DNA of 62,144 nucleotides from an uncultured Bacteroidales bacterium (GTDB lineage: Bacteria > Bacteroidota > Bacteroidia > Bacteroidales > F082): contig ONKQ01000011.1 in assembly GCA_900318465.1 (NCBI GenBank), positions 1 to 62,144 of the forward strand. The letters run 5' to 3'. The translations under genes were made by a program, and so were the position numbers. Every line of letters starts with the position of its first letter. The stretch's first letter is position 1. The notes under the pieces were generated by a model, which worked only from the letters and a program-made list of their open reading frames with translations, made no database searches and was not told the DNA's origin. Shown here one piece after another: positions 1 through 62,144 of the stretch.

Positions 1-85
1 GTCGCAGTATACTGCCGGCATGTACACGGTGCGTGTTGTGACTGAGAACGGTGTGAGCGTCAACCGCATCACTGTTGTCAGATAA
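1..85 (+). CDS. C-terminal end of a T9SS-secreted protein (5' partial)
   Basis: The gene enters from the left edge in the frame starting at base 2 and ends at TAA 83-85. The last 27 residues contain AGMYTVRVVTENG and end in NRITVVR. This is the closing strand of a type A sorting domain (Por secretion tail), which sends proteins through the type IX system to the cell surface. Nothing can be said about the main part of the protein. A strong terminator follows. Confidence 0.7.
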   Translation, partial: SQYTAGMYTVRVVTENGVSVNRITVVR

Positions 86-118
86 ATGACCTTGCGGAAT
101 TGACTTCCGCAAAAAATT

Positions 119-150
119 GGGCGGCTTCCTTCGGGGAGCCGCCCTTTTTT
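119..150 (+). terminator. Rho-independent terminator
   Basis: GGGCGGCT (119-126) pairs with AGCCGCCC (137-144) and six T follow. It ends the T9SS gene. A second perfect hairpin, TTGCGGAA (92-99) with TTCCGCAA (105-112), lies just upstream and has no T-run. Confidence 0.9.
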
Positions 151-151
151 A

Positions 152-159
152 TATATTTG
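152..159 (+). promoter_or_regulatory. -7 box of the M64 peptidase gene
   Basis: TATATTTG matches the Bacteroidota -7 consensus TAnnTTTG. It lies directly after the terminator and 19 bases before the ATG. Confidence 0.6.
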
Positions 160-178
160 CGGCATCAAATCCATTGTT

Positions 179-1450
179 ATGAAAAGATATTTCCTTTTGT
201 TGCTTGCGTTGCTCCCGGTCTTCGCTTGGGCGCAATTTGACCGTTATTTCACCGAGTCGTCCCTGCGCGTGGACTATTGTCTGACGGGCAACCGCACACA
301 GACTACCTACTCCCTCAAGGAGCTGATTCACGAGCCGTATTGGAGCGGCTCCAAAACCAACCTCATCGACAGCCTTGAGTTTGGCAACTACATCGTCAAG
401 GTGTTTGAGACGGGAACAGATAAACTGCTGTTTTCCAAGGGCTACCAAAACCTCTTTGGCGAATGGCAAACCACGCCCGAAGCCTTGACTCTCACCAAGA
501 CCTTTGAGGAATCGGTCATCGTGCCTTTCCCGAAAGTGAAAATTGATGTTGCGTTGCTGTACAAGACTTGGGAAGGCGAGTTGGTGGAAGGTATGCGCCT
601 CACCGTGTCGCCCGACGACTATTTCATCCACAACTACAACAACCTTGGCCTGTCCGTCTACGAGGCTTGGATTGGCAATAAGGACTACACGAAAGCCGTT
701 GATATTGTGATACTTCCCGAAGGCTACACTCAGGCCGAGATGGGCAAGTTCGTCAAGGATTGCGACTTCTTTGTGGAGAGCATGTTCAGCTTTGTGCCTT
801 ACGACCGCTATCGTGAGAGTTTCAATGTGCGTGGCGTGATGGTGCCTTCCGAGGAGACGGGATGCACCATGCCTGGCGACCACATCTATAAGAACACGGC
901 CATGCGCTTCAGCTTCTGGACCTTCGACTCGGAGCGCTACTGCATGAGCACCGACAACCGCGACATCCGCGACTTGGCGGGACAAGTGCCTTACGATCAG
1001 ATTTATATCCTCGTCAATACGGATAAATACGGCGGTGGCGGCATTTACAACTTTTATTGTTCCAGCGCGAGCAGCAACCACTTCTCGGGCGATGTCATCA
1101 TCCATGAGTTTGGGCATGGTTTCGCGGGCCTCGCCGATGAATACTACACCGACGAAACAGGCTACGACCACATGTATAACCTCGCCATCGAACCGTGGGA
1201 GCCGAACATCACCACGATGGTGGATTTCAGCAACAAATGGGGCGACATGCTGAACAAGAAAACGCCCGTCCCAACGCCTCGTGAGCCGAAATACGAGCAG
1301 ACTATCGGCGTGTTTGAGGGCGGCGGCTACGAGCCGAAGGGCATGTATAGCCCCCACATGGACTGCCTGATGAAGACCTTCAAAGGCCATGAGTTCTGCC
1401 CCGTCTGCCAACGGGCTATCGAACGGATGATACTGTATTATTCCAAATGA
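179..1450 (+). CDS. Secreted M64-family metallopeptidase
   Basis: The 423-residue protein starts with a clear signal peptide (MKRYFLLLLALLPVFAWAQ) and is probably exported. The centre carries HEFGH (residues 309-313) followed by GFAGLADEYY. This is the zinc-binding motif of the M64 group, which was named for IgA-cleaving enzymes and is common in Bacteroidota. The N-terminal half looks like the M64 N-terminal domain, with a beta-rich stretch before residue 150. The length fits the family. There is no T9SS tail and no lipobox, so the protein is likely periplasmic. The substrate cannot be predicted. The gene has its own promoter and is followed by a repeat block rather than a terminator. Confidence 0.88.
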   Translation: MKRYFLLLLALLPVFAWAQFDRYFTESSLRVDYCLTGNRTQTTYSLKELIHEPYWSGSKTNLIDSLEFGNYIVKVFETGTDKLLFSKGYQNLFGEWQTTPEALTLTKTFEESVIVPFPKVKIDVALLYKTWEGELVEGMRLTVSPDDYFIHNYNNLGLSVYEAWIGNKDYTKAVDIVILPEGYTQAEMGKFVKDCDFFVESMFSFVPYDRYRESFNVRGVMVPSEETGCTMPGDHIYKNTAMRFSFWTFDSERYCMSTDNRDIRDLAGQVPYDQIYILVNTDKYGGGGIYNFYCSSASSNHFSGDVIIHEFGHGFAGLADEYYTDETGYDHMYNLAIEPWEPNITTMVDFSNKWGDMLNKKTPVPTPREPKYEQTIGVFEGGGYEPKGMYSPHMDCLMKTFKGHEFCPVCQRAIERMILYYSK

Positions 1451-1634
1451 TGAATTAAGAATGATGGATTAAGAATGATGGATTAAGAATGATGGATTAA
1501 GAATGATGAATTAAGAATGATGAATTAAGAATTAGGGTAAAGCATTCTGCATTCTAAATTCTGCATTCTGCATTTTAAATTCTACATTCTGCATTTTAAA
1601 TTCTACATTCTACATTCTGCATTCTGCATTAAGA
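1451..1634. repeat. Composite tandem and inverted repeat block
   Basis: The left half holds about five copies of a 13-base unit, ATTAAGAATGATG. The right half holds degenerate units of the type GCATTCTGCATTCTAAATT, which can pair with the left half. The block reaches to the base before the cvpA start codon. A related block lies at 11737-11905. Confidence 0.85.
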
Positions 1635-2216
1635 ATGAACTACTTAGACATCATAATAGCAATCGTCCTGTTCGTTTTCGGGGTCAAAGGCTACCGCAAG
1701 GGCTTGATTATCGAGGTGGTCACATTGTTGGCCTTTGGTGTGGGCATTTACGGTGCCATGCACTTCTCCGATTTCACGGCGGAGCACCTGCAAGAGGTGA
1801 TGACTATTGACCCCAAGTATCTGAATACCGTCGCTTTCGTGCTGACTTTCATCCTTTTGGTGATTGTCGTCAATATGATTGGCAAGGCAGTCACCAATTT
1901 GGTGAGGGCCATGAACTTGAACTTTTTCAACAAGCTATGCGGATTTGTTTTTGGTGCGGCCAAAGGTGTGCTGTTATGCAGCATTTTAGTGTTGGTACTC
2001 AACAATTTCCAACTGATGGGCATAGTGAAACCCGAAGTGCGGGAACAATCGAAATTGTATCCTTATATTGAGGAAACAGTGCCTTACGTCTATCGCGGTT
2101 TCGACTTGGTGAGGGATTACGCCAAGGAAGTGCTGCCTGAAAATGAGGAGAAACCTGATGGGAATTTGCCTGAAAAAGAGAAAGATAGTATAGAAGAAAA
2201 CCTACTTGTCATTTAA
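1635..2216 (+). CDS. CvpA family membrane protein
   Basis: This 193-residue protein has about four hydrophobic segments (near residues 3-20, 25-45, 62-85 and 100-125) and a polar, acidic C-terminal tail. The opening (NYLDIIIAIVLFVFGVKGYRKG) and the RKGLIIE turn are typical of the CvpA/colicin V production family. Its molecular role is still unsettled; it has been linked to envelope homeostasis. The ATG at 1635 abuts the repeat block, and no promoter box is visible between that block and the gene. Its 3' end faces the converging toxin-antitoxin pair. Confidence 0.85.
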   Translation: MNYLDIIIAIVLFVFGVKGYRKGLIIEVVTLLAFGVGIYGAMHFSDFTAEHLQEVMTIDPKYLNTVAFVLTFILLVIVVNMIGKAVTNLVRAMNLNFFNKLCGFVFGAAKGVLLCSILVLVLNNFQLMGIVKPEVREQSKLYPYIEETVPYVYRGFDLVRDYAKEVLPENEEKPDGNLPEKEKDSIEENLLVI

Positions 2217-2277
2217 AGGCTAAAGCGCATTCTTCGCTTTATTCCAATTTCCAAACTTTCTTCAAAATCCGACTTTC

Positions 2278-2607
2278 CTAAAGACTGCGGATTATTTCTT
2301 CAATATACTTGTCGGACACGTTTTGTATCTCTTTCTTGTCGTAGATGGTGAGCAGGTTGATACATGTGTCGGTGGTTTCGATGACCACATTCAACGTTAT
2401 GACGCGCAAACCGCCCCGTTTGCCGCCACCTTTGCTTTTGACACCAAGTCTAATCTTCCTTATACCTCCGCCAAGCGAAACACCTGCATTGGGATTCTCT
2501 ATTAGTTCGTGCTGCATGTCGTCAATGTCATCGGCCAAGGAATGATAACGCTTCGCCAATCGCTTCAACTGGCGCTTAAACTCTATGGTATAATTGAAAG
2601 TCACCAT
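2278..2607 (-). CDS. RelE/ParE-superfamily toxin
   Basis: The 109-residue basic protein opens with the RelE-type pattern TIEFKRQLKRLAKRY. Further on come IRKIRLGVKSKGGGKRGGLRVI, which matches the positively charged core strand of HigB/RelE toxins, and a LLTIYDKKE strand near the end. Known members cleave mRNA at the ribosome. It is the second gene of a two-gene operon, three bases after the antitoxin stop codon. The subgroup (HigB or YoeB type) is not certain. Confidence 0.82.
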   Translation of the reverse strand: MVTFNYTIEFKRQLKRLAKRYHSLADDIDDMQHELIENPNAGVSLGGGIRKIRLGVKSKGGGKRGGLRVITLNVVIETTDTCINLLTIYDKKEIQNVSDKYIEEIIRSL

Positions 2608-2610
2608 CGT

Positions 2611-2859
2611 TTACAATGCTTCAGCCCGAAGTTCTTCCACCAATTCATCGAGAGAAGCGAGGCCTTTGCCCGCAAACGTCCCTTCTTTGGCCTCTTGGTA
2701 GCCTCTCGTTATTGTTTCGGTAATGAACTGTTTCTGAGCTTCGGTTTCATCGTCCTTGGTGACAAGTTTGTCTATCGTAACGCCTTTAATAGCACCCAAA
2801 ACCTGTTTCAGGCTCGCGGCAATACTTGCATCTTCAACATTCAGAACAATCTGTGTCAT
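2611..2859 (-). CDS. Antitoxin partner of the RelE-type toxin
   Basis: The 82-residue acidic protein has the form MTQIVLNVEDASIAASLKQV, then LGAIKGV, and an acidic C-terminal helix. Bacteroidota antitoxins that precede RelE/HigB-like toxins have this layout. It presumably neutralises the toxin encoded downstream and represses the shared promoter. The identification rests on gene order, size and the N-terminal pattern. No DNA-binding domain is obvious. Confidence 0.75.
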   Translation of the reverse strand: MTQIVLNVEDASIAASLKQVLGAIKGVTIDKLVTKDDETEAQKQFITETITRGYQEAKEGTFAGKGLASLDELVEELRAEAL

Positions 2860-2885
2860 AACCCTGTATTTTTTATTTTCGACCG

Positions 2886-2893
2886 CAAAAATA
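2886..2893 (-). promoter_or_regulatory. -7 box of the RelE-type toxin-antitoxin operon
   Basis: On the minus strand the bases read TATTTTTG, a match to TAnnTTTG, 26 bases before the antitoxin ATG. The remaining bases up to the tdk stop codon show no clear structure. Confidence 0.55.
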
Positions 2894-2999
2894 ACAATAA
2901 TCTTCCGACAGCAATGCCATTTCCTGCGATTTCCACAAGATCCTTGTTACGGGATTTGTTCTGAGAACAGAGACCAACATGTATCCTTGCAGTAAATAG

Positions 3000-3590
3000 C
3001 TATCTGTTAGTTTCCCGTTCCTTCCGTGCTTTCAAATAGCAGGAACGGCACAATGGCTCGTAACTCTCTGTTTCTCCGAGTACTACTAATTTGTCGCCCG
3101 CGATGGTGCGGTGAGAGTATTGCGCTTGTCCGCCGCAGCGAACACAAATGGCGTGTACCTTGGTCACATCCTCGGCAATGGCCATCAGTTTGGGCATGGG
3201 GCCAAAAGGGTTGCCCATGAAATCCATGTCGAGACCGGCTACGATGACCCTTACGCCCTGGTTGGCCAACTGTTGGCAGACGTTAGGCAGCTCATCGTCA
3301 AGGAATTGCGCCTCATCGATGCCAATCACGTCCACGTCGGTGGCATAGAAAAGGATTTCGTTGGCACTCTCCACGGGGATGGAGTGCAAGGCCGTGGCGT
3401 TGTGCGACACCACATCCTCGTCGCTGTAGCGAGTATCGACGCCAGGCTTGAAAATCTCCACCTTCAGTTTGGCGATTTTGGCCCGTTTCAAGCGTCTGAT
3501 GAGCTCTTCCGTCTTGCCTGAAAACATTGAGCCACAGACCACTTCAATCCAGCCTTGCGATTTGTTGTGAGAATCTTTTTCTAAGAACAT
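3000..3590 (-). CDS. tdk: Thymidine kinase
   Basis: This 196-residue enzyme phosphorylates thymidine to dTMP in the salvage pathway. It has the type II thymidine kinase P-loop ([15 protein letters not shown]), the Walker B region [13 protein letters not shown], the GLDMDF strand, and the zinc-binding cysteines CVRC and CRSC near the C-terminus. The length is normal. The neighbouring genes on the plus strand start from the same short intergenic region. The CDS is intact and the call is secure. Confidence 0.97.
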
Positions 3591-3613
3591 GCTCGTTGCT
3601 TTTGGAAATTATG

Positions 3614-3621
3614 TACTTTTA
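3614..3621 (+). promoter_or_regulatory. Possible -7 box of the acidic-protein gene
   Basis: TACTTTTA differs from TAnnTTTG only in the last base. It lies upstream of a degenerate palindromic element and 70 bases before the chosen ATG at 3692. Confidence 0.35.
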
Positions 3622-3640
3622 CGCCCTCATTCATGGCATT

Positions 3641-3668
3641 GTCATTGCGAGGATCGAAACAAAACAAA
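3641..3668 (+). repeat. Degenerate GTCATTGCGAGG palindromic element
   Basis: GTCATTGCGAGGATCGAA is followed by a decayed second arm. It is a worn copy of the element that sits inside sufS and the ArnT-like gene at 42671. Here it falls in the leader of the acidic-protein gene, where it would be transcribed but not translated. Confidence 0.65.
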
Positions 3669-3691
3669 GCAAAAATATAGATTATTCCAAT

Positions 3692-4711
3692 ATGAACGAC
3701 ACCTTCAGCGAACAAAAAGAAAAGTTAATTGCTATTAATCAAGAAATCAGTCTGTTACGTCAACAAATCAACTACCTTTTGAGGAATGAGAAACCTCTTG
3801 GATTACTTGATTTGGACGTGTTGATGAATAGGACGCACACGGTTTACGACCTGCTTTGCGCCATCAATTTGGGTGAAAACTCCGATGAAGAGGAGCTTGA
3901 CCTCGACCCTGAGGCTTTTGCCGGACTGTTTGGCGGTATGTCGCAGGAAACGCCTGAAGAAACGGTTAAGGAGGAGATTCCGACAGAAGAAGTGCCGAAA
4001 GAAACAATGGAAGTAGAGGAGGAGATTCCGACCGATGAAAGTCAACCTGTTGTGAATGAAGTGATTGAAGAAGAGGTGGTTGAGGAACCACAGTCAACTG
4101 AGTCGACACCTAACAGTGATGAATACGGTTTCTTTTTCAGGTTTGAGGATGAGCCTCAGGTGGAAGCGACTGAGCCAGAACCTGTAGTGGAGCAAGTGGA
4201 GGAACCTGTTGATAACCAAACTAAAGAGCCTTTTGTGGATGAGCCGATTGTGACCGATGACGGCAAGGTGGTGCATTTCGTGGAGGAGGTTTCGGAAAAA
4301 GACATCCCTGCCCGCGACCTTGTGGACGGCGACAGCCTTGTGCGCGACAATCCGTTTGAGATGCCCCGCATGGACGATGGCAGCGAAGAGCCTGATTTTG
4401 AGCTGGATTCTTCCGAAACGCTTGGCGAGAGCCTGATGCGTGAAGACCGTTCATTGGCTGCCAAATTGCAACAGAATCCTGTCCCCGACTTGAAGTCGGT
4501 TATTGGAATCAACGACAAGTTTTTGTTTGTCAATGAGTTGTTTGGAGGTAGCATGGAAAAGTATAACAAGTCCATTGAAAACCTCAACGACTTGAAGACC
4601 TTGAATGGTGCCATGATTTACTTGAACGAGCTGAAGATTGAGTTGCAGTGGAACAGCAGCAACGAAGCCTATCAGAAACTCGCGGAATTGGTTCGGAGAA
4701 AGTTTGATTAG
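3692..4711 (+). CDS. Acidic protein of unknown function, coiled-coil start
   Basis: I chose the ATG at 3692 (MNDTFSEQKEKLIAINQEI), which gives 339 residues. An upstream start would overlap tdk and translate a palindromic element. The first 60 residues form a likely coiled coil. Residues of roughly 70-250 are very rich in Glu, Asp, Pro and Val and are probably disordered. The last 100 residues (GINDKFLFVNELFGGSMEKY, then LNELKIELQW) look folded and helical. There is no signal peptide, so the protein is cytosolic. It lies six bases before rsmI and probably shares its transcript. I do not recognise a characterised family. Confidence 0.8.
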   Translation: MNDTFSEQKEKLIAINQEISLLRQQINYLLRNEKPLGLLDLDVLMNRTHTVYDLLCAINLGENSDEEELDLDPEAFAGLFGGMSQETPEETVKEEIPTEEVPKETMEVEEEIPTDESQPVVNEVIEEEVVEEPQSTESTPNSDEYGFFFRFEDEPQVEATEPEPVVEQVEEPVDNQTKEPFVDEPIVTDDGKVVHFVEEVSEKDIPARDLVDGDSLVRDNPFEMPRMDDGSEEPDFELDSSETLGESLMREDRSLAAKLQQNPVPDLKSVIGINDKFLFVNELFGGSMEKYNKSIENLNDLKTLNGAMIYLNELKIELQWNSSNEAYQKLAELVRRKFD

Positions 4712-4717
4712 TGTTTT

Positions 4718-5425
4718 ATGGGCAAATTATTTCTTGTTCCCACACCCATCGGCAATTTGGAGGACATCACCCTTCGGGCCATCCGTGTCTTGAAAGAGGT
4801 TGATGCCATCCTTGCTGAAGATACACGCACTTCGGGCAATCTGCTCCGGCATTTGGAAATCAGCAAACCGATGACGCCGTTCCATATCCGCAATGAGCAT
4901 CAGGTGGTGGAGCGCATCGCCGACCGCATGGAGGCAGGGGAGACTTTGGCCTTGGTCACCGATGCAGGTACGCCTGCCATTTCCGACCCGGGTTTCCTTT
5001 TGGTGCGCGAATGTGTCAAGCGGGGTATTGAGGTGGAGTGCTTGCCTGGCCCGACGGCGTTTGTTCCTGCCCTGGTCAATTCGGGGCTGCCCGCCGAGAA
5101 GTTCATCTTTGAGGGTTTTCTGCCGCACAAAAAAGGCCGGCAAACCAAGCTGCAAGCCGTGGCCAACTATCCCTACACGACCATTTTGTATGAGTCGCCG
5201 TTCCGTTTGCTGAAGACCTTGCAACAGTTGGCCGAGGTTTGTGGCGCGGAGCGACAAGTCTGCGTTTCGCGCGAGCTGACCAAGATTCATGAAGAAAACG
5301 CCCGTGGCACCTTGGCCGAAGTCGTCGAGCATTTTTCCAAGAAAGACATAAAAGGCGAAATCGTCATTGTGTTGGAAGGGACTTCAAGTACTTCTCCCGA
5401 CAATGACGATTCCGAACAAGAATAA
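4718..5425 (+). CDS. rsmI: 16S rRNA (cytidine1402-2'-O)-methyltransferase
   Basis: RsmI adds a 2'-O-methyl group to C1402 in the decoding centre of 16S rRNA, using S-adenosylmethionine. The protein has the family N-terminus LFLVPTPIGNLEDITLRA, the EDTRTSG motif, ALVTDAGTPAISDPG for the methyl donor site and LPGPTAFVPALVNSGLP. At 235 residues it is of normal length. It follows the acidic-protein gene closely and converges on the FMN-binding lipoprotein gene with five bases between them. Confidence 0.96.
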   Translation: MGKLFLVPTPIGNLEDITLRAIRVLKEVDAILAEDTRTSGNLLRHLEISKPMTPFHIRNEHQVVERIADRMEAGETLALVTDAGTPAISDPGFLLVRECVKRGIEVECLPGPTAFVPALVNSGLPAEKFIFEGFLPHKKGRQTKLQAVANYPYTTILYESPFRLLKTLQQLAEVCGAERQVCVSRELTKIHEENARGTLAEVVEHFSKKDIKGEIVIVLEGTSSTSPDNDDSEQE

Positions 5426-5430
5426 AGGTC

Positions 5431-5985
5431 TTATTTGTTGAGCTTTCCGAGAAGACGTTGCCAGAAGGTCGGTTCGACGTGCTCCTTCTTGAGTTGACGC
5501 TGGTAGGCTTCCAAACGCATGGCAAGGCTGCCTTTCACGCCGTTGGAGGTATAAGTGGCACCGCTGATGGCATCCACGTTTTTACCTAAGGCTTCTTCGA
5601 CCGTCAAGCCGTCCCAAGCTTTGAAAAGACCGCCGTCCACAACACGCTCTACAAAGCGGGGTGTCTCGTGGTTGGGCAGCATGACGACTTGCTTGATGCG
5701 TCCTTCGGCATCCAAGGCAATTACTAAAGGTGTGTTGCCATTATAGCCTTTCACTGTTTCGGAATAAGGCATGGAGTATAAAAGGGTGCCAATCAGCTCG
5801 CCTTGTGCGTTTTTGACTTGATAAAAAGATGTGTCAATAGTCTGAACTTCAGCGGCTTCGCTGAAATAAGGCGTGACCCGTTCCAAAGGTAGTTCGGGTA
5901 ATTGTGTAGGTATTGGATCACAGCTGCCGAGGCAAAAAATGGAGGCGAAAAGCAGTCCGCCCATGAGGTTCTTGAGAGTCTTCAT
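5431..5985 (-). CDS. FMN-binding domain lipoprotein
   Basis: The 184-residue protein begins with a lipoprotein signal peptide that ends in LGSC, so it is anchored to a membrane on the outer side. Residues of roughly 85-160 form an FMN-binding domain like that of RnfG and NqrC. The motif SGATYTSNGV holds the Thr that accepts covalently bound FMN in those proteins. It may carry electrons in the periplasm, but no Rnf or Nqr genes are nearby and no partner can be named. It is transcribed away from udk. Confidence 0.85.
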   Translation of the reverse strand: MKTLKNLMGGLLFASIFCLGSCDPIPTQLPELPLERVTPYFSEAAEVQTIDTSFYQVKNAQGELIGTLLYSMPYSETVKGYNGNTPLVIALDAEGRIKQVVMLPNHETPRFVERVVDGGLFKAWDGLTVEEALGKNVDAISGATYTSNGVKGSLAMRLEAYQRQLKKEHVEPTFWQRLLGKLNK

Positions 5986-6011
5986 TTCGGTATTTGTTTT
6001 GAAATTTCGTG

Positions 6012-6019
6012 CAAAAGTA
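6012..6019 (-). promoter_or_regulatory. -7 box of the FMN-binding lipoprotein gene
   Basis: The minus strand reads TACTTTTG, 26 bases before the ATG. It is back to back with the udk promoter. Confidence 0.6.
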
Positions 6020-6040
6020 GGGAAAATTCGACAAAACCAC

Positions 6041-6048
6041 TATCTTTG
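6041..6048 (+). promoter_or_regulatory. -7 box of udk
   Basis: TATCTTTG followed by CG is a full match to TAnnTTTG, 21 bases before the ATG at 6070. It rules out the longer reading frame that begins upstream at a GTG. Confidence 0.65.
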
Positions 6049-6069
6049 CGCGTCCAAAATTTGAAAATC

Positions 6070-6678
6070 ATGTTAGTCATTGGTATTGCAGGTGGATCTG
6101 GGTCAGGAAAGACCACCGTCGTCAAGGAGCTGGTACGTCAACTGCCAGAAAACTCAGTATCAGTCATTTCGCAAGACGCCTATTACTACGACAATGGCGA
6201 CAAAACACCCGAAGAAAAGAAGCAGATTAATTTTGACCATCCCGATGCCATCGAATGGGATCTGCTCATAGACCACCTTGACCGTCTCAAGAAGGGCGAA
6301 ACCATTCCGATGCCGATTTATACCTACGTCACTTGCGCCCGCTCGCAGGAGGTCATCTATGTGCATCCGACTGAGGTCATCATCGTGGAAGGTATCATGG
6401 TGCTGACACAAGAGGAGTTGCGCAAACGCATGGATATCAAGGTGTTTGTGGATACCGATAGCGATGAGCGTTTGATGCGCATCATCCGCCGCGACATCGC
6501 TGAGCGTGGCCGCACTTGGGAGGATGTATTGCGCCACTACCAGACCTTTGTCAAACCCATGCACCAACAATTCATCGAGCCGACCAAACGTAGTGCCGAC
6601 ATCATTCTGCCGCGTGGCTCCAGTCCCGTTGTGGTCGATATTTTGGCCTCTCGAATTAGGATGCATTTGGGGAAGTGA
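6070..6678 (+). CDS. udk: Uridine/cytidine kinase
   Basis: The enzyme makes UMP or CMP from the nucleosides in pyrimidine salvage. The ATG at 6070 gives 202 residues starting LVIGIAGGSGSGKTTVVKEL, with the P-loop at once. Other family signs are SQDAYYYD, NFDHPDAIEWDLL, the nucleoside site region PIYTYVTCAR and the VDTDSDERLMRRI-like helix (here VDTDSDERLMRIIRRD). The 3' end overlaps the converging helicase gene by 23 bases. Confidence 0.95.
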   Translation: MLVIGIAGGSGSGKTTVVKELVRQLPENSVSVISQDAYYYDNGDKTPEEKKQINFDHPDAIEWDLLIDHLDRLKKGETIPMPIYTYVTCARSQEVIYVHPTEVIIVEGIMVLTQEELRKRMDIKVFVDTDSDERLMRIIRRDIAERGRTWEDVLRHYQTFVKPMHQQFIEPTKRSADIILPRGSSPVVVDILASRIRMHLGK

Positions 6679-8092
6679 AGAAAAACTCTTCCTTGAAATT
6701 CACGAAAAACACTTGTTGTTGGGCGCGTGTCAGCGCAGTGTAAATCCAGCGCAAGTCTTCTGTTTCAAGTTCGTCTTTTTGATTGAACGCCGAGTCGATG
6801 AAAACGGTGTTCCATTGGCCGCCTTGGGTCTTGTGGCAGGTGAGGGCGTAGGCAAATTTTACTTGCAAGGCGTTGAACCAAGGGTTGTTGCGCATTTCCT
6901 TGTAACGTTCACGGCGGTTGGGGATGTCCATGTAGTCTTCCTCAACGGCAGCAAAAAGACGTCGGTTTTCCTCTTCGGTGAGCGAGGCGCTGTTGCTGTT
7001 CAGGGTCTCCAGCAGGATTTTAGCCTCGATGTTGGGCTGGTCGGGATAGTCGATGAAACCGAGTTCGACATCGGCAAAACGGAAGCCGTACATCTCTTCA
7101 AACCTTTTGATTTTCCTCAACTCGGCCATGTCGCCGTTGGCGATGAAACTGATGGCATCGTTGCCATTGGCCCAAAAGTAGTTGTTTTTCACCACCATAA
7201 GGCGGTCGCCAGTGGCAATTTCGCCTTCGATGTTCAGGATGCGGCCACGAATGGCTTGGTTGAACATGTTGGCGCGTTTGTTCGACTTGCACACGATGAC
7301 GGCCTCATTGTCAACGTTTTCCGAGAATACACTGTAGAGCAGTTCTTCGAATGTCTCTGGCTCGATTTTTCGTGTGTCCGAAAACCTCTCAATGTTGAAA
7401 ATAGGCAAGGAGTATTCGTAGTTGTTTTCTTTCAGTCGTTCACGAATCTGTGTCGCATTGTAAAGGATGCCCGATTCCAAAGCCTGGCGTTTCACTTCGG
7501 TGAGTTCGAAAGTCGCCGCCGTGATGGGGAATTGTGATTTAAGGTAGTCGCAATCCAAGGCGGGACTTTCGCTGCTCTCAACGGGGGGCAGCTGGGCGGT
7601 GTCGCCGATGAGCAGCAGTCGGCACTTTTCGCCGGTAAAGACGTATTCAAGCAAGTCGTCCAACAGACTTTTGCCGCCAAACTCTCGCTGTTCGCCAATC
7701 ATGGAGGCCTCATCGACGATAAAGAGCGTGTTTTTGCTCCTGTTCTCACCACGTGCAATGCGTATCGAGCCGTCAGGAAAGGTCATGGCTTGATAAATGC
7801 GACGGTGTATCGTGCTGGCACTCTGTCCTGTATAGCTGCTCAACACTTTAGCTGCTCGGCCTGTGGGGGCGAGGAGGACAAATCTCATTCCGATGCTCGG
7901 CAACGTCCTGACCAACGTCTTGACCAAAGAGGTCTTTCCCGTGCCGGCATAGCCTCTCAGGATGTATGTTGGATTGTCTTTCTCAGAGAGCAGAAAAGCG
8001 GCCAAGTGAAACAACACGGTAGCTTGCCCTTCGGTTGGCTTAAAGCTGAAGGATTGTAGTAGTTTACCGTATAATTCATTGCGGCTCAACAT
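6656..8092 (-). CDS. RecD-like superfamily 1 ATP-dependent DNA helicase
   Basis: The 478-residue protein has the SF1 helicase motifs in order: YILRGYAGTGKTSLVKTL (motif I), LLAPTGRAAKVL (Ia), TLFIVDEASMI (II), LLIGDTAQLPPV (III), FAYALTCHKTQGGQWNTVF (V) and IYTALTRAQQQVF (VI). It resembles the RecD/TraA helicase group (UvrD_C_2 type) but is shorter than RecD2, so it is probably a stand-alone repair helicase. It lies seven bases upstream of the TamL gene on the same strand. The exact substrate is unknown. Confidence 0.9.
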   Translation of the reverse strand: MLSRNELYGKLLQSFSFKPTEGQATVLFHLAAFLLSEKDNPTYILRGYAGTGKTSLVKTLVRTLPSIGMRFVLLAPTGRAAKVLSSYTGQSASTIHRRIYQAMTFPDGSIRIARGENRSKNTLFIVDEASMIGEQREFGGKSLLDDLLEYVFTGEKCRLLLIGDTAQLPPVESSESPALDCDYLKSQFPITAATFELTEVKRQALESGILYNATQIRERLKENNYEYSLPIFNIERFSDTRKIEPETFEELLYSVFSENVDNEAVIVCKSNKRANMFNQAIRGRILNIEGEIATGDRLMVVKNNYFWANGNDAISFIANGDMAELRKIKRFEEMYGFRFADVELGFIDYPDQPNIEAKILLETLNSNSASLTEEENRRLFAAVEEDYMDIPNRRERYKEMRNNPWFNALQVKFAYALTCHKTQGGQWNTVFIDSAFNQKDELETEDLRWIYTALTRAQQQVFFVNFKEEFFFTSPNAS

Positions 8093-8098
8093 GATGCA

Positions 8099-10411
8099 TC
8101 AGAAAGGATACCCTATGCCCCAACATAATTTCATATTCTTAAAGAGGCCATTGCTGAAACGCCAATAACTGCCCTCGCTGTTGGGATGGGCGTCGCGTAA
8201 GGCGTATGCCAAATCGACGCGGATGATGAGGAACGAGGCATCAATGCGAAGTCCGACGCCGGCGTCAAAAGCAATCTGCTTGTAGAATGAGTCGAAACGG
8301 AACTCGCCAAGAGGCATGTTCTCGTTGGGCCGGAAGGTCCACACGTTGCCCGCATCGGCAAAGACGGCTCCCTTGAAGATGTTGCGTATGGGGAAACGGT
8401 ACTCGGCATTCAGCTCCAACTGCATGTCACCGATTCTTTCAATGTCTTGGTGGGTGGGCACGTAACCGCCTGGACCCACACCACGATACGTCCAACCACG
8501 AAGTCCGTTGGCACCTCCGGCATAGAAACTACGCTCGAAGGGCATGTCAATCGAGTTGCCGTAGGGAACGCCTAATCCGATGAATTGCCTGAATACTAAC
8601 CAGTTGTCTTTTCCAAGGTCGAGATGTTGGTGCAAATCGAAACTGCCACGGACATATTGTGCGTAACGCACGCCGAACAATTCATAATGTCCATCCGACT
8701 CGGTGATGAGTTTGGTGTTTTTTAAGAGCGAAAGCAGGTTGCCGCTCGATTCAAAGTCGAAACGCATATAGAAGAAACTGCCTTCTTTTTGAAAACGTTG
8801 TGTGCTGTAAATCAGCGAATAACGTACGCCAAGAAGCAGATGGTTGGTGTATTGGTCTTTCTTCCGCTGGTTGGTTTGTTCGTCAAGGTAGGCTTGAAAG
8901 ACAGGGTTGATATTGGCGATTTTGACGCTGTTGAAGTAAACCGGCGTAAGGGTGTGGCGCACCCGGTTGCTGCTCTTCCAATCATAACCGAACGAGGCAG
9001 TGGAAATATAGCGTGAATAAAAGTACCGGATTTGCAAATTGTATCCCGCGGCAATGGAAGTGCTGGGCAGGTAGTCGCGGGCGAAGTCGGTATGATTGAA
9101 AAAACTTAAGAACCTTGGGAAACGGATGCTTGCCGAGATGCCAAACTCTTGAGTGTTAAAGATATGGCGCTCACCAGTGTTTTCACTCATATCGATGCGG
9201 TTTTGGGCTTCCACGCCGTATTTTAAACTGAGTTGGAAGCTTTCCGCGCCTCTGAAAAAGTTCTTGTTGTTATACGACAGGCTTCCCTTGATGCCCAAGT
9301 CGGAATCAGAGCGGGTGCCTTCGGCTTGCAGGGTGAACGAATGTTTGTTGACCTGTTGCATGGTGATGCGGCAGTTCAACAGGTGGAGGGAGTCGCCGTG
9401 GCTCGGCAAGGTGTCGAACTCGATGTTTACATTGCTGAAAATCCTGTAGTTGCTTAAAGCCTCGTATGTGCGGGTGATGTTGTTCAGCCGGTAGGGTCTG
9501 CCTTGGTAGATTTGGATGGAAGTTGCAAAAGTGCTTGGTTTCACTTTGGGTTTGCCGTAGTGGTAGCTGTGCAGCGTGTTCTTGACCCTTCGGCGGCCCA
9601 ATTCCACGGTCAAAGTAGCTGAGTCGGTGATTGTCTCGCTCCTGCGGTACAGCGAAAACTCAGGGAACACGTTGATTCTGTTGATTCTATAGATTTGGTG
9701 CGCCAACTTGTTGTCCTTGACGTGCATCGTCACTTTCATCGAGTGGTTCATGAAGTTGCTGTCCACTTCATAATAAATCTCGTCGCGGTTGAAGAAGTAA
9801 TAGCCCGAGTTTTTCAGCCGATTGGTGATGATGTCGCGCTGCTCGTTCATGTCGTATGCGTTGTAAATCTGGCCTTTCCTCATCGGCAGCGAGGCACTAT
9901 CGCGCATGATGTAGCGTTCCATCAGGCTGTCGCCGATGTCGTATTCCAACTCGTTGATGTAATAGGGTTGGTTGGGATAGACGTGGTAGGTGATGATGGC
10001 TTTCTTCTGTTGCATTATCACGCTGTGGGTTACCTTTGAATTGAAATAGCCCACGTTGTCGAGATAGCGCATCATCTGCTTCGACGAGTTGTCGGCCTCA
10101 ATCTTGTCGTAATACACCGGCTCTTTGCCGAAATTCTTGTTCAGCCACCGCCAAAACTTGCTGTTGGGTCTCCGTTGTGCATGATAATAGAACCAAGCGG
10201 GACGGTTCGACTGGTAAAACTCCTTGTAGGGCTTCAGCGAGATATAGTCGGAAAGCTCCGATTTGCTCACTTCTTTGTGATCGTTTTCGATAATGATTTT
10301 GTTGCTTTTGACCAAGTGTTGCCCTTCGGGAACGAAACGGTTGATGTTGCACGACGACAGGAAGGCGATCGAAAACAAAAACAGGACAATATGGAGCTTT
10401 TTGACTCGCAA
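8099..10411 (-). CDS. tamL: TamL: BamA-superfamily outer membrane lipoprotein
   Basis: The protein belongs to the Omp85 family. POTRA-like repeats come first, then a C-terminal beta-barrel domain with GGANGLRGWTYRGVGPGGY and the closing strand pattern. The lipobox FLSSC and the following Asn-rich start are typical of TamL, the Bacteroidota form of TamA, which works with TamB in envelope assembly. There is no ATG near the 5' end. The TTG at 10411 gives a compact lipoprotein signal (RVKKLHIVLFLFSIAFLSSC) of 770 residues in total. The TTG at 10432 would sit inside the promoter box. Ends and start choice are inference; the family is secure. Confidence 0.88.
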   Translation of the reverse strand: MRVKKLHIVLFLFSIAFLSSCNINRFVPEGQHLVKSNKIIIENDHKEVSKSELSDYISLKPYKEFYQSNRPAWFYYHAQRRPNSKFWRWLNKNFGKEPVYYDKIEADNSSKQMMRYLDNVGYFNSKVTHSVIMQQKKAIITYHVYPNQPYYINELEYDIGDSLMERYIMRDSASLPMRKGQIYNAYDMNEQRDIITNRLKNSGYYFFNRDEIYYEVDSNFMNHSMKVTMHVKDNKLAHQIYRINRINVFPEFSLYRRSETITDSATLTVELGRRRVKNTLHSYHYGKPKVKPSTFATSIQIYQGRPYRLNNITRTYEALSNYRIFSNVNIEFDTLPSHGDSLHLLNCRITMQQVNKHSFTLQAEGTRSDSDLGIKGSLSYNNKNFFRGAESFQLSLKYGVEAQNRIDMSENTGERHIFNTQEFGISASIRFPRFLSFFNHTDFARDYLPSTSIAAGYNLQIRYFYSRYISTASFGYDWKSSNRVRHTLTPVYFNSVKIANINPVFQAYLDEQTNQRKKDQYTNHLLLGVRYSLIYSTQRFQKEGSFFYMRFDFESSGNLLSLLKNTKLITESDGHYELFGVRYAQYVRGSFDLHQHLDLGKDNWLVFRQFIGLGVPYGNSIDMPFERSFYAGGANGLRGWTYRGVGPGGYVPTHQDIERIGDMQLELNAEYRFPIRNIFKGAVFADAGNVWTFRPNENMPLGEFRFDSFYKQIAFDAGVGLRIDASFLIIRVDLAYALRDAHPNSEGSYWRFSNGLFKNMKLCWGIGYPF

Positions 10412-10429
10412 GGGATAAGAGATTTGGCG

Positions 10430-10437
10430 CAAAGGTA
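10430..10437 (-). promoter_or_regulatory. -7 box of tamL
   Basis: The minus strand reads TACCTTTG between the folC stop codon and tamL. It supports the inner TTG start at 10411. Confidence 0.5.
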
Positions 10438-10449
10438 AGAATAATTCCC

Positions 10450-11736
10450 TTACACCACTTCGGCTACGGTGAAATTGCTGCCGCCGATGAAGACCACGTC
10501 GCCGAAATGGGCGTTGTTGACCGCTGAACGGTAGGCGTGGCTGACCGATTCGAACGTCATCCCGTTCAATCCCATCTTAAAGGCTTTCTCGGCCAAAATG
10601 TTGGCATCTAAGCCTCGTGGGATGTCGGCTTTGCAGAAATAATATTCGGCCCCACGAGGAAGCAATTGCAAAACGCTGTCGATGTCCTTGTCGTTGACCA
10701 TGCCGAGGACGAAATGCAGTTTGTTGTAGCTCATTTCGGCTAACTGTCTGACAACCTCGCTGATGCCTGCCACATTGTGGCCTGTGTCGGCGATGGTGAG
10801 TGGGTCTTTGTTGAGGATTTGCCAACGACCCATAAGGTGGGTGTTGCGAATCACCTTGGCGATGCCGTCGCGGATGTCGCTTTCCGAAAGGTTGAACTTC
10901 TCGCGGAGCAAATCTAAAGCGCACATTACGGTTGTGAGGTTCTTCTGCTGGTAGTTGCCCATCAGCGGGATTTCGAGGGCTTCCATGTAGAGCTCGCTGT
11001 TTTTCCAAACGTCAAACTTTTGCTCAGTGAAAGATTCGATGTGGATTTTGTCGCAGTCGAAAATCTGGTCGGCGAAATAAATCGGGCTGTTGCATTCCTT
11101 GGCTTTGTCGATGAAGACTTGTTCAGTTTCAGGATGGGTTTCGCCAATGACTACTGGGATTCCAGGCTTGATGATGCCCGCCTTCTCATAGGCGATTTTC
11201 GCCCGTGTGTCGCCCAAAAATTTGGTATGGTCAAAGTCGATGTTGGTGATGATGCTCAACTCTGGCGTGATGAGGTTGGTGGAGTCCAACCTGCCGCCCA
11301 TGCCCACTTCGACGATGGCAATGTCGACCTTTTCGTTTCGGAAATAGTCGAAGGCCATGCCTACGGTCATCTCGAAGAAGGAGAGTTCCATCGCCTCAAA
11401 CTTATCCTTGTAAGTGTCAATGAATTGCACAACATTTTCTTCGGGAATCATCTCCCCGTTGATGCGGATGCGTTCGCGGAAGTCGCGCAGGTGGGGCGAG
11501 GTGTAAAGGCCTGTTTTGTAGCCTGCTTCCTGAAAAACGGAAGCCAAAGTATGCGAAACGGAGCCTTTGCCATTGGTGCCGGCCACATGCACCGACTTGA
11601 AACTGTGGTGCGGGTTTTTCAAAAGGTCTAAGAGTTGGATGGTGTTGTTGAGGTCAGCCTTGTAAGCGGCGGCTCCAATGCGTTGATACATTGGGAGTTT
11701 GTTGAACATCCATTCGAGAGTTTCTTGGTAGGTCAT
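10450..11736 (-). CDS. folC: Bifunctional dihydrofolate/folylpolyglutamate synthase
   Basis: FolC joins glutamate to dihydropteroate and extends the polyglutamate tail of folates. The 428-residue protein shows the ATP loop HVAGTNGKGSVSHTLAS, the YTSPHLRDFRERIRING motif, VEVGMGGRLDSTN and ITNIDFDHTKFLG, with a C-terminal Mur-ligase-type domain that ends in GGSNFTVAEVV. The length is normal. It lies downstream of the tonB gene, separated by a repeat block, and upstream of tamL. Confidence 0.96.
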   Translation of the reverse strand: MTYQETLEWMFNKLPMYQRIGAAAYKADLNNTIQLLDLLKNPHHSFKSVHVAGTNGKGSVSHTLASVFQEAGYKTGLYTSPHLRDFRERIRINGEMIPEENVVQFIDTYKDKFEAMELSFFEMTVGMAFDYFRNEKVDIAIVEVGMGGRLDSTNLITPELSIITNIDFDHTKFLGDTRAKIAYEKAGIIKPGIPVVIGETHPETEQVFIDKAKECNSPIYFADQIFDCDKIHIESFTEQKFDVWKNSELYMEALEIPLMGNYQQKNLTTVMCALDLLREKFNLSESDIRDGIAKVIRNTHLMGRWQILNKDPLTIADTGHNVAGISEVVRQLAEMSYNKLHFVLGMVNDKDIDSVLQLLPRGAEYYFCKADIPRGLDANILAEKAFKMGLNGMTFESVSHAYRSAVNNAHFGDVVFIGGSNFTVAEVV

Positions 11737-11905
11737 AGGCGATTGTTTAATTCGGAATGCTGAATTATGAATGCTGAATTATGAATGCTGAATTATGAAT
11801 TATGAATGCTGAATTATGAATTATGAATTATGAATTATGAATGGATTCAAACTCGGTGTCGCTTTGCGTTATTCCGCATTCTGCATTCTACATTCCTCAT
11901 TTTTC
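11737..11905. repeat. Composite tandem and inverted repeat block
   Basis: About seven degenerate GAATGCTGAATTAT or GAATTAT units are followed, after a 30-base spacer, by TTCCGCATTCTGCATTCTAC units on the opposite arm. Together they make a long imperfect palindrome. It is the same kind of element as the block at 1451-1634 and lies between tonB and folC on the same transcript direction. Confidence 0.85.
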
Positions 11906-11906
11906 A

Positions 11907-12665
11907 TTATTTGTTGATGACAAAAGTATAGGTGATGGTACCGTGTTGTTCCTCGGGCGCGTTGGGGTCGGAAGCGAAGGCGGAGCGCAAGGCGGCTTGT
12001 TTGGCCTTCTCGCGCATGGCTTGGTTGATGACGGTGGTGCCTTTGGTGGCTATCTCGGCGCGGGTGACTTGTCCCGTACGGTTGACCCAAATATCGACAA
12101 CTACAATACCTTCCTCAGGGAAATCGTCGTTGGGACGGTGCAACGATTTCGCCCCACGACCACCCAGGTCGTAGCCTGCTCCGTTGCCCTTTCCGCCTTG
12201 ACCGTCATATTTCTTGATACCCGCCAAACCATTCGGATTGCCTTGGTCGCCGGGCTGACCCGTGATACCCTCCGAGCCACCGGCTTGAGGATTGTTGCTG
12301 CCTTTGAACAAGGCCCTGTCGTTGACTTTAGGCTTGGGTTCTTCGGCTGGTTTCTCTTGCTTTGGCTTGGTGTTTTTGGGCTTCTCTATGGCAGGAGCCT
12401 CATCGTCGTTTTGCGTCACGATGTCTTCCTTGCTCTTGCTCGGTTGTTGTTGAGGCTGAGCGGCTTGCGGGATGGCAGGCTTCTCGGGCTGGATGTTGCC
12501 CATGCCTTGGTTCATCATGCCAAAGTCGACCTCAACGCCTTCCTCACCTGGTAAAGGCAGAGGTGTTCGGAAAGCCATCAGGAAGAGCACAAGCAAAGCC
12601 AAAGCGTGAACCACTATGGTGCCTGCCACTGCTATGCCTTTGTCTTTCTTTTCGTTGCTGTTCAT
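11907..12665 (-). CDS. TonB family energy transducer
   Basis: The 252-residue protein has a single N-terminal membrane helix (IAVAGTIVVHALALLVLFLMAF), a long Pro/Gln/Lys-rich spacer that crosses the periplasm, a Gly/Asn-rich stretch and a short TonB-type C-terminal domain (VVVDIWVNRTGQVTRAEI). It should pass proton-motive force from ExbB/ExbD to outer-membrane transporters. It is the third gene of an ExbB-ExbD-TonB run. The C-terminal domain is of the compact, divergent kind common in Bacteroidota. Confidence 0.9.
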   Translation of the reverse strand: MNSNEKKDKGIAVAGTIVVHALALLVLFLMAFRTPLPLPGEEGVEVDFGMMNQGMGNIQPEKPAIPQAAQPQQQPSKSKEDIVTQNDDEAPAIEKPKNTKPKQEKPAEEPKPKVNDRALFKGSNNPQAGGSEGITGQPGDQGNPNGLAGIKKYDGQGGKGNGAGYDLGGRGAKSLHRPNDDFPEEGIVVVDIWVNRTGQVTRAEIATKGTTVINQAMREKAKQAALRSAFASDPNAPEEQHGTITYTFVINK

Positions 12666-12673
12666 GGTGCCTC

Positions 12674-13087
12674 CTATTTCTTCGGCGCGGTGGCCAAAAT
12701 CACTTTATGATTGTTGTTGGTGGCGTTGTTGATATCGTTGACGGCATCAATCACATTCACAACATATTGCACGGGAACGGTCTTGTCTGAACGCAATACC
12801 ACCGTGGCTTGGCTGTCGTTGCCGATTTTGGCGTTGATGTAGTCCATGAGTTGGGTTTCGTCAACAGCGGTCTGGTCGACGTAATACTGATACTGGTCGT
12901 TGATGTAGACCGTCACGGTCTGCTTGGCCATGGTCTTACTATTGCTTGAAGGCAACATGAGCTTGATGGCGTTGGGCGCGACCAAAGTCGAAGTCAGCAT
13001 GAAGAAAATCAGCAACAGAAACACCAAGTCCGACATGGACGAGGAGTTGAACGTCGGTTCGACCTTATTTCTTGATTTGATGGCCAT
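12674..13087 (-). CDS. ExbD/TolR biopolymer transport protein
   Basis: The 137-residue protein has a single membrane helix near residues 15-38, with the conserved Asp in SDLVFLLLIFFMLTSTLV that takes part in proton flow. The periplasmic domain follows, with the strand VTVYINDQYQYYVD. It lies between ExbB and TonB with gaps of 12 and 8 bases, so the three are one transcription unit. Confidence 0.92.
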   Translation of the reverse strand: MAIKSRNKVEPTFNSSSMSDLVFLLLIFFMLTSTLVAPNAIKLMLPSSNSKTMAKQTVTVYINDQYQYYVDQTAVDETQLMDYINAKIGNDSQATVVLRSDKTVPVQYVVNVIDAVNDINNATNNNHKVILATAPKK

Positions 13088-13099
13088 AATGCGCTGGTT

Positions 13100-13798
13100 T
13101 TAAGCAGGTTCGTTCAAAACATCCATAAATTCGGTCGCCTTGGCTTCGAGCAGGTTGACGACTTTCTGGATTTTGGTCGAAATGATGGCATGGAAGAAAT
13201 AAGCGATGATGCCGACAATCAGACCGCCGACGGTGGTCACCATAGCTTCGTAAATGCCCGACGAAAGCAGTTCAATATCAATGTTGTTGCCCGCCATCGA
13301 CATATTGTAGAACGCACGAATCATGCCCGTTACCGTGCCCAAGAAACCAATCATCGGCGCGGCACTGGCAATCATGGCAAGGATGCTGACACCACGTTCC
13401 AGTTGTGCAACTTCCAGATTTCCGACATTCTCGATGGCCGAGTTGATGTCGCCCAAAGGACGACCAAGGCGCGAAAGTCCTTTCTCGATCATGCGTGAGA
13501 TAGGGGTGGAGTTGCCGCGACAAAGTGCCTTGGCTGAGTCTATTTTGCCGTCTTTCATGTATTCGCGGATGCGGTCCATGAAGCTGTTGTCGTATTTCGT
13601 GGCACGTGAGATGGCGAGGTAACGTTCAATGAAGATGTAGACTGCGATGATGGACAGAATGGCCAAAAGAATCATAATCCATCCGCCTTTGGTGGCAAGT
13701 TCAAAGATGGAGAGCTTGAATTCGGTGGGTTGGGTGACGGTTTCAGCGGCTGCTGTACCCAAATTGTTGACAGTCTCTTGGATTTGAAGTAGGTTCAT
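13100..13798 (-). CDS. ExbB/TolQ proton channel (MotA/TolQ/ExbB family)
   Basis: The 232-residue inner-membrane protein has three main helices (around residues 37-55, 140-165 and 185-208). The family signature APMIGFLGTVTGMIRAFYNM and the region GIYEAMVTTVGGLIVGIIAYF line the channel in known structures. It powers TonB together with ExbD. It is the first gene of the module. A stretch of TTGAAT-type repeats separates it from lolA. Confidence 0.93.
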   Translation of the reverse strand: MNLLQIQETVNNLGTAAAETVTQPTEFKLSIFELATKGGWIMILLAILSIIAVYIFIERYLAISRATKYDNSFMDRIREYMKDGKIDSAKALCRGNSTPISRMIEKGLSRLGRPLGDINSAIENVGNLEVAQLERGVSILAMIASAAPMIGFLGTVTGMIRAFYNMSMAGNNIDIELLSSGIYEAMVTTVGGLIVGIIAYFFHAIISTKIQKVVNLLEAKATEFMDVLNEPA

Positions 13799-13799
13799 T

Positions 13800-13835
13800 T
13801 GTTGAATTGTTGAAGGTTGAATTATTGAATAGAAT
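13800..13835. repeat. Short TTGAAT/GTTGAA repeat
   Basis: Repeated GTTGAA and TTGAAT words fill the gap between lolA and the ExbB gene. The pattern resembles the simple repeats at 35604-35640 and 37060-37105. Confidence 0.5.
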
Positions 13836-13861
13836 ACGGGAGTAGTTAGGTTTTTATTGTG

Positions 13862-14482
13862 TTAGCGCATGTCAATCACATCGACGTTGGGATGCGCTTT
13901 TGTGTCGAAGGTGAAGAATTTTTCGTCTAAATTTTGGTCGAATTTCATCTCGTTGATGGTGAGGATGAGCTTCGTACCGTCTTCCATATACACGTCCAAG
14001 CCTTGGATTGCAAATTTTCCTACATTGGCTCGCAAGGTCACGCGGCGGTATTGTCCTTTTGGGTTGGCCAGTTCAATGGTGGCGTTTCCTTTTTCGTCGA
14101 TGCCCGCGAGTGTTGCCACGTAGCTTTGGTCTAAGGAGGTGAGCAGTTTGAGCGGTGTGTTGTCGGCACCGTCTTCGGCGTTGCTTACCATGACTTCCTC
14201 ATCTTCAATGAGATAGGTCCAAATGGTCTCGCCGTCCGAAATCATTTGCTGTTCAACCATTTCCACTTTGTAGGCCTCGCCTTGTAGCCAGGCTTTGCCT
14301 TGTTGTGCATCCGAAGTTTGTCCCTCGGCATTGATTTGGTAATTGAAAGCCATCTCAATGTTCTTGTGGCTCTTCATTTGGTCGACTATGAGACGGATGA
14401 GTGTCTCAGCGTTGTTTTGTGCGCTAACAGCCTGTGTAGCAAATAGTAAGAACAGGCAAGCGATAATGTTTTTTGTTTTCAT
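13862..14482 (-). CDS. lolA: LolA-like outer membrane lipoprotein carrier
   Basis: The ATG at 14482 gives 206 residues starting MKTKNIIACLFLLFATQAVSAQ, a clean signal peptide. A TTG six bases upstream is less likely. The mature part is beta-rich and fits the LolA fold, with the recurrent patterns GKAWLQGEAYKVEM and DGETIWTYL. LolA ferries lipoproteins across the periplasm to the outer membrane. It starts three bases after the ftsK stop codon and follows ftsK in Bacteroidota genomes as a common pair. Confidence 0.85.
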   Translation of the reverse strand: MKTKNIIACLFLLFATQAVSAQNNAETLIRLIVDQMKSHKNIEMAFNYQINAEGQTSDAQQGKAWLQGEAYKVEMVEQQMISDGETIWTYLIEDEEVMVSNAEDGADNTPLKLLTSLDQSYVATLAGIDEKGNATIELANPKGQYRRVTLRANVGKFAIQGLDVYMEDGTKLILTINEMKFDQNLDEKFFTFDTKAHPNVDVIDMR

Positions 14483-14484
14483 AT

Positions 14485-17067
14485 TCAAATTCCGTTGTCT
14501 TTGTTGTAGATGTCCCTCAAAATCTGTTCCAAAGCGAATTCATCCTTGACTTTTACCTCGCGCGACTTGCTTCCCGAGAACGGCCCGACGATGCCAGCTG
14601 CCTCCAATTGGTCGATGATGCGGCCTGCGCGGTTGTAGCCGAGTTTCAGTTTGCGCTGAATCATGGACGTGGAGCCTTGCTGGGTTTGCACCACAATGTG
14701 GGCGGCTTCCTCAAAGAGGCTGTCACGCTCGCCATCTTCGTCAATATCAACGGCATCGCCTTCTTCCTCAGGCACTTCGGGCAGCAGGAATGGCTCGGCA
14801 TAGCCGCGTTGGTTCCCGATGTATTCGGTGATGGCTTCCACCTCGGGCGTGTCGATGAAGGCGCATTGCAGGCGCACAAGGTCGTTGCCCGTGGAGAGCA
14901 GCATGTCGCCGCGACCAATGAGCTGGTTGGCGCCGCTTTGGTCGAGGATGGTCTTCGAGTCGACTTGCGAGATAACGCGGAAGGCAATACGGGCAGGGAA
15001 GTTGGCTTTGATGCTGCCCGTGATGATGTTGACCGAAGGACGCTGCGTGGCGATGATGAGGTGGATGCCGACGGCGCGAGCTAATTGTGCTATGCGGGCA
15101 ATAGGGGCTTCCACTTCTCGACCAGCCGTCATGATGAGGTCGGCAAACTCATCGACGATGAGAACAATGTAAGGCAGGTAACGGTGTCCCTCGGTGGGCA
15201 ACAACCTACGCGCCTTGAACTTCTCGTTGTATTCGATGATGTTGCGGCACTCGGCCTGTTTCAGCAGGTCGTAACGCTGGTCCATCTCAATGCACAAGGA
15301 ATTGAGGGTACGAACCACTTTCTTTACATCGGTGATGATAGCGTCCTCTGAATCAGGGAGTTTGGCCAAATAGTGACGCTCAATGCGGTTGTAGAGGGTC
15401 AACTCCACTTTCTTCGGGTCGACCATGATGAATTTCAGTTCCGAAGGATGCTTGCTATACAGCAGCGAGGCAATGATGGCGTTGAGTCCCACCGACTTAC
15501 CTTGACCCGTTGCGCCGGCCATGAGGATGTGCGGCATCTTGGCCAGGTCGAAGACGTAGGTCTCGTTGGAGATGGTCTTGCCGATGGCGCATGGCAAGGC
15601 AAATTTGTTGTTTTGGAACTTCTCTGAGCTGAGTACGCTCTTCATGGAAACGGTTTCGGGCTTGCTGTTCGGCACTTCTATGCCGATGGTGCCTTTGCCT
15701 GGAATCGGGGCGATGATTCGGATGCCTAAAGCGGCGAGGCTCAGGGCAATATCGTCTTCCAAGTTCTTGATTTTCGAGATGCGGATGCCAGCGGCTGGCA
15801 CGATTTCATATAAGGTGACGGTCGGGCCGATGGTCGCCTTGATTTTGTCGATGGCGATGCCGTAGTTGCCCAAAGTCTCCACAATCTTGTTCTTGTTGGC
15901 CTGAAGCTCAGCTTCGTTGATTTCCGACTTTTTGTCGCCATAGTCGTTGAGCATGTCCAAGGTCGGAAACTTGAACTCGCGTAGCTCATAGCGAGGGTCG
16001 TAAGGCATGTCGATGGTGTGACGCTCAATCTTGTCGACGGTTTCCTCTTCCTCGGTCTTTTCGATGACCAAGTCCACATCACGATTGTCGTTGGAAGCAT
16101 TGTCTTCGTGGGTGTCCTTCTCTTCTTCTTCATTGACGACGACAGCTGGTTGGATAAAGACATTTTCTTTGTCGTCGTTTTCGTTGGCAGTCTCAACTCT
16201 TTCGTTGTCATTGTTTTCGTTGAGGTTCGAGAAGGTGTTGTTGCTGTTGAAGTCTGTGTTGTTCTGCTCGTTTTCAAGCTCTCTCTTAATGCGTTCTTCG
16301 GCTATTATGGCAGCCACACGGCGTTGTTCTTCAATGCGTTTGTCGCGCATTTGCTTGATGTGGTTGAAGGTGAGGTTGAACTGATAGACGGCAAACACCA
16401 AGAACAAGAAAATCAAGATGATTAATGTGCCGATTCTCCCGATGTAGTTGTTCAGTATCGTGTTGAGCCACAGCCCGACGGCACCTCCGAAGATGGCGCA
16501 ATTTGGGGCTGAAAAGGCGATGAAGGCAAAGAAAAGGGGCAGCCACACGAGGCACAGGAGGGCATATTTCCACAGGCTCCACATTTTGATGCGGATGTTG
16601 TCGGTGAGCCACAACCCAATGAGTGTCAACAAGTAAACAAAGAAGAACGACCCGATGCCAAACGACTCCTTGATGAGGGTCTGCCCAAGGAACACGCCTG
16701 TGCGTCCGGTGCGGTTCGTGATGTCCACTTTTTGACTGAAGATTTGGTAGCCCCATTCCTGATGGTGCCCGCTGAAGAAGCTGACCAAATAGGAAATCAG
16801 GGCAATGCCGAGAAACAGTGCCATGCAGATGAAAAGGATGCCGATGATGCGTTTCGCGCGGCTATCGCTTTCCTTTTGCTCTTTTTTGGGCTTCTGCGGC
16901 TTGGTGTCTTTCGGGGTCTTCTTTTCCTTTTTCTGACCCTCGTTTTTGTCCTTTTTGTTTTTCTTGACATCTGAATCCTCAATAATGGAAGGCGTGGCTT
17001 CAACTATCTCGAACTCAGGCTGTTGATTCTTAAATGTATTTTCTTTGCGGTTGTTTCCAGTGGCCAT
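14485..17067 (-). CDS. ftsK: FtsK/SpoIIIE DNA translocase
   Basis: The 860-residue protein pumps DNA through the closing septum and works with XerCD at dif sites. The N-terminus is a charged Lys/Glu-rich stretch, then four or five membrane helices between residues of roughly 75 and 230, then an acidic linker. The motor follows with MAGATGQGKSVGLNAI (Walker A), IVLIVDEFADLIM (Walker B) and LIIATQRPSVNIITG. The last 70 residues form the gamma winged-helix domain that reads KOPS-type sites. The gene is complete. Confidence 0.96.
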   Translation of the reverse strand: MATGNNRKENTFKNQQPEFEIVEATPSIIEDSDVKKNKKDKNEGQKKEKKTPKDTKPQKPKKEQKESDSRAKRIIGILFICMALFLGIALISYLVSFFSGHHQEWGYQIFSQKVDITNRTGRTGVFLGQTLIKESFGIGSFFFVYLLTLIGLWLTDNIRIKMWSLWKYALLCLVWLPLFFAFIAFSAPNCAIFGGAVGLWLNTILNNYIGRIGTLIILIFLFLVFAVYQFNLTFNHIKQMRDKRIEEQRRVAAIIAEERIKRELENEQNNTDFNSNNTFSNLNENNDNERVETANENDDKENVFIQPAVVVNEEEEKDTHEDNASNDNRDVDLVIEKTEEEETVDKIERHTIDMPYDPRYELREFKFPTLDMLNDYGDKKSEINEAELQANKNKIVETLGNYGIAIDKIKATIGPTVTLYEIVPAAGIRISKIKNLEDDIALSLAALGIRIIAPIPGKGTIGIEVPNSKPETVSMKSVLSSEKFQNNKFALPCAIGKTISNETYVFDLAKMPHILMAGATGQGKSVGLNAIIASLLYSKHPSELKFIMVDPKKVELTLYNRIERHYLAKLPDSEDAIITDVKKVVRTLNSLCIEMDQRYDLLKQAECRNIIEYNEKFKARRLLPTEGHRYLPYIVLIVDEFADLIMTAGREVEAPIARIAQLARAVGIHLIIATQRPSVNIITGSIKANFPARIAFRVISQVDSKTILDQSGANQLIGRGDMLLSTGNDLVRLQCAFIDTPEVEAITEYIGNQRGYAEPFLLPEVPEEEGDAVDIDEDGERDSLFEEAAHIVVQTQQGSTSMIQRKLKLGYNRAGRIIDQLEAAGIVGPFSGSKSREVKVKDEFALEQILRDIYNKDNGI

Positions 17068-17090
17068 TTTCTGTCTTCAATTTTGGAGTG

Positions 17091-17098
17091 CAAAAATA
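17091..17098 (-). promoter_or_regulatory. -7 box of ftsK
   Basis: The minus strand reads TATTTTTG, 23 bases before the ATG. It lies just after the stop codon of the methyltransferase gene. Confidence 0.55.
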
Positions 17099-17113
17099 AA
17101 CAAAAATGTTGGA

Positions 17114-18052
17114 TTACACCGCTGCAACATGTGGATAGTAGAAACTTTCGTCAAACAATTCCAATTGGCTGAGGTTCTTGATTTTGGCTTTTTCTTGGAC
17201 GTTGAAATTGAACACCAATGCTTCAACTATTGAGTGCCTGTTCTCTAAATTGCCCCCGTTGTGATAGAAATGGTCTTTAGTCATTATTTTGAAACGATAC
17301 CAATATCTGTCAATCATTTCATTGGGTCTGAAATCGTTGTGATGCCATGTGGAAAGGATGAATTTGGCTTTGGTTTGCGCAAGGGCTTCAAATAAATCCT
17401 TCTCGTCCTGTTCAGTCCAGCCGTTATAATAGTCCACATAACGGCCATAATATGGTGGGTCGCAATAGATGATGTCGCCTTCTTTTGCGGCTGCAATGGT
17501 TTCCCTGAAATCGGAAACATTGAATTTCCAGTCGCTTTTTCGTATAATCTTTTCAATATTAGCGATTTGGTTGCATATCTTGGTGATATAGGCGGGCGCA
17601 AAACGGTCGGGCTTCTTGCAGAAAGGAATGTTCCAGTCGCCTTGACGGTTGAAGCGCATCATTCCGTTGAACCCCGCGCGTGAAAGGAAGATGAAATCGT
17701 AAGGGTCGTGTTCGGCATTGAAACGGTCGCGCACTTCTCGGAAATGTGCGTAACCATCCTCATCGGCAGCGGCGAGCAATCGGCTTTCCTTTTCAAGATA
17801 AGCCCGCATGGAATAATGAGTGATGTCGCCGCTTTGGATGCCTTTGTAGAAATTGATGATGTGGGGGTTGGTGTCACTAATGATGTGTGTGCCGTCAATA
17901 GGAGCGTTGAATCCCACCACGCCAGTTCCGAAAAACGGCTCAATCCAACGGCTTTCGCGGTCGATGCCCGATTTCAGAACAAGGTCGTTAATCCACGGCA
18001 CAAGTTTGGTTTTGATGCCTTGCGATTTTATGGGTGGAACGATAACGGCCAT
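17114..18052 (-). CDS. EcoRV-type adenine-N6 DNA methyltransferase
   Basis: The ATG at 18052 gives 312 residues; a longer frame would run into the endonuclease gene. The order of motifs is that of alpha-class (Dam/DpnM) enzymes: PPIKSQGIKTKLVPW and EPFFGTGVVGFN for S-adenosylmethionine, then the recognition region (FLSRAGFNGMMRFN), then the catalytic motif DPPYYGRYVDYY. Long blocks, such as PFCKKPDRFA-AYITKI and STWHHNDFR, closely match what I remember of M.EcoRV. It should protect GATATC sites by methylating adenine. It starts one base after the endonuclease stop codon. Confidence 0.93.
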   Translation of the reverse strand: MAVIVPPIKSQGIKTKLVPWINDLVLKSGIDRESRWIEPFFGTGVVGFNAPIDGTHIISDTNPHIINFYKGIQSGDITHYSMRAYLEKESRLLAAADEDGYAHFREVRDRFNAEHDPYDFIFLSRAGFNGMMRFNRQGDWNIPFCKKPDRFAPAYITKICNQIANIEKIIRKSDWKFNVSDFRETIAAAKEGDIIYCDPPYYGRYVDYYNGWTEQDEKDLFEALAQTKAKFILSTWHHNDFRPNEMIDRYWYRFKIMTKDHFYHNGGNLENRHSIVEALVFNFNVQEKAKIKNLSQLELFDESFYYPHVAAV

Positions 18053-18053
18053 C

Positions 18054-18860
18054 TTATTTACGGAGTTTTTTGTTGATATTCTGTTGCTTGTCAAGATATT
18101 CCTTGTATGTCGCAAGGTTATGGTAGCGAGGCGCACCGATTCCTGCGTTTCGGGCATCGGCAGCATTGAAATAGTTCATCCAATAGTCGTCAAACACATC
18201 TTCGCCAAGGTCGGAAAATGGTCCTTTGCCGGCTACCAAATTGTCAATTTCCACAATGCCGCCGATGTTGCGTGTGTTGCCGCTTCCAGCACGGTCGCTG
18301 GCGATTTTCCACTTGGGCTGGACGAAGAAAACGAAGTGTTCGATAACAGATTTGATGGCATTCAACTCGGCGATGGAATAGATGCTTTTCTCGTTTGTGT
18401 CAACCACGCTCTGTTTGTACAACATGCCGAGAACGAGGTGGCATTTGTAGTCTTTATATGGATAATCCGTGTTCTTTTTGGAATTGCGGTTGCGGAAATA
18501 ACCCCAATAGGAGCCTAATGTCAAGCCGTTTACCTTATTGTCGTCGCCGTAGTAACTCGATTTGAAATCCACGGCAAACAGATTGCCATTTTCATCCTTG
18601 AAAGTCAAATCGGGATAGTAGTTTTGCGCCGATGGCAGTTCAAGGGTTATTCTGTTTTTCTTCGCGAAAGCCTCCAATCGAGGAATGAGGATGATTTCAA
18701 TGATTTTGGAAACGACTTTGGTGTCGTTGGTAATGGTGTAAACATTCTTGTTCACATCAATAAACCCTTTGACAATCCAATCGTTATTGTCCGTTTCGAG
18801 CAAATCTTTGTAGGATTTCACTTCCTCAGTCAACAGTTTCTGAAACTTGTTTTTGTCCAT
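18054..18860 (-). CDS. EcoRV-like type II restriction endonuclease
   Basis: The 268-residue protein matches the remembered EcoRV sequence along its length. The catalytic set is present: Glu55 (SKIIE), Asp84 (YYPDLTF), Asp98 and Lys100 (AVDFKSS). These correspond to EcoRV Glu45, Asp74, Asp90 and Lys92. The DNA-reading loop GSGNT is kept, and the AGSGNTRNIG context is nearly the same. The Q-loop reads AQNYYPD. The predicted cut site is therefore GATATC. The endonuclease is translated first, from a promoter shared with the methyltransferase, and no controller gene is seen. Confidence 0.92.
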   Translation of the reverse strand: MDKNKFQKLLTEEVKSYKDLLETDNNDWIVKGFIDVNKNVYTITNDTKVVSKIIEIILIPRLEAFAKKNRITLELPSAQNYYPDLTFKDENGNLFAVDFKSSYYGDDNKVNGLTLGSYWGYFRNRNSKKNTDYPYKDYKCHLVLGMLYKQSVVDTNEKSIYSIAELNAIKSVIEHFVFFVQPKWKIASDRAGSGNTRNIGGIVEIDNLVAGKGPFSDLGEDVFDDYWMNYFNAADARNAGIGAPRYHNLATYKEYLDKQQNINKKLRK

Positions 18861-18877
18861 TGGTGGCTATTTTGGGG

Positions 18878-18885
18878 CAAAAATA
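18878..18885 (-). promoter_or_regulatory. -7 box of the restriction-modification operon
   Basis: The minus strand reads TATTTTTG, 17 bases before the endonuclease ATG. No second promoter is evident before the methyltransferase gene. Confidence 0.55.
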
Positions 18886-18925
18886 CGCAAAAAACTCGGT
18901 TAATGGCGGCTTTTTGGAGCAAAAA

Positions 18926-18952
18926 AACAGGCCACCGAAAAGGCAGCCTGTT
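18926..18952 (-). terminator. Rho-independent terminator of lepB
   Basis: On the minus strand AACAGGC pairs with GCCTGTT, the stem continues with wobble pairs, and a run of T follows. It lies just after the lepB stop codon. Confidence 0.85.
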
Positions 18953-18963
18953 AGTAAACTGTT

Positions 18964-20478
18964 TTACTTCGGTATCCTAAACATCCGCTTCCAGCGTATC
19001 CCGCCGTTCTCCTTGTCCAAGGAGAGCCAAACAAGGATGGGCTTGCCAACGATATGGTTTTCAGGGACAAAACCCCAATAGCGCGAGTCGGCGGAGTTGT
19101 GGCGGTTGTCGCCCATCATCCAGTAATAGTCCATCTCGAAGGTGTAACTGTCGGCAGGCTGTCCGTCGATGTAGATTTGGTTGCCCTGCACCTTCAGGTC
19201 GTGGAGTTCGTAGGCGTGGATGATGCGCTCGTAAAGCGGCAAAGTGTTGACATTCAGCGGAACGGTAGCGCCTTTCTTCGGGATGTAGAGTGGCCCGAAG
19301 TTGTCCACATTCCACGGATAGAGGTCGGGGCGGTTGGGGAAGAGGCTGGTCGAAGTGCCTTCGCCCGGGGCTTGGATGTTGCGCATCACGGAGGTGATGA
19401 AAGGCAATTTAATGAGTTCATCGGCCACCTTCGCGCTGATGTTGAGAATGAAAACATTCGGGTCGGCGGTGCGGTAGCCCTCGGTGATGTCGTACTTGTC
19501 CAACGTCTGCTTGTTGATGCCGCCGCTTGTGGTCACTACGGTGTAGTTATATTGCATGTTTTCAGGCTCATAGGCCTTTTCGTTGTTGATATATACCACG
19601 CCATCAACGATTTTCAAGGTGTCGCCAGGCATACCGATGAGGCGTTTCACATAGTTTTCGCGCTTGTCGACGGGATGGGAGATGACCTTGCCGAAGTTCT
19701 GATGGTCGCTCCAAACACGCTTGCGGCCATATTCGCGCACGAGGTCATAATAGTTGACGCTGCTTTGGAAGATGTCGCAAACCGTGTCGCCGGCGGGATA
19801 GTTGAACACGATGGGGTCGTAACGCTTCATTGTCGTAACGCCCGGATAGCGGTGATACGGCAACTTAATCCACTCTAAATAGGATTTCGTGGTCTTGCTT
19901 CCCGGCAAAGTGTTGTGAACAAAGGGGAACGAAAGTGGCGTGTTGGGTCGTTTCGGGCCATAATGTATCTTGCTGACAATCAGGTAATCGCCAACGCAAA
20001 GCGACTTCTCCATACTCGAAGTGGGGATGGTGAAGGCCTCGAAGACGTATGTCCTGATTATCAATGCAGCGACCACTGCAAAAATGATGGCATCGAACCA
20101 CTCGCGGGCAGCTGATTTTTTTGGCCTTTGCGCTGTGGCGGGGTCTTGGTAAACGTCATCTTTGGCGATGACGGGGAAGAAAACAAAAGGCAGAATGGCG
20201 GCCATGCCTTCCTCCCAAACCTTGAAACGTCCGAAGCATTTGCCCAACTCGACGAGCATCAGCAACAGCATGAAGAAGTTGATGTAAGGGAAGACGATAA
20301 AGAACCACCACCAGAATTTCTTTTGTTTTCCAATGATTTTCAACAAGATATAAATGTTGTAATAGGGGATGAGGCTGTAGTAGCCCTTTTGTCCGGCTTT
20401 CTCGAACTGCTTCCAGCAGAACGCAATCGGAAGGGTGAACAGTGCCGGAACGATGAGGATGAAGAGTATCAGTGACAT
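18964..20478 (-). CDS. lepB: Signal peptidase I with a membrane N-terminal extension
   Basis: The 504-residue protein is much longer than a classical signal peptidase. Residues 1-105 carry about four hydrophobic helices (FWWWFFIVFPYINFFMLLLM and others), a DUF5684-like domain common in Bacteroidota LepB. The peptidase part follows: IPTSSMEKSL with the nucleophile Ser155, ENYVKRLIGMPGD with the catalytic Lys, and the box MGDNRHNSADSRYWG. It removes signal peptides of exported proteins. A large insert of roughly 150 residues between the Lys region and the final box is usual for this lineage. It lies downstream of dapB. Confidence 0.93.
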   Translation of the reverse strand: MSLILFILIVPALFTLPIAFCWKQFEKAGQKGYYSLIPYYNIYILLKIIGKQKKFWWWFFIVFPYINFFMLLLMLVELGKCFGRFKVWEEGMAAILPFVFFPVIAKDDVYQDPATAQRPKKSAAREWFDAIIFAVVAALIIRTYVFEAFTIPTSSMEKSLCVGDYLIVSKIHYGPKRPNTPLSFPFVHNTLPGSKTTKSYLEWIKLPYHRYPGVTTMKRYDPIVFNYPAGDTVCDIFQSSVNYYDLVREYGRKRVWSDHQNFGKVISHPVDKRENYVKRLIGMPGDTLKIVDGVVYINNEKAYEPENMQYNYTVVTTSGGINKQTLDKYDITEGYRTADPNVFILNISAKVADELIKLPFITSVMRNIQAPGEGTSTSLFPNRPDLYPWNVDNFGPLYIPKKGATVPLNVNTLPLYERIIHAYELHDLKVQGNQIYIDGQPADSYTFEMDYYWMMGDNRHNSADSRYWGFVPENHIVGKPILVWLSLDKENGGIRWKRMFRIPK

Positions 20479-20535
20479 GGTTTGATGTTGAATTTCAGTA
20501 TTAACGATGAAAAAAATGTGTTAGTATATTGGCTG

Positions 20536-20543
20536 CAAAAATA
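20536..20543 (-). promoter_or_regulatory. -7 box of lepB
   Basis: The minus strand reads TATTTTTG in the gap between dapB and lepB, 57 bases before the lepB ATG. lepB may thus be expressed separately from dapB. Confidence 0.5.
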
Positions 20544-20585
20544 CGGAAAAGTTCAACACAAGCCCCGAATGGGCGACAGGATGTT

Positions 20586-21296
20586 TCATTTCCCAAACAA
20601 ATCTTCCATCCCAAACACACCCGTCTTTCCAACCAAAAACTCCGCTGCGGCCAAGGCACCAGCTGCCAATCCTTGTCGGTTGAAGGCTTCGTGGGTGAGA
20701 GTGATCTTGTCGGCTGGCGACGACGCTTCAACACTATGGATGCCAAACACTTCGCCCTCACGTGTGGCTTTAATACATAAGGTGTGGTCGGCGGGCGTGT
20801 CGAGGCTCCAGCTGTCGTAGTCGTGGTTGAGGGCTATGATGTCGTTGGCCAATTTCACCGCCGTGCCGCTGGGTTTGTCGAGTTTGTGGATGTGGTGTGT
20901 CTCGGCCAAGGATAGTTGGTAGCAATATCGCTCAGCAAAACGTGCTAACTGCTTGTTAAGCATGAACATGATGTTCATCCCAATGCTAAAGTTGGGTGCA
21001 GTGAAAAGGCTCTGTTTTTCGGCCAAACAACGTGCCTTGATTTCCTCGAAATGGTCTTGCCAGGCCGTGGTGCCGACGACAATCGGAATATGCAGGTCGA
21101 AGCAACGGTGTATGTTACCAACCACCTGGTCGGGCTGGCTGAACTCGATGGCGACCTTGGCTTGTTTCAATTGGTCGAGGCGTGTTTCCCATTCTTGGGG
21201 ATTGTCGATGGTGATGACGATTTCATGGTTGCGGGCCAATGCTGCTTTCTCCACCTCGTGGCCCATCTTTCCGTATCCGATGATTGCGATTTTCAT
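20586..21296 (-). CDS. dapB: 4-hydroxy-tetrahydrodipicolinate reductase
   Basis: DapB performs the second committed step of the diaminopimelate and lysine pathway. The 236-residue protein begins MKIAIIGYGKMG (dinucleotide site), has the GTTAWQ motif, and carries the catalytic region ETHHIHKLDKPSGTA. It is slightly shorter than proteobacterial DapB, as usual in Bacteroidota. It lies in the run parA-parB-DUF5683-dapB-lepB, which I recall as conserved in this phylum. Confidence 0.96.
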   Translation of the reverse strand: MKIAIIGYGKMGHEVEKAALARNHEIVITIDNPQEWETRLDQLKQAKVAIEFSQPDQVVGNIHRCFDLHIPIVVGTTAWQDHFEEIKARCLAEKQSLFTAPNFSIGMNIMFMLNKQLARFAERYCYQLSLAETHHIHKLDKPSGTAVKLANDIIALNHDYDSWSLDTPADHTLCIKATREGEVFGIHSVEASSPADKITLTHEAFNRQGLAAGALAAAEFLVGKTGVFGMEDLFGK

Positions 21297-21456
21297 AGTA
21301 GTTTTTTTGTCACAAAACTTTCAAAACTCACAAAACCTCTTTTTGGTTTTTGGGAAACCTGCCAACCGGCGGTTTCCCTGCGGCTGCACGGTTGTGTCAG
21401 CCGCAACACCTTGTGTAAATGTTTGTTTTGCATTGTTTTGTGGGTTTTGTGATAAA
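21297..21456. repeat. Intergenic hairpin element, copy 1
   Basis: Tandem CACAAAAC/CAAAAC words (21311-21338) on the left mirror GTTTTG words (about 21421-21451) on the right. Between them are two strong hairpins: GGGAAACC (21352-21359) with GGTTTCCC (21371-21378), extended by GCC/GGC, and TGCGGCTG (21379-21386) with CAGCCGCA (21398-21405). The left end nearly repeats at 33823-33850. It interrupts the DUF5683-dapB transcript. Confidence 0.8.
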
Positions 21457-22101
21457 TTAGAAATTCAGTTGGAAAGACAGCCCGACTTGGGCGTATTGTA
21501 GTATGGGAAGAGGTAATTCAGTGGGCCGCAGATATGGGTCGACGCTGAGGCTGAGGTCGTCGCTGATGTCGTAGGAATAAAGGTGCCCATCGACGCAGGC
21601 ATCAACGATGTTCAAGCCGTACCATGCCACGGTGATAATCGAAAACAACTCAAGATTTCGACGGTAGCTTTCCTTGTAGGTTTGCAGCTGGCTGTCGGCA
21701 TATTTGTTGGCCAAGTCGGTCTCGTGTTGGTTGAGAGTCACGCCTTCAGGCAGGTCGCCGGTCTTGTATTCGTAGGCATGGAGGTAGGAACGGTATTCGT
21801 AGTAATTGGTGTAGACCATGTAGCCCAAACCGCCAAAACCGGCATAGACGATAGGCACTTTCCACCATTTCCCGTTGTAGATTTGCCCCAATCCTGGCAG
21901 GCAGGCCGACATGATGGTGGCGGTTTTGGGGCTGTGTGGACGCTTGTTTTTGGGTTGTTTGGCTTTCTTCTTAGTTGATTGTATCAGGGTGTCGCCTGTG
22001 ATGGTCGTGTTCACCGTGTCAAACGTAACGACTTGGGCTTCAATTTTCTGGAAACCAAGCAACAACGTCAGTCCGATGAGCAACAGCAGGCGGCGTGGCA
22101 T
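21457..22101 (-). CDS. DUF5683 domain membrane protein
   Basis: The 214-residue protein has a signal peptide (LLLLIGLTLLLGFQKIEAQ), a Lys-rich stretch, and then the DUF5683 core with ATIMSACLPGLGQIYNGKWWKVPIVYAGFGGLGY. A second hydrophobic segment lies near residue 160 (FSIITVAWYGLNIVDACVDG). The family is found next to parB in many Bacteroidota; its function is unknown. It starts six bases after the parB stop codon. Confidence 0.85.
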   Translation of the reverse strand: MPRRLLLLIGLTLLLGFQKIEAQVVTFDTVNTTITGDTLIQSTKKKAKQPKNKRPHSPKTATIMSACLPGLGQIYNGKWWKVPIVYAGFGGLGYMVYTNYYEYRSYLHAYEYKTGDLPEGVTLNQHETDLANKYADSQLQTYKESYRRNLELFSIITVAWYGLNIVDACVDGHLYSYDISDDLSLSVDPYLRPTELPLPILQYAQVGLSFQLNF

Positions 22102-22107
22102 GGCGGT

Positions 22108-22998
22108 TCATTTGTGGTTGAAGAGTTCCATGATGCGGTCAAACTCGGCTTCGTCCTTGAAGTCGATGACCACGCTGCCTTGACCTTTCACATTTCTTGT
22201 GACTTTGACTTTGGTGTTCAACGTTTGCGACAACGTCTTGATCTTGCTCTTGAAATGCTCAGGAATGAAATTGGTTTGCTTCTTCTCCTTGCTGCCTGGG
22301 TTCTTGGCTTTCTCGGCCAAATCTTCGGTCTGACGGACGTTCATCTCGCCCTCGATGATTTGCTGGAGAAGCTTCAATTGCTGTTCCTTGTCGGGGATGT
22401 TGATTAAGGCGCGGGCGTGTCCCATGCTGATGTGACCGTCGCGGATGGCAATTTGCACCTCGGCGGGCAACTTCAACAATCTCAAGAAGTTGGCTACGGC
22501 ACTACGGCTTTTTCCCACCTTGTCGCTCACTTCCTCTTGGGTCATGTTGCATTCGTCGATGAGGCGTTGGTAAGAGATGGCCACCTCAATGGCGTTGAGG
22601 TTTTCGCGATGGATGTTCTCGATGAGGGCAAGTTCAAGCATCTGCTCGTCGTTGGCCACGCGAATGAATACCGGGATCTTTGCCAATCCAGCCATCTTGG
22701 AAGCCCTCAAGCGGCGTTCACCAGAAATGAGTTGGTACTTGTTGTATCCAAGTTTCCTCACCGTAACGGGTTGAATGACACCTTGTTCCTTTATGGAGTC
22801 GGCCAACTCTCTCAAAGCGGTCTCGTCAAATTCGGTTCTTGGCTGGAAAGGGTTGGTTTGTATTAAGTTGATGTCGATTTCCGCAATGGCGCCTGCCACG
22901 AAATCGCCGGATATGTCTTTGCTGGTGATGTCGGTTTCGGGACTTTGCAGGATGGCGTCCAAACCGCGACCGAGGGCTCTTTTGTTTTTGTCTGACAT
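22108..22998 (-). CDS. parB: ParB chromosome partitioning protein (CTPase)
   Basis: The ATG at 22998 gives 296 residues (MSDKNKRALGRGLDAILQSP), the usual ParB start. The upstream extension overlaps parA and is rejected. The CTP-binding box GERRLRASKMAG, the NPFQPRTEFDE motif, the helix-turn-helix TQEEVSDKVGKSRSAVANFLRLLKLP and the C-terminal dimer domain are all present. ParB loads on parS and spreads as a clamp. It starts 13 bases after the parA stop codon. No parS site was seen in the window. Confidence 0.96.
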   Translation of the reverse strand: MSDKNKRALGRGLDAILQSPETDITSKDISGDFVAGAIAEIDINLIQTNPFQPRTEFDETALRELADSIKEQGVIQPVTVRKLGYNKYQLISGERRLRASKMAGLAKIPVFIRVANDEQMLELALIENIHRENLNAIEVAISYQRLIDECNMTQEEVSDKVGKSRSAVANFLRLLKLPAEVQIAIRDGHISMGHARALINIPDKEQQLKLLQQIIEGEMNVRQTEDLAEKAKNPGSKEKKQTNFIPEHFKSKIKTLSQTLNTKVKVTRNVKGQGSVVIDFKDEAEFDRIMELFNHK

Positions 22999-23011
22999 GG
23001 AGGGATGGGTA

Positions 23012-23785
23012 TTATTGGTTGATATGATTCTTTTCCAAGATTTCTCGCGCGAGGTTGAGGTAATTGATGGCGCCGACACTGCCCGCATCGTGCATGATGA
23101 TGGATTTGCCGAAACTTGGGGCCTCGCCCAAGCGCGTGTTGCGGTTGATGATGGTGTTGAAAACCATGTCTTGGAAGTGCATCTTCACTTCTTCCACCAC
23201 CTGCCTTGACAGGCGCAAACGAGTGTCGAACATGGTGAGTAGGATGCCTTCAATATCGAGGTCGGGATTGAGTCGGGTTTGCACTATCTTGATGGTGTTC
23301 AACAGTTTGCCTAAACCTTCCAAGGCGAAATACTCGCATTGCACGGGAATGATGACCGAGTCGGAAGCGGTGAGTGAATTGACGGTGACCAAACCCAACG
23401 ACGGCGAGCAATCAATGATGATGAAGTCGAAGTCATTCTTGATAGGGGCGAGTGATTTTCTCATCATCTGTTCGCGCTCGGGCAGGTTAATCATCTCGAT
23501 TTCAGCACCTACCAAGTCGATGTGGGCGGGAACAAGTGACAAATTCGGGGTGTCGGTTTCCACGATGACGGTTCTGAGGTCGACATTGTCAATTATGCAC
23601 TCATAAATGCTGGTTTCCACGGATTTTGGGTCGACACCCACACCCGACGTGGCGTTGGCCTGCGGGTCGGCATCGATGAGGAGTGTCTTGTGCTCAAGTA
23701 CGGCCAAACTGGCCGCAAGGTTGATGGCGGTGGTGGTTTTGCCCACTCCGCCTTTCTGGTTGGCTATCGCTATAGTTTTGCCCAT
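23012..23785 (-). CDS. parA: ParA chromosome partitioning ATPase
   Basis: The 257-residue ATPase has the deviant Walker A motif NQKGGVGKTTTAINLAAS, the LLIDADPQANATSG motif and DFIIIDCSPSLGLVTVN. It drives origin segregation by ATP-dependent binding to the nucleoid and works with ParB. It is the first gene of the par-DUF5683-dapB run. Confidence 0.97.
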   Translation of the reverse strand: MGKTIAIANQKGGVGKTTTAINLAASLAVLEHKTLLIDADPQANATSGVGVDPKSVETSIYECIIDNVDLRTVIVETDTPNLSLVPAHIDLVGAEIEMINLPEREQMMRKSLAPIKNDFDFIIIDCSPSLGLVTVNSLTASDSVIIPVQCEYFALEGLGKLLNTIKIVQTRLNPDLDIEGILLTMFDTRLRLSRQVVEEVKMHFQDMVFNTIINRNTRLGEAPSFGKSIIMHDAGSVGAINYLNLAREILEKNHINQ

Positions 23786-23805
23786 TTCAATTTCTTTTTT
23801 CGCTG

Positions 23806-23813
23806 CAAAATTA
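23806..23813 (-). promoter_or_regulatory. -7 box of parA
   Basis: The minus strand reads TAATTTTG, 20 bases before the parA ATG. Confidence 0.55.
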
Positions 23814-23852
23814 CGCTAATTGAAGCGAAATATTGCCGTCGTAGGGTAAAAG

Positions 23853-23881
23853 TTATCAACAAAACGGCAAAGTGTTGATAA
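23853..23881. other. Inverted pair of DnaA-box-like sequences
   Basis: TTATCAACA (23853-23861) faces its exact inverse TGTTGATAA (23873-23881), with 11 bases between. Each arm is one base away from the DnaA box TTATCCACA. A tract of eight T follows. It lies upstream of parA. Confidence 0.4.
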
Positions 23882-23897
23882 GTTTTTTTTAAATACA

Positions 23898-23924
23898 AAA
23901 GGCCGCAATTGCTTGCGACCCTTT
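23898..23924 (-). terminator. Rho-independent terminator of the DUF3276 gene
   Basis: On the minus strand AAAGG and CGCAA arms pair across a GCAA-like loop, and TTTTGTATTT follows. It lies directly after the DUF3276 stop codon. Confidence 0.65.
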
Positions 23925-23949
23925 GTTGTGTTGAGTTTTCAAATTTGTC

Positions 23950-24330
23950 TTATTTGTCGAGGCTGTCAAACCAGCGGTCGATGGCACTGTCAATCTTGGT
24001 GTGGGTTTCGCCTTCGGGGTTCTCGTAGTGGCGGGGGGTCGGCTCCGGCTCATCGTAATAGTCAGCCGGCAGTTCGCCCGTCTCCACAAACTTGATGGCG
24101 TCGTTCAAGCCCTTTGACACCTTCTCGAAGTCTTCCTTGTAGAGGAAAATCTTGTGCTTCTCGTAGAAGAACTGGTTGGCGTTCTCGTCGAAACGGCGTT
24201 TGCTTTCGGTTATGGTGATGTACTTCTCGTCATTTTTTGTGGCTTTCACATCGAAAAAATACGTCCTCTTTCCTGCTTTCACGGCCTTTGAGAATCCTCC
24301 GTTGCCGTTCATGTCTTTTTCTTCCATCAT
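23950..24330 (-). CDS. PUR-domain nucleic acid binding protein (DUF3276)
   Basis: I chose the ATG at 24330, which gives 126 residues. The longer frame starts with a TTG that falls on the promoter box. The core SKAVKAGKRTYFFDVKATKN followed by KYITITESKRRF matches the DUF3276/PUR-alpha-like family, a small single-stranded DNA or RNA binding protein in Bacteroidota. The tail is acidic with a Glu/Pro-rich stretch. It is transcribed alone, divergent from the exonuclease gene. The biological role is not known. Confidence 0.87.
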   Translation of the reverse strand: MMEEKDMNGNGGFSKAVKAGKRTYFFDVKATKNDEKYITITESKRRFDENANQFFYEKHKIFLYKEDFEKVSKGLNDAIKFVETGELPADYYDEPEPTPRHYENPEGETHTKIDSAIDRWFDSLDK

Positions 24331-24384
24331 GTCTTTCAGTAATTTGATGTCTAATTCTTGTTCTTTGTTGTTTGAAAAGTGGGG

Positions 24385-24392
24385 CAAAAGTA
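24385..24392 (-). promoter_or_regulatory. -7 box of the DUF3276 gene
   Basis: The minus strand reads TACTTTTG. The box overlaps the TTG of the longer reading frame, which argues for the downstream ATG. Confidence 0.6.
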
Positions 24393-24425
24393 GAAAAAAA
24401 ATGAATATCGGAGTGTTTTATGTGT

Positions 24426-24433
24426 TATTTTTG
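24426..24433 (+). promoter_or_regulatory. -7 box of the exonuclease gene
   Basis: TATTTTTG lies 20 bases before the ATG at 24454. It is divergent from the DUF3276 promoter. Confidence 0.6.
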
Positions 24434-24453
24434 CCGTCAAAATCCTAAATCCA

Positions 24454-25272
24454 ATGCAACTGAAGCTGAAACGGCCTATCGCTTTTTTCGACCTTGAAAC
24501 CACAGGCCTGAATACCTCGCACGACCGCATCGTAGAGATGAGTGTGCTGAAAATCAACGTAAACGGAGAAGAAGAACAGCGCGTTTGGCTGCTCAATCCT
24601 GAGATTCCCATTTCCGAGGAATCGGCGTCGGTGCACGGCTACACCAACGAGATGGTGGCCGACAAACCGACTTTCCGGGACAAGGCCAAGGAGATTGCGC
24701 TGTTTATTGGCAATGCCGACCTTGCCGGTTACAACATCTTGAAGTTCGACCTGCCCATGTTGGTGGAGGAGTTTCTGCGCGTCGACTATGATTTCGACCT
24801 CAAAGACCGTGGATTCATCGATGTGATGAACATCTATATGAAGATGGAACCGCGCACGTTGAAAAGCGCCTATCGCTATTTCTGCCATGCTGAACTTGAG
24901 GGTGCGCATGGGGCAATGGCCGACACGAAGGCTACCTACGAGGTGCTATGCTCCATGCTCGACCGCTATCAAGGCGTTGAATATGAGGATGCTAAAGGGA
25001 ATCGCTCGCAAGGGCCTACCAACGATATGAAGCAGCTGGCCGACTTTTCGGCCCATCATAAAAACGCCGACCTGTCGGGACAGATTATCTTTGATGAAGC
25101 GGGCAAGGAAGTGTTCATGTTTGGCAAACACAAAGGCGAGCGCGTGGAGGACGTGTTCAAAAAGGAGCCGCCTTATTACGATTGGATTATGAAGAACGAT
25201 TTTCCGCGTTATACGAAAAAGGTGGTGACTGCCATCCGACTGCGCATGGGTGGAAAGAATGTAAAACATTGA
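24454..25272 (+). CDS. DnaQ-family 3'-5' exonuclease
   Basis: The 272-residue protein carries the DEDDh exonuclease motifs: FFDLETTGLN (Exo I), LAGYNILKFDLPML (Exo II) and HGAMADTKATYEVL (Exo III, with the catalytic His). It resembles the epsilon proofreading subunit of DNA polymerase III. The C-terminal 100 residues (KHKGERVEDVFKKEPPYYDW) form the small domain seen in many stand-alone exonucleases. Its role may be proofreading or repair. It starts a short run with the FAH-family hydrolase and oligopeptidase genes. Confidence 0.9.
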   Translation: MQLKLKRPIAFFDLETTGLNTSHDRIVEMSVLKINVNGEEEQRVWLLNPEIPISEESASVHGYTNEMVADKPTFRDKAKEIALFIGNADLAGYNILKFDLPMLVEEFLRVDYDFDLKDRGFIDVMNIYMKMEPRTLKSAYRYFCHAELEGAHGAMADTKATYEVLCSMLDRYQGVEYEDAKGNRSQGPTNDMKQLADFSAHHKNADLSGQIIFDEAGKEVFMFGKHKGERVEDVFKKEPPYYDWIMKNDFPRYTKKVVTAIRLRMGGKNVKH

Positions 25273-25276
25273 TTCT

Positions 25277-25888
25277 ATGAAGATTGTATGTATTGGGCGC
25301 AACTATCTTGCGCACGTCAAGGAGCTTGACAACGACCTGCCGACCGAGCCGCTGTTTTTCATGAAGCCTGAAATGGCCTTGTTGACGGCGGGCAAACCGT
25401 TCATTTACCCCGATTTCTCGAAGGAAATCCATTACGAGACCGAGTTGGTGTTGCGCATCTGCAAGACGGCCCGCTCCATCGCTGAGGAATGTGCCGCCGA
25501 CTATTACGACGCCATCACCGTGGGCATCGACTTCACCGCCCGCGACTTGCAGCGCGAGTGCAAGGCCAAAGGCCATCCGTGGGAGAAAGCCAAGGCTTTT
25601 GACGACTCGGCACCAATGGGTGAGTTCAAGAAAATCAGTGCGTTGAAGTGTCCCGATGACATCGCTTTTGGCATGAAACTCAACGGCAAATGGGTGCAGC
25701 AAGGCCACAGCCGCGACATGATTTTCAGTTTCAATCGGATCGTTGCCCATGTCTCGCGTTTCGTCACTTTGGAAGCAGGCGACTGCATCTTCACAGGCAC
25801 TCCGCAGGGTGTAGGCGAGGTGCATGTCGGCGACACATTGGAACTTTTCTTGGAAGATGAACCGATGTTTTCGTTTTGTGTGAAATAA
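25277..25888 (+). CDS. Fumarylacetoacetate hydrolase family protein
   Basis: The 203-residue protein starts MKIVCIGRNYLAHVKEL and carries IHYETELVLRICK, with metal-binding Glu residues, GIDFTARDLQRECKAKG and the closing motif CIFTGTPQGVG. This is the short FAH form (YcgM type), known to act as an acylpyruvate hydrolase or oxaloacetate decarboxylase. The substrate here is not certain. It lies four bases after the exonuclease gene. Confidence 0.9.
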   Translation: MKIVCIGRNYLAHVKELDNDLPTEPLFFMKPEMALLTAGKPFIYPDFSKEIHYETELVLRICKTARSIAEECAADYYDAITVGIDFTARDLQRECKAKGHPWEKAKAFDDSAPMGEFKKISALKCPDDIAFGMKLNGKWVQQGHSRDMIFSFNRIVAHVSRFVTLEAGDCIFTGTPQGVGEVHVGDTLELFLEDEPMFSFCVK

Positions 25889-25902
25889 AAAAACGTAAAG
25901 CA

Positions 25903-27960
25903 ATGAATGACAACAAACAACATAAACCTATCCCACCTGTCGCCGCCATCCATCCCCACGCGATGACGATGCACGGCCACACCCGCATAGACAATTACTA
26001 TTGGCTCAACGAGCGCGAAAATCCGGAGGTTTTGGCCTATCTTGAGGCCGAAAACCAATATGCCGATGCCTGTCTGAAACATACTGAACCGCTTCAGAAG
26101 CAGTTGTTTAAGGAAATCACGGGACGCATCAAGCAGGACGACAACTCTGTGCCCATCAAGATTCGCGACTACTATCATTATACGCGCTTCGAGGAGGGGA
26201 AGGAGTATCCCATCTTCTGCCGCAAGAAACACAGTTTGGAGGCTCCCGAGGAGATTCTTTTGGACGGCAACCAGCTTGCAGAAGGCCATGCCTTTTTTGA
26301 AATCGGCGAAATCAGCCTCAGCGAGGACGACCGTCTTTTGGCGTATTCTGTCGACACGGTGAGCCGCCGCATCTACACGGTTTTTGTCAAGGATTTGACG
26401 ACGGGCGAGTTGTTGGGCGAGCCTATAGCGAACACTTCGGGCAATATCGTGTGGGCCAGCGACAACCAAACGCTTTTTTATAGTGTGAAAGACGAGACCT
26501 TGCGCCCGTTCAGGATTATGCGCCATCGTTTGGGGACTTCCGTTGCCGACGATGTGCAGGTGTATGAGGAAAAGGATGAGACTTTCGTTACCTATATCAG
26601 CAAGACGAAATCAAGGAAATATCTGATAATCAATTCGGAATCGACACTATCGTCGGAGTGCCGCATTTTGGAGAGCAACCAGCCCGAAGGTGAGTTCCGC
26701 GTTTTTCAGGAGCGTCAGCCTGATATGCTTTATGGCATCGACCATTACCGCGAGCATTTCTATATCCAGACCAACGCCGACGGCGCAAAGAACTATAAGA
26801 TTATGCGCACACCCGTCGGGCAGACCGCGAAGAGCCACTGGGAGGAAGTGGTGGCTCATCGTGAGAAGGTGTTGATTGAAGGTATCACCTTGTTCGACAA
26901 GTTCTTCGTCATCGAGGAGCGCGAGGGTGGTTTGGTGAAGATTAGGGTCACTACTTGGGATGGCGCTACCGATTATTATATCGACTTCGGCGAACCGGCC
27001 TACACCGCTGGCGTGGGCGGCAACCCCGACTTTGATGCGGTCGCGCTGCGTTATGTCTATACCTCGATGACTACGCCTTCGTCGGTCTATGAGTTTGATA
27101 TGGAGAAGCGGACCAAGACCTTGCTCAAACGGCAGGAAGTGGTAGGTGGCTATAACCCAGAGGATTATGTTACGGAACGGCTGATGGTGCCCTCGCACGA
27201 CGGCGTGTTGGTGCCCGTGTCGATTGTGTATAGGAAAGATATGGCCAAAAACCAGGCGCATCCGCTTGTCCTTTATGGCTACGGCTCATACGGCTCCAGC
27301 TTGGATGCCTATTTCTCCGTGGCGCGGCTGAGCCTTTTGGACCGAGGCTTCATTTGGGCCATCGCCCACATCCGTGGCGGCGAGGAGATGGGCCGCCGGT
27401 GGTATGATGACGGCAAGATGCTGAACAAGAAGAACACTTTCCTCGATTTCATTGCCTGCGCCGAGCATCTTATCAAGATGGGTTACACCTCGCCGAGTCA
27501 GCTCTTTGCCATGGGTGGCAGCGCGGGTGGTTTGCTGGTGGGTGCGGTGGCCAACATGCGGCCTGAGTTGTGGAAAGGCATCGTTGCGCAAGTGCCTTTC
27601 GTGGATGTGGTGACCACGATGCTTGACGAGAGCATACCGCTCACCACGGGCGAGTACGATGAATGGGGCAACCCCAACGAGAAGCAGTATTACGACTACA
27701 TGCTTTCCTATTCGCCTTACGACAATGTGGAGGCCAAGGACTATCCCGCCATGCTCATCACTACGGGACTGCACGACAGCCAGGTGCAGTATTGGGAGCC
27801 TGCCAAATGGGCTGCCAAGCTTCGCGCTTTGAAGACTGACAACAACCCTTTGTATCTCAAGACCGAAATGGACTACGGCCACGGCGGTGCCTCTGGCCGC
27901 TTCGAGGGCTACAAAGAGGTGGCTTTGGAGTATGCTTTTATGATGGATTTATTGTGCTGA
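25903..27960 (+). CDS. ptrB: Oligopeptidase B (S9A serine peptidase)
   Basis: The ATG at 25903 gives 685 residues and no signal peptide, so the enzyme is cytosolic. A beta-propeller covers residues of roughly 75-410. The alpha/beta hydrolase domain follows with YGYGSYG, HIRGGEEMGRRWYDDGK, the nucleophile in MGGSAGGLL, the Asp of the triad in the LITTGLHDSQVQYWEP region, and the His in DYGHGGASGR. It cleaves peptides after basic residues. It ends seven bases from the end of the converging TIR gene. Confidence 0.94.
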   Translation: MNDNKQHKPIPPVAAIHPHAMTMHGHTRIDNYYWLNERENPEVLAYLEAENQYADACLKHTEPLQKQLFKEITGRIKQDDNSVPIKIRDYYHYTRFEEGKEYPIFCRKKHSLEAPEEILLDGNQLAEGHAFFEIGEISLSEDDRLLAYSVDTVSRRIYTVFVKDLTTGELLGEPIANTSGNIVWASDNQTLFYSVKDETLRPFRIMRHRLGTSVADDVQVYEEKDETFVTYISKTKSRKYLIINSESTLSSECRILESNQPEGEFRVFQERQPDMLYGIDHYREHFYIQTNADGAKNYKIMRTPVGQTAKSHWEEVVAHREKVLIEGITLFDKFFVIEEREGGLVKIRVTTWDGATDYYIDFGEPAYTAGVGGNPDFDAVALRYVYTSMTTPSSVYEFDMEKRTKTLLKRQEVVGGYNPEDYVTERLMVPSHDGVLVPVSIVYRKDMAKNQAHPLVLYGYGSYGSSLDAYFSVARLSLLDRGFIWAIAHIRGGEEMGRRWYDDGKMLNKKNTFLDFIACAEHLIKMGYTSPSQLFAMGGSAGGLLVGAVANMRPELWKGIVAQVPFVDVVTTMLDESIPLTTGEYDEWGNPNEKQYYDYMLSYSPYDNVEAKDYPAMLITTGLHDSQVQYWEPAKWAAKLRALKTDNNPLYLKTEMDYGHGGASGRFEGYKEVALEYAFMMDLLC

Positions 27961-27967
27961 TTTTGTG

Positions 27968-30796
27968 TTATTTAGCATTGTAATTATCTGGCGGGGTTTC
28001 TTGTGTTGTTGATCCTCCGTTATTGATTTTCTCCCATAAATCGTTAATCCAATTATTGACTTTTATTGTCCATTCATCGTTAGGATTTTTTGCAAGGCAT
28101 TCTTCTGCCAGGGGCTTTATTTCCTCCAAAATGGATTTGGCGGGTTCAACTTTCTCAGTATCAAAATACAGTTTTGCAAGTCTGTATTTATATTCTACCC
28201 ATTTAATCAAGAATAGTTTACGATTAACTTCCAATAAGGGTTCTTCAGTTTCTATTGCCTTTTTGAAGTATGCTTCTGCTGATTCGAGGTTTTTTAAAAT
28301 GTTTTTCTGAAGGAGAGCAAGATTATTGTATGCCAAAGCCAAACTATTCTGATATATTGGATCTTTTGGTAATTGTTCTTTTATTTCTATTTCTTTTTTG
28401 TAATTCGTTTCTGCTGATTTATAGTCGTTTAAATGGTTCTTTTGTAAAATAGCAAGATTGCCGATTGTTTTTGATAATTGATACTGATAATGATGATTGT
28501 CTTTCGGTAATTCTTTTCCTATTTCTATTGCTTTGTTGTAATTGGTTTCTGCTGATTCATAGTCGGTTAGATGGTCTGCTTGTGAATTAGCAAGGTTGTA
28601 GTATGCTGCCGCCAACCAATGCTGGTTCTCAAGATTGTTTTTTGGTAGTTCTTCTCGGATTTCTATAGCCTTTTTGTAATTGGTTTCTGCTGATCTGTAG
28701 TCATTTAAATGGTCGCCTTGTAAATTTGCAAGATTGTTGTATGCCAATGCCAACCCATTCTGATAATCCGTATTATCTTTGGGTAATTGTTCCCTAATCT
28801 CAATTGATTTGTTGAAATTAATTTCCGCTGATTTATAGTCGTTTAAAAGGTCTTTTTGTAAAAGAGCAAGATTCATATATCCAATTGCCAAATCCTTCTG
28901 ATAATCGAAATTCTTTGGATTGCTTTCTACTTTTTTTACAGCTATTGCAATATATTTTTCATACAGTCTTTTTGCATCATCGGTTTTCCATAATTCCTTC
29001 AATTTGATACCCACTCTGTTTAGCAAATTATAATTGTAATCTGGAACTATATCATATTCACACAAACTATTTCCGATACAGTCTGCGTATGGGATGAAAT
29101 CATAATATCTGTATTTTCTGATTTTTTCAATATTACTCAAATATGCAGAATAATCCTTCTCGGAAATATCAATCTGTCCACGCAAGGATTCTGCCAATAG
29201 GCCATGAAGTTTATATAATGTCTTTCCATCAGGAAGATCTTTTTGTGTAAGAATAGCACGTTTGTACAGTGCAACTATGGCGTTTTCGTAATCATCATCA
29301 GAGGCAAAAACACCTTTCAAGAGGTTTTTAATTACGTTGTAATCAATGTATTCTGCCTGCCACAAAATGAAATGGCACAATAGTTTTTGTGCATTGGGTT
29401 TGAAGGTGTTGTAGTCTATGAGTTTTTTCAAAAACGAAACTATCTTGTTATGCCGGTCGATTGCGCTTACACCTTCGCTAATATCTTCCTCCCTGAAATA
29501 CTCGCCGTAGAAAACCTTTTTGATTTCAGCCAAAGACTTTTTGGGCAATCCGTTTAAATATAATCCAAGTTGTTCCGCCAAAATTGGGGTATAATCTATA
29601 AACTTGCAAAGCCCGTCAAAATCTTCAAAATCTTTATACTTGTCACCCGCTTTCAACACAAACAACTTTTTTATAAACTCATCATCTTGATTGTCGTTAA
29701 GGTTCTTGAAATTGAATGTCGTAAAGTGCTCCCGCGAAAGAATCAGGACGTGCCAATTGTCGACGTGGAGTTCGTCTATAAACTTTTTATTATCCGTTTC
29801 TTTCGTCGTTTCGTTGATGTCCAAAACAAGCAAATTGGGTTTGTCGGATTTATAGTTTTCTTCCAAAAATGCGATTATTTTTTTATATAAACCTTCGCCA
29901 TTTTTATGCCGCAAATTCAAAGTGAGGTTTATCTGTTTAACGAAATCGTCTTTAATATTGTTGTTTACAGCCACGTATGCGATTTCGTTGAAGTCATCTT
30001 TGTGTTTTTGCATCATAAGATAGGTAAGCGAGGTTTTGCCACCACCGCCTACACCGACAAGATTAAAGAAACGGTTTTTGCTAATTCCATTGTAGAGGTT
30101 TTCCGCTTCCGCATTTCTGGGCAAAAGGTCTTTTGGAATAGAAACAGGGAAAGATGGTATGGAACTGTCTGTTTCTGGCTTTTTGTTATTAGGTTTATTA
30201 TTAGGAATTTGTTGAAAATAATCTTTTAATTGCTTGATAATAACAGCATAATTGTTCTCCCTAATTTTTGTAATATCATACCTGTTGTAATCAGACAAAA
30301 ATTGGTACATATCGTCTAAAGCACCAAAATAAAAGCCCGCATTAGCGGCTTCTGATTCAACCGTTTTTAATGGAGGATAACCTTGTTCCTGTTTATGAAT
30401 TATTCTATTCTTACGCTCATTAAAAAACTTGTAATACTTTTCAGCAATTTTATCATCAGAAATATTTGCATTTTCCAAAACAATCGGGTAGACTCTTTCC
30501 CAAATCTTTCCGTTTTTTCGTATCAAATGCCATTCGTTCATGCAATGCACGGATTTCAAATACCTTTCGCTAATTACCACGATTATTGCGGAACCTTCTC
30601 CGATTTTTTCTTCAGATTCTTGAATACTTGAACGATAATCACACAAATTTTCCTTATCACGCTTATACATTATATTGTTGTCGTCAAGTATTTTGCATAA
30701 CTTGTCAACATCTTCTTCTATATCTGGATATTCGCTATTTGCCCAAGCATACGAGAAGTACACGGGATTATTCGGGTTTATGTATTCTTTTTCCAT
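27968..30796 (-). CDS. TIR-STAND NTPase-TPR protein, candidate immune sensor
   Basis: The 942-residue protein has three parts. Residues of roughly 10-190 form a TIR domain (VYFSYAWAN, then SERYLKSVHCMNEW); Glu88 occupies the position of the catalytic Glu in NAD-cleaving TIR domains. Residues of roughly 225-600 form a STAND NTPase with Walker A GVGGGGKTSL (248-257) and Walker B NLLVLD (321-326). From about 625 on there are five TPR-like repeats of 44-45 residues (AYNNLANLQ, then DYRSAETNYKKAIEI), as in kinesin light chain. The layout resembles NLR-type phage sensors, in which the repeats read a trigger and the TIR part destroys NAD. The gene is clearly AT-richer than its neighbours and stands alone. 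Confidence 0.9.
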   Translation of the reverse strand: MEKEYINPNNPVYFSYAWANSEYPDIEEDVDKLCKILDDNNIMYKRDKENLCDYRSSIQESEEKIGEGSAIIVVISERYLKSVHCMNEWHLIRKNGKIWERVYPIVLENANISDDKIAEKYYKFFNERKNRIIHKQEQGYPPLKTVESEAANAGFYFGALDDMYQFLSDYNRYDITKIRENNYAVIIKQLKDYFQQIPNNKPNNKKPETDSSIPSFPVSIPKDLLPRNAEAENLYNGISKNRFFNLVGVGGGGKTSLTYLMMQKHKDDFNEIAYVAVNNNIKDDFVKQINLTLNLRHKNGEGLYKKIIAFLEENYKSDKPNLLVLDINETTKETDNKKFIDELHVDNWHVLILSREHFTTFNFKNLNDNQDDEFIKKLFVLKAGDKYKDFEDFDGLCKFIDYTPILAEQLGLYLNGLPKKSLAEIKKVFYGEYFREEDISEGVSAIDRHNKIVSFLKKLIDYNTFKPNAQKLLCHFILWQAEYIDYNVIKNLLKGVFASDDDYENAIVALYKRAILTQKDLPDGKTLYKLHGLLAESLRGQIDISEKDYSAYLSNIEKIRKYRYYDFIPYADCIGNSLCEYDIVPDYNYNLLNRVGIKLKELWKTDDAKRLYEKYIAIAVKKVESNPKNFDYQKDLAIGYMNLALLQKDLLNDYKSAEINFNKSIEIREQLPKDNTDYQNGLALAYNNLANLQGDHLNDYRSAETNYKKAIEIREELPKNNLENQHWLAAAYYNLANSQADHLTDYESAETNYNKAIEIGKELPKDNHHYQYQLSKTIGNLAILQKNHLNDYKSAETNYKKEIEIKEQLPKDPIYQNSLALAYNNLALLQKNILKNLESAEAYFKKAIETEEPLLEVNRKLFLIKWVEYKYRLAKLYFDTEKVEPAKSILEEIKPLAEECLAKNPNDEWTIKVNNWINDLWEKINNGGSTTQETPPDNYNAK

Positions 30797-30823
30797 ACCA
30801 AATCATCTTTGAATTTCATCGCC

Positions 30824-30831
30824 CAAAAATA
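30824..30831 (-). promoter_or_regulatory. -7 box of the TIR-STAND-TPR gene
   Basis: The minus strand reads TATTTTTG, 27 bases before the ATG. Confidence 0.55.
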
Positions 30832-30862
30832 CACAAATAACAAAACAATCACGGGAAAATTC

Positions 30863-30891
30863 TTTGGGTTGGATTAAATTTGTTACTTTTG
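30863..30891 (+). promoter_or_regulatory. Promoter of the CpcT-like gene (-33 and -7)
   Basis: TTTG at 30863-30866 and TACTTTTG at 30884-30891 are spaced by 17 bases. This is one of the most complete Bacteroidota promoters in the window. It leaves a leader of about 60 bases. Confidence 0.7.
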
Positions 30892-30958
30892 TAGCGTAAT
30901 AAAGACAACAACTTATGGCATACCACCGTTTAGGAACCATATAAAAGTCAGATTTAGT

Positions 30959-31552
30959 ATGAAAAGAATTGCCCTTATTTTTGCTGTTATCCTTTTGGCC
31001 TTCAACGGCTTTGCACAGAAAAGCCCTCGATTCACCGAAGACGACGTGAAGCAGTTTTACCGCACCATCCAAGGCGACTATACCTTGCTCAACAACAACG
31101 ACTCGGCGGTGGCCTCCGTGCATTTCACCCCGATTTGGGAGTCGTCGGGCAACCGCTTCCAATGGCTCTATCTTGAGGTTTTGCGCGGCAAGGACGTAGT
31201 GTTGCAAAAGGTTTTGGAAGTCAAGCCGAAAGACGATAAGGTGTTCAGAGTCATCATGTACGACCTGAAAAATCCGGAGCTGTTTGTCGGAAAGTGGGGC
31301 AACCGCAACTTCTTCGACGGGTTCAATACCAGCATCCTCAAAGGCAAAATCAAGCTGACTTTTGTGAAGACCTCCGACTTCTCGTACCAGATGAACGGCT
31401 TCAAGCGCATCCCTTCCGTGAGCTGTTTTCCAAAAGATGATATATTGCATTTCAAGTTTGTGCAGGAAGACGAGCGTTTCTATATCAAGCGGATGCCAGC
31501 CGGCACCAATCGTATTTTGGGCTACCAAGGCCTGAAGGAACTGACCGATTGA
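30959..31552 (+). CDS. CpcT/CpeT-like protein, exported
   Basis: The 197-residue protein has a signal peptide (MKRIALIFAVILLAFNGFAQ). The body matches the CpcT/CpeT family pattern: a short helix and FYRTIQGDYT, the strand FTPIW, QWLYLEVL, and RVIMYDLKNPELFVGKW. Members in cyanobacteria attach bilins. In Bacteroidota there are no phycobiliproteins and the role is unknown; it is probably a small ligand-binding periplasmic protein. It precedes the GtrA gene on the same strand. Confidence 0.78.
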   Translation: MKRIALIFAVILLAFNGFAQKSPRFTEDDVKQFYRTIQGDYTLLNNNDSAVASVHFTPIWESSGNRFQWLYLEVLRGKDVVLQKVLEVKPKDDKVFRVIMYDLKNPELFVGKWGNRNFFDGFNTSILKGKIKLTFVKTSDFSYQMNGFKRIPSVSCFPKDDILHFKFVQEDERFYIKRMPAGTNRILGYQGLKELTD

Positions 31553-31589
31553 CCTTTCGGTTGACGTCTTATTGATTCACGAAACGAGA

Positions 31590-32000
31590 ATGAAATCCTT
31601 GTTGCTGAATATAGTACTATCTCGCGATTTTCTGCTGAAGTTCCTGAAATTCGGCGTGGTAGGCTTCTCGGGCGTGTTTGTCAACTTTGGCGTGACCTAC
31701 GTCTGCAAGGAATGGCTGAAGTGGAACAAATACCTGAGCAACATCCTCGGTTTCATCGTTGCCGCCACCTCCAACTACATCCTCAATCGCCTGTGGACTT
31801 TCCAGAGCAGCAACCCACAAATCGGGGCAGAGTACGCCAAATATTTCGGCATTGCATTGGTGGGATTGGGCTTGGACACACTGACGGTCTACCTGCTCAA
31901 CGGCAAGCTGAAATGGAACTTCTACCTTAGCAAAGTGTTTGCCGTGGGCGTTTCCACCTTGTGGAATTTCTTTGGAAATCTGTTGTTTACGTTTGCCTGA
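31590..32000 (+). CDS. GtrA-family membrane protein
   Basis: The ATG at 31590 gives 136 residues with four hydrophobic helices. The family signs are LKFGVVGFSGVFVNFGVTY, VAATSNYILNRLWTF and WNFFGNLLFTF. GtrA-like proteins are thought to flip or place lipid-linked sugars (undecaprenyl-phosphate glucose in the type case) at the inner membrane. No partner glycosyltransferase adjoins it here. It ends 27 bases from the converging cdd gene. Confidence 0.88.
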   Translation: MKSLLLNIVLSRDFLLKFLKFGVVGFSGVFVNFGVTYVCKEWLKWNKYLSNILGFIVAATSNYILNRLWTFQSSNPQIGAEYAKYFGIALVGLGLDTLTVYLLNGKLKWNFYLSKVFAVGVSTLWNFFGNLLFTFA

Positions 32001-32027
32001 TGATTACAACGTCTCGTAGTCTTGTGT

Positions 32028-32510
32028 CTACAAAAACTTGTCGAGAAAGACAAACGGCACCAACGACTCGATGCCGTCGAAGGCCATGATAGGCCCTGTC
32101 TCGCCTTGGCACAACACGCGCAGCGGCACACCTGAACGTTGCTCCACTTGCACCATCACTTGACGGCAGGCCGCGCATGGGGCAATCGGCTCGTCAAGCA
32201 TTTTGCTCTCCGACTTTGCAGTGACGGCAAGTGCCTCAATGGCCACATCGGGGTATTGTGCCTGTGCCGCAAATAGTGTCACACGCTCGGCGCATAGGCC
32301 GCTGGGGTAGGCCGCATTCTCTATGTTGCAACCTGTGACGATTTTGCCGTTGGCCAATCGTACTGCCGCACCTACATGGAACTTGGAATAAGGAGCGTAA
32401 GAGTTTTTCGTGGCCTCATGCGCCAAACGCAACAGTTCGGCGTCTTTTGGGTCAAGCTCGGCTTCGTTGTCGAAGACCGTGTAAGGGCAGATGAAATGTT
32501 CTTTGCGCAT
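32028..32510 (-). CDS. cdd: Cytidine deaminase
   Basis: The enzyme turns cytidine or deoxycytidine into uridine forms in salvage. The 160-residue protein has the catalytic motif GLCAERVTLFAA (with Cys and Glu) and the zinc pair PIAPCAACRQV, plus the substrate strand GCNIENAAYPSG. It is a homotetrameric-type enzyme by length. It has its own promoter. Confidence 0.95.
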   Translation of the reverse strand: MRKEHFICPYTVFDNEAELDPKDAELLRLAHEATKNSYAPYSKFHVGAAVRLANGKIVTGCNIENAAYPSGLCAERVTLFAAQAQYPDVAIEALAVTAKSESKMLDEPIAPCAACRQVMVQVEQRSGVPLRVLCQGETGPIMAFDGIESLVPFVFLDKFL

Positions 32511-32531
32511 CTATTTCTGGTTTAGGTGTCG

Positions 32532-32539
32532 CAAAAATA
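32532..32539 (-). promoter_or_regulatory. -7 box of cdd
   Basis: The minus strand reads TATTTTTG, 21 bases before the cdd ATG and just after the sufS stop codon. Confidence 0.55.
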
Positions 32540-32551
32540 GGAAAAAATGCT

Positions 32552-33805
32552 TTATCTCAGCATCATAGCCGCTTTTTTCACGGCTTTTGTGAAGATTTCC
32601 ACCTCTTCCAAAGTGTTATAAAGCGCAAACGAGGCTCGCACCGTGCCTGGGATGTCGAAGTGTGTCATCACTGGCTCGGCGCAATGATGGCCTGTGCGCA
32701 CCGCCACGCCCATCTTGTCGATAATCGTGCCCAAATCGTAGGGATGGATGCCGTCAATGATGAACGAAACCAAGCCTGAACGCTGTTCCGCCTCGCCGAT
32801 GAAACGAATGTCGTCAATCTCCGAAAGTTGCTGGATGGCGGATTGCAAAAGCTGCGTTTCGTGTTCCTCAACAGCTTTTCTATCAAGGTTTTGCAGAAAT
32901 TGGATGGCGGTTTCCAAGCCCAAGGCAGCACCCACATTGGGCGTTCCCGCCTCGAATTTGTATGGCAACACATTGAAGGTCGTTTTCTCGAAACTCACCG
33001 TGTCGACCATCTCGCCGCCGAATTGATAGGGAGGCAGTTTTTCGAGCCATTCCGCCTTGCCGTACAAGCCGCCGATGCCCATCGGGGCATACATCTTGTG
33101 TCCTGAAAAGACGAAGAAATCACAGTCAAGGTCTTGAACATCAATGGGATGGTGGGCTATGGACTGCGCGCCATCAATAACTACAGGAATGTCGTATTGA
33201 TGCGCCATTGCAATCATTTGCTTGATAGGATTGATGGTACCCAACACATTGGAAATGTGCGCAATGGAAACCACTTTCGGGCCTTCCTTCAACATTTTTT
33301 CGTATTGCTCTATGTCCAAAACACCCTTATCGTCCATTGGCACGACGAGCAGTTGCCCTTGATGTCGCTGAACCATCTGCTGCCACGGCACGAGGTTGGA
33401 ATGATGCTCTATAGCGGTGACCAACACTTTCATTTCTGTCTGCCGCTTCGCGTCATTGCGAGGAACGAAGCAATCCAAAGAGATAAGGTGTTCAAAGGCA
33501 GTCGCCAAAAGGTTCAGCGATTCAGTAGTGCCTCGGGTGAAGATGATTTCTTTGGCTTCCTTGGCGTGGATGAAATTCGCCACGGTTTGTCGGGCGTGTT
33601 CGTATGCCTCGGTCGCCTTTTGGCTCAGATAATGCACACCTCTGTGGATGTTGCAGTTCTCGTGCAGGTAATAGTCGCGCTCGCGCTCAATGACGCACAA
33701 GGGTTTTTGGGTGGTGGCGGCATTGTCGAGATAGACCAAAGGCTTACCGTAAACCTGCTGGTCTAAAACATGGAATTGTTTTCTTATGTCGTTGATGTTC
33801 AACAT
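32552..33805 (-). CDS. sufS: SufS cysteine desulfurase with a translated repeat insertion
   Basis: SufS removes sulfur from cysteine for Fe-S cluster assembly, using pyridoxal phosphate. The 417-residue protein has YLDNAATTQKP, RGTTESLNLLATAF, TAIEHHSNLVPW, DGAQSIAHHPID, FFVFSGHKMYAPMGIG (PLP Lys) and RTGHHCAEP with the catalytic Cys. Residues of roughly 107-124 (LISLDCFVPRNDAKRQTEM) are not part of the family. They are encoded by a palindromic repeat and replace a short surface turn before the EHHSN motif. The frame stays open. It is the last gene of the suf operon, behind a hairpin element. Confidence 0.95.
   Translation of the reverse strand: MLNINDIRKQFHVLDQQVYGKPLVYLDNAATTQKPLCVIERERDYYLHENCNIHRGVHYLSQKATEAYEHARQTVANFIHAKEAKEIIFTRGTTESLNLLATAFEHLISLDCFVPRNDAKRQTEMKVLVTAIEHHSNLVPWQQMVQRHQGQLLVVPMDDKGVLDIEQYEKMLKEGPKVVSIAHISNVLGTINPIKQMIAMAHQYDIPVVIDGAQSIAHHPIDVQDLDCDFFVFSGHKMYAPMGIGGLYGKAEWLEKLPPYQFGGEMVDTVSFEKTTFNVLPYKFEAGTPNVGAALGLETAIQFLQNLDRKAVEEHETQLLQSAIQQLSEIDDIRFIGEAEQRSGLVSFIIDGIHPYDLGTIIDKMGVAVRTGHHCAEPVMTHFDIPGTVRASFALYNTLEEVEIFTKAVKKAAMMLR
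33452..33476. repeat. Palindromic element inside sufS
   Basis: GTCATTGCGAGG is followed by AACGAAGCAATCC. On the coding strand it is read as DCFVPRND. About 32 bases, starting at the CTTCGC before it, also occur at 43109-43133 with one or two differences. Confidence 0.9.
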
Positions 33806-34026
33806 TGTATGTCTGATTTTATCACAAAACTTGCAAAACTTTCAAAACCTGCTTTTGTGATTGGACAATGCAACGGCTTACAACCGCTCGCCGTTGCTTC
33901 TCCGCCTACGGCGGCTGAAAACTCATTGGCTCTTGGCATCCTTTAGGATGCGCTGGAAAGGAGCCGTTTGGCGACTTTCCTTGCAACAATTGTTTTGTCT
34001 GTTTTGAATGTTTTGTTCCAACATTA
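33806..34026. repeat. Intergenic hairpin element, copy 2
   Basis: CAAAAC words on the left (33823-33850) match copy 1 at 21311-21338 in about 25 of 28 positions. On the right GTTTTG words recur at about 10-base spacing. Between them are hairpins GCAACGGC/GCCGTTGC (33870-33897), CCGCC/GGCGG (33902-33914), and GCATCC/GGATGC (33936-33951) nested in GGCTC/GAGCC. It separates sufD from sufS. Confidence 0.8.
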
Positions 34027-34854
34027 CTAAATCTTCGAATAATCAATGTCAAAATTGTAATCCTTCGGGTGACTGCAACGCAGGACGCAATTCTCGCAAC
34101 TCGACAACTCACCGCGCAAACGGCGCTTGATCATGTCGTCGATGTGCTCGTGCAGCATTTCGTTGTCGATGTGGTTGCTGACCTCGGCGGCGAAGGCATA
34201 CATGAGCAGAATCCGTGCGTTGGCCTTGCTGATGCCACGTTGGCGCATGTAGAACATGGCCTCTTGGTCGAGTTGGCCCGTGGAGGTTCCGTGCGAGCAT
34301 TTTACGTCGTCGGCATAAATCTCCAAAAAGGGTTGACTGTTGATTTTGGCCTTCGAGGTCAGTAAGATATTGCTGTTATTTTGTTGAGCATCCGTTTTTT
34401 GCGCGTCTTTGGCAACAAATACATGGCCGTTGAAGATGGCCGTGGCCTCGTCGTCCAAGATGCCCTTGAACTTCTCACTACTCGTGCAATGCGGCACGTT
34501 GTGATTCACCTTCAGTCGGTTTTCCACATGCTGGGTCTTGTCGATGAGATAAAGTCCATGCACTTGGGTTTCAGCACCTTCGCCGTCCAAATCCACATGA
34601 TACGTGTTGCGAATGTCGCCTCCGTTGAAAGTGATGACCACGATTTTCAGGCGACTGTCGGCCATCTGCCTCACCTTGAACTCGCGCTGGATGGAGGCCT
34701 CGTTGCTCACGTTTTGCAGCACATACAACTCAAGGCTGGCGTTCTCGTTGAGGACGATTTCGGAAACTTTCGGCTCGGCAGAAAGATGTGCATCATCGTC
34801 ATACTCAATAAGTTCGCGGCTTTGGTTGGCGGCTATGATAAGTTGGTTGTCCAT
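34027..34854 (-). CDS. sufD: SufD-like Fe-S assembly protein, short form
   Basis: The ATG at 34854 follows the sufC stop codon by two bases and gives 275 residues. Proteobacterial SufD is over 400 residues, so the N-terminal helical part is missing or much reduced. The beta-helix core (DGEGAETQVHGLYLIDKTQHVENRLKVNHN) and the end (DVKCSHGTSTGQLDQEAMFYMRQRGISK) are those of SufB/SufD. The C-terminus has an unusual Cys-rich stretch, SSCENCVLRC. It forms the SufBCD scaffold with SufB and SufC. No frameshift is visible upstream. Confidence 0.9.
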   Translation of the reverse strand: MDNQLIIAANQSRELIEYDDDAHLSAEPKVSEIVLNENASLELYVLQNVSNEASIQREFKVRQMADSRLKIVVITFNGGDIRNTYHVDLDGEGAETQVHGLYLIDKTQHVENRLKVNHNVPHCTSSEKFKGILDDEATAIFNGHVFVAKDAQKTDAQQNNSNILLTSKAKINSQPFLEIYADDVKCSHGTSTGQLDQEAMFYMRQRGISKANARILLMYAFAAEVSNHIDNEMLHEHIDDMIKRRLRGELSSCENCVLRCSHPKDYNFDIDYSKI

Positions 34855-34856
34855 GG

Positions 34857-35603
34857 TCAAAGTTCCTTAATCCATTCGTAGCCTTTTTCTTCGAGTTCGA
34901 GGGCGAGGTTCTTGCCGCCCGTCTTGACGATGCGCCCGTCGTACATCACATGGACGAAGTCGGGGACGATGTAGTCCAACAGCCTCTGGTAGTGCGTGAT
35001 GACGACGAAGGAGTTCGTGTCGTTGTGGAGTTGGTTAACGCCGTGAGCCACAATGCGTAAGGCATCGATGTCTAAGCCAGAGTCGGTCTCGTCGAGGATG
35101 GCAAGGCTCGGTTCCAACATGGCCATCTGGAAGATTTCGTTTTTCTTCTTCTCGCCGCCGCTGTAACCCACATTGACGAAGCGGTTTTGCAGTTTCTCAG
35201 TGATTTCCACCATGGCCTGTTTCTCTTTCATCAACTTCATAAAATCGACGGTGCTCATGGGCGGAAGTCCTTGATACTCACGCTTTGAGTTTACGGCGGT
35301 GCGCATGAAATTTTGGATGCTCACACCCGGTATTTCGACGGGATATTGGAAACTGAGGAAGATGCCTTCGTTGGCGCGGTCTTCGGGCGACATTCCGACG
35401 ATGTTCTTGCCCTTGTACCAGATTTCGCCCTCGGTGATTTCGTAGCCCTCGCGACCCGTGATGGCCGCCGCAAGGGTGCTTTTTCCCGTTCCGTTGGGTC
35501 CCATGATGGCGTGGATTTCGCCCTCATTGACGCCCAAATTCAATCCTTTCAGGATTTCCTTGCCTCCGATGGAGACGTGTAGATTTTTGATATTCAGAAG
35601 CAT
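34857..35603 (-). CDS. sufC: SufC Fe-S assembly ATPase
   Basis: The ATG at 35603 gives 248 residues (MLLNIKNLHVSIGGKEILKGL). The ABC ATPase motifs are GPNGTGKSTLAAAI (Walker A), YSGGEKKKNEI (signature), LAILDETDSGLDIDAL (Walker B) and VITHYQR (H-loop). SufC drives the SufBCD scaffold. The upstream extension of the frame runs through a TTAATTG repeat and is rejected. Confidence 0.96.
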   Translation of the reverse strand: MLLNIKNLHVSIGGKEILKGLNLGVNEGEIHAIMGPNGTGKSTLAAAITGREGYEITEGEIWYKGKNIVGMSPEDRANEGIFLSFQYPVEIPGVSIQNFMRTAVNSKREYQGLPPMSTVDFMKLMKEKQAMVEITEKLQNRFVNVGYSGGEKKKNEIFQMAMLEPSLAILDETDSGLDIDALRIVAHGVNQLHNDTNSFVVITHYQRLLDYIVPDFVHVMYDGRIVKTGGKNLALELEEKGYEWIKEL

Positions 35604-35640
35604 ATATTTGTTTAATTGTTTATTGTTTAATTGTTTAATT
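35604..35640. repeat. Short TTTAATTG tandem repeat
   Basis: Degenerate GTTTAATT/GTTTATT units fill the space between the inserted glycosyltransferase gene and sufC. On the coding strand they supply the last residues and the stop codon of the glycosyltransferase. Confidence 0.75.
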
Positions 35641-36948
35641 GTTGGGTTGGGTTGGATTGAGACTGATTTTGCCGTAACGCATGAAATAGGCATGGGCAGC
35701 CCAGTTTGTGAATTCTTCAGGTGCAATCTCGATGACAGTCCTGCCGTCTGCTTCCGCAATTCGCTTTTTCACGTCCTCAATCAGGGCTTCGTCGCGACCG
35801 TATTTCCCGATATTGCATAAATTCAACACAATGCCTGTCAGCAAGATAGCACTTGCTCCAAGGAGCATCCACTTGTGCAAATCCGGCGTTATCTTCAACG
35901 TCAAGGCATTGACCTTCGAAAAAGTGAAATGTCCGCAAGCCAAAGCAAAAAACGGGAGAGCAGCCTGCATGTAAAAGCCGCTTTGCTTCAGGCTAACCAT
36001 GATGGGCAGTACACCCATGAAGCCGAGAATCAGGAAAATGAGGAACCATGTCTTGTCGGACCTAAACTCAAACACTTTGGCATTTCCATTCAACTTACTC
36101 AATATCAGAACAATGGTAATGATAACCAAAGGGGCAATCATTTGTCCCAACCATCGAAAAACGATGTAAAACCGCGTTGAGACCGTTGCTTCATGCAGCC
36201 CACCGCCAATGACTTGAAGGCTAAAATAGGTTTTCAGATAGGCAAACGAAGCCGGGAAAGCCAAAAACATCGCGCCCGAAAGCAGTGCCAATGTGACCAT
36301 CAATAATAAGGTGTCAATCGGGCCTTGGATCCAGTGGCGCTTGTCGTCGAAAATGCAGTAGATGATTGGAAAAACCAACGGAAACAATCCCGTGAAACCT
36401 TTTGACATGAAAGCCCCAAACAAGGCAATTCCCGCCAAAAACAGCCATATCTTGTTGTTTTTCAGATAGCTGAGAATCATCAACCATACCGACAACAAGA
36501 CGAAAATCGTCATAGTGTTCTCAAGCATGTTGTTGGTAGCGCCCCAAGAAGCAATTGGCATAACCGACCAAAACAACAGCGGCAGCCAAGCCATGCGCGG
36601 ACGGTTGGTCGTGCGTTTCCAAATGGCCGCAATGAGGATGCCCGAAACGAGGAAAGTGACTGCCGAATAGAGTTTTTCGACCCACCAATGATCTCCGAAA
36701 GCCTTGAAAAGCAAGGCTTCAAGCCCAAATGCCAAAGGCGGATGAGAATGGAACACATTGCCAATCGTTTGGGTGTAATGCGGATTCCAAAACGAGCCTA
36801 AACCAATGGTCATGTTGCGCGAAATGCAGGCGTAGGTAACTCCGTCGAGGAACATGCCTTCAGTCAACAGGCTGTTACTCAACAGAATCAGGACGATTCC
36901 GATGAGTAGCAACCAAAAAGGCGTGTTATTTGAACGGGTTTGTGTCAT
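35635..36948 (-). CDS. GT39/ArnT-like membrane glycosyltransferase, inserted in the suf operon
   Basis: The 437-residue protein has about ten hydrophobic helices. The first periplasmic loop holds an acidic residue in EGMFLDGVTYACISRN and the downstream HSHPPLAFG, the pattern of GT-C enzymes such as ArnT and PMT that take sugars from polyprenyl phosphate. The last 60 residues form a soluble tail. The gene sits between sufB and sufC on the same strand, which is unusual, and both sides carry simple repeats or hairpins. The acceptor is unknown. Confidence 0.85.
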   Translation of the reverse strand: MTQTRSNNTPFWLLLIGIVLILLSNSLLTEGMFLDGVTYACISRNMTIGLGSFWNPHYTQTIGNVFHSHPPLAFGLEALLFKAFGDHWWVEKLYSAVTFLVSGILIAAIWKRTTNRPRMAWLPLLFWSVMPIASWGATNNMLENTMTIFVLLSVWLMILSYLKNNKIWLFLAGIALFGAFMSKGFTGLFPLVFPIIYCIFDDKRHWIQGPIDTLLLMVTLALLSGAMFLAFPASFAYLKTYFSLQVIGGGLHEATVSTRFYIVFRWLGQMIAPLVIITIVLILSKLNGNAKVFEFRSDKTWFLIFLILGFMGVLPIMVSLKQSGFYMQAALPFFALACGHFTFSKVNALTLKITPDLHKWMLLGASAILLTGIVLNLCNIGKYGRDEALIEDVKKRIAEADGRTVIEIAPEEFTNWAAHAYFMRYGKISLNPTQPNN

Positions 36949-37105
36949 TATTTAATCTCTGTCACCCCTACGGGGTTTATTTCATTCTATCATTCCGTGG
37001 CAGGGGTTTCGCTGCGCTTCACCGCCTGCCTATTATCTTCCGTCCCTATGGGACTACTCTTAACTGTCAAATGTTAACTCTTAAATATCAACTTTTAACT
37101 ATCAA
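36949..37105. repeat. Hairpin and simple-repeat spacer
   Basis: Four small motifs follow one another: ACCCC/GGGGT (36964-36976), GGCAGG/CCTGCC (36999-37030), GTCCC/GGGAC (37042-37054), and then TTAACT/ATCAACTT words up to the sufB stop codon. It forms the upstream border of the inserted glycosyltransferase gene. Confidence 0.65.
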
Positions 37106-38557
37106 CTATCCAACGCTTCCTTCCAGCGTTATCGACAATAATTTCTGCGCCTCCACCGCAAATTCCATGGGCAGTTTGTTCAGCACGTCCTTGGCGTAGC
37201 CATTGACAATCAATCCGATGGCCTTTTCTGTTGGAATGCCGCGCTGTTGGCAGTAGAAAAGTTGGTCTTCGGAGATTTTCGAGGTGGTGGCTTCGTGTTC
37301 GAGGATACTGCTGTCGTTGCCGCACTCGACGTAAGGCCAAGTGTGGGCACCGCATTGGTCGCCTAATAATAAGGAGTCGCATTGCGAGTAGTTGCGGGCG
37401 TTTTCGGCTTTAGGAACCACCTTCACCAAGCCACGATAGCCGTTTTGGCTGTGGCCAGCGGAGATACCTTTACTAATAATGGTGCTGCGGGTGTTTTTGC
37501 CCAAATGGATCATCTTCGTGCCTGTGTCGGCCTGTTGGTAGTTGTTGGTCACGGCGACGGAATAGAACTCGCCGATGGAGTTGTCGCCCATCAGCACACA
37601 GCCCGGATATTTCCAAGTGATGGCCGAACCCGTCTCGACCTGCGTCCAAGAGATTTTGGAACGGTCGCCACGACAGAGACCACGCTTCGTGACGAGGTTG
37701 TAAACGCCGCCCTTGCCGTCCTTGTCGCCGGGATACCAGTTCTGCACTGTGGAGTATTTCACTTCGGCATCCGTCTCGGCAATGATTTCCACGATGGCTG
37801 CATGGAGTTGGTTTTCATCGCGTTGTGGAGCCGTGCAACCTTCCATATAACTCACATACGCGCCTTCGTCGGCCACGATGAGGGTGCGTTCAAACTGGCC
37901 CGTGTTGGCCGCATTGATGCGAAAATAAGTCGAGAGTTCCAAAGGACAACGCACACCCTTCGGGATGTAGCAGAACGAGCCGTCGCTGAAGACTGCCGAA
38001 TTGAGCGCGGCAAAGAAATTGTCGGTGTAGGGCACCACCTTGCCGAGGTATTTCTTCACCAAGTCGGGGTGCTGCTTGACCGCCTCGCTGAACGACATGA
38101 AGATGACACCATGCTTCGAGAGCGTGTCCTGGAAGGTCGTCTTTACCGAGGTCGAGTCCATCACCGCATCGACGGCCACGCCCGAGAGTTTCTTCTGCTC
38201 GTCCAAGGAAATGCCGAGTTTGTCGAAAGTGGCCAACAGTTCGGGGTCCACTTCGTCGAGGCTTTGTTTCTGTTGGCGTTTGCGCGGCGCGGCGTAATAG
38301 ATAATGTCCTGATAATCAATTTCTGGAAGGTCGAGGTGCGCCCAATTGGGTTGTTTCAAGGTCTGCCAATGGCGGAAAGCCTTCAGGCGGAACTCCAACA
38401 GCCATTCGGGTTCCTCTTTCTTCTTGGAAATCAGGCGGATGATGTCCTCATTCAGGCCTTTCGGCGCGAAATCGGTCTCGATGTCGGTCACAAAGCCGTA
38501 TTCATATTCCTTGCTTGTGACCTCGCTAATGATATTTTCGTTCGGATTTGTATCCAT
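37106..38557 (-). CDS. sufB: SufB Fe-S cluster scaffold protein
   Basis: The 483-residue protein is full length for SufB. It shows the family motifs [67 protein letters not shown] and [21 protein letters not shown]. It assembles Fe-S clusters with SufC and SufD. It is the first gene of the suf operon, with its own promoter. Confidence 0.97.
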
Positions 38558-38592
38558 TTTGTCCTTATTAAGAATGATTTCAAATTAGGCTG

Positions 38593-38600
38593 CAAAGATA
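38593..38600 (-). promoter_or_regulatory. -7 box of the suf operon
   Basis: The minus strand reads TATCTTTG, a full TAnnTTTG match 35 bases before the sufB ATG. Confidence 0.6.
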
Positions 38601-38640
38601 AGACTTTCCACTGATTCGTTGTGTATCATTTGTTACAAAA

Positions 38641-38682
38641 TTTGATCACGTGTCGTGGAAGGATCGGGGAACATATCAATAA
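38641..38682 (+). pseudogene. Relic of the C-terminus of a DUF4143 ATPase
   Basis: In the plus-strand frame ending at TAA 38680-38682 the bases encode FDHVSWKDRGTYQ. The intact ATPase at 40173-41339 ends in IDYVSWKDWGTYQ. The DNA match runs from about 38647 to 38690 and goes past the stop codon, so it is a copied gene end and not chance. Nothing upstream is recognisable. Confidence 0.75.
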
Positions 38683-38711
38683 TGCAGCGAAGTGTGCCAA
38701 TGATTAAGTTT

Positions 38712-39878
38712 TTAAAGCATCTCTTTCAAATTCCTGTAGTTCAACAGTTGGATGACCCCGTGGGTATTCTCAAAATCACCGGCATAGACGATAGCCCTTT
38801 TCGTGACAGGCGTTTCCACCCATTCCGCAACTTGTTTCAGGCTTTTTTCAAACGAGGGATGATAAGTCATCGATGATTTCACCTCTATTGCCGTGATTTC
38901 GCCCTCTTGCTTGAGCAGAATATCGACCTCGTTTTGGTTGGAATCGCGATAAAAATAAACGCCACCTTCCAATCCTTGGTTATAACGGTGCTTGATCACT
39001 TCCATGACAATCATGTTTTCAAACAAAGCGCCACGCATCTTGTCGCGGTCGAGTTGTTTGGGCGATTCTATGTCAAGCAGATAACAGGCCAATCCCGTGT
39101 CGTTGAAGTAGAGTTTCGGACTTTTTACCAACCGTTTTGAAATGTTTTCATAATACGGTGGCAACAGAGTGACAAGGTATGAGGCTTGCAGCACCGAAAG
39201 CCAGCGCGTGATTGTTTTCGAGTCGACACCGACTTCCGAAGCGAGTTCCGTGGCGACAAAAATGGAACCTATACGCGCCGCGCATAACTTCATAAACCGC
39301 ATGAACTGCATTTGGTCTTGAATCTTCAGCAGGTCGCGGACATCTTTCTCGATATAAGTTTTCACGTATGACGGATAAAACATCCTCGCTGTGTTTTTGC
39401 CAGCGGCCACCGCCGGATAAAGGCCATCGTACAAAAGACGCGACAGGTCGGTATCGTTTCGGGTGTCTTCGGTCTCGGCCAAAGTCATCGGCAACAGTTC
39501 AAAGACACCTGCACGACCAGCCAGCGACTCGGAAACGCCTTTCATCACCTCAAAGTTGGAACTTCCCGTCAAAAGGAACTTGCGATTGGGGTCGTGGTCA
39601 ACGATGCCTTGAATGTATTCCATCAGCACGGGGGCTTTCTGTATCTCGTCAAGAAACATACCTTCCGTGGTTTGGGTGAGAAAGGCCACGGGATCATTCA
39701 TCGCAAACTCGCGCACATGCATGTCTTTCATGCTATATTCGACATAATTGGGAAAAAGATGCTTCAATAGTGTGCTTTTGCCCGACTGACGAGGTCCTGA
39801 TACGCATATAACACCATAATAATCAGAGGCTTCAAGTATAGCCTTTTCCATATCTCGAGACAGATACTGTATCTTCAT
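38712..39878 (-). CDS. DUF4143 AAA+ ATPase
   Basis: The 388-residue protein has ICVSGPRQSGKSTLLKHLF (Walker A), GMFLDEIQKAPVLMEYI (Walker B) and FLLTGSSNFEVMK (sensor), then a helical region, and a C-terminal DUF4143 part with DILLKQEGEITAIEVKSS, a PD-(D/E)xK-like fold core. Such ATPases are abundant in Bacteroidota, often in repeated copies at accessory sites, and have no settled function. It is read away from the second ATPase at 40173; the two share the same architecture and length but not close sequence. Confidence 0.92.
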   Translation of the reverse strand: MKIQYLSRDMEKAILEASDYYGVICVSGPRQSGKSTLLKHLFPNYVEYSMKDMHVREFAMNDPVAFLTQTTEGMFLDEIQKAPVLMEYIQGIVDHDPNRKFLLTGSSNFEVMKGVSESLAGRAGVFELLPMTLAETEDTRNDTDLSRLLYDGLYPAVAAGKNTARMFYPSYVKTYIEKDVRDLLKIQDQMQFMRFMKLCAARIGSIFVATELASEVGVDSKTITRWLSVLQASYLVTLLPPYYENISKRLVKSPKLYFNDTGLACYLLDIESPKQLDRDKMRGALFENMIVMEVIKHRYNQGLEGGVYFYRDSNQNEVDILLKQEGEITAIEVKSSMTYHPSFEKSLKQVAEWVETPVTKRAIVYAGDFENTHGVIQLLNYRNLKEML

Positions 39879-39904
39879 TTTTATGCAATTTCGGAATCAG
39901 ATGC

Positions 39905-39912
39905 CAAAATTA
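39905..39912 (-). promoter_or_regulatory. -7 box of the first DUF4143 ATPase gene
   Basis: The minus strand reads TAATTTTG, 26 bases before the ATG. The AT-rich bases from here to 40052 show no clear feature apart from short palindromes. Confidence 0.5.
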
Positions 39913-40052
39913 CATAAATTTTCGATACCAAAACAAGAAATTTTGCTTTTGTTGAAAAAAGCTCACGCACTGTGTTGTTTTTAAATTTACAATATTCCAC
40001 ATATTTATTCTATTCATTTGTTTATCAATATATTGAAAAACATTAAATTGCG

Positions 40053-40140
40053 AAACTTTGGATTTTTCCAACTAAAACTTTAGATTTTTCCATTCAAAAC
40101 TTTGGATTTTTCCGCTCTAAACTTTAGATTTTTACTATTT
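40053..40140 (+). repeat. Four tandem 22-bp repeats before the second DUF4143 ATPase
   Basis: The units start at 40053, 40075, 40097 and 40119. Each reads AAACTTT(G/A)GATTTTT and then CC plus a variable part. Units 1 and 3 have TTTGG and units 2 and 4 have TTTAG, so the true period may be 44. The last unit merges with the promoter of the ATPase gene. Confidence 0.92.
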
Positions 40141-40143
40141 TTG
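40136..40143 (+). promoter_or_regulatory. -7 box of the second DUF4143 ATPase gene
   Basis: TATTTTTG begins inside the fourth 22-bp unit, 29 bases before the ATG at 40173. The repeats are therefore placed like operator sites. Confidence 0.55.
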
Positions 40144-40172
40144 CCGCAGAAATCACGAAAAAAGACAAAACC

Positions 40173-41339
40173 ATGATTGAGAGAACGGCAAAAAACGCCC
40201 TTTTGAGGCTCGCTTCACAATTCGCGGTGATTGGCATCACGGGGCCGCGACAAAGCGGAAAATCGACACTCGCGAAAATGACTTTTCCCGAGAAAAGATA
40301 CATTTCGTTTGACGACAAGACCATCCGCGAACTGGCCGCTGCCAATCCGATGGACTTCCTGATGGCCTTCCCCAATGGCGCCATCATCGACGAGGCGCAA
40401 AAAGTGCCGGAGATTTTCGATGCGGTCAAATATCATGTGGACCAAGGCTCTTTCACTCCGGGCAAGTTCATCCTGACAGGTTCCAATCAGTTCAACCTGA
40501 AGCAAAACATGACCGATTCGTTGGCCGGTCGTGCCGCTTTCCTGAAGCTGCTGCCGTTCTCCATCGGAGAGTTGAAAAATGGTGACTTATTGAACAACAA
40601 TGTTTACGAAACCATTTTCAAAGGATTTTACCCGCCTTTGCACGATACCGCAAAGCATTTCTCGCCCGACGATTGGTTCAATAGTTATGTGGACACCTAC
40701 CTCGACTTGGACGTGGAGAGCCAAATCAACTACAGCAACTTGTCCGTGTTCAAAAAGTTCATCCAGATTTGCGCCACCTATAGCGGCCAAATGCTTTCTA
40801 TGGACAGCATCGCACGCGGCATCGGCGTATCGGCCCCGACCGTCAAGCAATGGCTCTCCATCTTGGAGTCGTCGTTCATTATCCACTTCTTGGAGCCTGA
40901 CACTCAGAACCTTGGCAAGTCGTTGGTCAAGACCCCAAAACTGTATTTCATCGATTCAGGACTGCTTTGCCATCTGCTGCGGATTGAATCGGTGGAGGAG
41001 TTGATTCTGCACCCTAACAAAGGTGCCATTGTGGAAACTTTCGCCATCGCCGAACTACTGAAAGGCCGCTTGAACCAAGGCAAGCACCCCAATCTAACCT
41101 ATTTCCGCGACCAGAAAGGCTTCGAGGTGGACACCATCGCCGACTGGAAACGCACTTTCGCCATCGAAATCAAGAGTACGATTGAGGCAGAGCAAAAACT
41201 CTCGAAAAACGCCCGCGACTATCTCGCCCTTCGCGGCGACGACGGCACACGAGGCGCGGTTTTCTACCTCGGCGACCTCACTTGCACCATCAACGGCATC
41301 GATTATGTGTCGTGGAAGGACTGGGGAACGTATCAATAA
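40173..41339 (+). CDS. DUF4143 AAA+ ATPase with upstream repeat array
   Basis: The 388-residue protein has IGITGPRQSGKSTLAKMTF (Walker A), GAIIDEAQKVPEIFDAV (Walker B) and FILTGSNQFNLKQNM (sensor). A winged-helix-like segment follows (SMDSIARGIGVSAPTVKQWLSIL), then the DUF4143 end with EVDTIADWKRTFAIEIKS, a nuclease-fold core. The winged helix would allow DNA binding, for example at the four 22-bp repeats just upstream. The last residues reappear as a relic at 38641-38682. Confidence 0.92.
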   Translation: MIERTAKNALLRLASQFAVIGITGPRQSGKSTLAKMTFPEKRYISFDDKTIRELAAANPMDFLMAFPNGAIIDEAQKVPEIFDAVKYHVDQGSFTPGKFILTGSNQFNLKQNMTDSLAGRAAFLKLLPFSIGELKNGDLLNNNVYETIFKGFYPPLHDTAKHFSPDDWFNSYVDTYLDLDVESQINYSNLSVFKKFIQICATYSGQMLSMDSIARGIGVSAPTVKQWLSILESSFIIHFLEPDTQNLGKSLVKTPKLYFIDSGLLCHLLRIESVEELILHPNKGAIVETFAIAELLKGRLNQGKHPNLTYFRDQKGFEVDTIADWKRTFAIEIKSTIEAEQKLSKNARDYLALRGDDGTRGAVFYLGDLTCTINGIDYVSWKDWGTYQ

Positions 41340-41428
41340 TTCGGCGAAATATACATTTTTGTCTTGAATAAATCTCAAGGTAAATCCCAAAATTCAGCGT
41401 ATTCTGCGTGACACAAAGAATTTTCCAT

Positions 41429-41436
41429 TAGTTTTG
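41429..41436 (+). promoter_or_regulatory. -7 box of the PHP-glycosyltransferase operon
   Basis: TAGTTTTG lies nine bases before the ATG at 41445, so the transcript may be almost leaderless. Confidence 0.5.
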
Positions 41437-41444
41437 CAGTCTGT

Positions 41445-42671
41445 ATGAACAAAGAAAAAAAGAAACACGGCTTCTGGTTCTATTTAGGCAGAGTGATGGC
41501 CTCTCTGGGCATCGCCTTGCTGTTGCTCATCTTGTATGTCTATCTCTCCGTGCCCACATACAGTTTCAAGGAGCCACGACCTTTCGAGGGCGAATACCTT
41601 TACAATCCCTATCAGGACATGAAGCCCGACCAATGGAAAAAATATCATTTCCATTGCCACTCTCGCAGGTATTTCGGCCTGACTAACGGGCGCAAAAGCA
41701 CCGAAACGGCCATCGACAGTGTGTATCAAGCTTTGGGCTACGACCATTATGGGATTTCAGATTACATGGGCATCAATGCGCATGGGGCTGATAAAGAGGA
41801 TTATATCCCCGCCTACGAACACGGCTACGGCCTTATTCGCAAGACGCACCAAATCTGCATTGGGGCGGAAAAGGTGTATTGGCCCGACTTCCTTTTTATG
41901 CAGAATCTCAACATGAAACAACACATGATCAACAAGTTAGGCGAAAACAGCCGCTTCGTCATGCCTGCCCATGCTTCGTTCACGAAAGGATATAAGGTGG
42001 GTGAGATGAAGCTGTTGAGCAATTACCGTCTACTTGAGGTTTTGAATCCTTACGGCAACGCTTTTGAGCATTGGGACATGGCGCTCTCCAACGGCCACCG
42101 GGTGTATGCCCTCGGCGATGATGACACGCACAACATCACCGACTATCACGAGGTGTGCCACAACCTGACCATGATTAACACGGAAAGTCTTGATGCAGAG
42201 AATGTTTACGAGGCATTGGATAAAGGTCTGTGTTACGCCGTGGAGTTCGACAACTATTATTATTATCCTTTGACTTTAGCCCAAAAAGTGAAGGAAGCGC
42301 ATGAGTTGCATCACCTGAAACGCGCCCAGTTGGTCGGCGACACTTTGTTTGTCGAGACTTCGGCGGAGACCATGCGCAACGTGCAGTTTATCGGGCAGGG
42401 CGGCAAGGTGCTGAAGGTCATGGATAGTGTTGCGACAGCTTACTATGTCATCCAACCCAAAGACCATTATGTGCGGACCCGCATCGATATCAACGGACGC
42501 AATTTCCTGTACCTGAATCCCGTCACGCGCCATCCCACTTCGATTGTGGTAGATCGCCGCTTGGACAGCATCAATTATGCCCAAACCGTGTTGTATTGGT
42601 TGGTTTATGCCATGGCTTTCGTGGCCTTTGGTTGGTATCTCTTTAAGAAAATGAAAGAAAAGCAAGCGTAA
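41445..42671 (+). CDS. Membrane-anchored PHP-like protein
   Basis: The 408-residue protein has an N-terminal membrane helix (residues of roughly 10-32), a long outer or periplasmic part, and a C-terminal helix near residues 383-402. The motif YHFHCHSRRYFG and the later ALGDDDTHN resemble the metal sites of the PHP phosphoesterase fold. The substrate is unknown; a phosphate or glycan on the cell envelope is plausible from the neighbours. The stop codon and the next ATG share one base, so the genes are co-translated. Confidence 0.75.
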   Translation: MNKEKKKHGFWFYLGRVMASLGIALLLLILYVYLSVPTYSFKEPRPFEGEYLYNPYQDMKPDQWKKYHFHCHSRRYFGLTNGRKSTETAIDSVYQALGYDHYGISDYMGINAHGADKEDYIPAYEHGYGLIRKTHQICIGAEKVYWPDFLFMQNLNMKQHMINKLGENSRFVMPAHASFTKGYKVGEMKLLSNYRLLEVLNPYGNAFEHWDMALSNGHRVYALGDDDTHNITDYHEVCHNLTMINTESLDAENVYEALDKGLCYAVEFDNYYYYPLTLAQKVKEAHELHHLKRAQLVGDTLFVETSAETMRNVQFIGQGGKVLKVMDSVATAYYVIQPKDHYVRTRIDINGRNFLYLNPVTRHPTSIVVDRRLDSINYAQTVLYWLVYAMAFVAFGWYLFKKMKEKQA

Positions 42672-44284
42672 TGGCCATGCAAGTCAAAGAGTTGAATATC
42701 AATCGGATGATGATTTGGCTGTTGGCCATCAGTGCCCTTGTTAGGGGAGTGTTGGCCGCATGGTTGGAGTTTGGTAACGACGAGGTCTATTATTGGACTT
42801 ACGCGCTTTATCCCGACTGGAGTCACTTCGACCATCCGCCTATGGTGGGCTGGGTAATTCAATTGTTCAGCCTTAACCTTCTGTTTGACAGCGAGTTCTT
42901 CATCCGCTTGGCCTCTGTCGTCATTATGACCGTCAACACCTATATTATATACCGCATCGGGAAGGACATCAAGGACGCGCAGACGGGTTTTTATGCTGCA
43001 TTGCTTTACACTGCTTCGATTTACGCCTTCGTCATTACAGGTATTTTCATCATGCCCGACACGCCGCTGATGCTGTTTTGGCTGCTGGCAGTTTGGACAG
43101 CACTTCGCGTCATTGAGAGGAACGAAGCAATCCAGAAATGGAACTTGCTGCTTTTCGGATTGTTCGCAGGTCTCGCGATGTTGTCGAAATATTCAGGCGT
43201 TTTCTTATGGGTCGGGATGGGGCTTTACATCCTGATTTTCAACCGAAAACAATTGAAAACCCCATTCTTGTATCTCTCTTTGCTGATTTCAGCCTTTTGT
43301 TGCCTCCCGATATTGTATTGGAACCTGCAAAACGACTTCATCAGTTTCAGTTTTCATGGCGAGAGGGTAGGGGGCGGTCGCCTCAATTTCAGCACTTTAG
43401 GCACGGAGTTGGCAGGCGAGTTTTTCTACAACAACCCCGTGATTTTCGTCTTGGCCATCATGTCAATTGTAGCGGCATTCAAGGGAAAAATCAATATAGG
43501 GAAATCTGCACTGCGACTTGTGCTTTGCATGGCTTTGCCACTGATTTTCACTTTTTTGGCTTTCTCGCTCACTCGACCCACCTTGCCACATTGGAATGCA
43601 CCCGCATACATTTTGCTTATCCTGTTGATTTCTTGTATGTTAAGTGACAAGAACCCAGTGTTGGAAGGAAGTTTCAAACTGCCCAAAGGCATTGTGGCGG
43701 CTTTGGGTGTGATGCTGTTTGTAGTGGTTTTAGGAAGCATCGAAATCCAGACGGGCTTCATCCCGCTTGACCGTCACACCGAGCCTGAAAAATTAGGCCG
43801 AGACGATTTTACTCTTGATATGTATGGCTGGGAGCAATTGGAGAAAAAATTTGCTGCCTTGCGCGAGGAGAAAATCGCAGAAGGTCTTATGAATGAGGAA
43901 GATGGCATCGTTGCCGATGAGTGGTTCCCGCTCGCCAACCTCGACTATTATGTGGCGCGGCCTTTGGGCATGAAAGTAATGGGCATCGGATGGCCTCACA
44001 ATTTGCACAAATATTTGTGGATCAATGAAAAGCGTGGTGGTTTCCAAAAGGGAGAAAATTTCTGGTTTTTGTCGGACAGTCACTATTTCAAGCGTCCTGA
44101 AGCCCTTTATCCGGGCGGATTCGAGTCGATTGAGTTGATCGAGACCATCACCATTGAGCGTTGCGGCAAACCGGCCAAGAATTTCTTTGTCTACGCTTGT
44201 AAAGGCTTGATTTACATGCAACCCACCGTTTCCGAACTGATGGCACAACGCGAATCCGCCAAACAAAACCCTAACAAACCATGA
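42671..44284 (+). CDS. ArnT-like GT39 glycosyltransferase with a translated repeat insertion
   Basis: The 537-residue protein has about eleven membrane helices and a soluble C-terminal tail. The start FGNDEVYYWTYALYPDWSHF followed by DHPPMVGW is the GT-C signature with the catalytic Asp; such enzymes move sugars from undecaprenyl phosphate to lipids or proteins. Residues of roughly 145-155 (LRVIERNEAIQKW) lie in a loop between helices and are encoded by the palindromic element also found in sufS, here read on the other strand. The frame is kept. It overlaps the next gene by four bases. Confidence 0.88.
   Translation: MAMQVKELNINRMMIWLLAISALVRGVLAAWLEFGNDEVYYWTYALYPDWSHFDHPPMVGWVIQLFSLNLLFDSEFFIRLASVVIMTVNTYIIYRIGKDIKDAQTGFYAALLYTASIYAFVITGIFIMPDTPLMLFWLLAVWTALRVIERNEAIQKWNLLLFGLFAGLAMLSKYSGVFLWVGMGLYILIFNRKQLKTPFLYLSLLISAFCCLPILYWNLQNDFISFSFHGERVGGGRLNFSTLGTELAGEFFYNNPVIFVLAIMSIVAAFKGKINIGKSALRLVLCMALPLIFTFLAFSLTRPTLPHWNAPAYILLILLISCMLSDKNPVLEGSFKLPKGIVAALGVMLFVVVLGSIEIQTGFIPLDRHTEPEKLGRDDFTLDMYGWEQLEKKFAALREEKIAEGLMNEEDGIVADEWFPLANLDYYVARPLGMKVMGIGWPHNLHKYLWINEKRGGFQKGENFWFLSDSHYFKRPEALYPGGFESIELIETITIERCGKPAKNFFVYACKGLIYMQPTVSELMAQRESAKQNPNKP
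43109..43133. repeat. Palindromic element inside the ArnT-like gene
   Basis: GTCATTGAGAGG is followed by AACGAAGCAATCC. It differs from the sufS copy by one base in this stretch and is read as VIERNEAIQ. Confidence 0.9.
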
Positions 44285-45753
44285 AAGTGCTACAAACATC
44301 CACCAAACGTCAATCCATCATCGAGTGCCTTGTGTTGCTCGTGTTGGCTTCGGTGCTGCGAGTTTGGTACATCGGCAAGACCGACCTCGGCGGCGACGAA
44401 AGTTTCTCGCTTTTCATGGCATTGCAAAGCGTTCCCGACCTTGTCAGAATGCTCTGTCAGGGCGACAACCCACCGCTTTGGGAACTGTTGCTGCATTTTT
44501 GGGTAAAGATTTTTGGTATCTCGGAGGTAACCATCCGTAGTTTATCGCTCATTTTCTGTGTCTTGACCATTATTCCGATTTATTATCTTGGCGAAAAGCA
44601 TATCTGCCGTTTTTCTGGTATTGCGGCCTCTCTATTCTATTGTTTTTCAACGTTTTCAATATATTTGGCACACGAATGTCGTGTTTACAGCCTCATCGGG
44701 TTTGCCACGGCAAGCTCGGCTTCCTTGTTTGTCAGCTGTGTCCATCGGCCCAAAACTTTCAAATTCATCCTGTTGACGATAGCCAATCTTATGCTGATGT
44801 ACGGTCATTACCTCTCCGTCTGGATTATCGTGATGGAGTTTGTCATCGCGTTGGGTATCAATCCGATAAGGAAAAGGATTTGGAAGCCTTACTTGCTTCA
44901 TGCGGCGGCACTCCTTGTGTTGTTTGCGCCCATGTTTCCCGTGTTGTTCACCCGCTTTTTCGATTCGGGCGTTCATGGCACTTGGATTGCCAAGACCACA
45001 AGTCCGGAAGCTTTGTACGATTTTCTGTGGCGAATGTGCAATGTTCCCGTCACAACAGTTTTCGCCATAGTAATTCTTGTTGCTGCTTTCATTAGGTTGA
45101 TAATCAGTGTTGTAAAAAAAGAGTGCGTTTTCGGCAACACGGGAATCCTCACCTTGCTTTGGACTGTTCCGTTGCTGGTTTCGTTTGTGCTTTCCTACTT
45201 CACTGGCTTTTTCCTCGACCGCTATTTCTACTTCCTTTTCCCGATTTTCTACCTTTCCATTTCGGCGTATTGCCTGTATTTGTTTCCGAGACGCAAAGCG
45301 TTGGGTATCAGTATGATGGGCCTTTTTGCCGTGGCGATGGCCATTTCTTGCTCGCCCGATAGTTCGACCAAACGTTTCAGTGGATGGCATTCCGAGATAA
45401 AACCTATTGTCAGTCAATTGGTTGAAGCAAAGGAAAACGAGAACGCTTTGGTCATTTTGCCTGAGTATTTCGACAAGCAGTTCACCTATTATTTGGACGT
45501 AAGCCATGAGATTTTCCGCACCCAAAGCCAGCCGACCAACTATTATGTTTTCCAGGACTATCTCCGCTCGCAAGGTTATTATTACGATTACAACTTTGCC
45601 CAAGCAGACTTGAACCGCTATTCAAAAGTGGTTTTTGCCTATCACAAAGCCATGCCCATCAACGGATTGGCAGACTATCTGGAGCGAAACGGTTTCCGAC
45701 TTGAAACGACGCTCGACGAGCATCCTTTTCAAGTCAGCTGTTTTTCAAAATAA
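44281..45753 (+). CDS. GT39-like membrane glycosyltransferase
   Basis: The 490-residue protein has many membrane helices. The first loop holds GGDESFSLFMALQSVP and GDNPPLWELLLHFW, the acidic GT-C motif and an NPP equivalent of HPP. Around residues 110-125 is YLAHECRVYSLIGF, common in this family. The C-terminal part is soluble. It probably acts with the two genes upstream on an envelope glycan. It starts within the stop codon of the previous gene (ATGA overlap). Confidence 0.87.
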   Translation: MKVLQTSTKRQSIIECLVLLVLASVLRVWYIGKTDLGGDESFSLFMALQSVPDLVRMLCQGDNPPLWELLLHFWVKIFGISEVTIRSLSLIFCVLTIIPIYYLGEKHICRFSGIAASLFYCFSTFSIYLAHECRVYSLIGFATASSASLFVSCVHRPKTFKFILLTIANLMLMYGHYLSVWIIVMEFVIALGINPIRKRIWKPYLLHAAALLVLFAPMFPVLFTRFFDSGVHGTWIAKTTSPEALYDFLWRMCNVPVTTVFAIVILVAAFIRLIISVVKKECVFGNTGILTLLWTVPLLVSFVLSYFTGFFLDRYFYFLFPIFYLSISAYCLYLFPRRKALGISMMGLFAVAMAISCSPDSSTKRFSGWHSEIKPIVSQLVEAKENENALVILPEYFDKQFTYYLDVSHEIFRTQSQPTNYYVFQDYLRSQGYYYDYNFAQADLNRYSKVVFAYHKAMPINGLADYLERNGFRLETTLDEHPFQVSCFSK

Positions 45754-45756
45754 AGC

Positions 45757-47247
45757 TCAAGGTTGTTTTTTCCTCAACAAATAAATCGTTCCATCCGTGG
45801 CAACGGTTTCATAATCAGGGCGATGAGTGAAAATCAGCTGGTCGCCTTTGCGGTATTCGAAATAGTCCTTGTGGATGAGGTAATAATCGGCCTGGACAAG
45901 GTCGCCCACGCCGAAAAAGTCATAAATCTCCGGTCTGAAAACCAAATGCGGAACGAAAGTCGTGGCGGCGCAAACCGAAGCGTCGTCAGGAATCTGGCGC
46001 ATGAGTTCCCTTACATAACCGGCATCATACGTGCTCTGTCGATAATGCCGGCCTTGATAGACACACAGGTGTTCGGGCACAACAAAAGACTTGGGTATGC
46101 CAATGGTATAGAAGGTTGTCAGGATGGTGGAAAGCAGCAGGGCACTTGACAAAACAAGTTGCGGAAGTCGCTTTTTCAGCCTGACAATCACCAAGTAAGA
46201 CGAAACGACCAATACCGGCATGAACTCGACGGAATATTGCAACGACACGCCCCAAAACAAGCTGTCGGAAGCCAGCATCTTTTGCCCGATGAGTGGAATA
46301 AGCATGAATAAGTAATTGGGCTTCAACAAGGTGAAAATCAGCCCGGTGGCAAAGGCGCACATGTAGAATTCCTCCTTGATGCCGTCGTAATTCGGCTTAC
46401 CCAAAGTATTGGTAAACAATATTTTAATTGTTTCCAACGGATGGGAAGCCAAGTTCTTGGCAATTTCGGCATAATTGCTGCCCAGATAGGCGTATCGTTC
46501 AAACCCTCCTCCTGAGCCTCCCAATCGCGGCATGACTATCATGTTGACAATGAAGAAGTAAGCAATGGAAAACACCGCGTAGGCCGCCAAATACCAAAGT
46601 GTTTTCTTGTCTTTGCGGTAATCCCACATCAAGCCGACGACGACGAAAAACAGCCACAGCGACATGTTTTCTTTACCAATGACAAACAACACGACAAAGA
46701 GCGTTGCCCATCCGAATTTCCGCCGTTTCAGGAAATACAGCAACCATGGCAACATTATGGCAGTCAGCACGTTGGAGTGATAATCAAAACCAAATGGATG
46801 AATAATTCCGAAAGAGAAGAACAGCGTTGCCGAGGCCAAAACCGGTAGCCACAGGTCGTTGGTATAGAGGCCTATCAATTTATAGACGCCCCAGCCGCCC
46901 AACAAAACCGCAGCAATCTGCACAATGAGCAAGGTATAACTCCCGAAAACGTAAATCAGCGGGGAAAAAGCCACCAGATACAGGTCGAAGTGGTCGCTGA
47001 GGATACATTGCGGGACAGCCTTGAACATGCTGCAGTCGTCGACGCGGAAATGGGTGTAGTCATACATCGCATGAGTATAAAGGCCCAAATCAAGCGCAAA
47101 GGTCTTGAACAAATAGTGATTGACCAACGAAATCAGGGCAAACACAAGGCCTGCGACGATGAAGACCGCCGATAGTGCCACCTTGTCGCGCCTTGACGAA
47201 AGCGTTGTCGAATTCAACTTATTTTCTGTGGTTCCGTTCAGTGTCAT
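45757..47247 (-). CDS. DUF2079 membrane protein, copy A
   Basis: The 496-residue protein has around ten helices and matches DUF2079 (LDLGLYTHAMYDY, HFDLYLVAFSPLIYVFGSYTLL, HPFGFDYHSNVLTAIMLPWLLYF). The family is thought to be related to GT-C glycosyltransferases, but its function is unproven. It is a tandem paralogue of the gene at 47244, and its ATG overlaps that gene's stop codon by four bases. The C-terminal soluble domain ends in TDGTIYLLRKKQP. Confidence 0.85.
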   Translation of the reverse strand: MTLNGTTENKLNSTTLSSRRDKVALSAVFIVAGLVFALISLVNHYLFKTFALDLGLYTHAMYDYTHFRVDDCSMFKAVPQCILSDHFDLYLVAFSPLIYVFGSYTLLIVQIAAVLLGGWGVYKLIGLYTNDLWLPVLASATLFFSFGIIHPFGFDYHSNVLTAIMLPWLLYFLKRRKFGWATLFVVLFVIGKENMSLWLFFVVVGLMWDYRKDKKTLWYLAAYAVFSIAYFFIVNMIVMPRLGGSGGGFERYAYLGSNYAEIAKNLASHPLETIKILFTNTLGKPNYDGIKEEFYMCAFATGLIFTLLKPNYLFMLIPLIGQKMLASDSLFWGVSLQYSVEFMPVLVVSSYLVIVRLKKRLPQLVLSSALLLSTILTTFYTIGIPKSFVVPEHLCVYQGRHYRQSTYDAGYVRELMRQIPDDASVCAATTFVPHLVFRPEIYDFFGVGDLVQADYYLIHKDYFEYRKGDQLIFTHRPDYETVATDGTIYLLRKKQP

Positions 47248-48695
47248 GGCAACTTTCGTTTCAAAAGAAAAAGGGTGCTATCCGTTGCAACGGTCTCATA
47301 ATCAGCGATATTTCTGAATTTTCTGGTATCGTTGCCCGAAAAGTCAAATTCTCGCGTGGTGACGAGCACATATTCCGCTTCGGTGGAAGGATTGTAGGCG
47401 AAATCCTCAATCTGTTCGCGCAAGGCCAAATGGGGCACGAACATCGTTGCGGCACACACGTATGCGTCATCGGGGATTTGGTTGATAAGCTCGCGGGCGT
47501 AGGCGGCGTCAAAAGACTTCTGTTCGTAGTGGCGGCCTTGATAGACGCATAGATGGTCGACGAGGATGTAGGATTTCGGTAACCCGATGGTGTAAAACGT
47601 GGTCAGCACGGTAGAAAGTAGCAAAGCACCCGCCAAAATCCATTGTGGGAGTTGTCTTTTCAGTCTGATTATCACCAAGTAAGACGAAACGACCAAAACG
47701 GGCATGAACTCGACGGAATATTGCAACGAAACGCCCCAAAACAAATGGTAGGATGACAGCATTTTTTGCCCGATGAGTGGGATGAGCATTAGGAAATAGT
47801 TGGGTTTCAGGATGGAGAAAAGAAGTCCGGTTGCCAAAGCACAAATGAAGAACTCTTCTTTTACGCCATCGTAATGTTCGAATCCCGATGTGTTGGCAAA
47901 CAAAAGACGAAGGGCCTCGCCAGGATGAGTAATCAATTGCAGGGCGATTTCAGCATAATTGTTACCCAGATGATGGTAACGACTGATGCCTTCACCTCCG
48001 ATTTTTGGCATGACTATCATGTTGATTATCAAAAAATAAGCCAAACCAAAAAGGGCGTATGCCAAAAGATACCAGAGCGTTTTACGGTCCTTGCGGTAGT
48101 CCCACATCAGCCCGATGGCGATGAAAAACAGCCACAATGAGAGGTTTTCTTTTCCCAAAACGAACAATACAACCATAAGCGACGATTGCCAAAACCGCTG
48201 CTTCTTGATGAAATAGAGCAGCCAAGGCAACATCATGGCAGTCAACACATTGGAGTGATAATCAAAGGCAAAGGGGTGGATGACGCCAAACGAGAAAAAC
48301 AATGTGGCCGTAGCCAAAATGGGCAGCCAATCGTCGTCAGTGTAAAGCCCGATGAGTTTATAAATACCCCAACCGCCAAGCAACACTGCCGCAATTTGCA
48401 CGATGAGCAGCGTATAAGTGCCAAACACATAGACCAATGGCGACAATATTATGAGATATAAGTCAAAATGCGCGCTCAAGGCAGATTGTGGTGCCATGTC
48501 AAGCATGAACAAGTCGGCTCGACGGAAATGGGCATACTCATACATGAAATGGGTGTAAAGCCCCAAATCGAGCGCGTAGGTCTTGAAGAGGTAGTGGTTG
48601 ACCAAGGAAATGAGGCAATACACCACTCCGGCAGTGGTGAAAACCGCCGCCAGAGCTATCTTGTTTCCGCTAACCGACTTGCTGTTGTTTTTCAT
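47244..48695 (-). CDS. DUF2079 membrane protein, copy B
   Basis: The ATG at 48695 gives 483 residues; a TTG upstream would sit on the promoter. The membrane part is mostly identical to copy A, whereas the C-terminal domains differ more (EYVLVTTREFDFSGNDTRKF here). This is a recent tandem duplication with divergence in the outer domain. The function is unknown; sugar transfer at the envelope is the best guess. Confidence 0.85.
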   Translation of the reverse strand: MKNNSKSVSGNKIALAAVFTTAGVVYCLISLVNHYLFKTYALDLGLYTHFMYEYAHFRRADLFMLDMAPQSALSAHFDLYLIILSPLVYVFGTYTLLIVQIAAVLLGGWGIYKLIGLYTDDDWLPILATATLFFSFGVIHPFAFDYHSNVLTAMMLPWLLYFIKKQRFWQSSLMVVLFVLGKENLSLWLFFIAIGLMWDYRKDRKTLWYLLAYALFGLAYFLIINMIVMPKIGGEGISRYHHLGNNYAEIALQLITHPGEALRLLFANTSGFEHYDGVKEEFFICALATGLLFSILKPNYFLMLIPLIGQKMLSSYHLFWGVSLQYSVEFMPVLVVSSYLVIIRLKRQLPQWILAGALLLSTVLTTFYTIGLPKSYILVDHLCVYQGRHYEQKSFDAAYARELINQIPDDAYVCAATMFVPHLALREQIEDFAYNPSTEAEYVLVTTREFDFSGNDTRKFRNIADYETVATDSTLFLLKRKLP

Positions 48696-48704
48696 TTCAA
48701 TTGG

Positions 48705-48712
48705 CAAAAATA
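48705..48712 (-). promoter_or_regulatory. -7 box of the DUF2079 pair
   Basis: The minus strand reads TATTTTTG, nine bases before the ATG at 48695. The terminator of the upstream gene touches it. Confidence 0.55.
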
Positions 48713-48750
48713 CAAAAAATCGGCTTACAGTTAGAGTCTGAAAGCCGATT
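48713..48750 (-). terminator. Rho-independent terminator of the beta-helix gene
   Basis: On the minus strand AATCGGCTT pairs with AAGCCGATT, and six T follow. It separates the T9SS beta-helix gene from the DUF2079 pair. Confidence 0.88.
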
Positions 48751-48788
48751 TGCTATGGAAGGTTCTCCTGCTCGAAGGGGAATCTCCA

Positions 48789-51700
48789 TTATCTTATTGC
48801 AATCTTCTGCGTTCTAACGTCGTCGCCATTGATGAGACGCAAAACATACACGCCTGGGGCAATCCCATTTGTGGACAGAGACGCAGGCACTGCGTCTCTA
48901 CAGACGATGATGCGTCCCATCACGTCAACAATCTGTAGAGACGCATTGAATGCGTCTCCAACACCCGTAATAATGATTTCACCATTGCTGACAAAGGCAA
49001 ACGGTGCATTCTCATTGTCGCCATTGGCCTCGCCGCAGGCGAACACAAGACGGAAGCGCGATTCGTAGTCGGTGGTCTTGGTGGTGAAGGTGTAATCAGA
49101 CGTAGCCAGAAGGTCGATGTCGGCACCAGTCAAGTTGTCAATAAGGTGCAGGTAGTTCATCACCACGCCTTCGGGGTTGACCGAAATGGTGTATTGGCCG
49201 TCTTTCGTGGCTTTGAAATTGACGGGTATTTCGCCGTAGCCTTCACTTGTGGCAATGGCAAACTCCTTGTTGTCCTGCGGGATATAGATATTGGCATCCT
49301 GCTCCAAGAAGTGGAACTTGGGCAGCGCACTGCCTTCGTTGAAGCTCACGATAGCGTTATCAACGATGGCGGCAGTGCCACGGTCGGGGGCTTGTTGCGT
49401 CACAGCGATGTTCAGGCTGGGGTTGCTCGGAGTAGGGGCTTGGTCTGGTTCGACCATGGTGAAGGTCACTTTATCACCAGCATTGCCATAAACCGCAATA
49501 CCCGCGCAAGGCATGATGGTGTTGCCGCTGGTCTTATAGTCCACGGCACTTCCGTTGTTCAGTTCGGCGAAAGCATGGTCCACGGTGACTTTGCAGGTGA
49601 AAGGATTGCCGATGAGGTTCCAACCATTCCTCACAAGGGTTACTTTGTTATTATCGGCACCTCTATAGGGATACACCAGGCCCATAAACCGTAAGGTTAT
49701 CGAATTGGCATTGGCATAGAGGTAACCTCTTCCATGTTCGATGTTGAAAGTATGTTGACGATAGTTATACCACGGCTTGGCATTGTCCGCAAAGTATATG
49801 TAAAGGTCGTAGGAGTGGCCATCTGGGTTTGTCTCGGTGATGAGTGTGGGGTCGTCGTCGGTAAGCATATTGGTCGAATAGAACGGATGAAGGGGGACAT
49901 ACATTGGCGCAGTAATGAAATACCAGCCGTTGCTTGCATTTGCCCAGTCATCGTGGCCTGTGCCTATAATGTTTTTCTCCACCGTGGCCTGAAGGAATTG
50001 ATCTTCAGTTGGATGGTCAGCATTGTAGAAACTGTAGATTAACTGTCCGCCATCGGCAATAGTGAGAGTGGCATTGTCGCTGAAAAATACTCTGTAAACC
50101 TGGGCCACGCAACCGTCAGGAATGGTGGCTGAAGCGCGCATGAGTACGTAATCGTTACGGTCTGGCAGTTCACCTTTATACCAGTTGCCGGTATTGCTCC
50201 ATTCGCCTTCGGTGAGGAATAGCTTGCCCGCAGGCTTCAGTGTTTTGTTGTCAAGAGCAGTTCCGTTATTATTACCATAGGGATAGACCTTGGGTTCAAA
50301 TATCGTATTGTTGTCATCTGAAAAGAACCTTTCCAGTGTAACATCACCTCTATAGCTTTTTGCCCAAACAGTTCCTCCATAGAGGGTAATGGTTTCGCCA
50401 CGGATGCCATTTTTCAAAGTTCCGCCTTTTGCGCTGACCGTGCCTCCGTTGAAGCTGATATTACCACGACTCCCATCATTATCACCAATACCATTGGCGT
50501 CGTACGCGGGGTCTGTCACTTGCCATGTGCCGGTGCCTGCACTCTGTCCCCAGAAGTTCAGGCTCTTTTCATCATAAGTGTCGATGCCCAAGCTGTTGGT
50601 CATGGTGACACCGTCGCAAAGGATGATGTTCACGTCGCCTTCGGCTTGGATTCGGTTGCTGTTGGTCACATTTGAGGTAACGGCATACCAGCCATCGCCC
50701 AAAGAAGTGGTACTGTTCGTGATGGAGTGTGCGGTCGCGTATTGTGTCACGCCGGCAAGGTCCAGATACGGTATCTTGAAATCGACGTAGAGGTTGACAT
50801 CTTCGAAAAGCATGGTGAAGGTGTATGCGTTCTCGCCGCTATTGTTGAGGGTAATTTCGTCGCCCGAGGTTGCGCCTATAGCGGAGACAAAACAGGTATA
50901 TCTGTCAATAGGATCGATGGTTACCGTGACAATAGAATCGCTGAAGGCGAGGGTTTCGGAAAGGGTGATATGGTTAGAGAATTCATTGATATTGCATATA
51001 GTGTTGATGTGGTATGCTGCTTTCGGAACAAGGGTTTTGCCTGCCAAGATGCTGTTGTCGTTGACTGTGCCAGACAAACTCGAAATGGTGCCATCGGGGG
51101 AAGTGAAGAATTTGTTTGTTGTCACAGTAACCGTGCCTTCGTAGGTAGTGGAGGTGTAGCTGTCGGTAAGGTTTGTCCAGTTCAGGGTTATAGTGGCTAC
51201 CGTGTTTCCGATGCCGGCGGCAGAGCTTCCACCTGTAGCATTGATTATGCCACCATTGATGACGATGGAACCGCCATTGCTTGACAATCCGCCACCGATG
51301 CCGGCAGCTCCTGCACCCCCTTGCGCTATGACAGTGCCGCCATTGATGGTGATGGTTCCGCCATTGCCTGACAATCCGCCACCGATAGCGGCGCCTTGCC
51401 CACCACCTGTGGCCGACACTGTTCCGCCATTGATAGTGATGATTCCGCCATTGTGATCGATGCTGCCGCCAATACCGGCACCCCCCTGATTGCCTTGGGC
51501 TGTGACATGGCCTCCATTGATGGTGATGGTTCCTGTATTGCTTTGATTATCGCCGCCTATAGCTGAATGCAGCGTTCCGTCAGGTAGCGTGGCATTAAGA
51601 ATTCCCGTCTGGCCGCTCTGCCCATAAATGGTAAGGGTGTTGTTTTCGTTGACAGCAATACCCTTGGTTGTGGTTAGCGTTTTGCCGTCGGCAAGAATAA

Positions 51701-53297
51701 ATTTCACGTCACCGTTCACTGTGAGGCGATTGTTGAAAGTCCTGCTGTCATTCACCACATACCATCCGCTGCTCAGGGTTGCACCGTCAGCGATGGTGCT
51801 CAACCTTATGCATGACCATGCGGTTTTCTCGATGCCGTCAACATCGATGTAGTTGGCTTCCTCGACGGAGACGCCCGTATTGAGGACCACTTCGTTGCCG
51901 CTCAACTGAACGCCGTAATTGTTGTCGGAGAAGAAGAAAACATCAGGGGCAGTGTCTGGGTTCTTGGATTTGTATCCGTAGGTTAAGGTATGTGATGTAT
52001 TATAGGGTGTAAGGCCAATGCGTGCCCCTTCGGTGAAAGCTCCGTTTATATCGATGACGCGAGTGGTGCCATTATCGTCTGCGAGATAGAGGTTGTTAAT
52101 TGTGCTGTTAGTGCCAGTGTTGTCTTTGATGATGGGGTTGCCTTTCATATAGAGAATCCCATTGGTGTAGATGCCGCCGCCGTTGCCGGTGCTGCTGTTG
52201 CTGGTGAAGGTACCGCCATAAACATGGAGTGTGCCATGGTTGGAGACGGCACCACCGCCGTACTGGGTAGTGCTGTTGTCGGTGAAGGTGCCGCTGTTGA
52301 TGGTCATCATGGCACTTTGTTTATTGTAAACAGCCCCACCTTCTCTCGAAGTGTTGTTTTGGAAGGTGCCGCCATTGATGGTTAGCCAGCCTTCGTTGTT
52401 AAGGATAGCACCGCCCCTGCCTTGTTCGTTGCCTGTGCCGCGAGCTTCACAGTTTTCGATGGTGACATTGTTGAGCGTGACGGTGCTGCCGTTCCATAGG
52501 CCGCCGCCGTTGGTGCCTGCGTTGCTGCCGGAAATGTTGCAGTTAGTGATAGTCATTGCTGTGGCATACGAAGCGTTGCCGATGGCACCGCAACCGCCAG
52601 TGCTGCTGTTGCGGGTGAAGGTACAGCTCGCAATGGAGACGGAGCCAGAGCCATTTGCCGCATTATAGATGCCGCCTACATCATTTGCATTGTTTTCGGT
52701 GAAGGTGCTGTTCGTAACCGTGAGCGGGCCTTTGTTCCAAATGGCACCGGCATGGTCTGAAGCGGTGCAATCAGAAATATCACAGGTAGAAACAGTAAGC
52801 GAGCCACCATCGTTATAGATACCGCCACCGTGGATGTTGGCAGTGCAGTTTTGGATGGTGATGCCATTCAAATTGAGAATGGCATTGGCACAGACGTATA
52901 TACCTCCGCCATAGTCGGCGTGACCGCCAGAAATGATGCTTCCACTCGTATTTGAACCAGATGCGATTGTGAGTGTGCCACTTATCAAATAGATAACCTG
53001 GCCATAGGAGTAATCGGAGTCATCGTCGAAGGAATTCGGATCGCGGCTTATTGAATGACCATCCATGTATAGTGTCACTTCCCGGTCGCCAAGTGTGACA
53101 TAAAGCCTTTTATCATCTATATCGCGTTGAACGCCTTGCAAGACAATGTCAGCACCCAAATGGATGTCGCTGTAGTTAGGGTTACCAATGGCAGATTTTA
53201 AATCAGACTCCGTGCTTACGGTAATCGATGACGATTGAGCCCAAATGTTTAGCCCGAAAGCGAAGAGGGAGAGGAGGATGAGGATAGTTTTTTTCAT
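48789..53297 (-). CDS. Giant T9SS-secreted beta-helix protein
   Basis: The 1502-residue protein has a signal peptide (MKKTILILLSLFAFGLNIWAQ). Residues of roughly 85-400 hold repeats of the type GGGIYNDGGSLTVSTC and NNTSREGGAVYN, which form a right-handed beta-helix as in Chlamydia Pmp and adhesin proteins. Residues of roughly 550-720 hold GTITINGGTV(I/S)A(Q/T)G repeats. Two more domains follow before a type A sorting tail (LQIVDVMGRIIV, GVYVLRLINGDDVRTQKIAIR). The last domain contains two palindromic DNA elements that are translated. It is probably a surface adhesin or glycan-binding protein. Confidence 0.9.
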   Translation of the reverse strand: MKKTILILLSLFAFGLNIWAQSSSITVSTESDLKSAIGNPNYSDIHLGADIVLQGVQRDIDDKRLYVTLGDREVTLYMDGHSISRDPNSFDDDSDYSYGQVIYLISGTLTIASGSNTSGSIISGGHADYGGGIYVCANAILNLNGITIQNCTANIHGGGIYNDGGSLTVSTCDISDCTASDHAGAIWNKGPLTVTNSTFTENNANDVGGIYNAANGSGSVSIASCTFTRNSSTGGCGAIGNASYATAMTITNCNISGSNAGTNGGGLWNGSTVTLNNVTIENCEARGTGNEQGRGGAILNNEGWLTINGGTFQNNTSREGGAVYNKQSAMMTINSGTFTDNSTTQYGGGAVSNHGTLHVYGGTFTSNSSTGNGGGIYTNGILYMKGNPIIKDNTGTNSTINNLYLADDNGTTRVIDINGAFTEGARIGLTPYNTSHTLTYGYKSKNPDTAPDVFFFSDNNYGVQLSGNEVVLNTGVSVEEANYIDVDGIEKTAWSCIRLSTIADGATLSSGWYVVNDSRTFNNRLTVNGDVKFILADGKTLTTTKGIAVNENNTLTIYGQSGQTGILNATLPDGTLHSAIGGDNQSNTGTITINGGHVTAQGNQGGAGIGGSIDHNGGIITINGGTVSATGGGQGAAIGGGLSGNGGTITINGGTVIAQGGAGAAGIGGGLSSNGGSIVINGGIINATGGSSAAGIGNTVATITLNWTNLTDSYTSTTYEGTVTVTTNKFFTSPDGTISSLSGTVNDNSILAGKTLVPKAAYHINTICNINEFSNHITLSETLAFSDSIVTVTIDPIDRYTCFVSAIGATSGDEITLNNSGENAYTFTMLFEDVNLYVDFKIPYLDLAGVTQYATAHSITNSTTSLGDGWYAVTSNVTNSNRIQAEGDVNIILCDGVTMTNSLGIDTYDEKSLNFWGQSAGTGTWQVTDPAYDANGIGDNDGSRGNISFNGGTVSAKGGTLKNGIRGETITLYGGTVWAKSYRGDVTLERFFSDDNNTIFEPKVYPYGNNNGTALDNKTLKPAGKLFLTEGEWSNTGNWYKGELPDRNDYVLMRASATIPDGCVAQVYRVFFSDNATLTIADGGQLIYSFYNADHPTEDQFLQATVEKNIIGTGHDDWANASNGWYFITAPMYVPLHPFYSTNMLTDDDPTLITETNPDGHSYDLYIYFADNAKPWYNYRQHTFNIEHGRGYLYANANSITLRFMGLVYPYRGADNNKVTLVRNGWNLIGNPFTCKVTVDHAFAELNNGSAVDYKTSGNTIMPCAGIAVYGNAGDKVTFTMVEPDQAPTPSNPSLNIAVTQQAPDRGTAAIVDNAIVSFNEGSALPKFHFLEQDANIYIPQDNKEFAIATSEGYGEIPVNFKATKDGQYTISVNPEGVVMNYLHLIDNLTGADIDLLATSDYTFTTKTTDYESRFRLVFACGEANGDNENAPFAFVSNGEIIITGVGDAFNASLQIVDVMGRIIVCRDAVPASLSTNGIAPGVYVLRLINGDDVRTQKIAIR
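48877..48899. repeat. AGAGACGCA palindrome A inside the sorting domain
   Basis: AGAGACGCA (48877-48885) and TGCGTCTCT (48891-48899) flank a five-base loop. The coding strand reads CRDAVPASLS here. Confidence 0.9.
48938..48958. repeat. GAGACGCATT palindrome B inside the sorting domain
   Basis: GAGACGCATT (48938-48947), one central base, and AATGCGTCTC (48949-48958) form a near-perfect palindrome. It is read as GDAFNASL, directly before the conserved IVDVMGR. Confidence 0.9.
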
Positions 53298-53373
53298 TTT
53301 GTTATTATGTTTGTTGATTGTTGATTGTTGTGTTCTCCCCGACTGCGCTGCGCTTGTCGAGGGTTGAGATACT

Positions 53374-54597
53374 TCATCCCTCCGCTTGGAACAGCGTAAT
53401 GATGTTCAGAATGACCTCCGAAGCCTTCATCATGCTTTCTAACGGCACGTATTCCAGTTTGCCGTGGAAGTTGTGTCCGCCGGCGAAGATGTTAGGGCAG
53501 GGGAGACCCATGAACGAGAGGTTCGCGCCGTCGGTGCCGCCACGGATGGGTTGCACTTTCGGCTTGATGTTGGCCATTTCCATCGCCTTAATCGCTCTTT
53601 CCACGATGAAGAAATGTGGCTCCACCTCCTGGCGCATGTTATAGTATTGGTGCTTCAGCTCCAACTTCACTACATCGCCGTATTTCTTGTTCAAAAACTC
53701 TGCCACTGAGGTAATTAGGGATTTCTTTTCCTCGAACTTGGCGCGGTCGTGGTCGCGGATGATGTACGACATCGTGGTCTCTTCCACCGTGCCGTTGATG
53801 TCGGTGAGGTGGAAAAAGCCCTCGTAGCCTTGCGTGAAGCGCGGACGTTGTTCCACGGGCAGCATCCCATTGAGTTCCATAGCAATCAGCATCGAGTTCA
53901 CCATCTTGTCCTTGCCATAGCCGGGGTGGATGTTGCTGCCTTGGATGTGTATCTTGGCGCCAGCGGCATTGAAGTTTTCGTACTCCAACTCGCCGATTTC
54001 GCCGCCGTCCATGGTGTAGGCATATTTGGCACCGAATTTCTTCACGTCAAATTTCACCACACCGCGCCCGATTTCCTCGTCGGGCGTGAAACCAATCTTG
54101 ATTTCGCCGTGCTTGAAATCGGGATGCTCCATCATATATTGGGCGGCATACATGATTTCGGCCACACCCGCCTTGTCGTCGGCACCGAGCAGGGTCGTGC
54201 CGTCGGTGGTAATCATCGTCTGGCCTTTATATTGCGCCATTTCAGGGAATTCCGAAACGCGCAGGACGATGTTCTTCTCCTTGTTCAGGACGATGTCGCC
54301 ACCATCATAATTCTCAATGATTTGGGGCTTGATGTCGGCTCCCGAAGCGTCGGGCGAGGTGTCCACATGCGCTATGAAGCCGATGGTAGGAATTTCCCTG
54401 TCCACATTGGACGGAATCGTGGCCATTACGTAGCCATATTCGTCAAGCGTGGCTTCAATGCCCATAGCTTGCAATTCATCGCGAAGCATCTGCAAGAGGT
54501 TCAACTGTTTGGCAGTGCTGGGCTGCGATTCGGAGTTTTCGTCGGAGGTCGTCTCCACCGAGACGTATCTCAGGAATTTGTCTAAAATCTTTTCCAT
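53374..54597 (-). CDS. pepT: Peptidase T (aminotripeptidase, M20B)
   Basis: The 407-residue zinc enzyme removes the N-terminal residue of tripeptides in the cytosol. The metal sites are GFIAHVDTSPDASG, GTTLLGADDKAGVAE, GFTPDEEIGRGVVKFD and PIRGGTDGANLSFMGLPCPN. The length is normal. The T9SS beta-helix gene follows on the same strand after about 75 bases that hold TGATTGT repeats but no clear terminator. Confidence 0.96.
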   Translation of the reverse strand: MEKILDKFLRYVSVETTSDENSESQPSTAKQLNLLQMLRDELQAMGIEATLDEYGYVMATIPSNVDREIPTIGFIAHVDTSPDASGADIKPQIIENYDGGDIVLNKEKNIVLRVSEFPEMAQYKGQTMITTDGTTLLGADDKAGVAEIMYAAQYMMEHPDFKHGEIKIGFTPDEEIGRGVVKFDVKKFGAKYAYTMDGGEIGELEYENFNAAGAKIHIQGSNIHPGYGKDKMVNSMLIAMELNGMLPVEQRPRFTQGYEGFFHLTDINGTVEETTMSYIIRDHDRAKFEEKKSLITSVAEFLNKKYGDVVKLELKHQYYNMRQEVEPHFFIVERAIKAMEMANIKPKVQPIRGGTDGANLSFMGLPCPNIFAGGHNFHGKLEYVPLESMMKASEVILNIITLFQAEG

Positions 54598-54620
54598 TTT
54601 CGTGAGGTTTTAATTTGGCA

Positions 54621-54628
54621 CAAAAGTA
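54621..54628 (-). promoter_or_regulatory. -7 box of pepT
   Basis: The minus strand reads TACTTTTG, 23 bases before the pepT ATG. Confidence 0.6.
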
Positions 54629-54642
54629 GAAAAAAAAATTAT

Positions 54643-54679
54643 ACAAAAAAAACCGCGGCCGGATTGCTCCGAACCGCGG
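54643..54679 (-). terminator. Rho-independent terminator of yitT
   Basis: On the minus strand CCGCGG pairs with CCGCGG, an inner CGGA/TCCG helix continues the stem, and eight T follow. Confidence 0.9.
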
Positions 54680-54718
54680 ACCATGAAAAAAAACAACATT
54701 ACTCTACTCCTCTTATTC

Positions 54719-55711
54719 TTAACGCCTTTCAGCGTGTTTTCTTGTGCGGTGGCGGTCTTTGGCCCACAGGCCGTACACCTCACTCACGTTGCCTGCCGTG
54801 GTGAAGGCATTGATTTCGTTCTTGCCGAGGTATTCCATCAGTTTTGAGAATTCGTCGTTGGTGAGCAACGATTCCAATTCAATCGACTTTTCGTTGGTGT
54901 AGCCTCCGATGACCTCATAAAGCGTGCAGCCACGGTGAAGCTCGTCGATGATGTAGCGGCGAATGCGGTCGTAGTCTTTCGAGACGATGCAAACACGTTT
55001 GCGTTGGTTGAGATTGGCTGTGAACATATTCACTACCAAACCGTTAATCCAAGTGGCGATGAGGCCGATGATGACCATCTGGAAGGGATTGATAGCGAAA
55101 GCAGTGAGGCAGATGATGGCACCCGCCACGCTCACCGACTTGCCCATGTCGAAATGCAGGTATTTGTTGACGATCTTGGCCAAAATGTCGAGGCCGCCCG
55201 TGGAAGCGTTGATGGAGAACATCAGCGTTTGGGCCGCGCTGAGGATGATCACGCAGCAAAGCAGGTCGAACCACGGGTTGCCCATCACGGAATAGGCCGA
55301 ACTGGGGTCGACACCCATATTAATAAGGTAGCTGTTCGGGGTGGCGAAATTTTCCCAAGGGTAAATCCACTCGCACACCTTGGTCATGGGACCGAGAATC
55401 ATGGCGCAATACACTGTTTTGAGTCCGAACTCCTTGCCGATGAGCAAATAGGCCAGAATCAGCAAGATAGCGTTGATGATGGAAATCATCATCGAAAGGC
55501 TGATGCTGATGCCCATGCCGTTGAAAATGTTGGTCAGCACGATGGAAAGACCCGAAATGGAGCCGACAATCAGTTTGCTCGGGACGAGGAAATAATACAC
55601 GCAAACGCCCGTCATGAACATGCCGAAAGTCATAATCAGCAGCTCAACCCAGAACTTTTTGCTGACCAAAGCCTGGCCGATTTCGTTCATTATGTCGTTA
55701 AACTTACTCAT
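54719..55711 (-). CDS. YitT family membrane protein
   Basis: The 330-residue protein has five or six membrane helices in the N-terminal 215 residues (FMTGVCVYYFLVPSKLIVGSISG and others) and a C-terminal DUF2179 domain (GCTLYEVIGGYTNEKSIELESLL). This is the layout of YitT/YpjC-type proteins, which may be transporters; the substrate is unknown. It is a single-gene unit with a strong terminator. Confidence 0.9.
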   Translation of the reverse strand: MSKFNDIMNEIGQALVSKKFWVELLIMTFGMFMTGVCVYYFLVPSKLIVGSISGLSIVLTNIFNGMGISISLSMMISIINAILLILAYLLIGKEFGLKTVYCAMILGPMTKVCEWIYPWENFATPNSYLINMGVDPSSAYSVMGNPWFDLLCCVIILSAAQTLMFSINASTGGLDILAKIVNKYLHFDMGKSVSVAGAIICLTAFAINPFQMVIIGLIATWINGLVVNMFTANLNQRKRVCIVSKDYDRIRRYIIDELHRGCTLYEVIGGYTNEKSIELESLLTNDEFSKLMEYLGKNEINAFTTAGNVSEVYGLWAKDRHRTRKHAERR

Positions 55712-55816
55712 AATATTTTGGTTTACAATTTTTTAATACAATTCTTTCATTCGAAATTTGCGGCTGCAAAGGTCGGAAATCTTTTTGAGATATGAAAATA
55801 ATTCGAATAATAATTG

Positions 55817-55824
55817 TATTTTTG
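55817..55824 (+). promoter_or_regulatory. -7 box of the dehydrogenase operon
   Basis: TATTTTTG lies 19 bases before the ATG at 55844. Confidence 0.55.
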
Positions 55825-55843
55825 CTCCACTAAAGATCAAATC

Positions 55844-57052
55844 ATGGAAACCTATCATATCAGAAAACAGATTCACCGATTGCCCGGCAAGGTGATTCAC
55901 ACCGTCCCGCTGCCGCAGCCACAGTTGGTGGAAGGCCACGGCGCACGCAAAAAGATGGGCAAGATTTGTCAAAAATGCGGCTACAAAAATGTGTTGGTGG
56001 TCACAGACCAAACTTTGAGCAGCCTCGGATATGAGCAAGCCATTACGCAAGCCTTGGAGGAGGCCGAAATCCATTATGCCATCTACAACGACATCAATTC
56101 CGAACCTTCTATCGACCTCATTGAAGCGGGTCGCAAAAAGGCCATTGAATGTCAGGCTGAATGTGTGATTGCCCTTGGAGGCGGTTCGGTGATGGATACC
56201 ACCAAGATGATTGCTGCTGGAGCAAAGATGCCTCGTAGAAGCGTTAAGTCCTTGCTGATAAAGTTCTTGCCTGTCCCGGGTAAGACGTTGCCCATGATTT
56301 CGGTGCCTTCCACGGCTGGCACGGGAGCCGAAGTCACTGTGGGTGCCGTGGTGCATAACAGCCAAGGGGTGAAGACTTCCACCGTGTTGATTGGCCTTGA
56401 TGTGACCCATGTGGTGCTCGACAGCGAACTAACCATCCATGCGCCTCAAACTGTGACTGCCGCCTGCGGCATGGATGCCCTCAGCCATGTCATTGAAGGT
56501 GCCGTCAGCGATGTCAAAGTGGATGAGGCGAACATGTACCTCTCCAAGGAGGGTGTGCGGCTCATTTTCGAGAATCTTCCTGTCGTGATTCGCGAACCGG
56601 AGAATATCGAAGCGCGTTTGAACATGTGTCGGGCGGCCTATTTTGGCGGCCACGCCATCAACACGCAGTTGGCGGGCTATGTCCACGCCTTTGCCCACAG
56701 CATCGGGGCAAGGTATCATCTGCCTCACGGACAAGCCATCTCCTTGATGCTCATGCCCGTATTAGAATTCCAGAAAGAGGTCTGCACGGAAAAATACGCC
56801 ATGTTGGCCCGACATTGCCATTTTGCCCACCTCGACACTGACGACGGGCAGGCCGCCGAACTATTCCTGCAAGCTGTTGCCCAATTGATGGCTCAATGCG
56901 GCATGGACAAGCTCGTGTCTCCCGTAAAAAGCGAGGATTACGAGGAATTGACTCGAATGATTGTCCAAGACTCCATCAATTATTCTGCGCCTATCACAAT
57001 GAATAATAACGATATAGAACAGATCCTAAAAACTGTCACACCTAAACCATAA
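55844..57052 (+). CDS. Iron-containing alcohol dehydrogenase
   Basis: The ATG at 55844 gives 402 residues. The family signs are ALGGGSVMDTTKMIAAG for the dinucleotide, ISVPSTAGTGAEVT, and the metal ligands in GMDALSHVIEG, HAFAHSIG and LPHGQAIS. The enzyme interconverts alcohols and aldehydes. Paired with the aldehyde dehydrogenase nine bases downstream, it could link an alcohol with the corresponding acid through an aldehyde. The substrate cannot be named from sequence. Confidence 0.92.
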   Translation: METYHIRKQIHRLPGKVIHTVPLPQPQLVEGHGARKKMGKICQKCGYKNVLVVTDQTLSSLGYEQAITQALEEAEIHYAIYNDINSEPSIDLIEAGRKKAIECQAECVIALGGGSVMDTTKMIAAGAKMPRRSVKSLLIKFLPVPGKTLPMISVPSTAGTGAEVTVGAVVHNSQGVKTSTVLIGLDVTHVVLDSELTIHAPQTVTAACGMDALSHVIEGAVSDVKVDEANMYLSKEGVRLIFENLPVVIREPENIEARLNMCRAAYFGGHAINTQLAGYVHAFAHSIGARYHLPHGQAISLMLMPVLEFQKEVCTEKYAMLARHCHFAHLDTDDGQAAELFLQAVAQLMAQCGMDKLVSPVKSEDYEELTRMIVQDSINYSAPITMNNNDIEQILKTVTPKP

Positions 57053-57061
57053 CCCCTCATC

Positions 57062-58480
57062 ATGTCCTACACCGAAAACGAAATCAGCGCAATCGTAGCT
57101 GCACAACGGAAGTTTTTCCGCACCGGCACCACGCTACCCATTAAATGGAGAATCCAGCAACTCAAGAAACTGAAAGCCGCCGTGATAGCCCATGAAACCG
57201 AGATGGAAGATGCCCTTGGCCAAGACCTTGGCCGGAGCCGCGTGGAGGCTTATCTCTGCGACGTTGGCCCCATCATCGTGGAAATCAACGAAATGATTCG
57301 CGGATTGCGGCGTTGGTCGCGCCCCGAGAGGCATTTCAGCGGGCTTATGTGCTTCCCGAGCCTAATTACTAAGGTGTATAAAATGCCTTACGGCGTGTCG
57401 TTGGTCATCAGTCCGTTCAATTTCCCGATGCTGCTCACCATCGGCGTGGTGGCGGCGGCGATGTGTGGCGGCAACACGGCAGTCATCAAGGCCAGTTCCA
57501 AGTCGGCGGCCAGCACTGCATTTCTCAAAAAGTTCTTCGCCGAGGTTTTCCCGCCCGAATATGTCACCTTGATTGACGGCGGTCACGATGTAGCGGACAT
57601 GTGTTTGGCCCAGCGTTTCGACAAGATTTTCTACACGGGTTCGCCCTCGGTAGGCAAGCATGTGTTGGCCGAGGCCGCCAAAAACCTCACCCCCGTAGCC
57701 TTGGAACTCGGTGGCGAAACCGGCAACTGGTGCGTCGTCCGCAAAGACGCTGACCTGAAAGACACCGCCCGCAAGATTGCCTTCTTCAAACTCTGCAACG
57801 CCGGACAAATCTGCATCAATATCAACCAGATAGCCGTTGCTGAAGAAGTGGCAAAGCCTTTTATTGAGGAACTCAAACAAGCCTTCATCAAGCAAATCGG
57901 CGAACATCCTGAAAGCAATCCCGAATATCCCAAACTCATCACCGATGGTGCCTACGACAAATGCGTCCATCTCGCCGACGAATACCGCGCCCGCATCGTG
58001 TTTGGCGGCATTGGCGACAAGGAAACGCGCCGCTTTGCGCCCACCCTCATCTATCCCGTCGACATCAACGAACACATCGTGCAACACGAGCTTTTCTGTC
58101 CCTTGCTGCCCATCGTGCCCTTCAAAGATGCCGAAGTTGACGCGCTGATGGACACCATCGCCGAGCGCGAGCATCCCTTGGCCATGTATCTGTTTACCAA
58201 GGACATGAAATGGGCCAACCGCGTCATGCAAACCCAACAATATGGCGGCGGCTGCATCAACGAGGTCTGCATCCACATGATGGTGAAAGGCGTTCCCTTC
58301 AACGGCACAGGACATTCCGGCATGGGTGCCTACCACGGCGAATGGGGGTTCCGAGAGTTCACGCATCCACAAACGGTGCTCAAAGGAAAAACAAGGTTCA
58401 ATCTGCCTTTGCGCGAGCATCCCTACGGCGGCAAGATGGAGAAGACGAAGTTGAAGATTTTGAGGGTTTTTGAACGGTAA
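57062..58480 (+). CDS. NAD(P)-dependent aldehyde dehydrogenase
   Basis: The 472-residue protein belongs to the aldehyde dehydrogenase superfamily, class 3-like by the N-terminus (FFRTGTTLPIKWRIQQLKKLK). It has SPFNFPMLLTIG, FYTGSPSVGKHVLAEAAKN, the Glu in LELGGETGNW and the catalytic Cys in CNAGQICININ. Usual members of this class have NAGQTC, so Ile replaces Thr here. It forms an operon with the alcohol dehydrogenase. Confidence 0.93.
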   Translation: MSYTENEISAIVAAQRKFFRTGTTLPIKWRIQQLKKLKAAVIAHETEMEDALGQDLGRSRVEAYLCDVGPIIVEINEMIRGLRRWSRPERHFSGLMCFPSLITKVYKMPYGVSLVISPFNFPMLLTIGVVAAAMCGGNTAVIKASSKSAASTAFLKKFFAEVFPPEYVTLIDGGHDVADMCLAQRFDKIFYTGSPSVGKHVLAEAAKNLTPVALELGGETGNWCVVRKDADLKDTARKIAFFKLCNAGQICININQIAVAEEVAKPFIEELKQAFIKQIGEHPESNPEYPKLITDGAYDKCVHLADEYRARIVFGGIGDKETRRFAPTLIYPVDINEHIVQHELFCPLLPIVPFKDAEVDALMDTIAEREHPLAMYLFTKDMKWANRVMQTQQYGGGCINEVCIHMMVKGVPFNGTGHSGMGAYHGEWGFREFTHPQTVLKGKTRFNLPLREHPYGGKMEKTKLKILRVFER

Positions 58481-58502
58481 AACTCGTTGGAAAGAAGTGT
58501 AG

Positions 58503-58512
58503 GATTTTCGGT
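58503..58512 (+). repeat. 10-bp direct repeat, left copy
   Basis: GATTTTCGGT abuts the left hairpin of the ATPase module. The same ten bases occur at 60109-60118, four bases after the right hairpin. Confidence 0.6.
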
Positions 58513-58561
58513 TGAGTTTTTTCCAAAATTGCGTTTTTTTATCAACTTTGGAAAAAACTCA
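58513..58561. repeat. Hairpin element, left end of the ATPase module
   Basis: TGAGTTTTTTCCAAA (58513-58527) pairs perfectly with TTTGGAAAAAACTCA (58547-58561). The element nearly repeats at 60056-60104 in the same orientation. Confidence 0.9.
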
Positions 58562-58576
58562 GATTACAAAAACTGA

Positions 58577-60001
58577 TTATTGGAACAAGTCATCCATCGT
58601 TAAAATCGAAACAAAAGTTGAGGAATAACGGCCTTCATTAAGACCGTAAGTAGTTAGCAATGTGAGCCATAAGGCTTTCTTTGTTTTTGTTTCATTGCGG
58701 AAAGCCGCTATCCTGTTTTGCAGTTTTTTGGCCTCATCGTTATCAAGGCGAAAATCCGCCTCGCTGTATTTGATTTCAAACAGATTGATGATGCCGTCGG
58801 CGCGGTCAAGAGCCATGTCGATTTGCGCTTTCGGCGCACTTTTCTGGCTCCGCCACGAATAAAATTGGGTCGAAATCCTATCGATGTGGAGTGCTTGCTT
58901 GATTTGTTGCACATGGGTCAGGCACACCCGCTCAAAACTCAATCCCAACCATGTGTTGACCTCGGAAGTGCCGATATGGTTGCTCCAATAGCCCGTTTCA
59001 GCCTCGGCGCGCGACACAAAGGTAAGGTAGAAAAGCGAGTAGAAATCAACAAGTTGGTAGATGGCGGAATTCTTTTTCGTCGTTTTGTTGTGGATGGGAT
59101 ACTTGCGAAGAATGTCGCAATTGACGAGGTCTTCAAGTTTCCCGCTGAGCGAGCCGCTTGAATCCTGGCCCAAAGCCTTCCTCAATTCGTCGCGCGACAT
59201 TCCAGCCTTGACTTTTGCCAAAGCATTGACGATGGTCATATACGATTCCGGCGACTTGAACAAGGTGGAATACAGCCGTTTGTATTCCCTGCGCAGTTCT
59301 TCCTCGTCGCCGAAAAACAGTCGGTCGATGTTGGCGGCGAAACTCTCGCCACGATGAAGCAGGCTCAAATAATAGGGCACGCCGCCCAAGGCCATGTATG
59401 CCTGCATGACGGTCAGGCGGTCCCACTTGAATTGCCGACTCTTGAGGTATAACTCTGTCTCTTTCAGCGTAAACGGGTGCAAATGCAATTCGTGCGTGAT
59501 GCGGTCGTGGAGGCCGCCTTTGTCGTTGACGATGTTGCGTATCATCCACGAGGTGGCGCTGCCGCACACAATCAGCGTCAGGTTGTCTTGCAGCGAAGCC
59601 CAACTGTTCCAAAAATAACCCAATGCCCGCACGAATCCCGACCGTTGCGTGTCCATCGAAGGCAATTCATCGAGGAACACGATGCAACGGCGTTTCAGCG
59701 TGACTTTCTTCTTCAGGTAAAGTTTCAGGATCCTGAAAGCCTCCATCCATGTCTTGGGTTTTTCGGGCAGTTTGCCGCTATATTCCTGCATGGCGTCAAT
59801 GAAAGCCTCCATCTGCTCCTCCTTGGTGCCGTTGAGTACGCCCGTCATGGCAAAGGCCATCTTTCCATTGAACATTTGATTGACGAGATAAGTCTTGCCG
59901 ACCCTTCGGCGGCCATAAATAGCAACAAATTCAGGACGCTCGGAACTGGTATATTCCTTGAGCAATTTTATCTCATGTTCGCGACCTATCAATTTTTCCA
60001 T
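58577..60001 (-). CDS. ATPase with DUF234-like C-terminal nuclease-fold domain
   Basis: The 474-residue protein has VAIYGRRRVGKTYLVNQMF (Walker A), CIVFLDELPSMDT (Walker B) and LIVCGSATSWMI (sensor), of the archaeal-type ATPase_2 group. A winged-helix-like region follows (MSRDELRKALGQDSSGSLSGKLEDL). The C-terminus has QIDMALDRADGIINLFEIKYS, with the Asp and ExK of a PD-(D/E)xK fold, as in DUF234. It is the only gene between two matching hairpins. The function is unknown. Confidence 0.9.
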   Translation of the reverse strand: MEKLIGREHEIKLLKEYTSSERPEFVAIYGRRRVGKTYLVNQMFNGKMAFAMTGVLNGTKEEQMEAFIDAMQEYSGKLPEKPKTWMEAFRILKLYLKKKVTLKRRCIVFLDELPSMDTQRSGFVRALGYFWNSWASLQDNLTLIVCGSATSWMIRNIVNDKGGLHDRITHELHLHPFTLKETELYLKSRQFKWDRLTVMQAYMALGGVPYYLSLLHRGESFAANIDRLFFGDEEELRREYKRLYSTLFKSPESYMTIVNALAKVKAGMSRDELRKALGQDSSGSLSGKLEDLVNCDILRKYPIHNKTTKKNSAIYQLVDFYSLFYLTFVSRAEAETGYWSNHIGTSEVNTWLGLSFERVCLTHVQQIKQALHIDRISTQFYSWRSQKSAPKAQIDMALDRADGIINLFEIKYSEADFRLDNDEAKKLQNRIAAFRNETKTKKALWLTLLTTYGLNEGRYSSTFVSILTMDDLFQ

Positions 60002-60055
60002 AACATTCTATATTCTAACAGGATGCAAAGGAAATAAATTATTCTGAAACCACAA

Positions 60056-60104
60056 TGAGTTTTTTCCAAAATTGTGATTTTTTCTCGATTTTGGAAAAAA
60101 CTCA
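60056..60104. repeat. Hairpin element, right end of the ATPase module
   Basis: TGAGTTTTTTCCAAAAT (60056-60072) pairs perfectly with ATTTTGGAAAAAACTCA (60088-60104). It lies just upstream of the ATPase gene, and the loop is AT-rich. Confidence 0.9.
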
Positions 60105-60108
60105 GATT

Positions 60109-60118
60109 GATTTTCGGT
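60109..60118 (+). repeat. 10-bp direct repeat, right copy
   Basis: GATTTTCGGT matches the left copy at 58503-58512 exactly. Confidence 0.6.
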
Positions 60119-60130
60119 CGGTATTGAAAA

Positions 60131-60556
60131 CTATTCTTCCAAATTACGCTTTATGATTTCCATCATTTCTGCTGGTGTGACCACCATATCTACTTTCGGG
60201 AAATGTTTGATATTGCCCGTAACCAAGAACGAATCCTCTTTCGACAAGGCAACTTCGTAAAACACAACATCTTTCGGGTCGGGAATAAATTCCTTGGAAG
60301 ATTTCCTTTCACTTGAAATACCTATGTCCCGAATTCTTTCCAGAACATCCTTTACTGTAGATGGTTCAAAATTAAATTTCGTTCTATGTAGGACATTTTC
60401 ATATTCCTTGTAAATCTCTTCATTATACATTGGGGTAATAATGCCTTTGTTGGCAAGCAAGTAATTCACGATTCCCAAAGTTGGTGAATCAGGATTTCGG
60501 CTAATTAAGCCTGAAACGAGGACATTAGTGTCAATAACAACAAAATGATTCTTCAT
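60131..60556 (-). CDS. PIN-domain toxin
   Basis: The 141-residue protein has the PIN motif VVIDTNVLVSGLISR, later FIPDPKDVVFYEVAL and FLVTGNIKHFPK, with the acidic residues that bind metal. It matches the PIN group annotated as the toxin part of a toxin-antitoxin system (COG1569 type). It should act as an RNase. Its ATG overlaps the stop codon of the antitoxin gene by four bases. Confidence 0.9.
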   Translation of the reverse strand: MKNHFVVIDTNVLVSGLISRNPDSPTLGIVNYLLANKGIITPMYNEEIYKEYENVLHRTKFNFEPSTVKDVLERIRDIGISSERKSSKEFIPDPKDVVFYEVALSKEDSFLVTGNIKHFPKVDMVVTPAEMMEIIKRNLEE

Positions 60557-60846
60557 TTGCCTTCTCTTGCCAATCTGATTTCTTCATTGATTTCTTCCAA
60601 TGTTAGGTCAGGAAAGCGACCTTCTTCGGCTTGCCTTCTGATTTCAAGGAATGCCTGTCTGCCTTTTTCAAAACTTTCGTCTTTTTCCGACATCTCGATT
60701 TCAAAAGGAATCTTGCGCTTGCGGACAACAGCCCGAACAAAAACATTGAACGCCGTAGAAGCACTCATGCCGAAGCCTTCGCAAAGCGTATCGAAGCGGT
60801 TTTTCAAGTCTGAATCCAAACGGATAGTGTATGCTGATTGCGACAT
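60553..60846 (-). CDS. RelB/DinJ-type antitoxin
   Basis: The ATG at 60846 gives 97 residues (MSQSAYTIRLDSDLKNRFD). The ribbon-helix-helix part (LDSDLKNRFDTLCEGFGMSASTAFNVFVRAVV) is that of RelB/DinJ; the acidic tail should hold the toxin. Pairing of a RelB-type antitoxin with a PIN toxin, not with a RelE toxin, is a mixed arrangement. A shorter copy of its first half lies at 61058-61255. Confidence 0.9.
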   Translation of the reverse strand: MSQSAYTIRLDSDLKNRFDTLCEGFGMSASTAFNVFVRAVVRKRKIPFEIEMSEKDESFEKGRQAFLEIRRQAEEGRFPDLTLEEINEEIRLAREGK

Positions 60847-60865
60847 AATGATGTTATTTTGATGG

Positions 60866-60873
60866 CAAAAATA
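60866..60873 (-). promoter_or_regulatory. -7 box of the PIN/RelB operon
   Basis: The minus strand reads TATTTTTG, 19 bases before the antitoxin ATG. Confidence 0.55.
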
Positions 60874-60915
60874 CAGCATTTTTTTGAAATGTGATGAGTT
60901 TTTGTAAAAAAAACA

Positions 60916-61002
60916 ATGCGATGTCTTTGTTTTGAAAGCAATGCTGACATCCAACTTGAAGACTTGGATATTGAAGCGCTTAATCGAATGGCGGAAGAGT
61001 AA
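60916..61002 (+). pseudogene. Possible relic of a gene end
   Basis: From ATG 60916 the frame reads 28 residues and ends in DIQLEDLDIEALNRMAEE. This composition looks like a real C-terminus. There is a stop codon close upstream, and a terminator follows. It may be the remains of a gene lost next to the duplicated antitoxin. I could not assign it to a family. Confidence 0.35.
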
Positions 61003-61021
61003 TCCGTAAGTATTCACCAAA

Positions 61022-61050
61022 AACGGCGGAGTTTTTGAAGTTCCGCCGTT
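61022..61050. terminator. Bidirectional Rho-independent terminator
   Basis: AACGGCGGA (61022-61030) pairs with TCCGCCGTT (61042-61050). T-runs follow on both strands. Confidence 0.85.
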
Positions 61051-61057
61051 TTTCCTC

Positions 61058-61255
61058 TCAAATGCCATCTTCTTCAGGCATTTCAATCTCAAAAGGAATC
61101 TTACGCTGACGGACAACAGCACGAACAAAGATATTAAACGCCGTAGAAGCGCTCATGCCGAAGCCTTCGCAAAACGCGTCGAAGCGGGCTTTCAAGTGTG
61201 AATCCAAACGGTTGGTCACCCTCTTCAGGCCAAAGTTTGTTCGTCTTTTTTGCAT
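61058..61255 (-). pseudogene. Truncated second RelB/DinJ antitoxin
   Basis: The 65-residue frame contains LDSHLKARFDAFCEGFGMSA and AVVRQRKIPFEIEMPEEDGI. This is near-identical to the ribbon-helix-helix part of the antitoxin at 60846, in DNA as well as protein. The acidic toxin-binding tail is missing after about 20 residues past the helix, and the first 14 residues are unrelated. It may be a dead copy, or it may still bind the operator. No toxin gene accompanies it. Confidence 0.75.
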
Positions 61256-61273
61256 TTAGTACGCAAAGAATAG

Positions 61274-62144
61274 CTATTGAACATCGTGAACTAATCGCAC
61301 AGATTGACCACGCCAACGATTGGTACCACTATTAGCACTAATCTGCGATTCTATCATGTTCTTGTTCGCATAAACACGGTGTGAACTTACGCTAGTGTTA
61401 GTTTCCGAGGTCGTTGACCAATAACTGCAATTCATAGTGCCAACATTTATGCCTGCCATATTACCTTCACGCGAGCCAGCAGAAGGAAGGAAGACGACTC
61501 CATTGTCCTCCATCAATGCGAACTCCATCAAACTGTAATTGTTCCCATTCAATCCTGTGTTTCCATTTTCATTGATTCCAATGGGTTGAGCCACATCTAA
61601 TGGATGCGTGTAATTATCGGGAAATAGTATTATACCTTGCACATTGTTCACATTAGCCTTCACGTAACGAGCATTGTCCGTACCATTCACCATAGAAGCC
61701 TGACGTGTATTAAAAACATACTCCCATTCATACATAGTCAAGGTACGCCACTGACCAATGGTGTTCCCGCCATTGTTTATCGAGTTGTAAACACCCCAGT
61801 CATAATTTGCCGAACTACCAGTAAGATCCACCGAAGACATGTTCTTGGATGGACCGTATCCAGTATAGTTAATATTCTCCATGACACTTTCCTCCGAGGT
61901 CGACCACGGTTGATAATTAATGTTGTATGGATCACTTGGATTATGGTAGCTGCTCGTGCCCCAACCGAATAAATCAATCCAACCAGAATAAGTCGCAGAA
62001 ATTTTATTATTGCTGCATTGTACCCCATTGTCATAAACATTCCCAGAAACTCGTTGGCGGAATTAAAGTAGCGCATATTTAATTTGACCAATAGGTTTGT
62101 TGTTTGTTTTGTTGATGTATTGTAACACGGTAAACGCGCTGATT
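61274..62144 (-). CDS. FISUMP-type surface protein, partial and frameshifted
   Basis: The frame is open from 62062 to the stop codon at 61274. Family landmarks are TYSGWIDLFGWGTSSYHNPSD, NYDWGVYNSINNGGN, QWRTLTMYEWEYVFNTR and the closing YWSTTSETNT-SVRLVHDVQ. This is the large Bacteroidales group of surface proteins with a FISUMP-like (Fibrobacter succinogenes paralogous) domain, often lipoproteins with a variable ligand-binding face. Before residue NVYDNG the reading frame changes two or three times in the last 100 bases of the window. The 5' end lies outside. Confidence 0.8.

Follow-up and report, generated by a model that had tools for sequence, protein, structure and literature searches.

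Family-specific hairpins in direct orientation and the lack of a target-site duplication are characteristic of the RAYT/REP and IS200/IS605 systems, and in IS21 (IstB) and Tn7 (TnsC/TnsA) ATPase and nuclease functions are linked to transposition. REPs are described in more than 100 copies in the accessible sections of PMC2817692 and PMC6006769. With regard to defence, PDC-S27 has been counted in surveys as an abundant single-gene candidate for phage defence, and it is among the more abundant predicted defence candidates of rumen and archaeal genomes (accessible sections of PMC12988326 and PMC13356809). Those sections mention neither palindromic brackets nor a mobile unit. In the part of the literature covered, no description of palindromes around these ATPases was found, and the accessible sections of PMC4158269 and PMC6387759, which deal with related ATPase/nuclease families, are silent too.

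The unit described below resembles RAYT/REP and IS200/IS605 elements in its single gene, its family-specific hairpins, their direct orientation and the lack of a visible target-site duplication. However, a Y1 HUH transposase is absent from it and the gene encodes an ATPase; moreover, unlike REPs with their more than 100 copies (PMC2817692, PMC6006769, in the sections accessible), the intact hairpin of its family is present at most three times per genome in 99 genomes. It also recalls the AAA+ helper ATPases IstB of IS21 and TnsC of Tn7, the latter acting with the TnsA nuclease, in which ATPase and nuclease functions are tied to mobility (PMC11208146, accessible part). In contrast to these, it has no partner transposase, and its ends are palindromes in direct repeat.

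The window, i.e., the whole stretch of 62,144 nt analysed here, is one entire contig of a genome (G000) of 3.67 Mb in 132 contigs. Its features are collected in Table 1. The first-pass annotation had spoken of a DUF234-type ATPase; the ATPase half of this label stands, with a clear ATPase_2 match (E 7e-17, hmmscan), whereas the DUF234 half is borderline (20.0 bits against a cut-off of 22.5 in hmmscan, and at the cut-off in the genome-wide profile search). The protein is a full-length PDC-S27 (PADLOC model PDLC04984, residues 1-473 of 474, E 3.7e-189), and two further paralogs tested likewise match PDLC04984. An alignment of 14 members contains GRRRVGKT, with a nearly invariant V, and D111 E112, which we take to be the Walker A and Walker B motifs, respectively; D395 and E409-x-K411 are invariant. 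Beyond the Pfam matches, the protein may be read as an ATPase domain, a winged-helix-like middle and a nuclease-like C-terminal part; a structure prediction reached a pLDDT of 40 and was hence set aside. The ATPase gene is the only long open reading frame with a family match inside the unit, and its neighbours are an aldehyde dehydrogenase gene and a PIN_3/RelB pair. In the RelB-like antitoxin gene, 149 nt (60680-60828) are repeated with 85% identity at 61068-61216, 388 nt away, in a shorter second open reading frame.

Table 1. Coordinates of the ATPase gene, its palindromes and the flanking words in the 62,144-nt window
Feature	Position	Strand	Remarks
ATPase gene	58577-60001	-	474 aa; ATPase_2/AAA_14 N-terminal part, DUF234 nuclease-like C-terminal part; PADLOC candidate PDC-S27
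Upstream (promoter-side) palindrome	60056-60104	-	49 nt; -103 to -54 relative to the start codon; forms one outer boundary of the unit
Downstream palindrome	58513-58561	-	49 nt; separated from the stop codon by 15 nt; forms the other outer boundary of the unit; repeats the upstream palindrome directly
Complete unit	58513-60104	-	1592 nt; recurs at other loci with unrelated flanks (alignments)
10-nt word GATTTTCGGT, left	58503-58512	+	belongs to the site
10-nt word GATTTTCGGT, right	60109-60118	+	belongs to the site

Two hairpins with common arms and like orientation had been noticed on either side of the ATPase gene, and both are confirmed. Together with adjoining bases they form a direct repeat of 53 nt (58513-58565 and 60056-60108, 91% identical), and they are the only two palindromes with a stem score of at least 13 (loop 3-25) in the window. 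The exact arm, TGAGTTTTTTCCAAA, has four matches in the 3.67-Mb genome, all within these two hairpins; hairpins scattered over the genome without the ATPase, named in advance as a case against a mobile unit, were therefore not found there. The proposal that the hairpins serve as terminal inverted repeats was not supported, as they are rather direct repeats of a near-palindrome, and the direct orientation scores higher than the inverted one in 29 of the 32 families with matching flanks (see below). The 10-nt word outside the hairpins was found on both sides exactly where it had been reported. In the window, 0.32 copies of it are expected, and 5 of 100 shuffles gave two or more. Chance could account for the 10-bp match, though not for the hairpins.

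The unit recurs in relatives. Near-identical genes (98-99%) occur at the same place in G029 and G050 and with a different upstream flank in G048 and G056, both hairpins being present, and a gene of 91% identity lies at another place in G044, again with both hairpins; in G018 the upstream hairpin is gone. The unit as a query aligned from its first to its last base, or within one base of this, in G044 (83.6%) and G104 (85.6%), each over 1592 nt, and in UBA1195 (70.0%) over 1615 columns, with unrelated flanks. Between loci, homology stops at the outer base of the upstream palindrome and, on the other side, at the outer base of the downstream palindrome or the base before it. Even in UBA1195, where the gene is only 70% identical, the 16-nt arms are fully preserved on both sides. 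The two hairpins of one element are alike (49/49 positions in G104, 48/49 in UBA1195) and loops differ between elements; the loops of an element's two hairpins are, however, clearly unlike each other in G048 and G056. A discrete piece consisting of the gene and both hairpins, as had been supposed, was thus found with exact ends at different loci. With regard to the places occupied by the G044 and G104 copies, one flank alone was well conserved in relatives among the matches listed, and no joint of an empty site was found. The G104 unit and another unit of G000 (family of L052) both lie behind an enoyl-CoA hydratase gene, and these two genes match at 77%.

Pairwise comparison over all families placed 36 of 59 upstream ends of homology within 3 nt of the outer edge of a palindrome, against 5.9% at random, although pairwise ends within one family are not independent. 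Downstream, 8 of 52 ends lie within 1 nt of the palindrome edge and 19 of 52 within 16 nt of the stop codon, with the same dependence within families; many of the latter belong to families with an upstream palindrome only. Because upstream ends sit at palindromes while many downstream ends sit at the stop codon, there are two kinds of unit, bracketed ones and ones with an upstream palindrome only, the latter apparently ending at the gene.

An empty site that joins the flanks by a single copy of GATTTTCGGT had been proposed as a check of mobility. A gene-less allele does exist, in G030, but the single joined copy does not: the order there is dehydrogenase, GATTTTCGGT, one hairpin, TATT, GGTTTTCGGG and the PIN-side flank, so that the gene and one hairpin are missing and GGTTTTCGGG is a changed copy of GATTTTCGGT. 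The loop of this solo hairpin is of the type of the dehydrogenase-side hairpin. Further solo hairpins occur in G016, G012 and G132 (contig C3), and a decayed one in G021. Those of G016, G132 and G021 adjoin a ParE-type toxin gene and a gene that we take from its sequence to be glycoside-hydrolase-like; that of G012 lies at the 3′ end of a presumably kinase-like gene, and a related hairpin is found at the same point in G010. GATTTTCGGT stands on both sides of the unit in G000, G029, G050 and G124. No shared flanking word was seen at the G044, G104 and UBA1195 sites, and the aldehyde dehydrogenase loci without the unit (L116-L132) offered no alignable intergenic target, the 10-mer not being seen in 220 nt of each.

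A second site with differing alleles lies between two permease genes; both genes are present in 12 of 32 loci (10 of 30 loci from the search, and two fetched loci that repeat two of them). It is filled in G133, with one intact hairpin, and in G110, and G132 holds a remnant with both hairpins. In G135, G126, G051, G044, G023, G030 and G045 the unit is absent and the permease genes are 17-197 nt apart. Filled and empty alleles differ by more than the unit, by about 10 nt on one side and about 150 nt on the other, and there is no clean insertion junction. The permease site of G104 holds a PDC-S01 ATPase (AAA_14 + DUF4143), whose family was tested, and the same candidate was recognised by sequence alone at the site in G019 and G129; PDC-S01 is a different family from PDC-S27. 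The junction (L160; L159 and L166 by sequence only) may thus be a shared hot spot for the two defence candidates.

The search covered 100 genomes of the genus including G000, presumably a rumen genus; 56 have an ATPase match and seven have at least 16, at most 16 candidates per genome being scored. The collection comprises 91 distinct genes from 97 loci (102 less five duplicates), 37 of the loci coming from protein and family searches and 60 being fetched regions that were selected among the ATPase matches listed for five related genomes. Grouping at 70% protein identity gave 44 families, drawn from this genus and from three other genomes of the order Bacteroidales. Three of the 91 genes were dropped from flank matching for short flanks, and in 55 of the remaining 88 loci taken singly the upstream and downstream flanks match each other (score at least 18). 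By family, flanks match on both sides in 32 of 44, against 11 of 1892 mismatched family pairs, in a comparison that used the best-scoring member per family and thereby favours own pairs; none of 10,000 permutations reached the observed mean. Hairpin pairs around such ATPases, which the first-pass annotation had recommended looking for, were thus found in 32 families, and the remaining 12 of 44 have no matching downstream flank.

Palindromes are concentrated at these genes. In 60 loci, the stretches up to 250 bp from the genes (30,199 bp in all) hold 80 palindromes of score at least 13 and the other 318,006 bp hold 11, so that the density beside the genes is about 75-fold higher; two of the 11 flank a divergent DUF234 ATPase, one on each side (L059). 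Of 90 genes (one of the 91 being dropped from this count), 79 have a palindrome of score at least 10 within 180 nt upstream, against 36 of 1583 background windows and 15 of 201 windows in a low-GC control (GC under 40%). By family the upstream palindrome is found in 41 of 44, with a run of at least five A or T at its centre in 32 of the 41. The arms vary between families, some being related, and some families without a downstream copy carry two tandem upstream copies. Likeness of protein and likeness of palindrome are weakly correlated (Mantel rho 0.15, 13 of 5000 permutations, again with the best-scoring member of each family), and no protein region clearly stands out as tracking the palindromes (partial rho at most 0.14, a weak hint). 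The bracketing arrangement of hairpins is real and general.

Among 99 genomes of the genus, 35 intact hairpins of the window family were counted in 21, with at most three per genome and none in the reversed control. As judged from their context, 29 adjoin an ATPase or what remains of one, four are solo, one is at a contig edge and one is behind a DUF2442 gene. On this count, at most three intact copies per genome in 99 genomes, a REP-like dispersal of the hairpin was rejected for this family. In the family carriers G000, G048, G018, G050 and G056, the next-best ATPases have 50-56% amino acid identity (16 candidates scored per genome), and in none of the 44 families do the genes fetched, which cover part of the paralogs, include a second member from the same genome. 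The several near-identical copies per genome that mark an insertion sequence were thus not found. The window family appears to be mobile between genomes and not amplified within them, and the single family copy per genome counts mildly against a self-copying element.

More distant homologs show part of the arrangement. Among seven from plasmid or phage records, two of which are near-identical, six (including those of Butyrivibrio, Emticicia and Segatella) have an upstream palindrome of score at least 13, and a matching downstream copy was found in none of the seven. In 22 further distant loci (six plasmid, 16 viral-contig), an upstream palindrome of score at least 11 is present in six. It appears that the upstream palindrome is widespread, not universal. 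In 25 distant loci (19 of the 22, omitting L347, L348 and L350, and six of the seven, omitting L253), direct repeats of 25-91 nt lie on both sides of the gene in four (score at least 16), against 0 of 600 mismatched pairs; the inverted orientation gave 1 of 25 against 1 of 600. Flanking duplication thus seems to recur in other forms among distant homologs. On the Halorientalis plasmid pHOS300 (L338), the homolog lies between direct repeats of 91 nt that agree at 88 positions; the repeated sequence is that of the 3′ end of the adjacent dehydrogenase gene.

These sequence comparisons give good support to a discrete mobile unit with hairpin ends. The evidence for its movement comes from comparing alleles and loci; a transposition event, a circular form and binding are not among the observations. 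The explanation we prefer, at a probability of roughly 0.55, is that the window unit belongs to a large set of PDC-S27 units with a single gene each, bracketed by family-private near-palindromes in direct orientation, inherited and exchanged as one piece, and recognised at these palindromes by their own ATPase. The ends of the piece would be the outer bases of the palindromes, as seen in the window family. Recognition by each ATPase of its own palindromes is most likely because the ATPase gene is the only gene in the unit, the arms are family-specific and, in the window family, the arms outlast the gene sequence. Through the promoter-side palindrome the ATPase would control its own expression, and the pair would delimit the unit and thereby turn it into a cassette that can move and be removed. 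When its two palindromes recombine, the unit may be lost and a solo hairpin left behind; such an allele exists in G030, where it could represent either loss or a precursor. New sites would be reached either by the ATPase-nuclease or by host or other recombination.

That the ATPase itself performs the movement is a possibility. The far-reaching version, in which one-gene elements of a new class are moved by the putative activity of their own ATPase-nuclease, which would bind the palindromes private to it, control its own expression through the promoter-side copy and excise or integrate the unit without a known transposase or recombinase, each family keeping to about one copy per genome, is tentative and rather unlikely at present. 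If the ATPase moves the unit, this would be a new transposition principle; if it does not, this is a striking instance of a defence candidate packaged as a hairpin-ended cassette. The private, strongly conserved palindromes on both sides offer a concrete handle on what the ATPase may recognise and make binding and mobility experiments straightforward.

Several results fit the preferred reading poorly: the filled permease allele differs from the empty one by more than the unit, the two loops within one element differ in G048 and G056, no genome has more than one member of a family among the genes fetched (an active insertion sequence behaves differently), 12 of 44 families and all seven plasmid- or phage-record homologs lack a downstream match, 19 of 52 downstream ends lie near the stop codon, and the correlation of protein with palindrome is weak, with no region standing out (partial rho at most 0.14). 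In an alternative account, quite possible though short of an even chance, the palindromes are regulatory sites, serving autoregulation and possibly looping, while the gene spreads through the usual horizontal transfer and homologous recombination, in which they take no part. An operator role of the upstream copy is favoured because the upstream palindrome is widespread in distant homologs and a downstream match is absent in some, as in the plasmid- and phage-record homologs, six of seven with and none with, respectively. Moreover, 79 of 90 genes have it no more than 180 nt before the start, it precedes a sequence that we take, by its consensus, to be promoter-like, some families have tandem upstream copies and no downstream copy, and among the genes fetched each family is represented once per genome. 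However, such operators leave unexplained the downstream copy in 32 of 44 families, the homology ends at the outer edges of both copies at several loci and the solo hairpins near other genes, and only six of 22 further distant loci carry the upstream palindrome (score at least 11). Regulatory sites, which the first-pass annotation had offered as its alternative, therefore explain the upstream copy well and the downstream copy with its exact ends badly.

Mobilisation in trans by a Y1 (IS200/IS605- or RAYT-like) transposase, with the hairpin-ended ATPase units as passengers, would suit the direct orientation of the ends and the lack of a visible target-site duplication, as in IS200/IS605, and G000 has two Y1 transposases, one of them between its own palindrome pair. 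Yet those palindromes (CGTGCTGGAGGCACG) are unlike the ATPase ones, two enzymes would need to read some forty different hairpins, and the hairpins of the window family are not multicopy, all of which makes this account improbable. More improbable still is the insertion originally envisaged, by a transposase-like event with GATTTTCGGT as a 10-bp target-site duplication. The word does flank both sides in four genomes, including G000, but G044, G104 and UBA1195 lack a shared word, chance yields two copies in 5 of 100 shuffles, and, because the word and its changed copy persist around a single hairpin in the gene-less G030, the word is not a duplication made by gene insertion; the G030 allele is still compatible with a duplication on arrival of a hairpin alone. 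As to chance or an assembly artefact, all 14 named relatives are uncultured or metagenome-derived Bacteroidales/Bacteroidia, and contigs of G007 and G121 start at or near the hairpin. The identical arrangement in many separate assemblies and families argues against it, and the family flank matches (32/44 against 11/1892) and the palindrome density (about 75-fold) are taken as its refutation, leaving it next to no probability.

Some observations concern genes other than the ATPase. An ATPase family with two upstream palindromes (L046, L078, L101) directly precedes another gene, whose start codon the ATPase stop codon overlaps; in other genomes this gene stands directly behind aldehyde dehydrogenase. 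One Y1 transposase gene of G000 (contig C18, L246) lies between GC-rich palindromes at 1100-1152 and 2058-2108, in a RAYT-like arrangement. In G121 (contig C186, L150, positions 1-850), the hairpin of the window family occurs twice behind the 3′ end of an ATPase of that family, its first copy carrying one extra base; the stretch between the two copies contains a DUF2442 gene, possibly with another small gene, and may represent other cargo.
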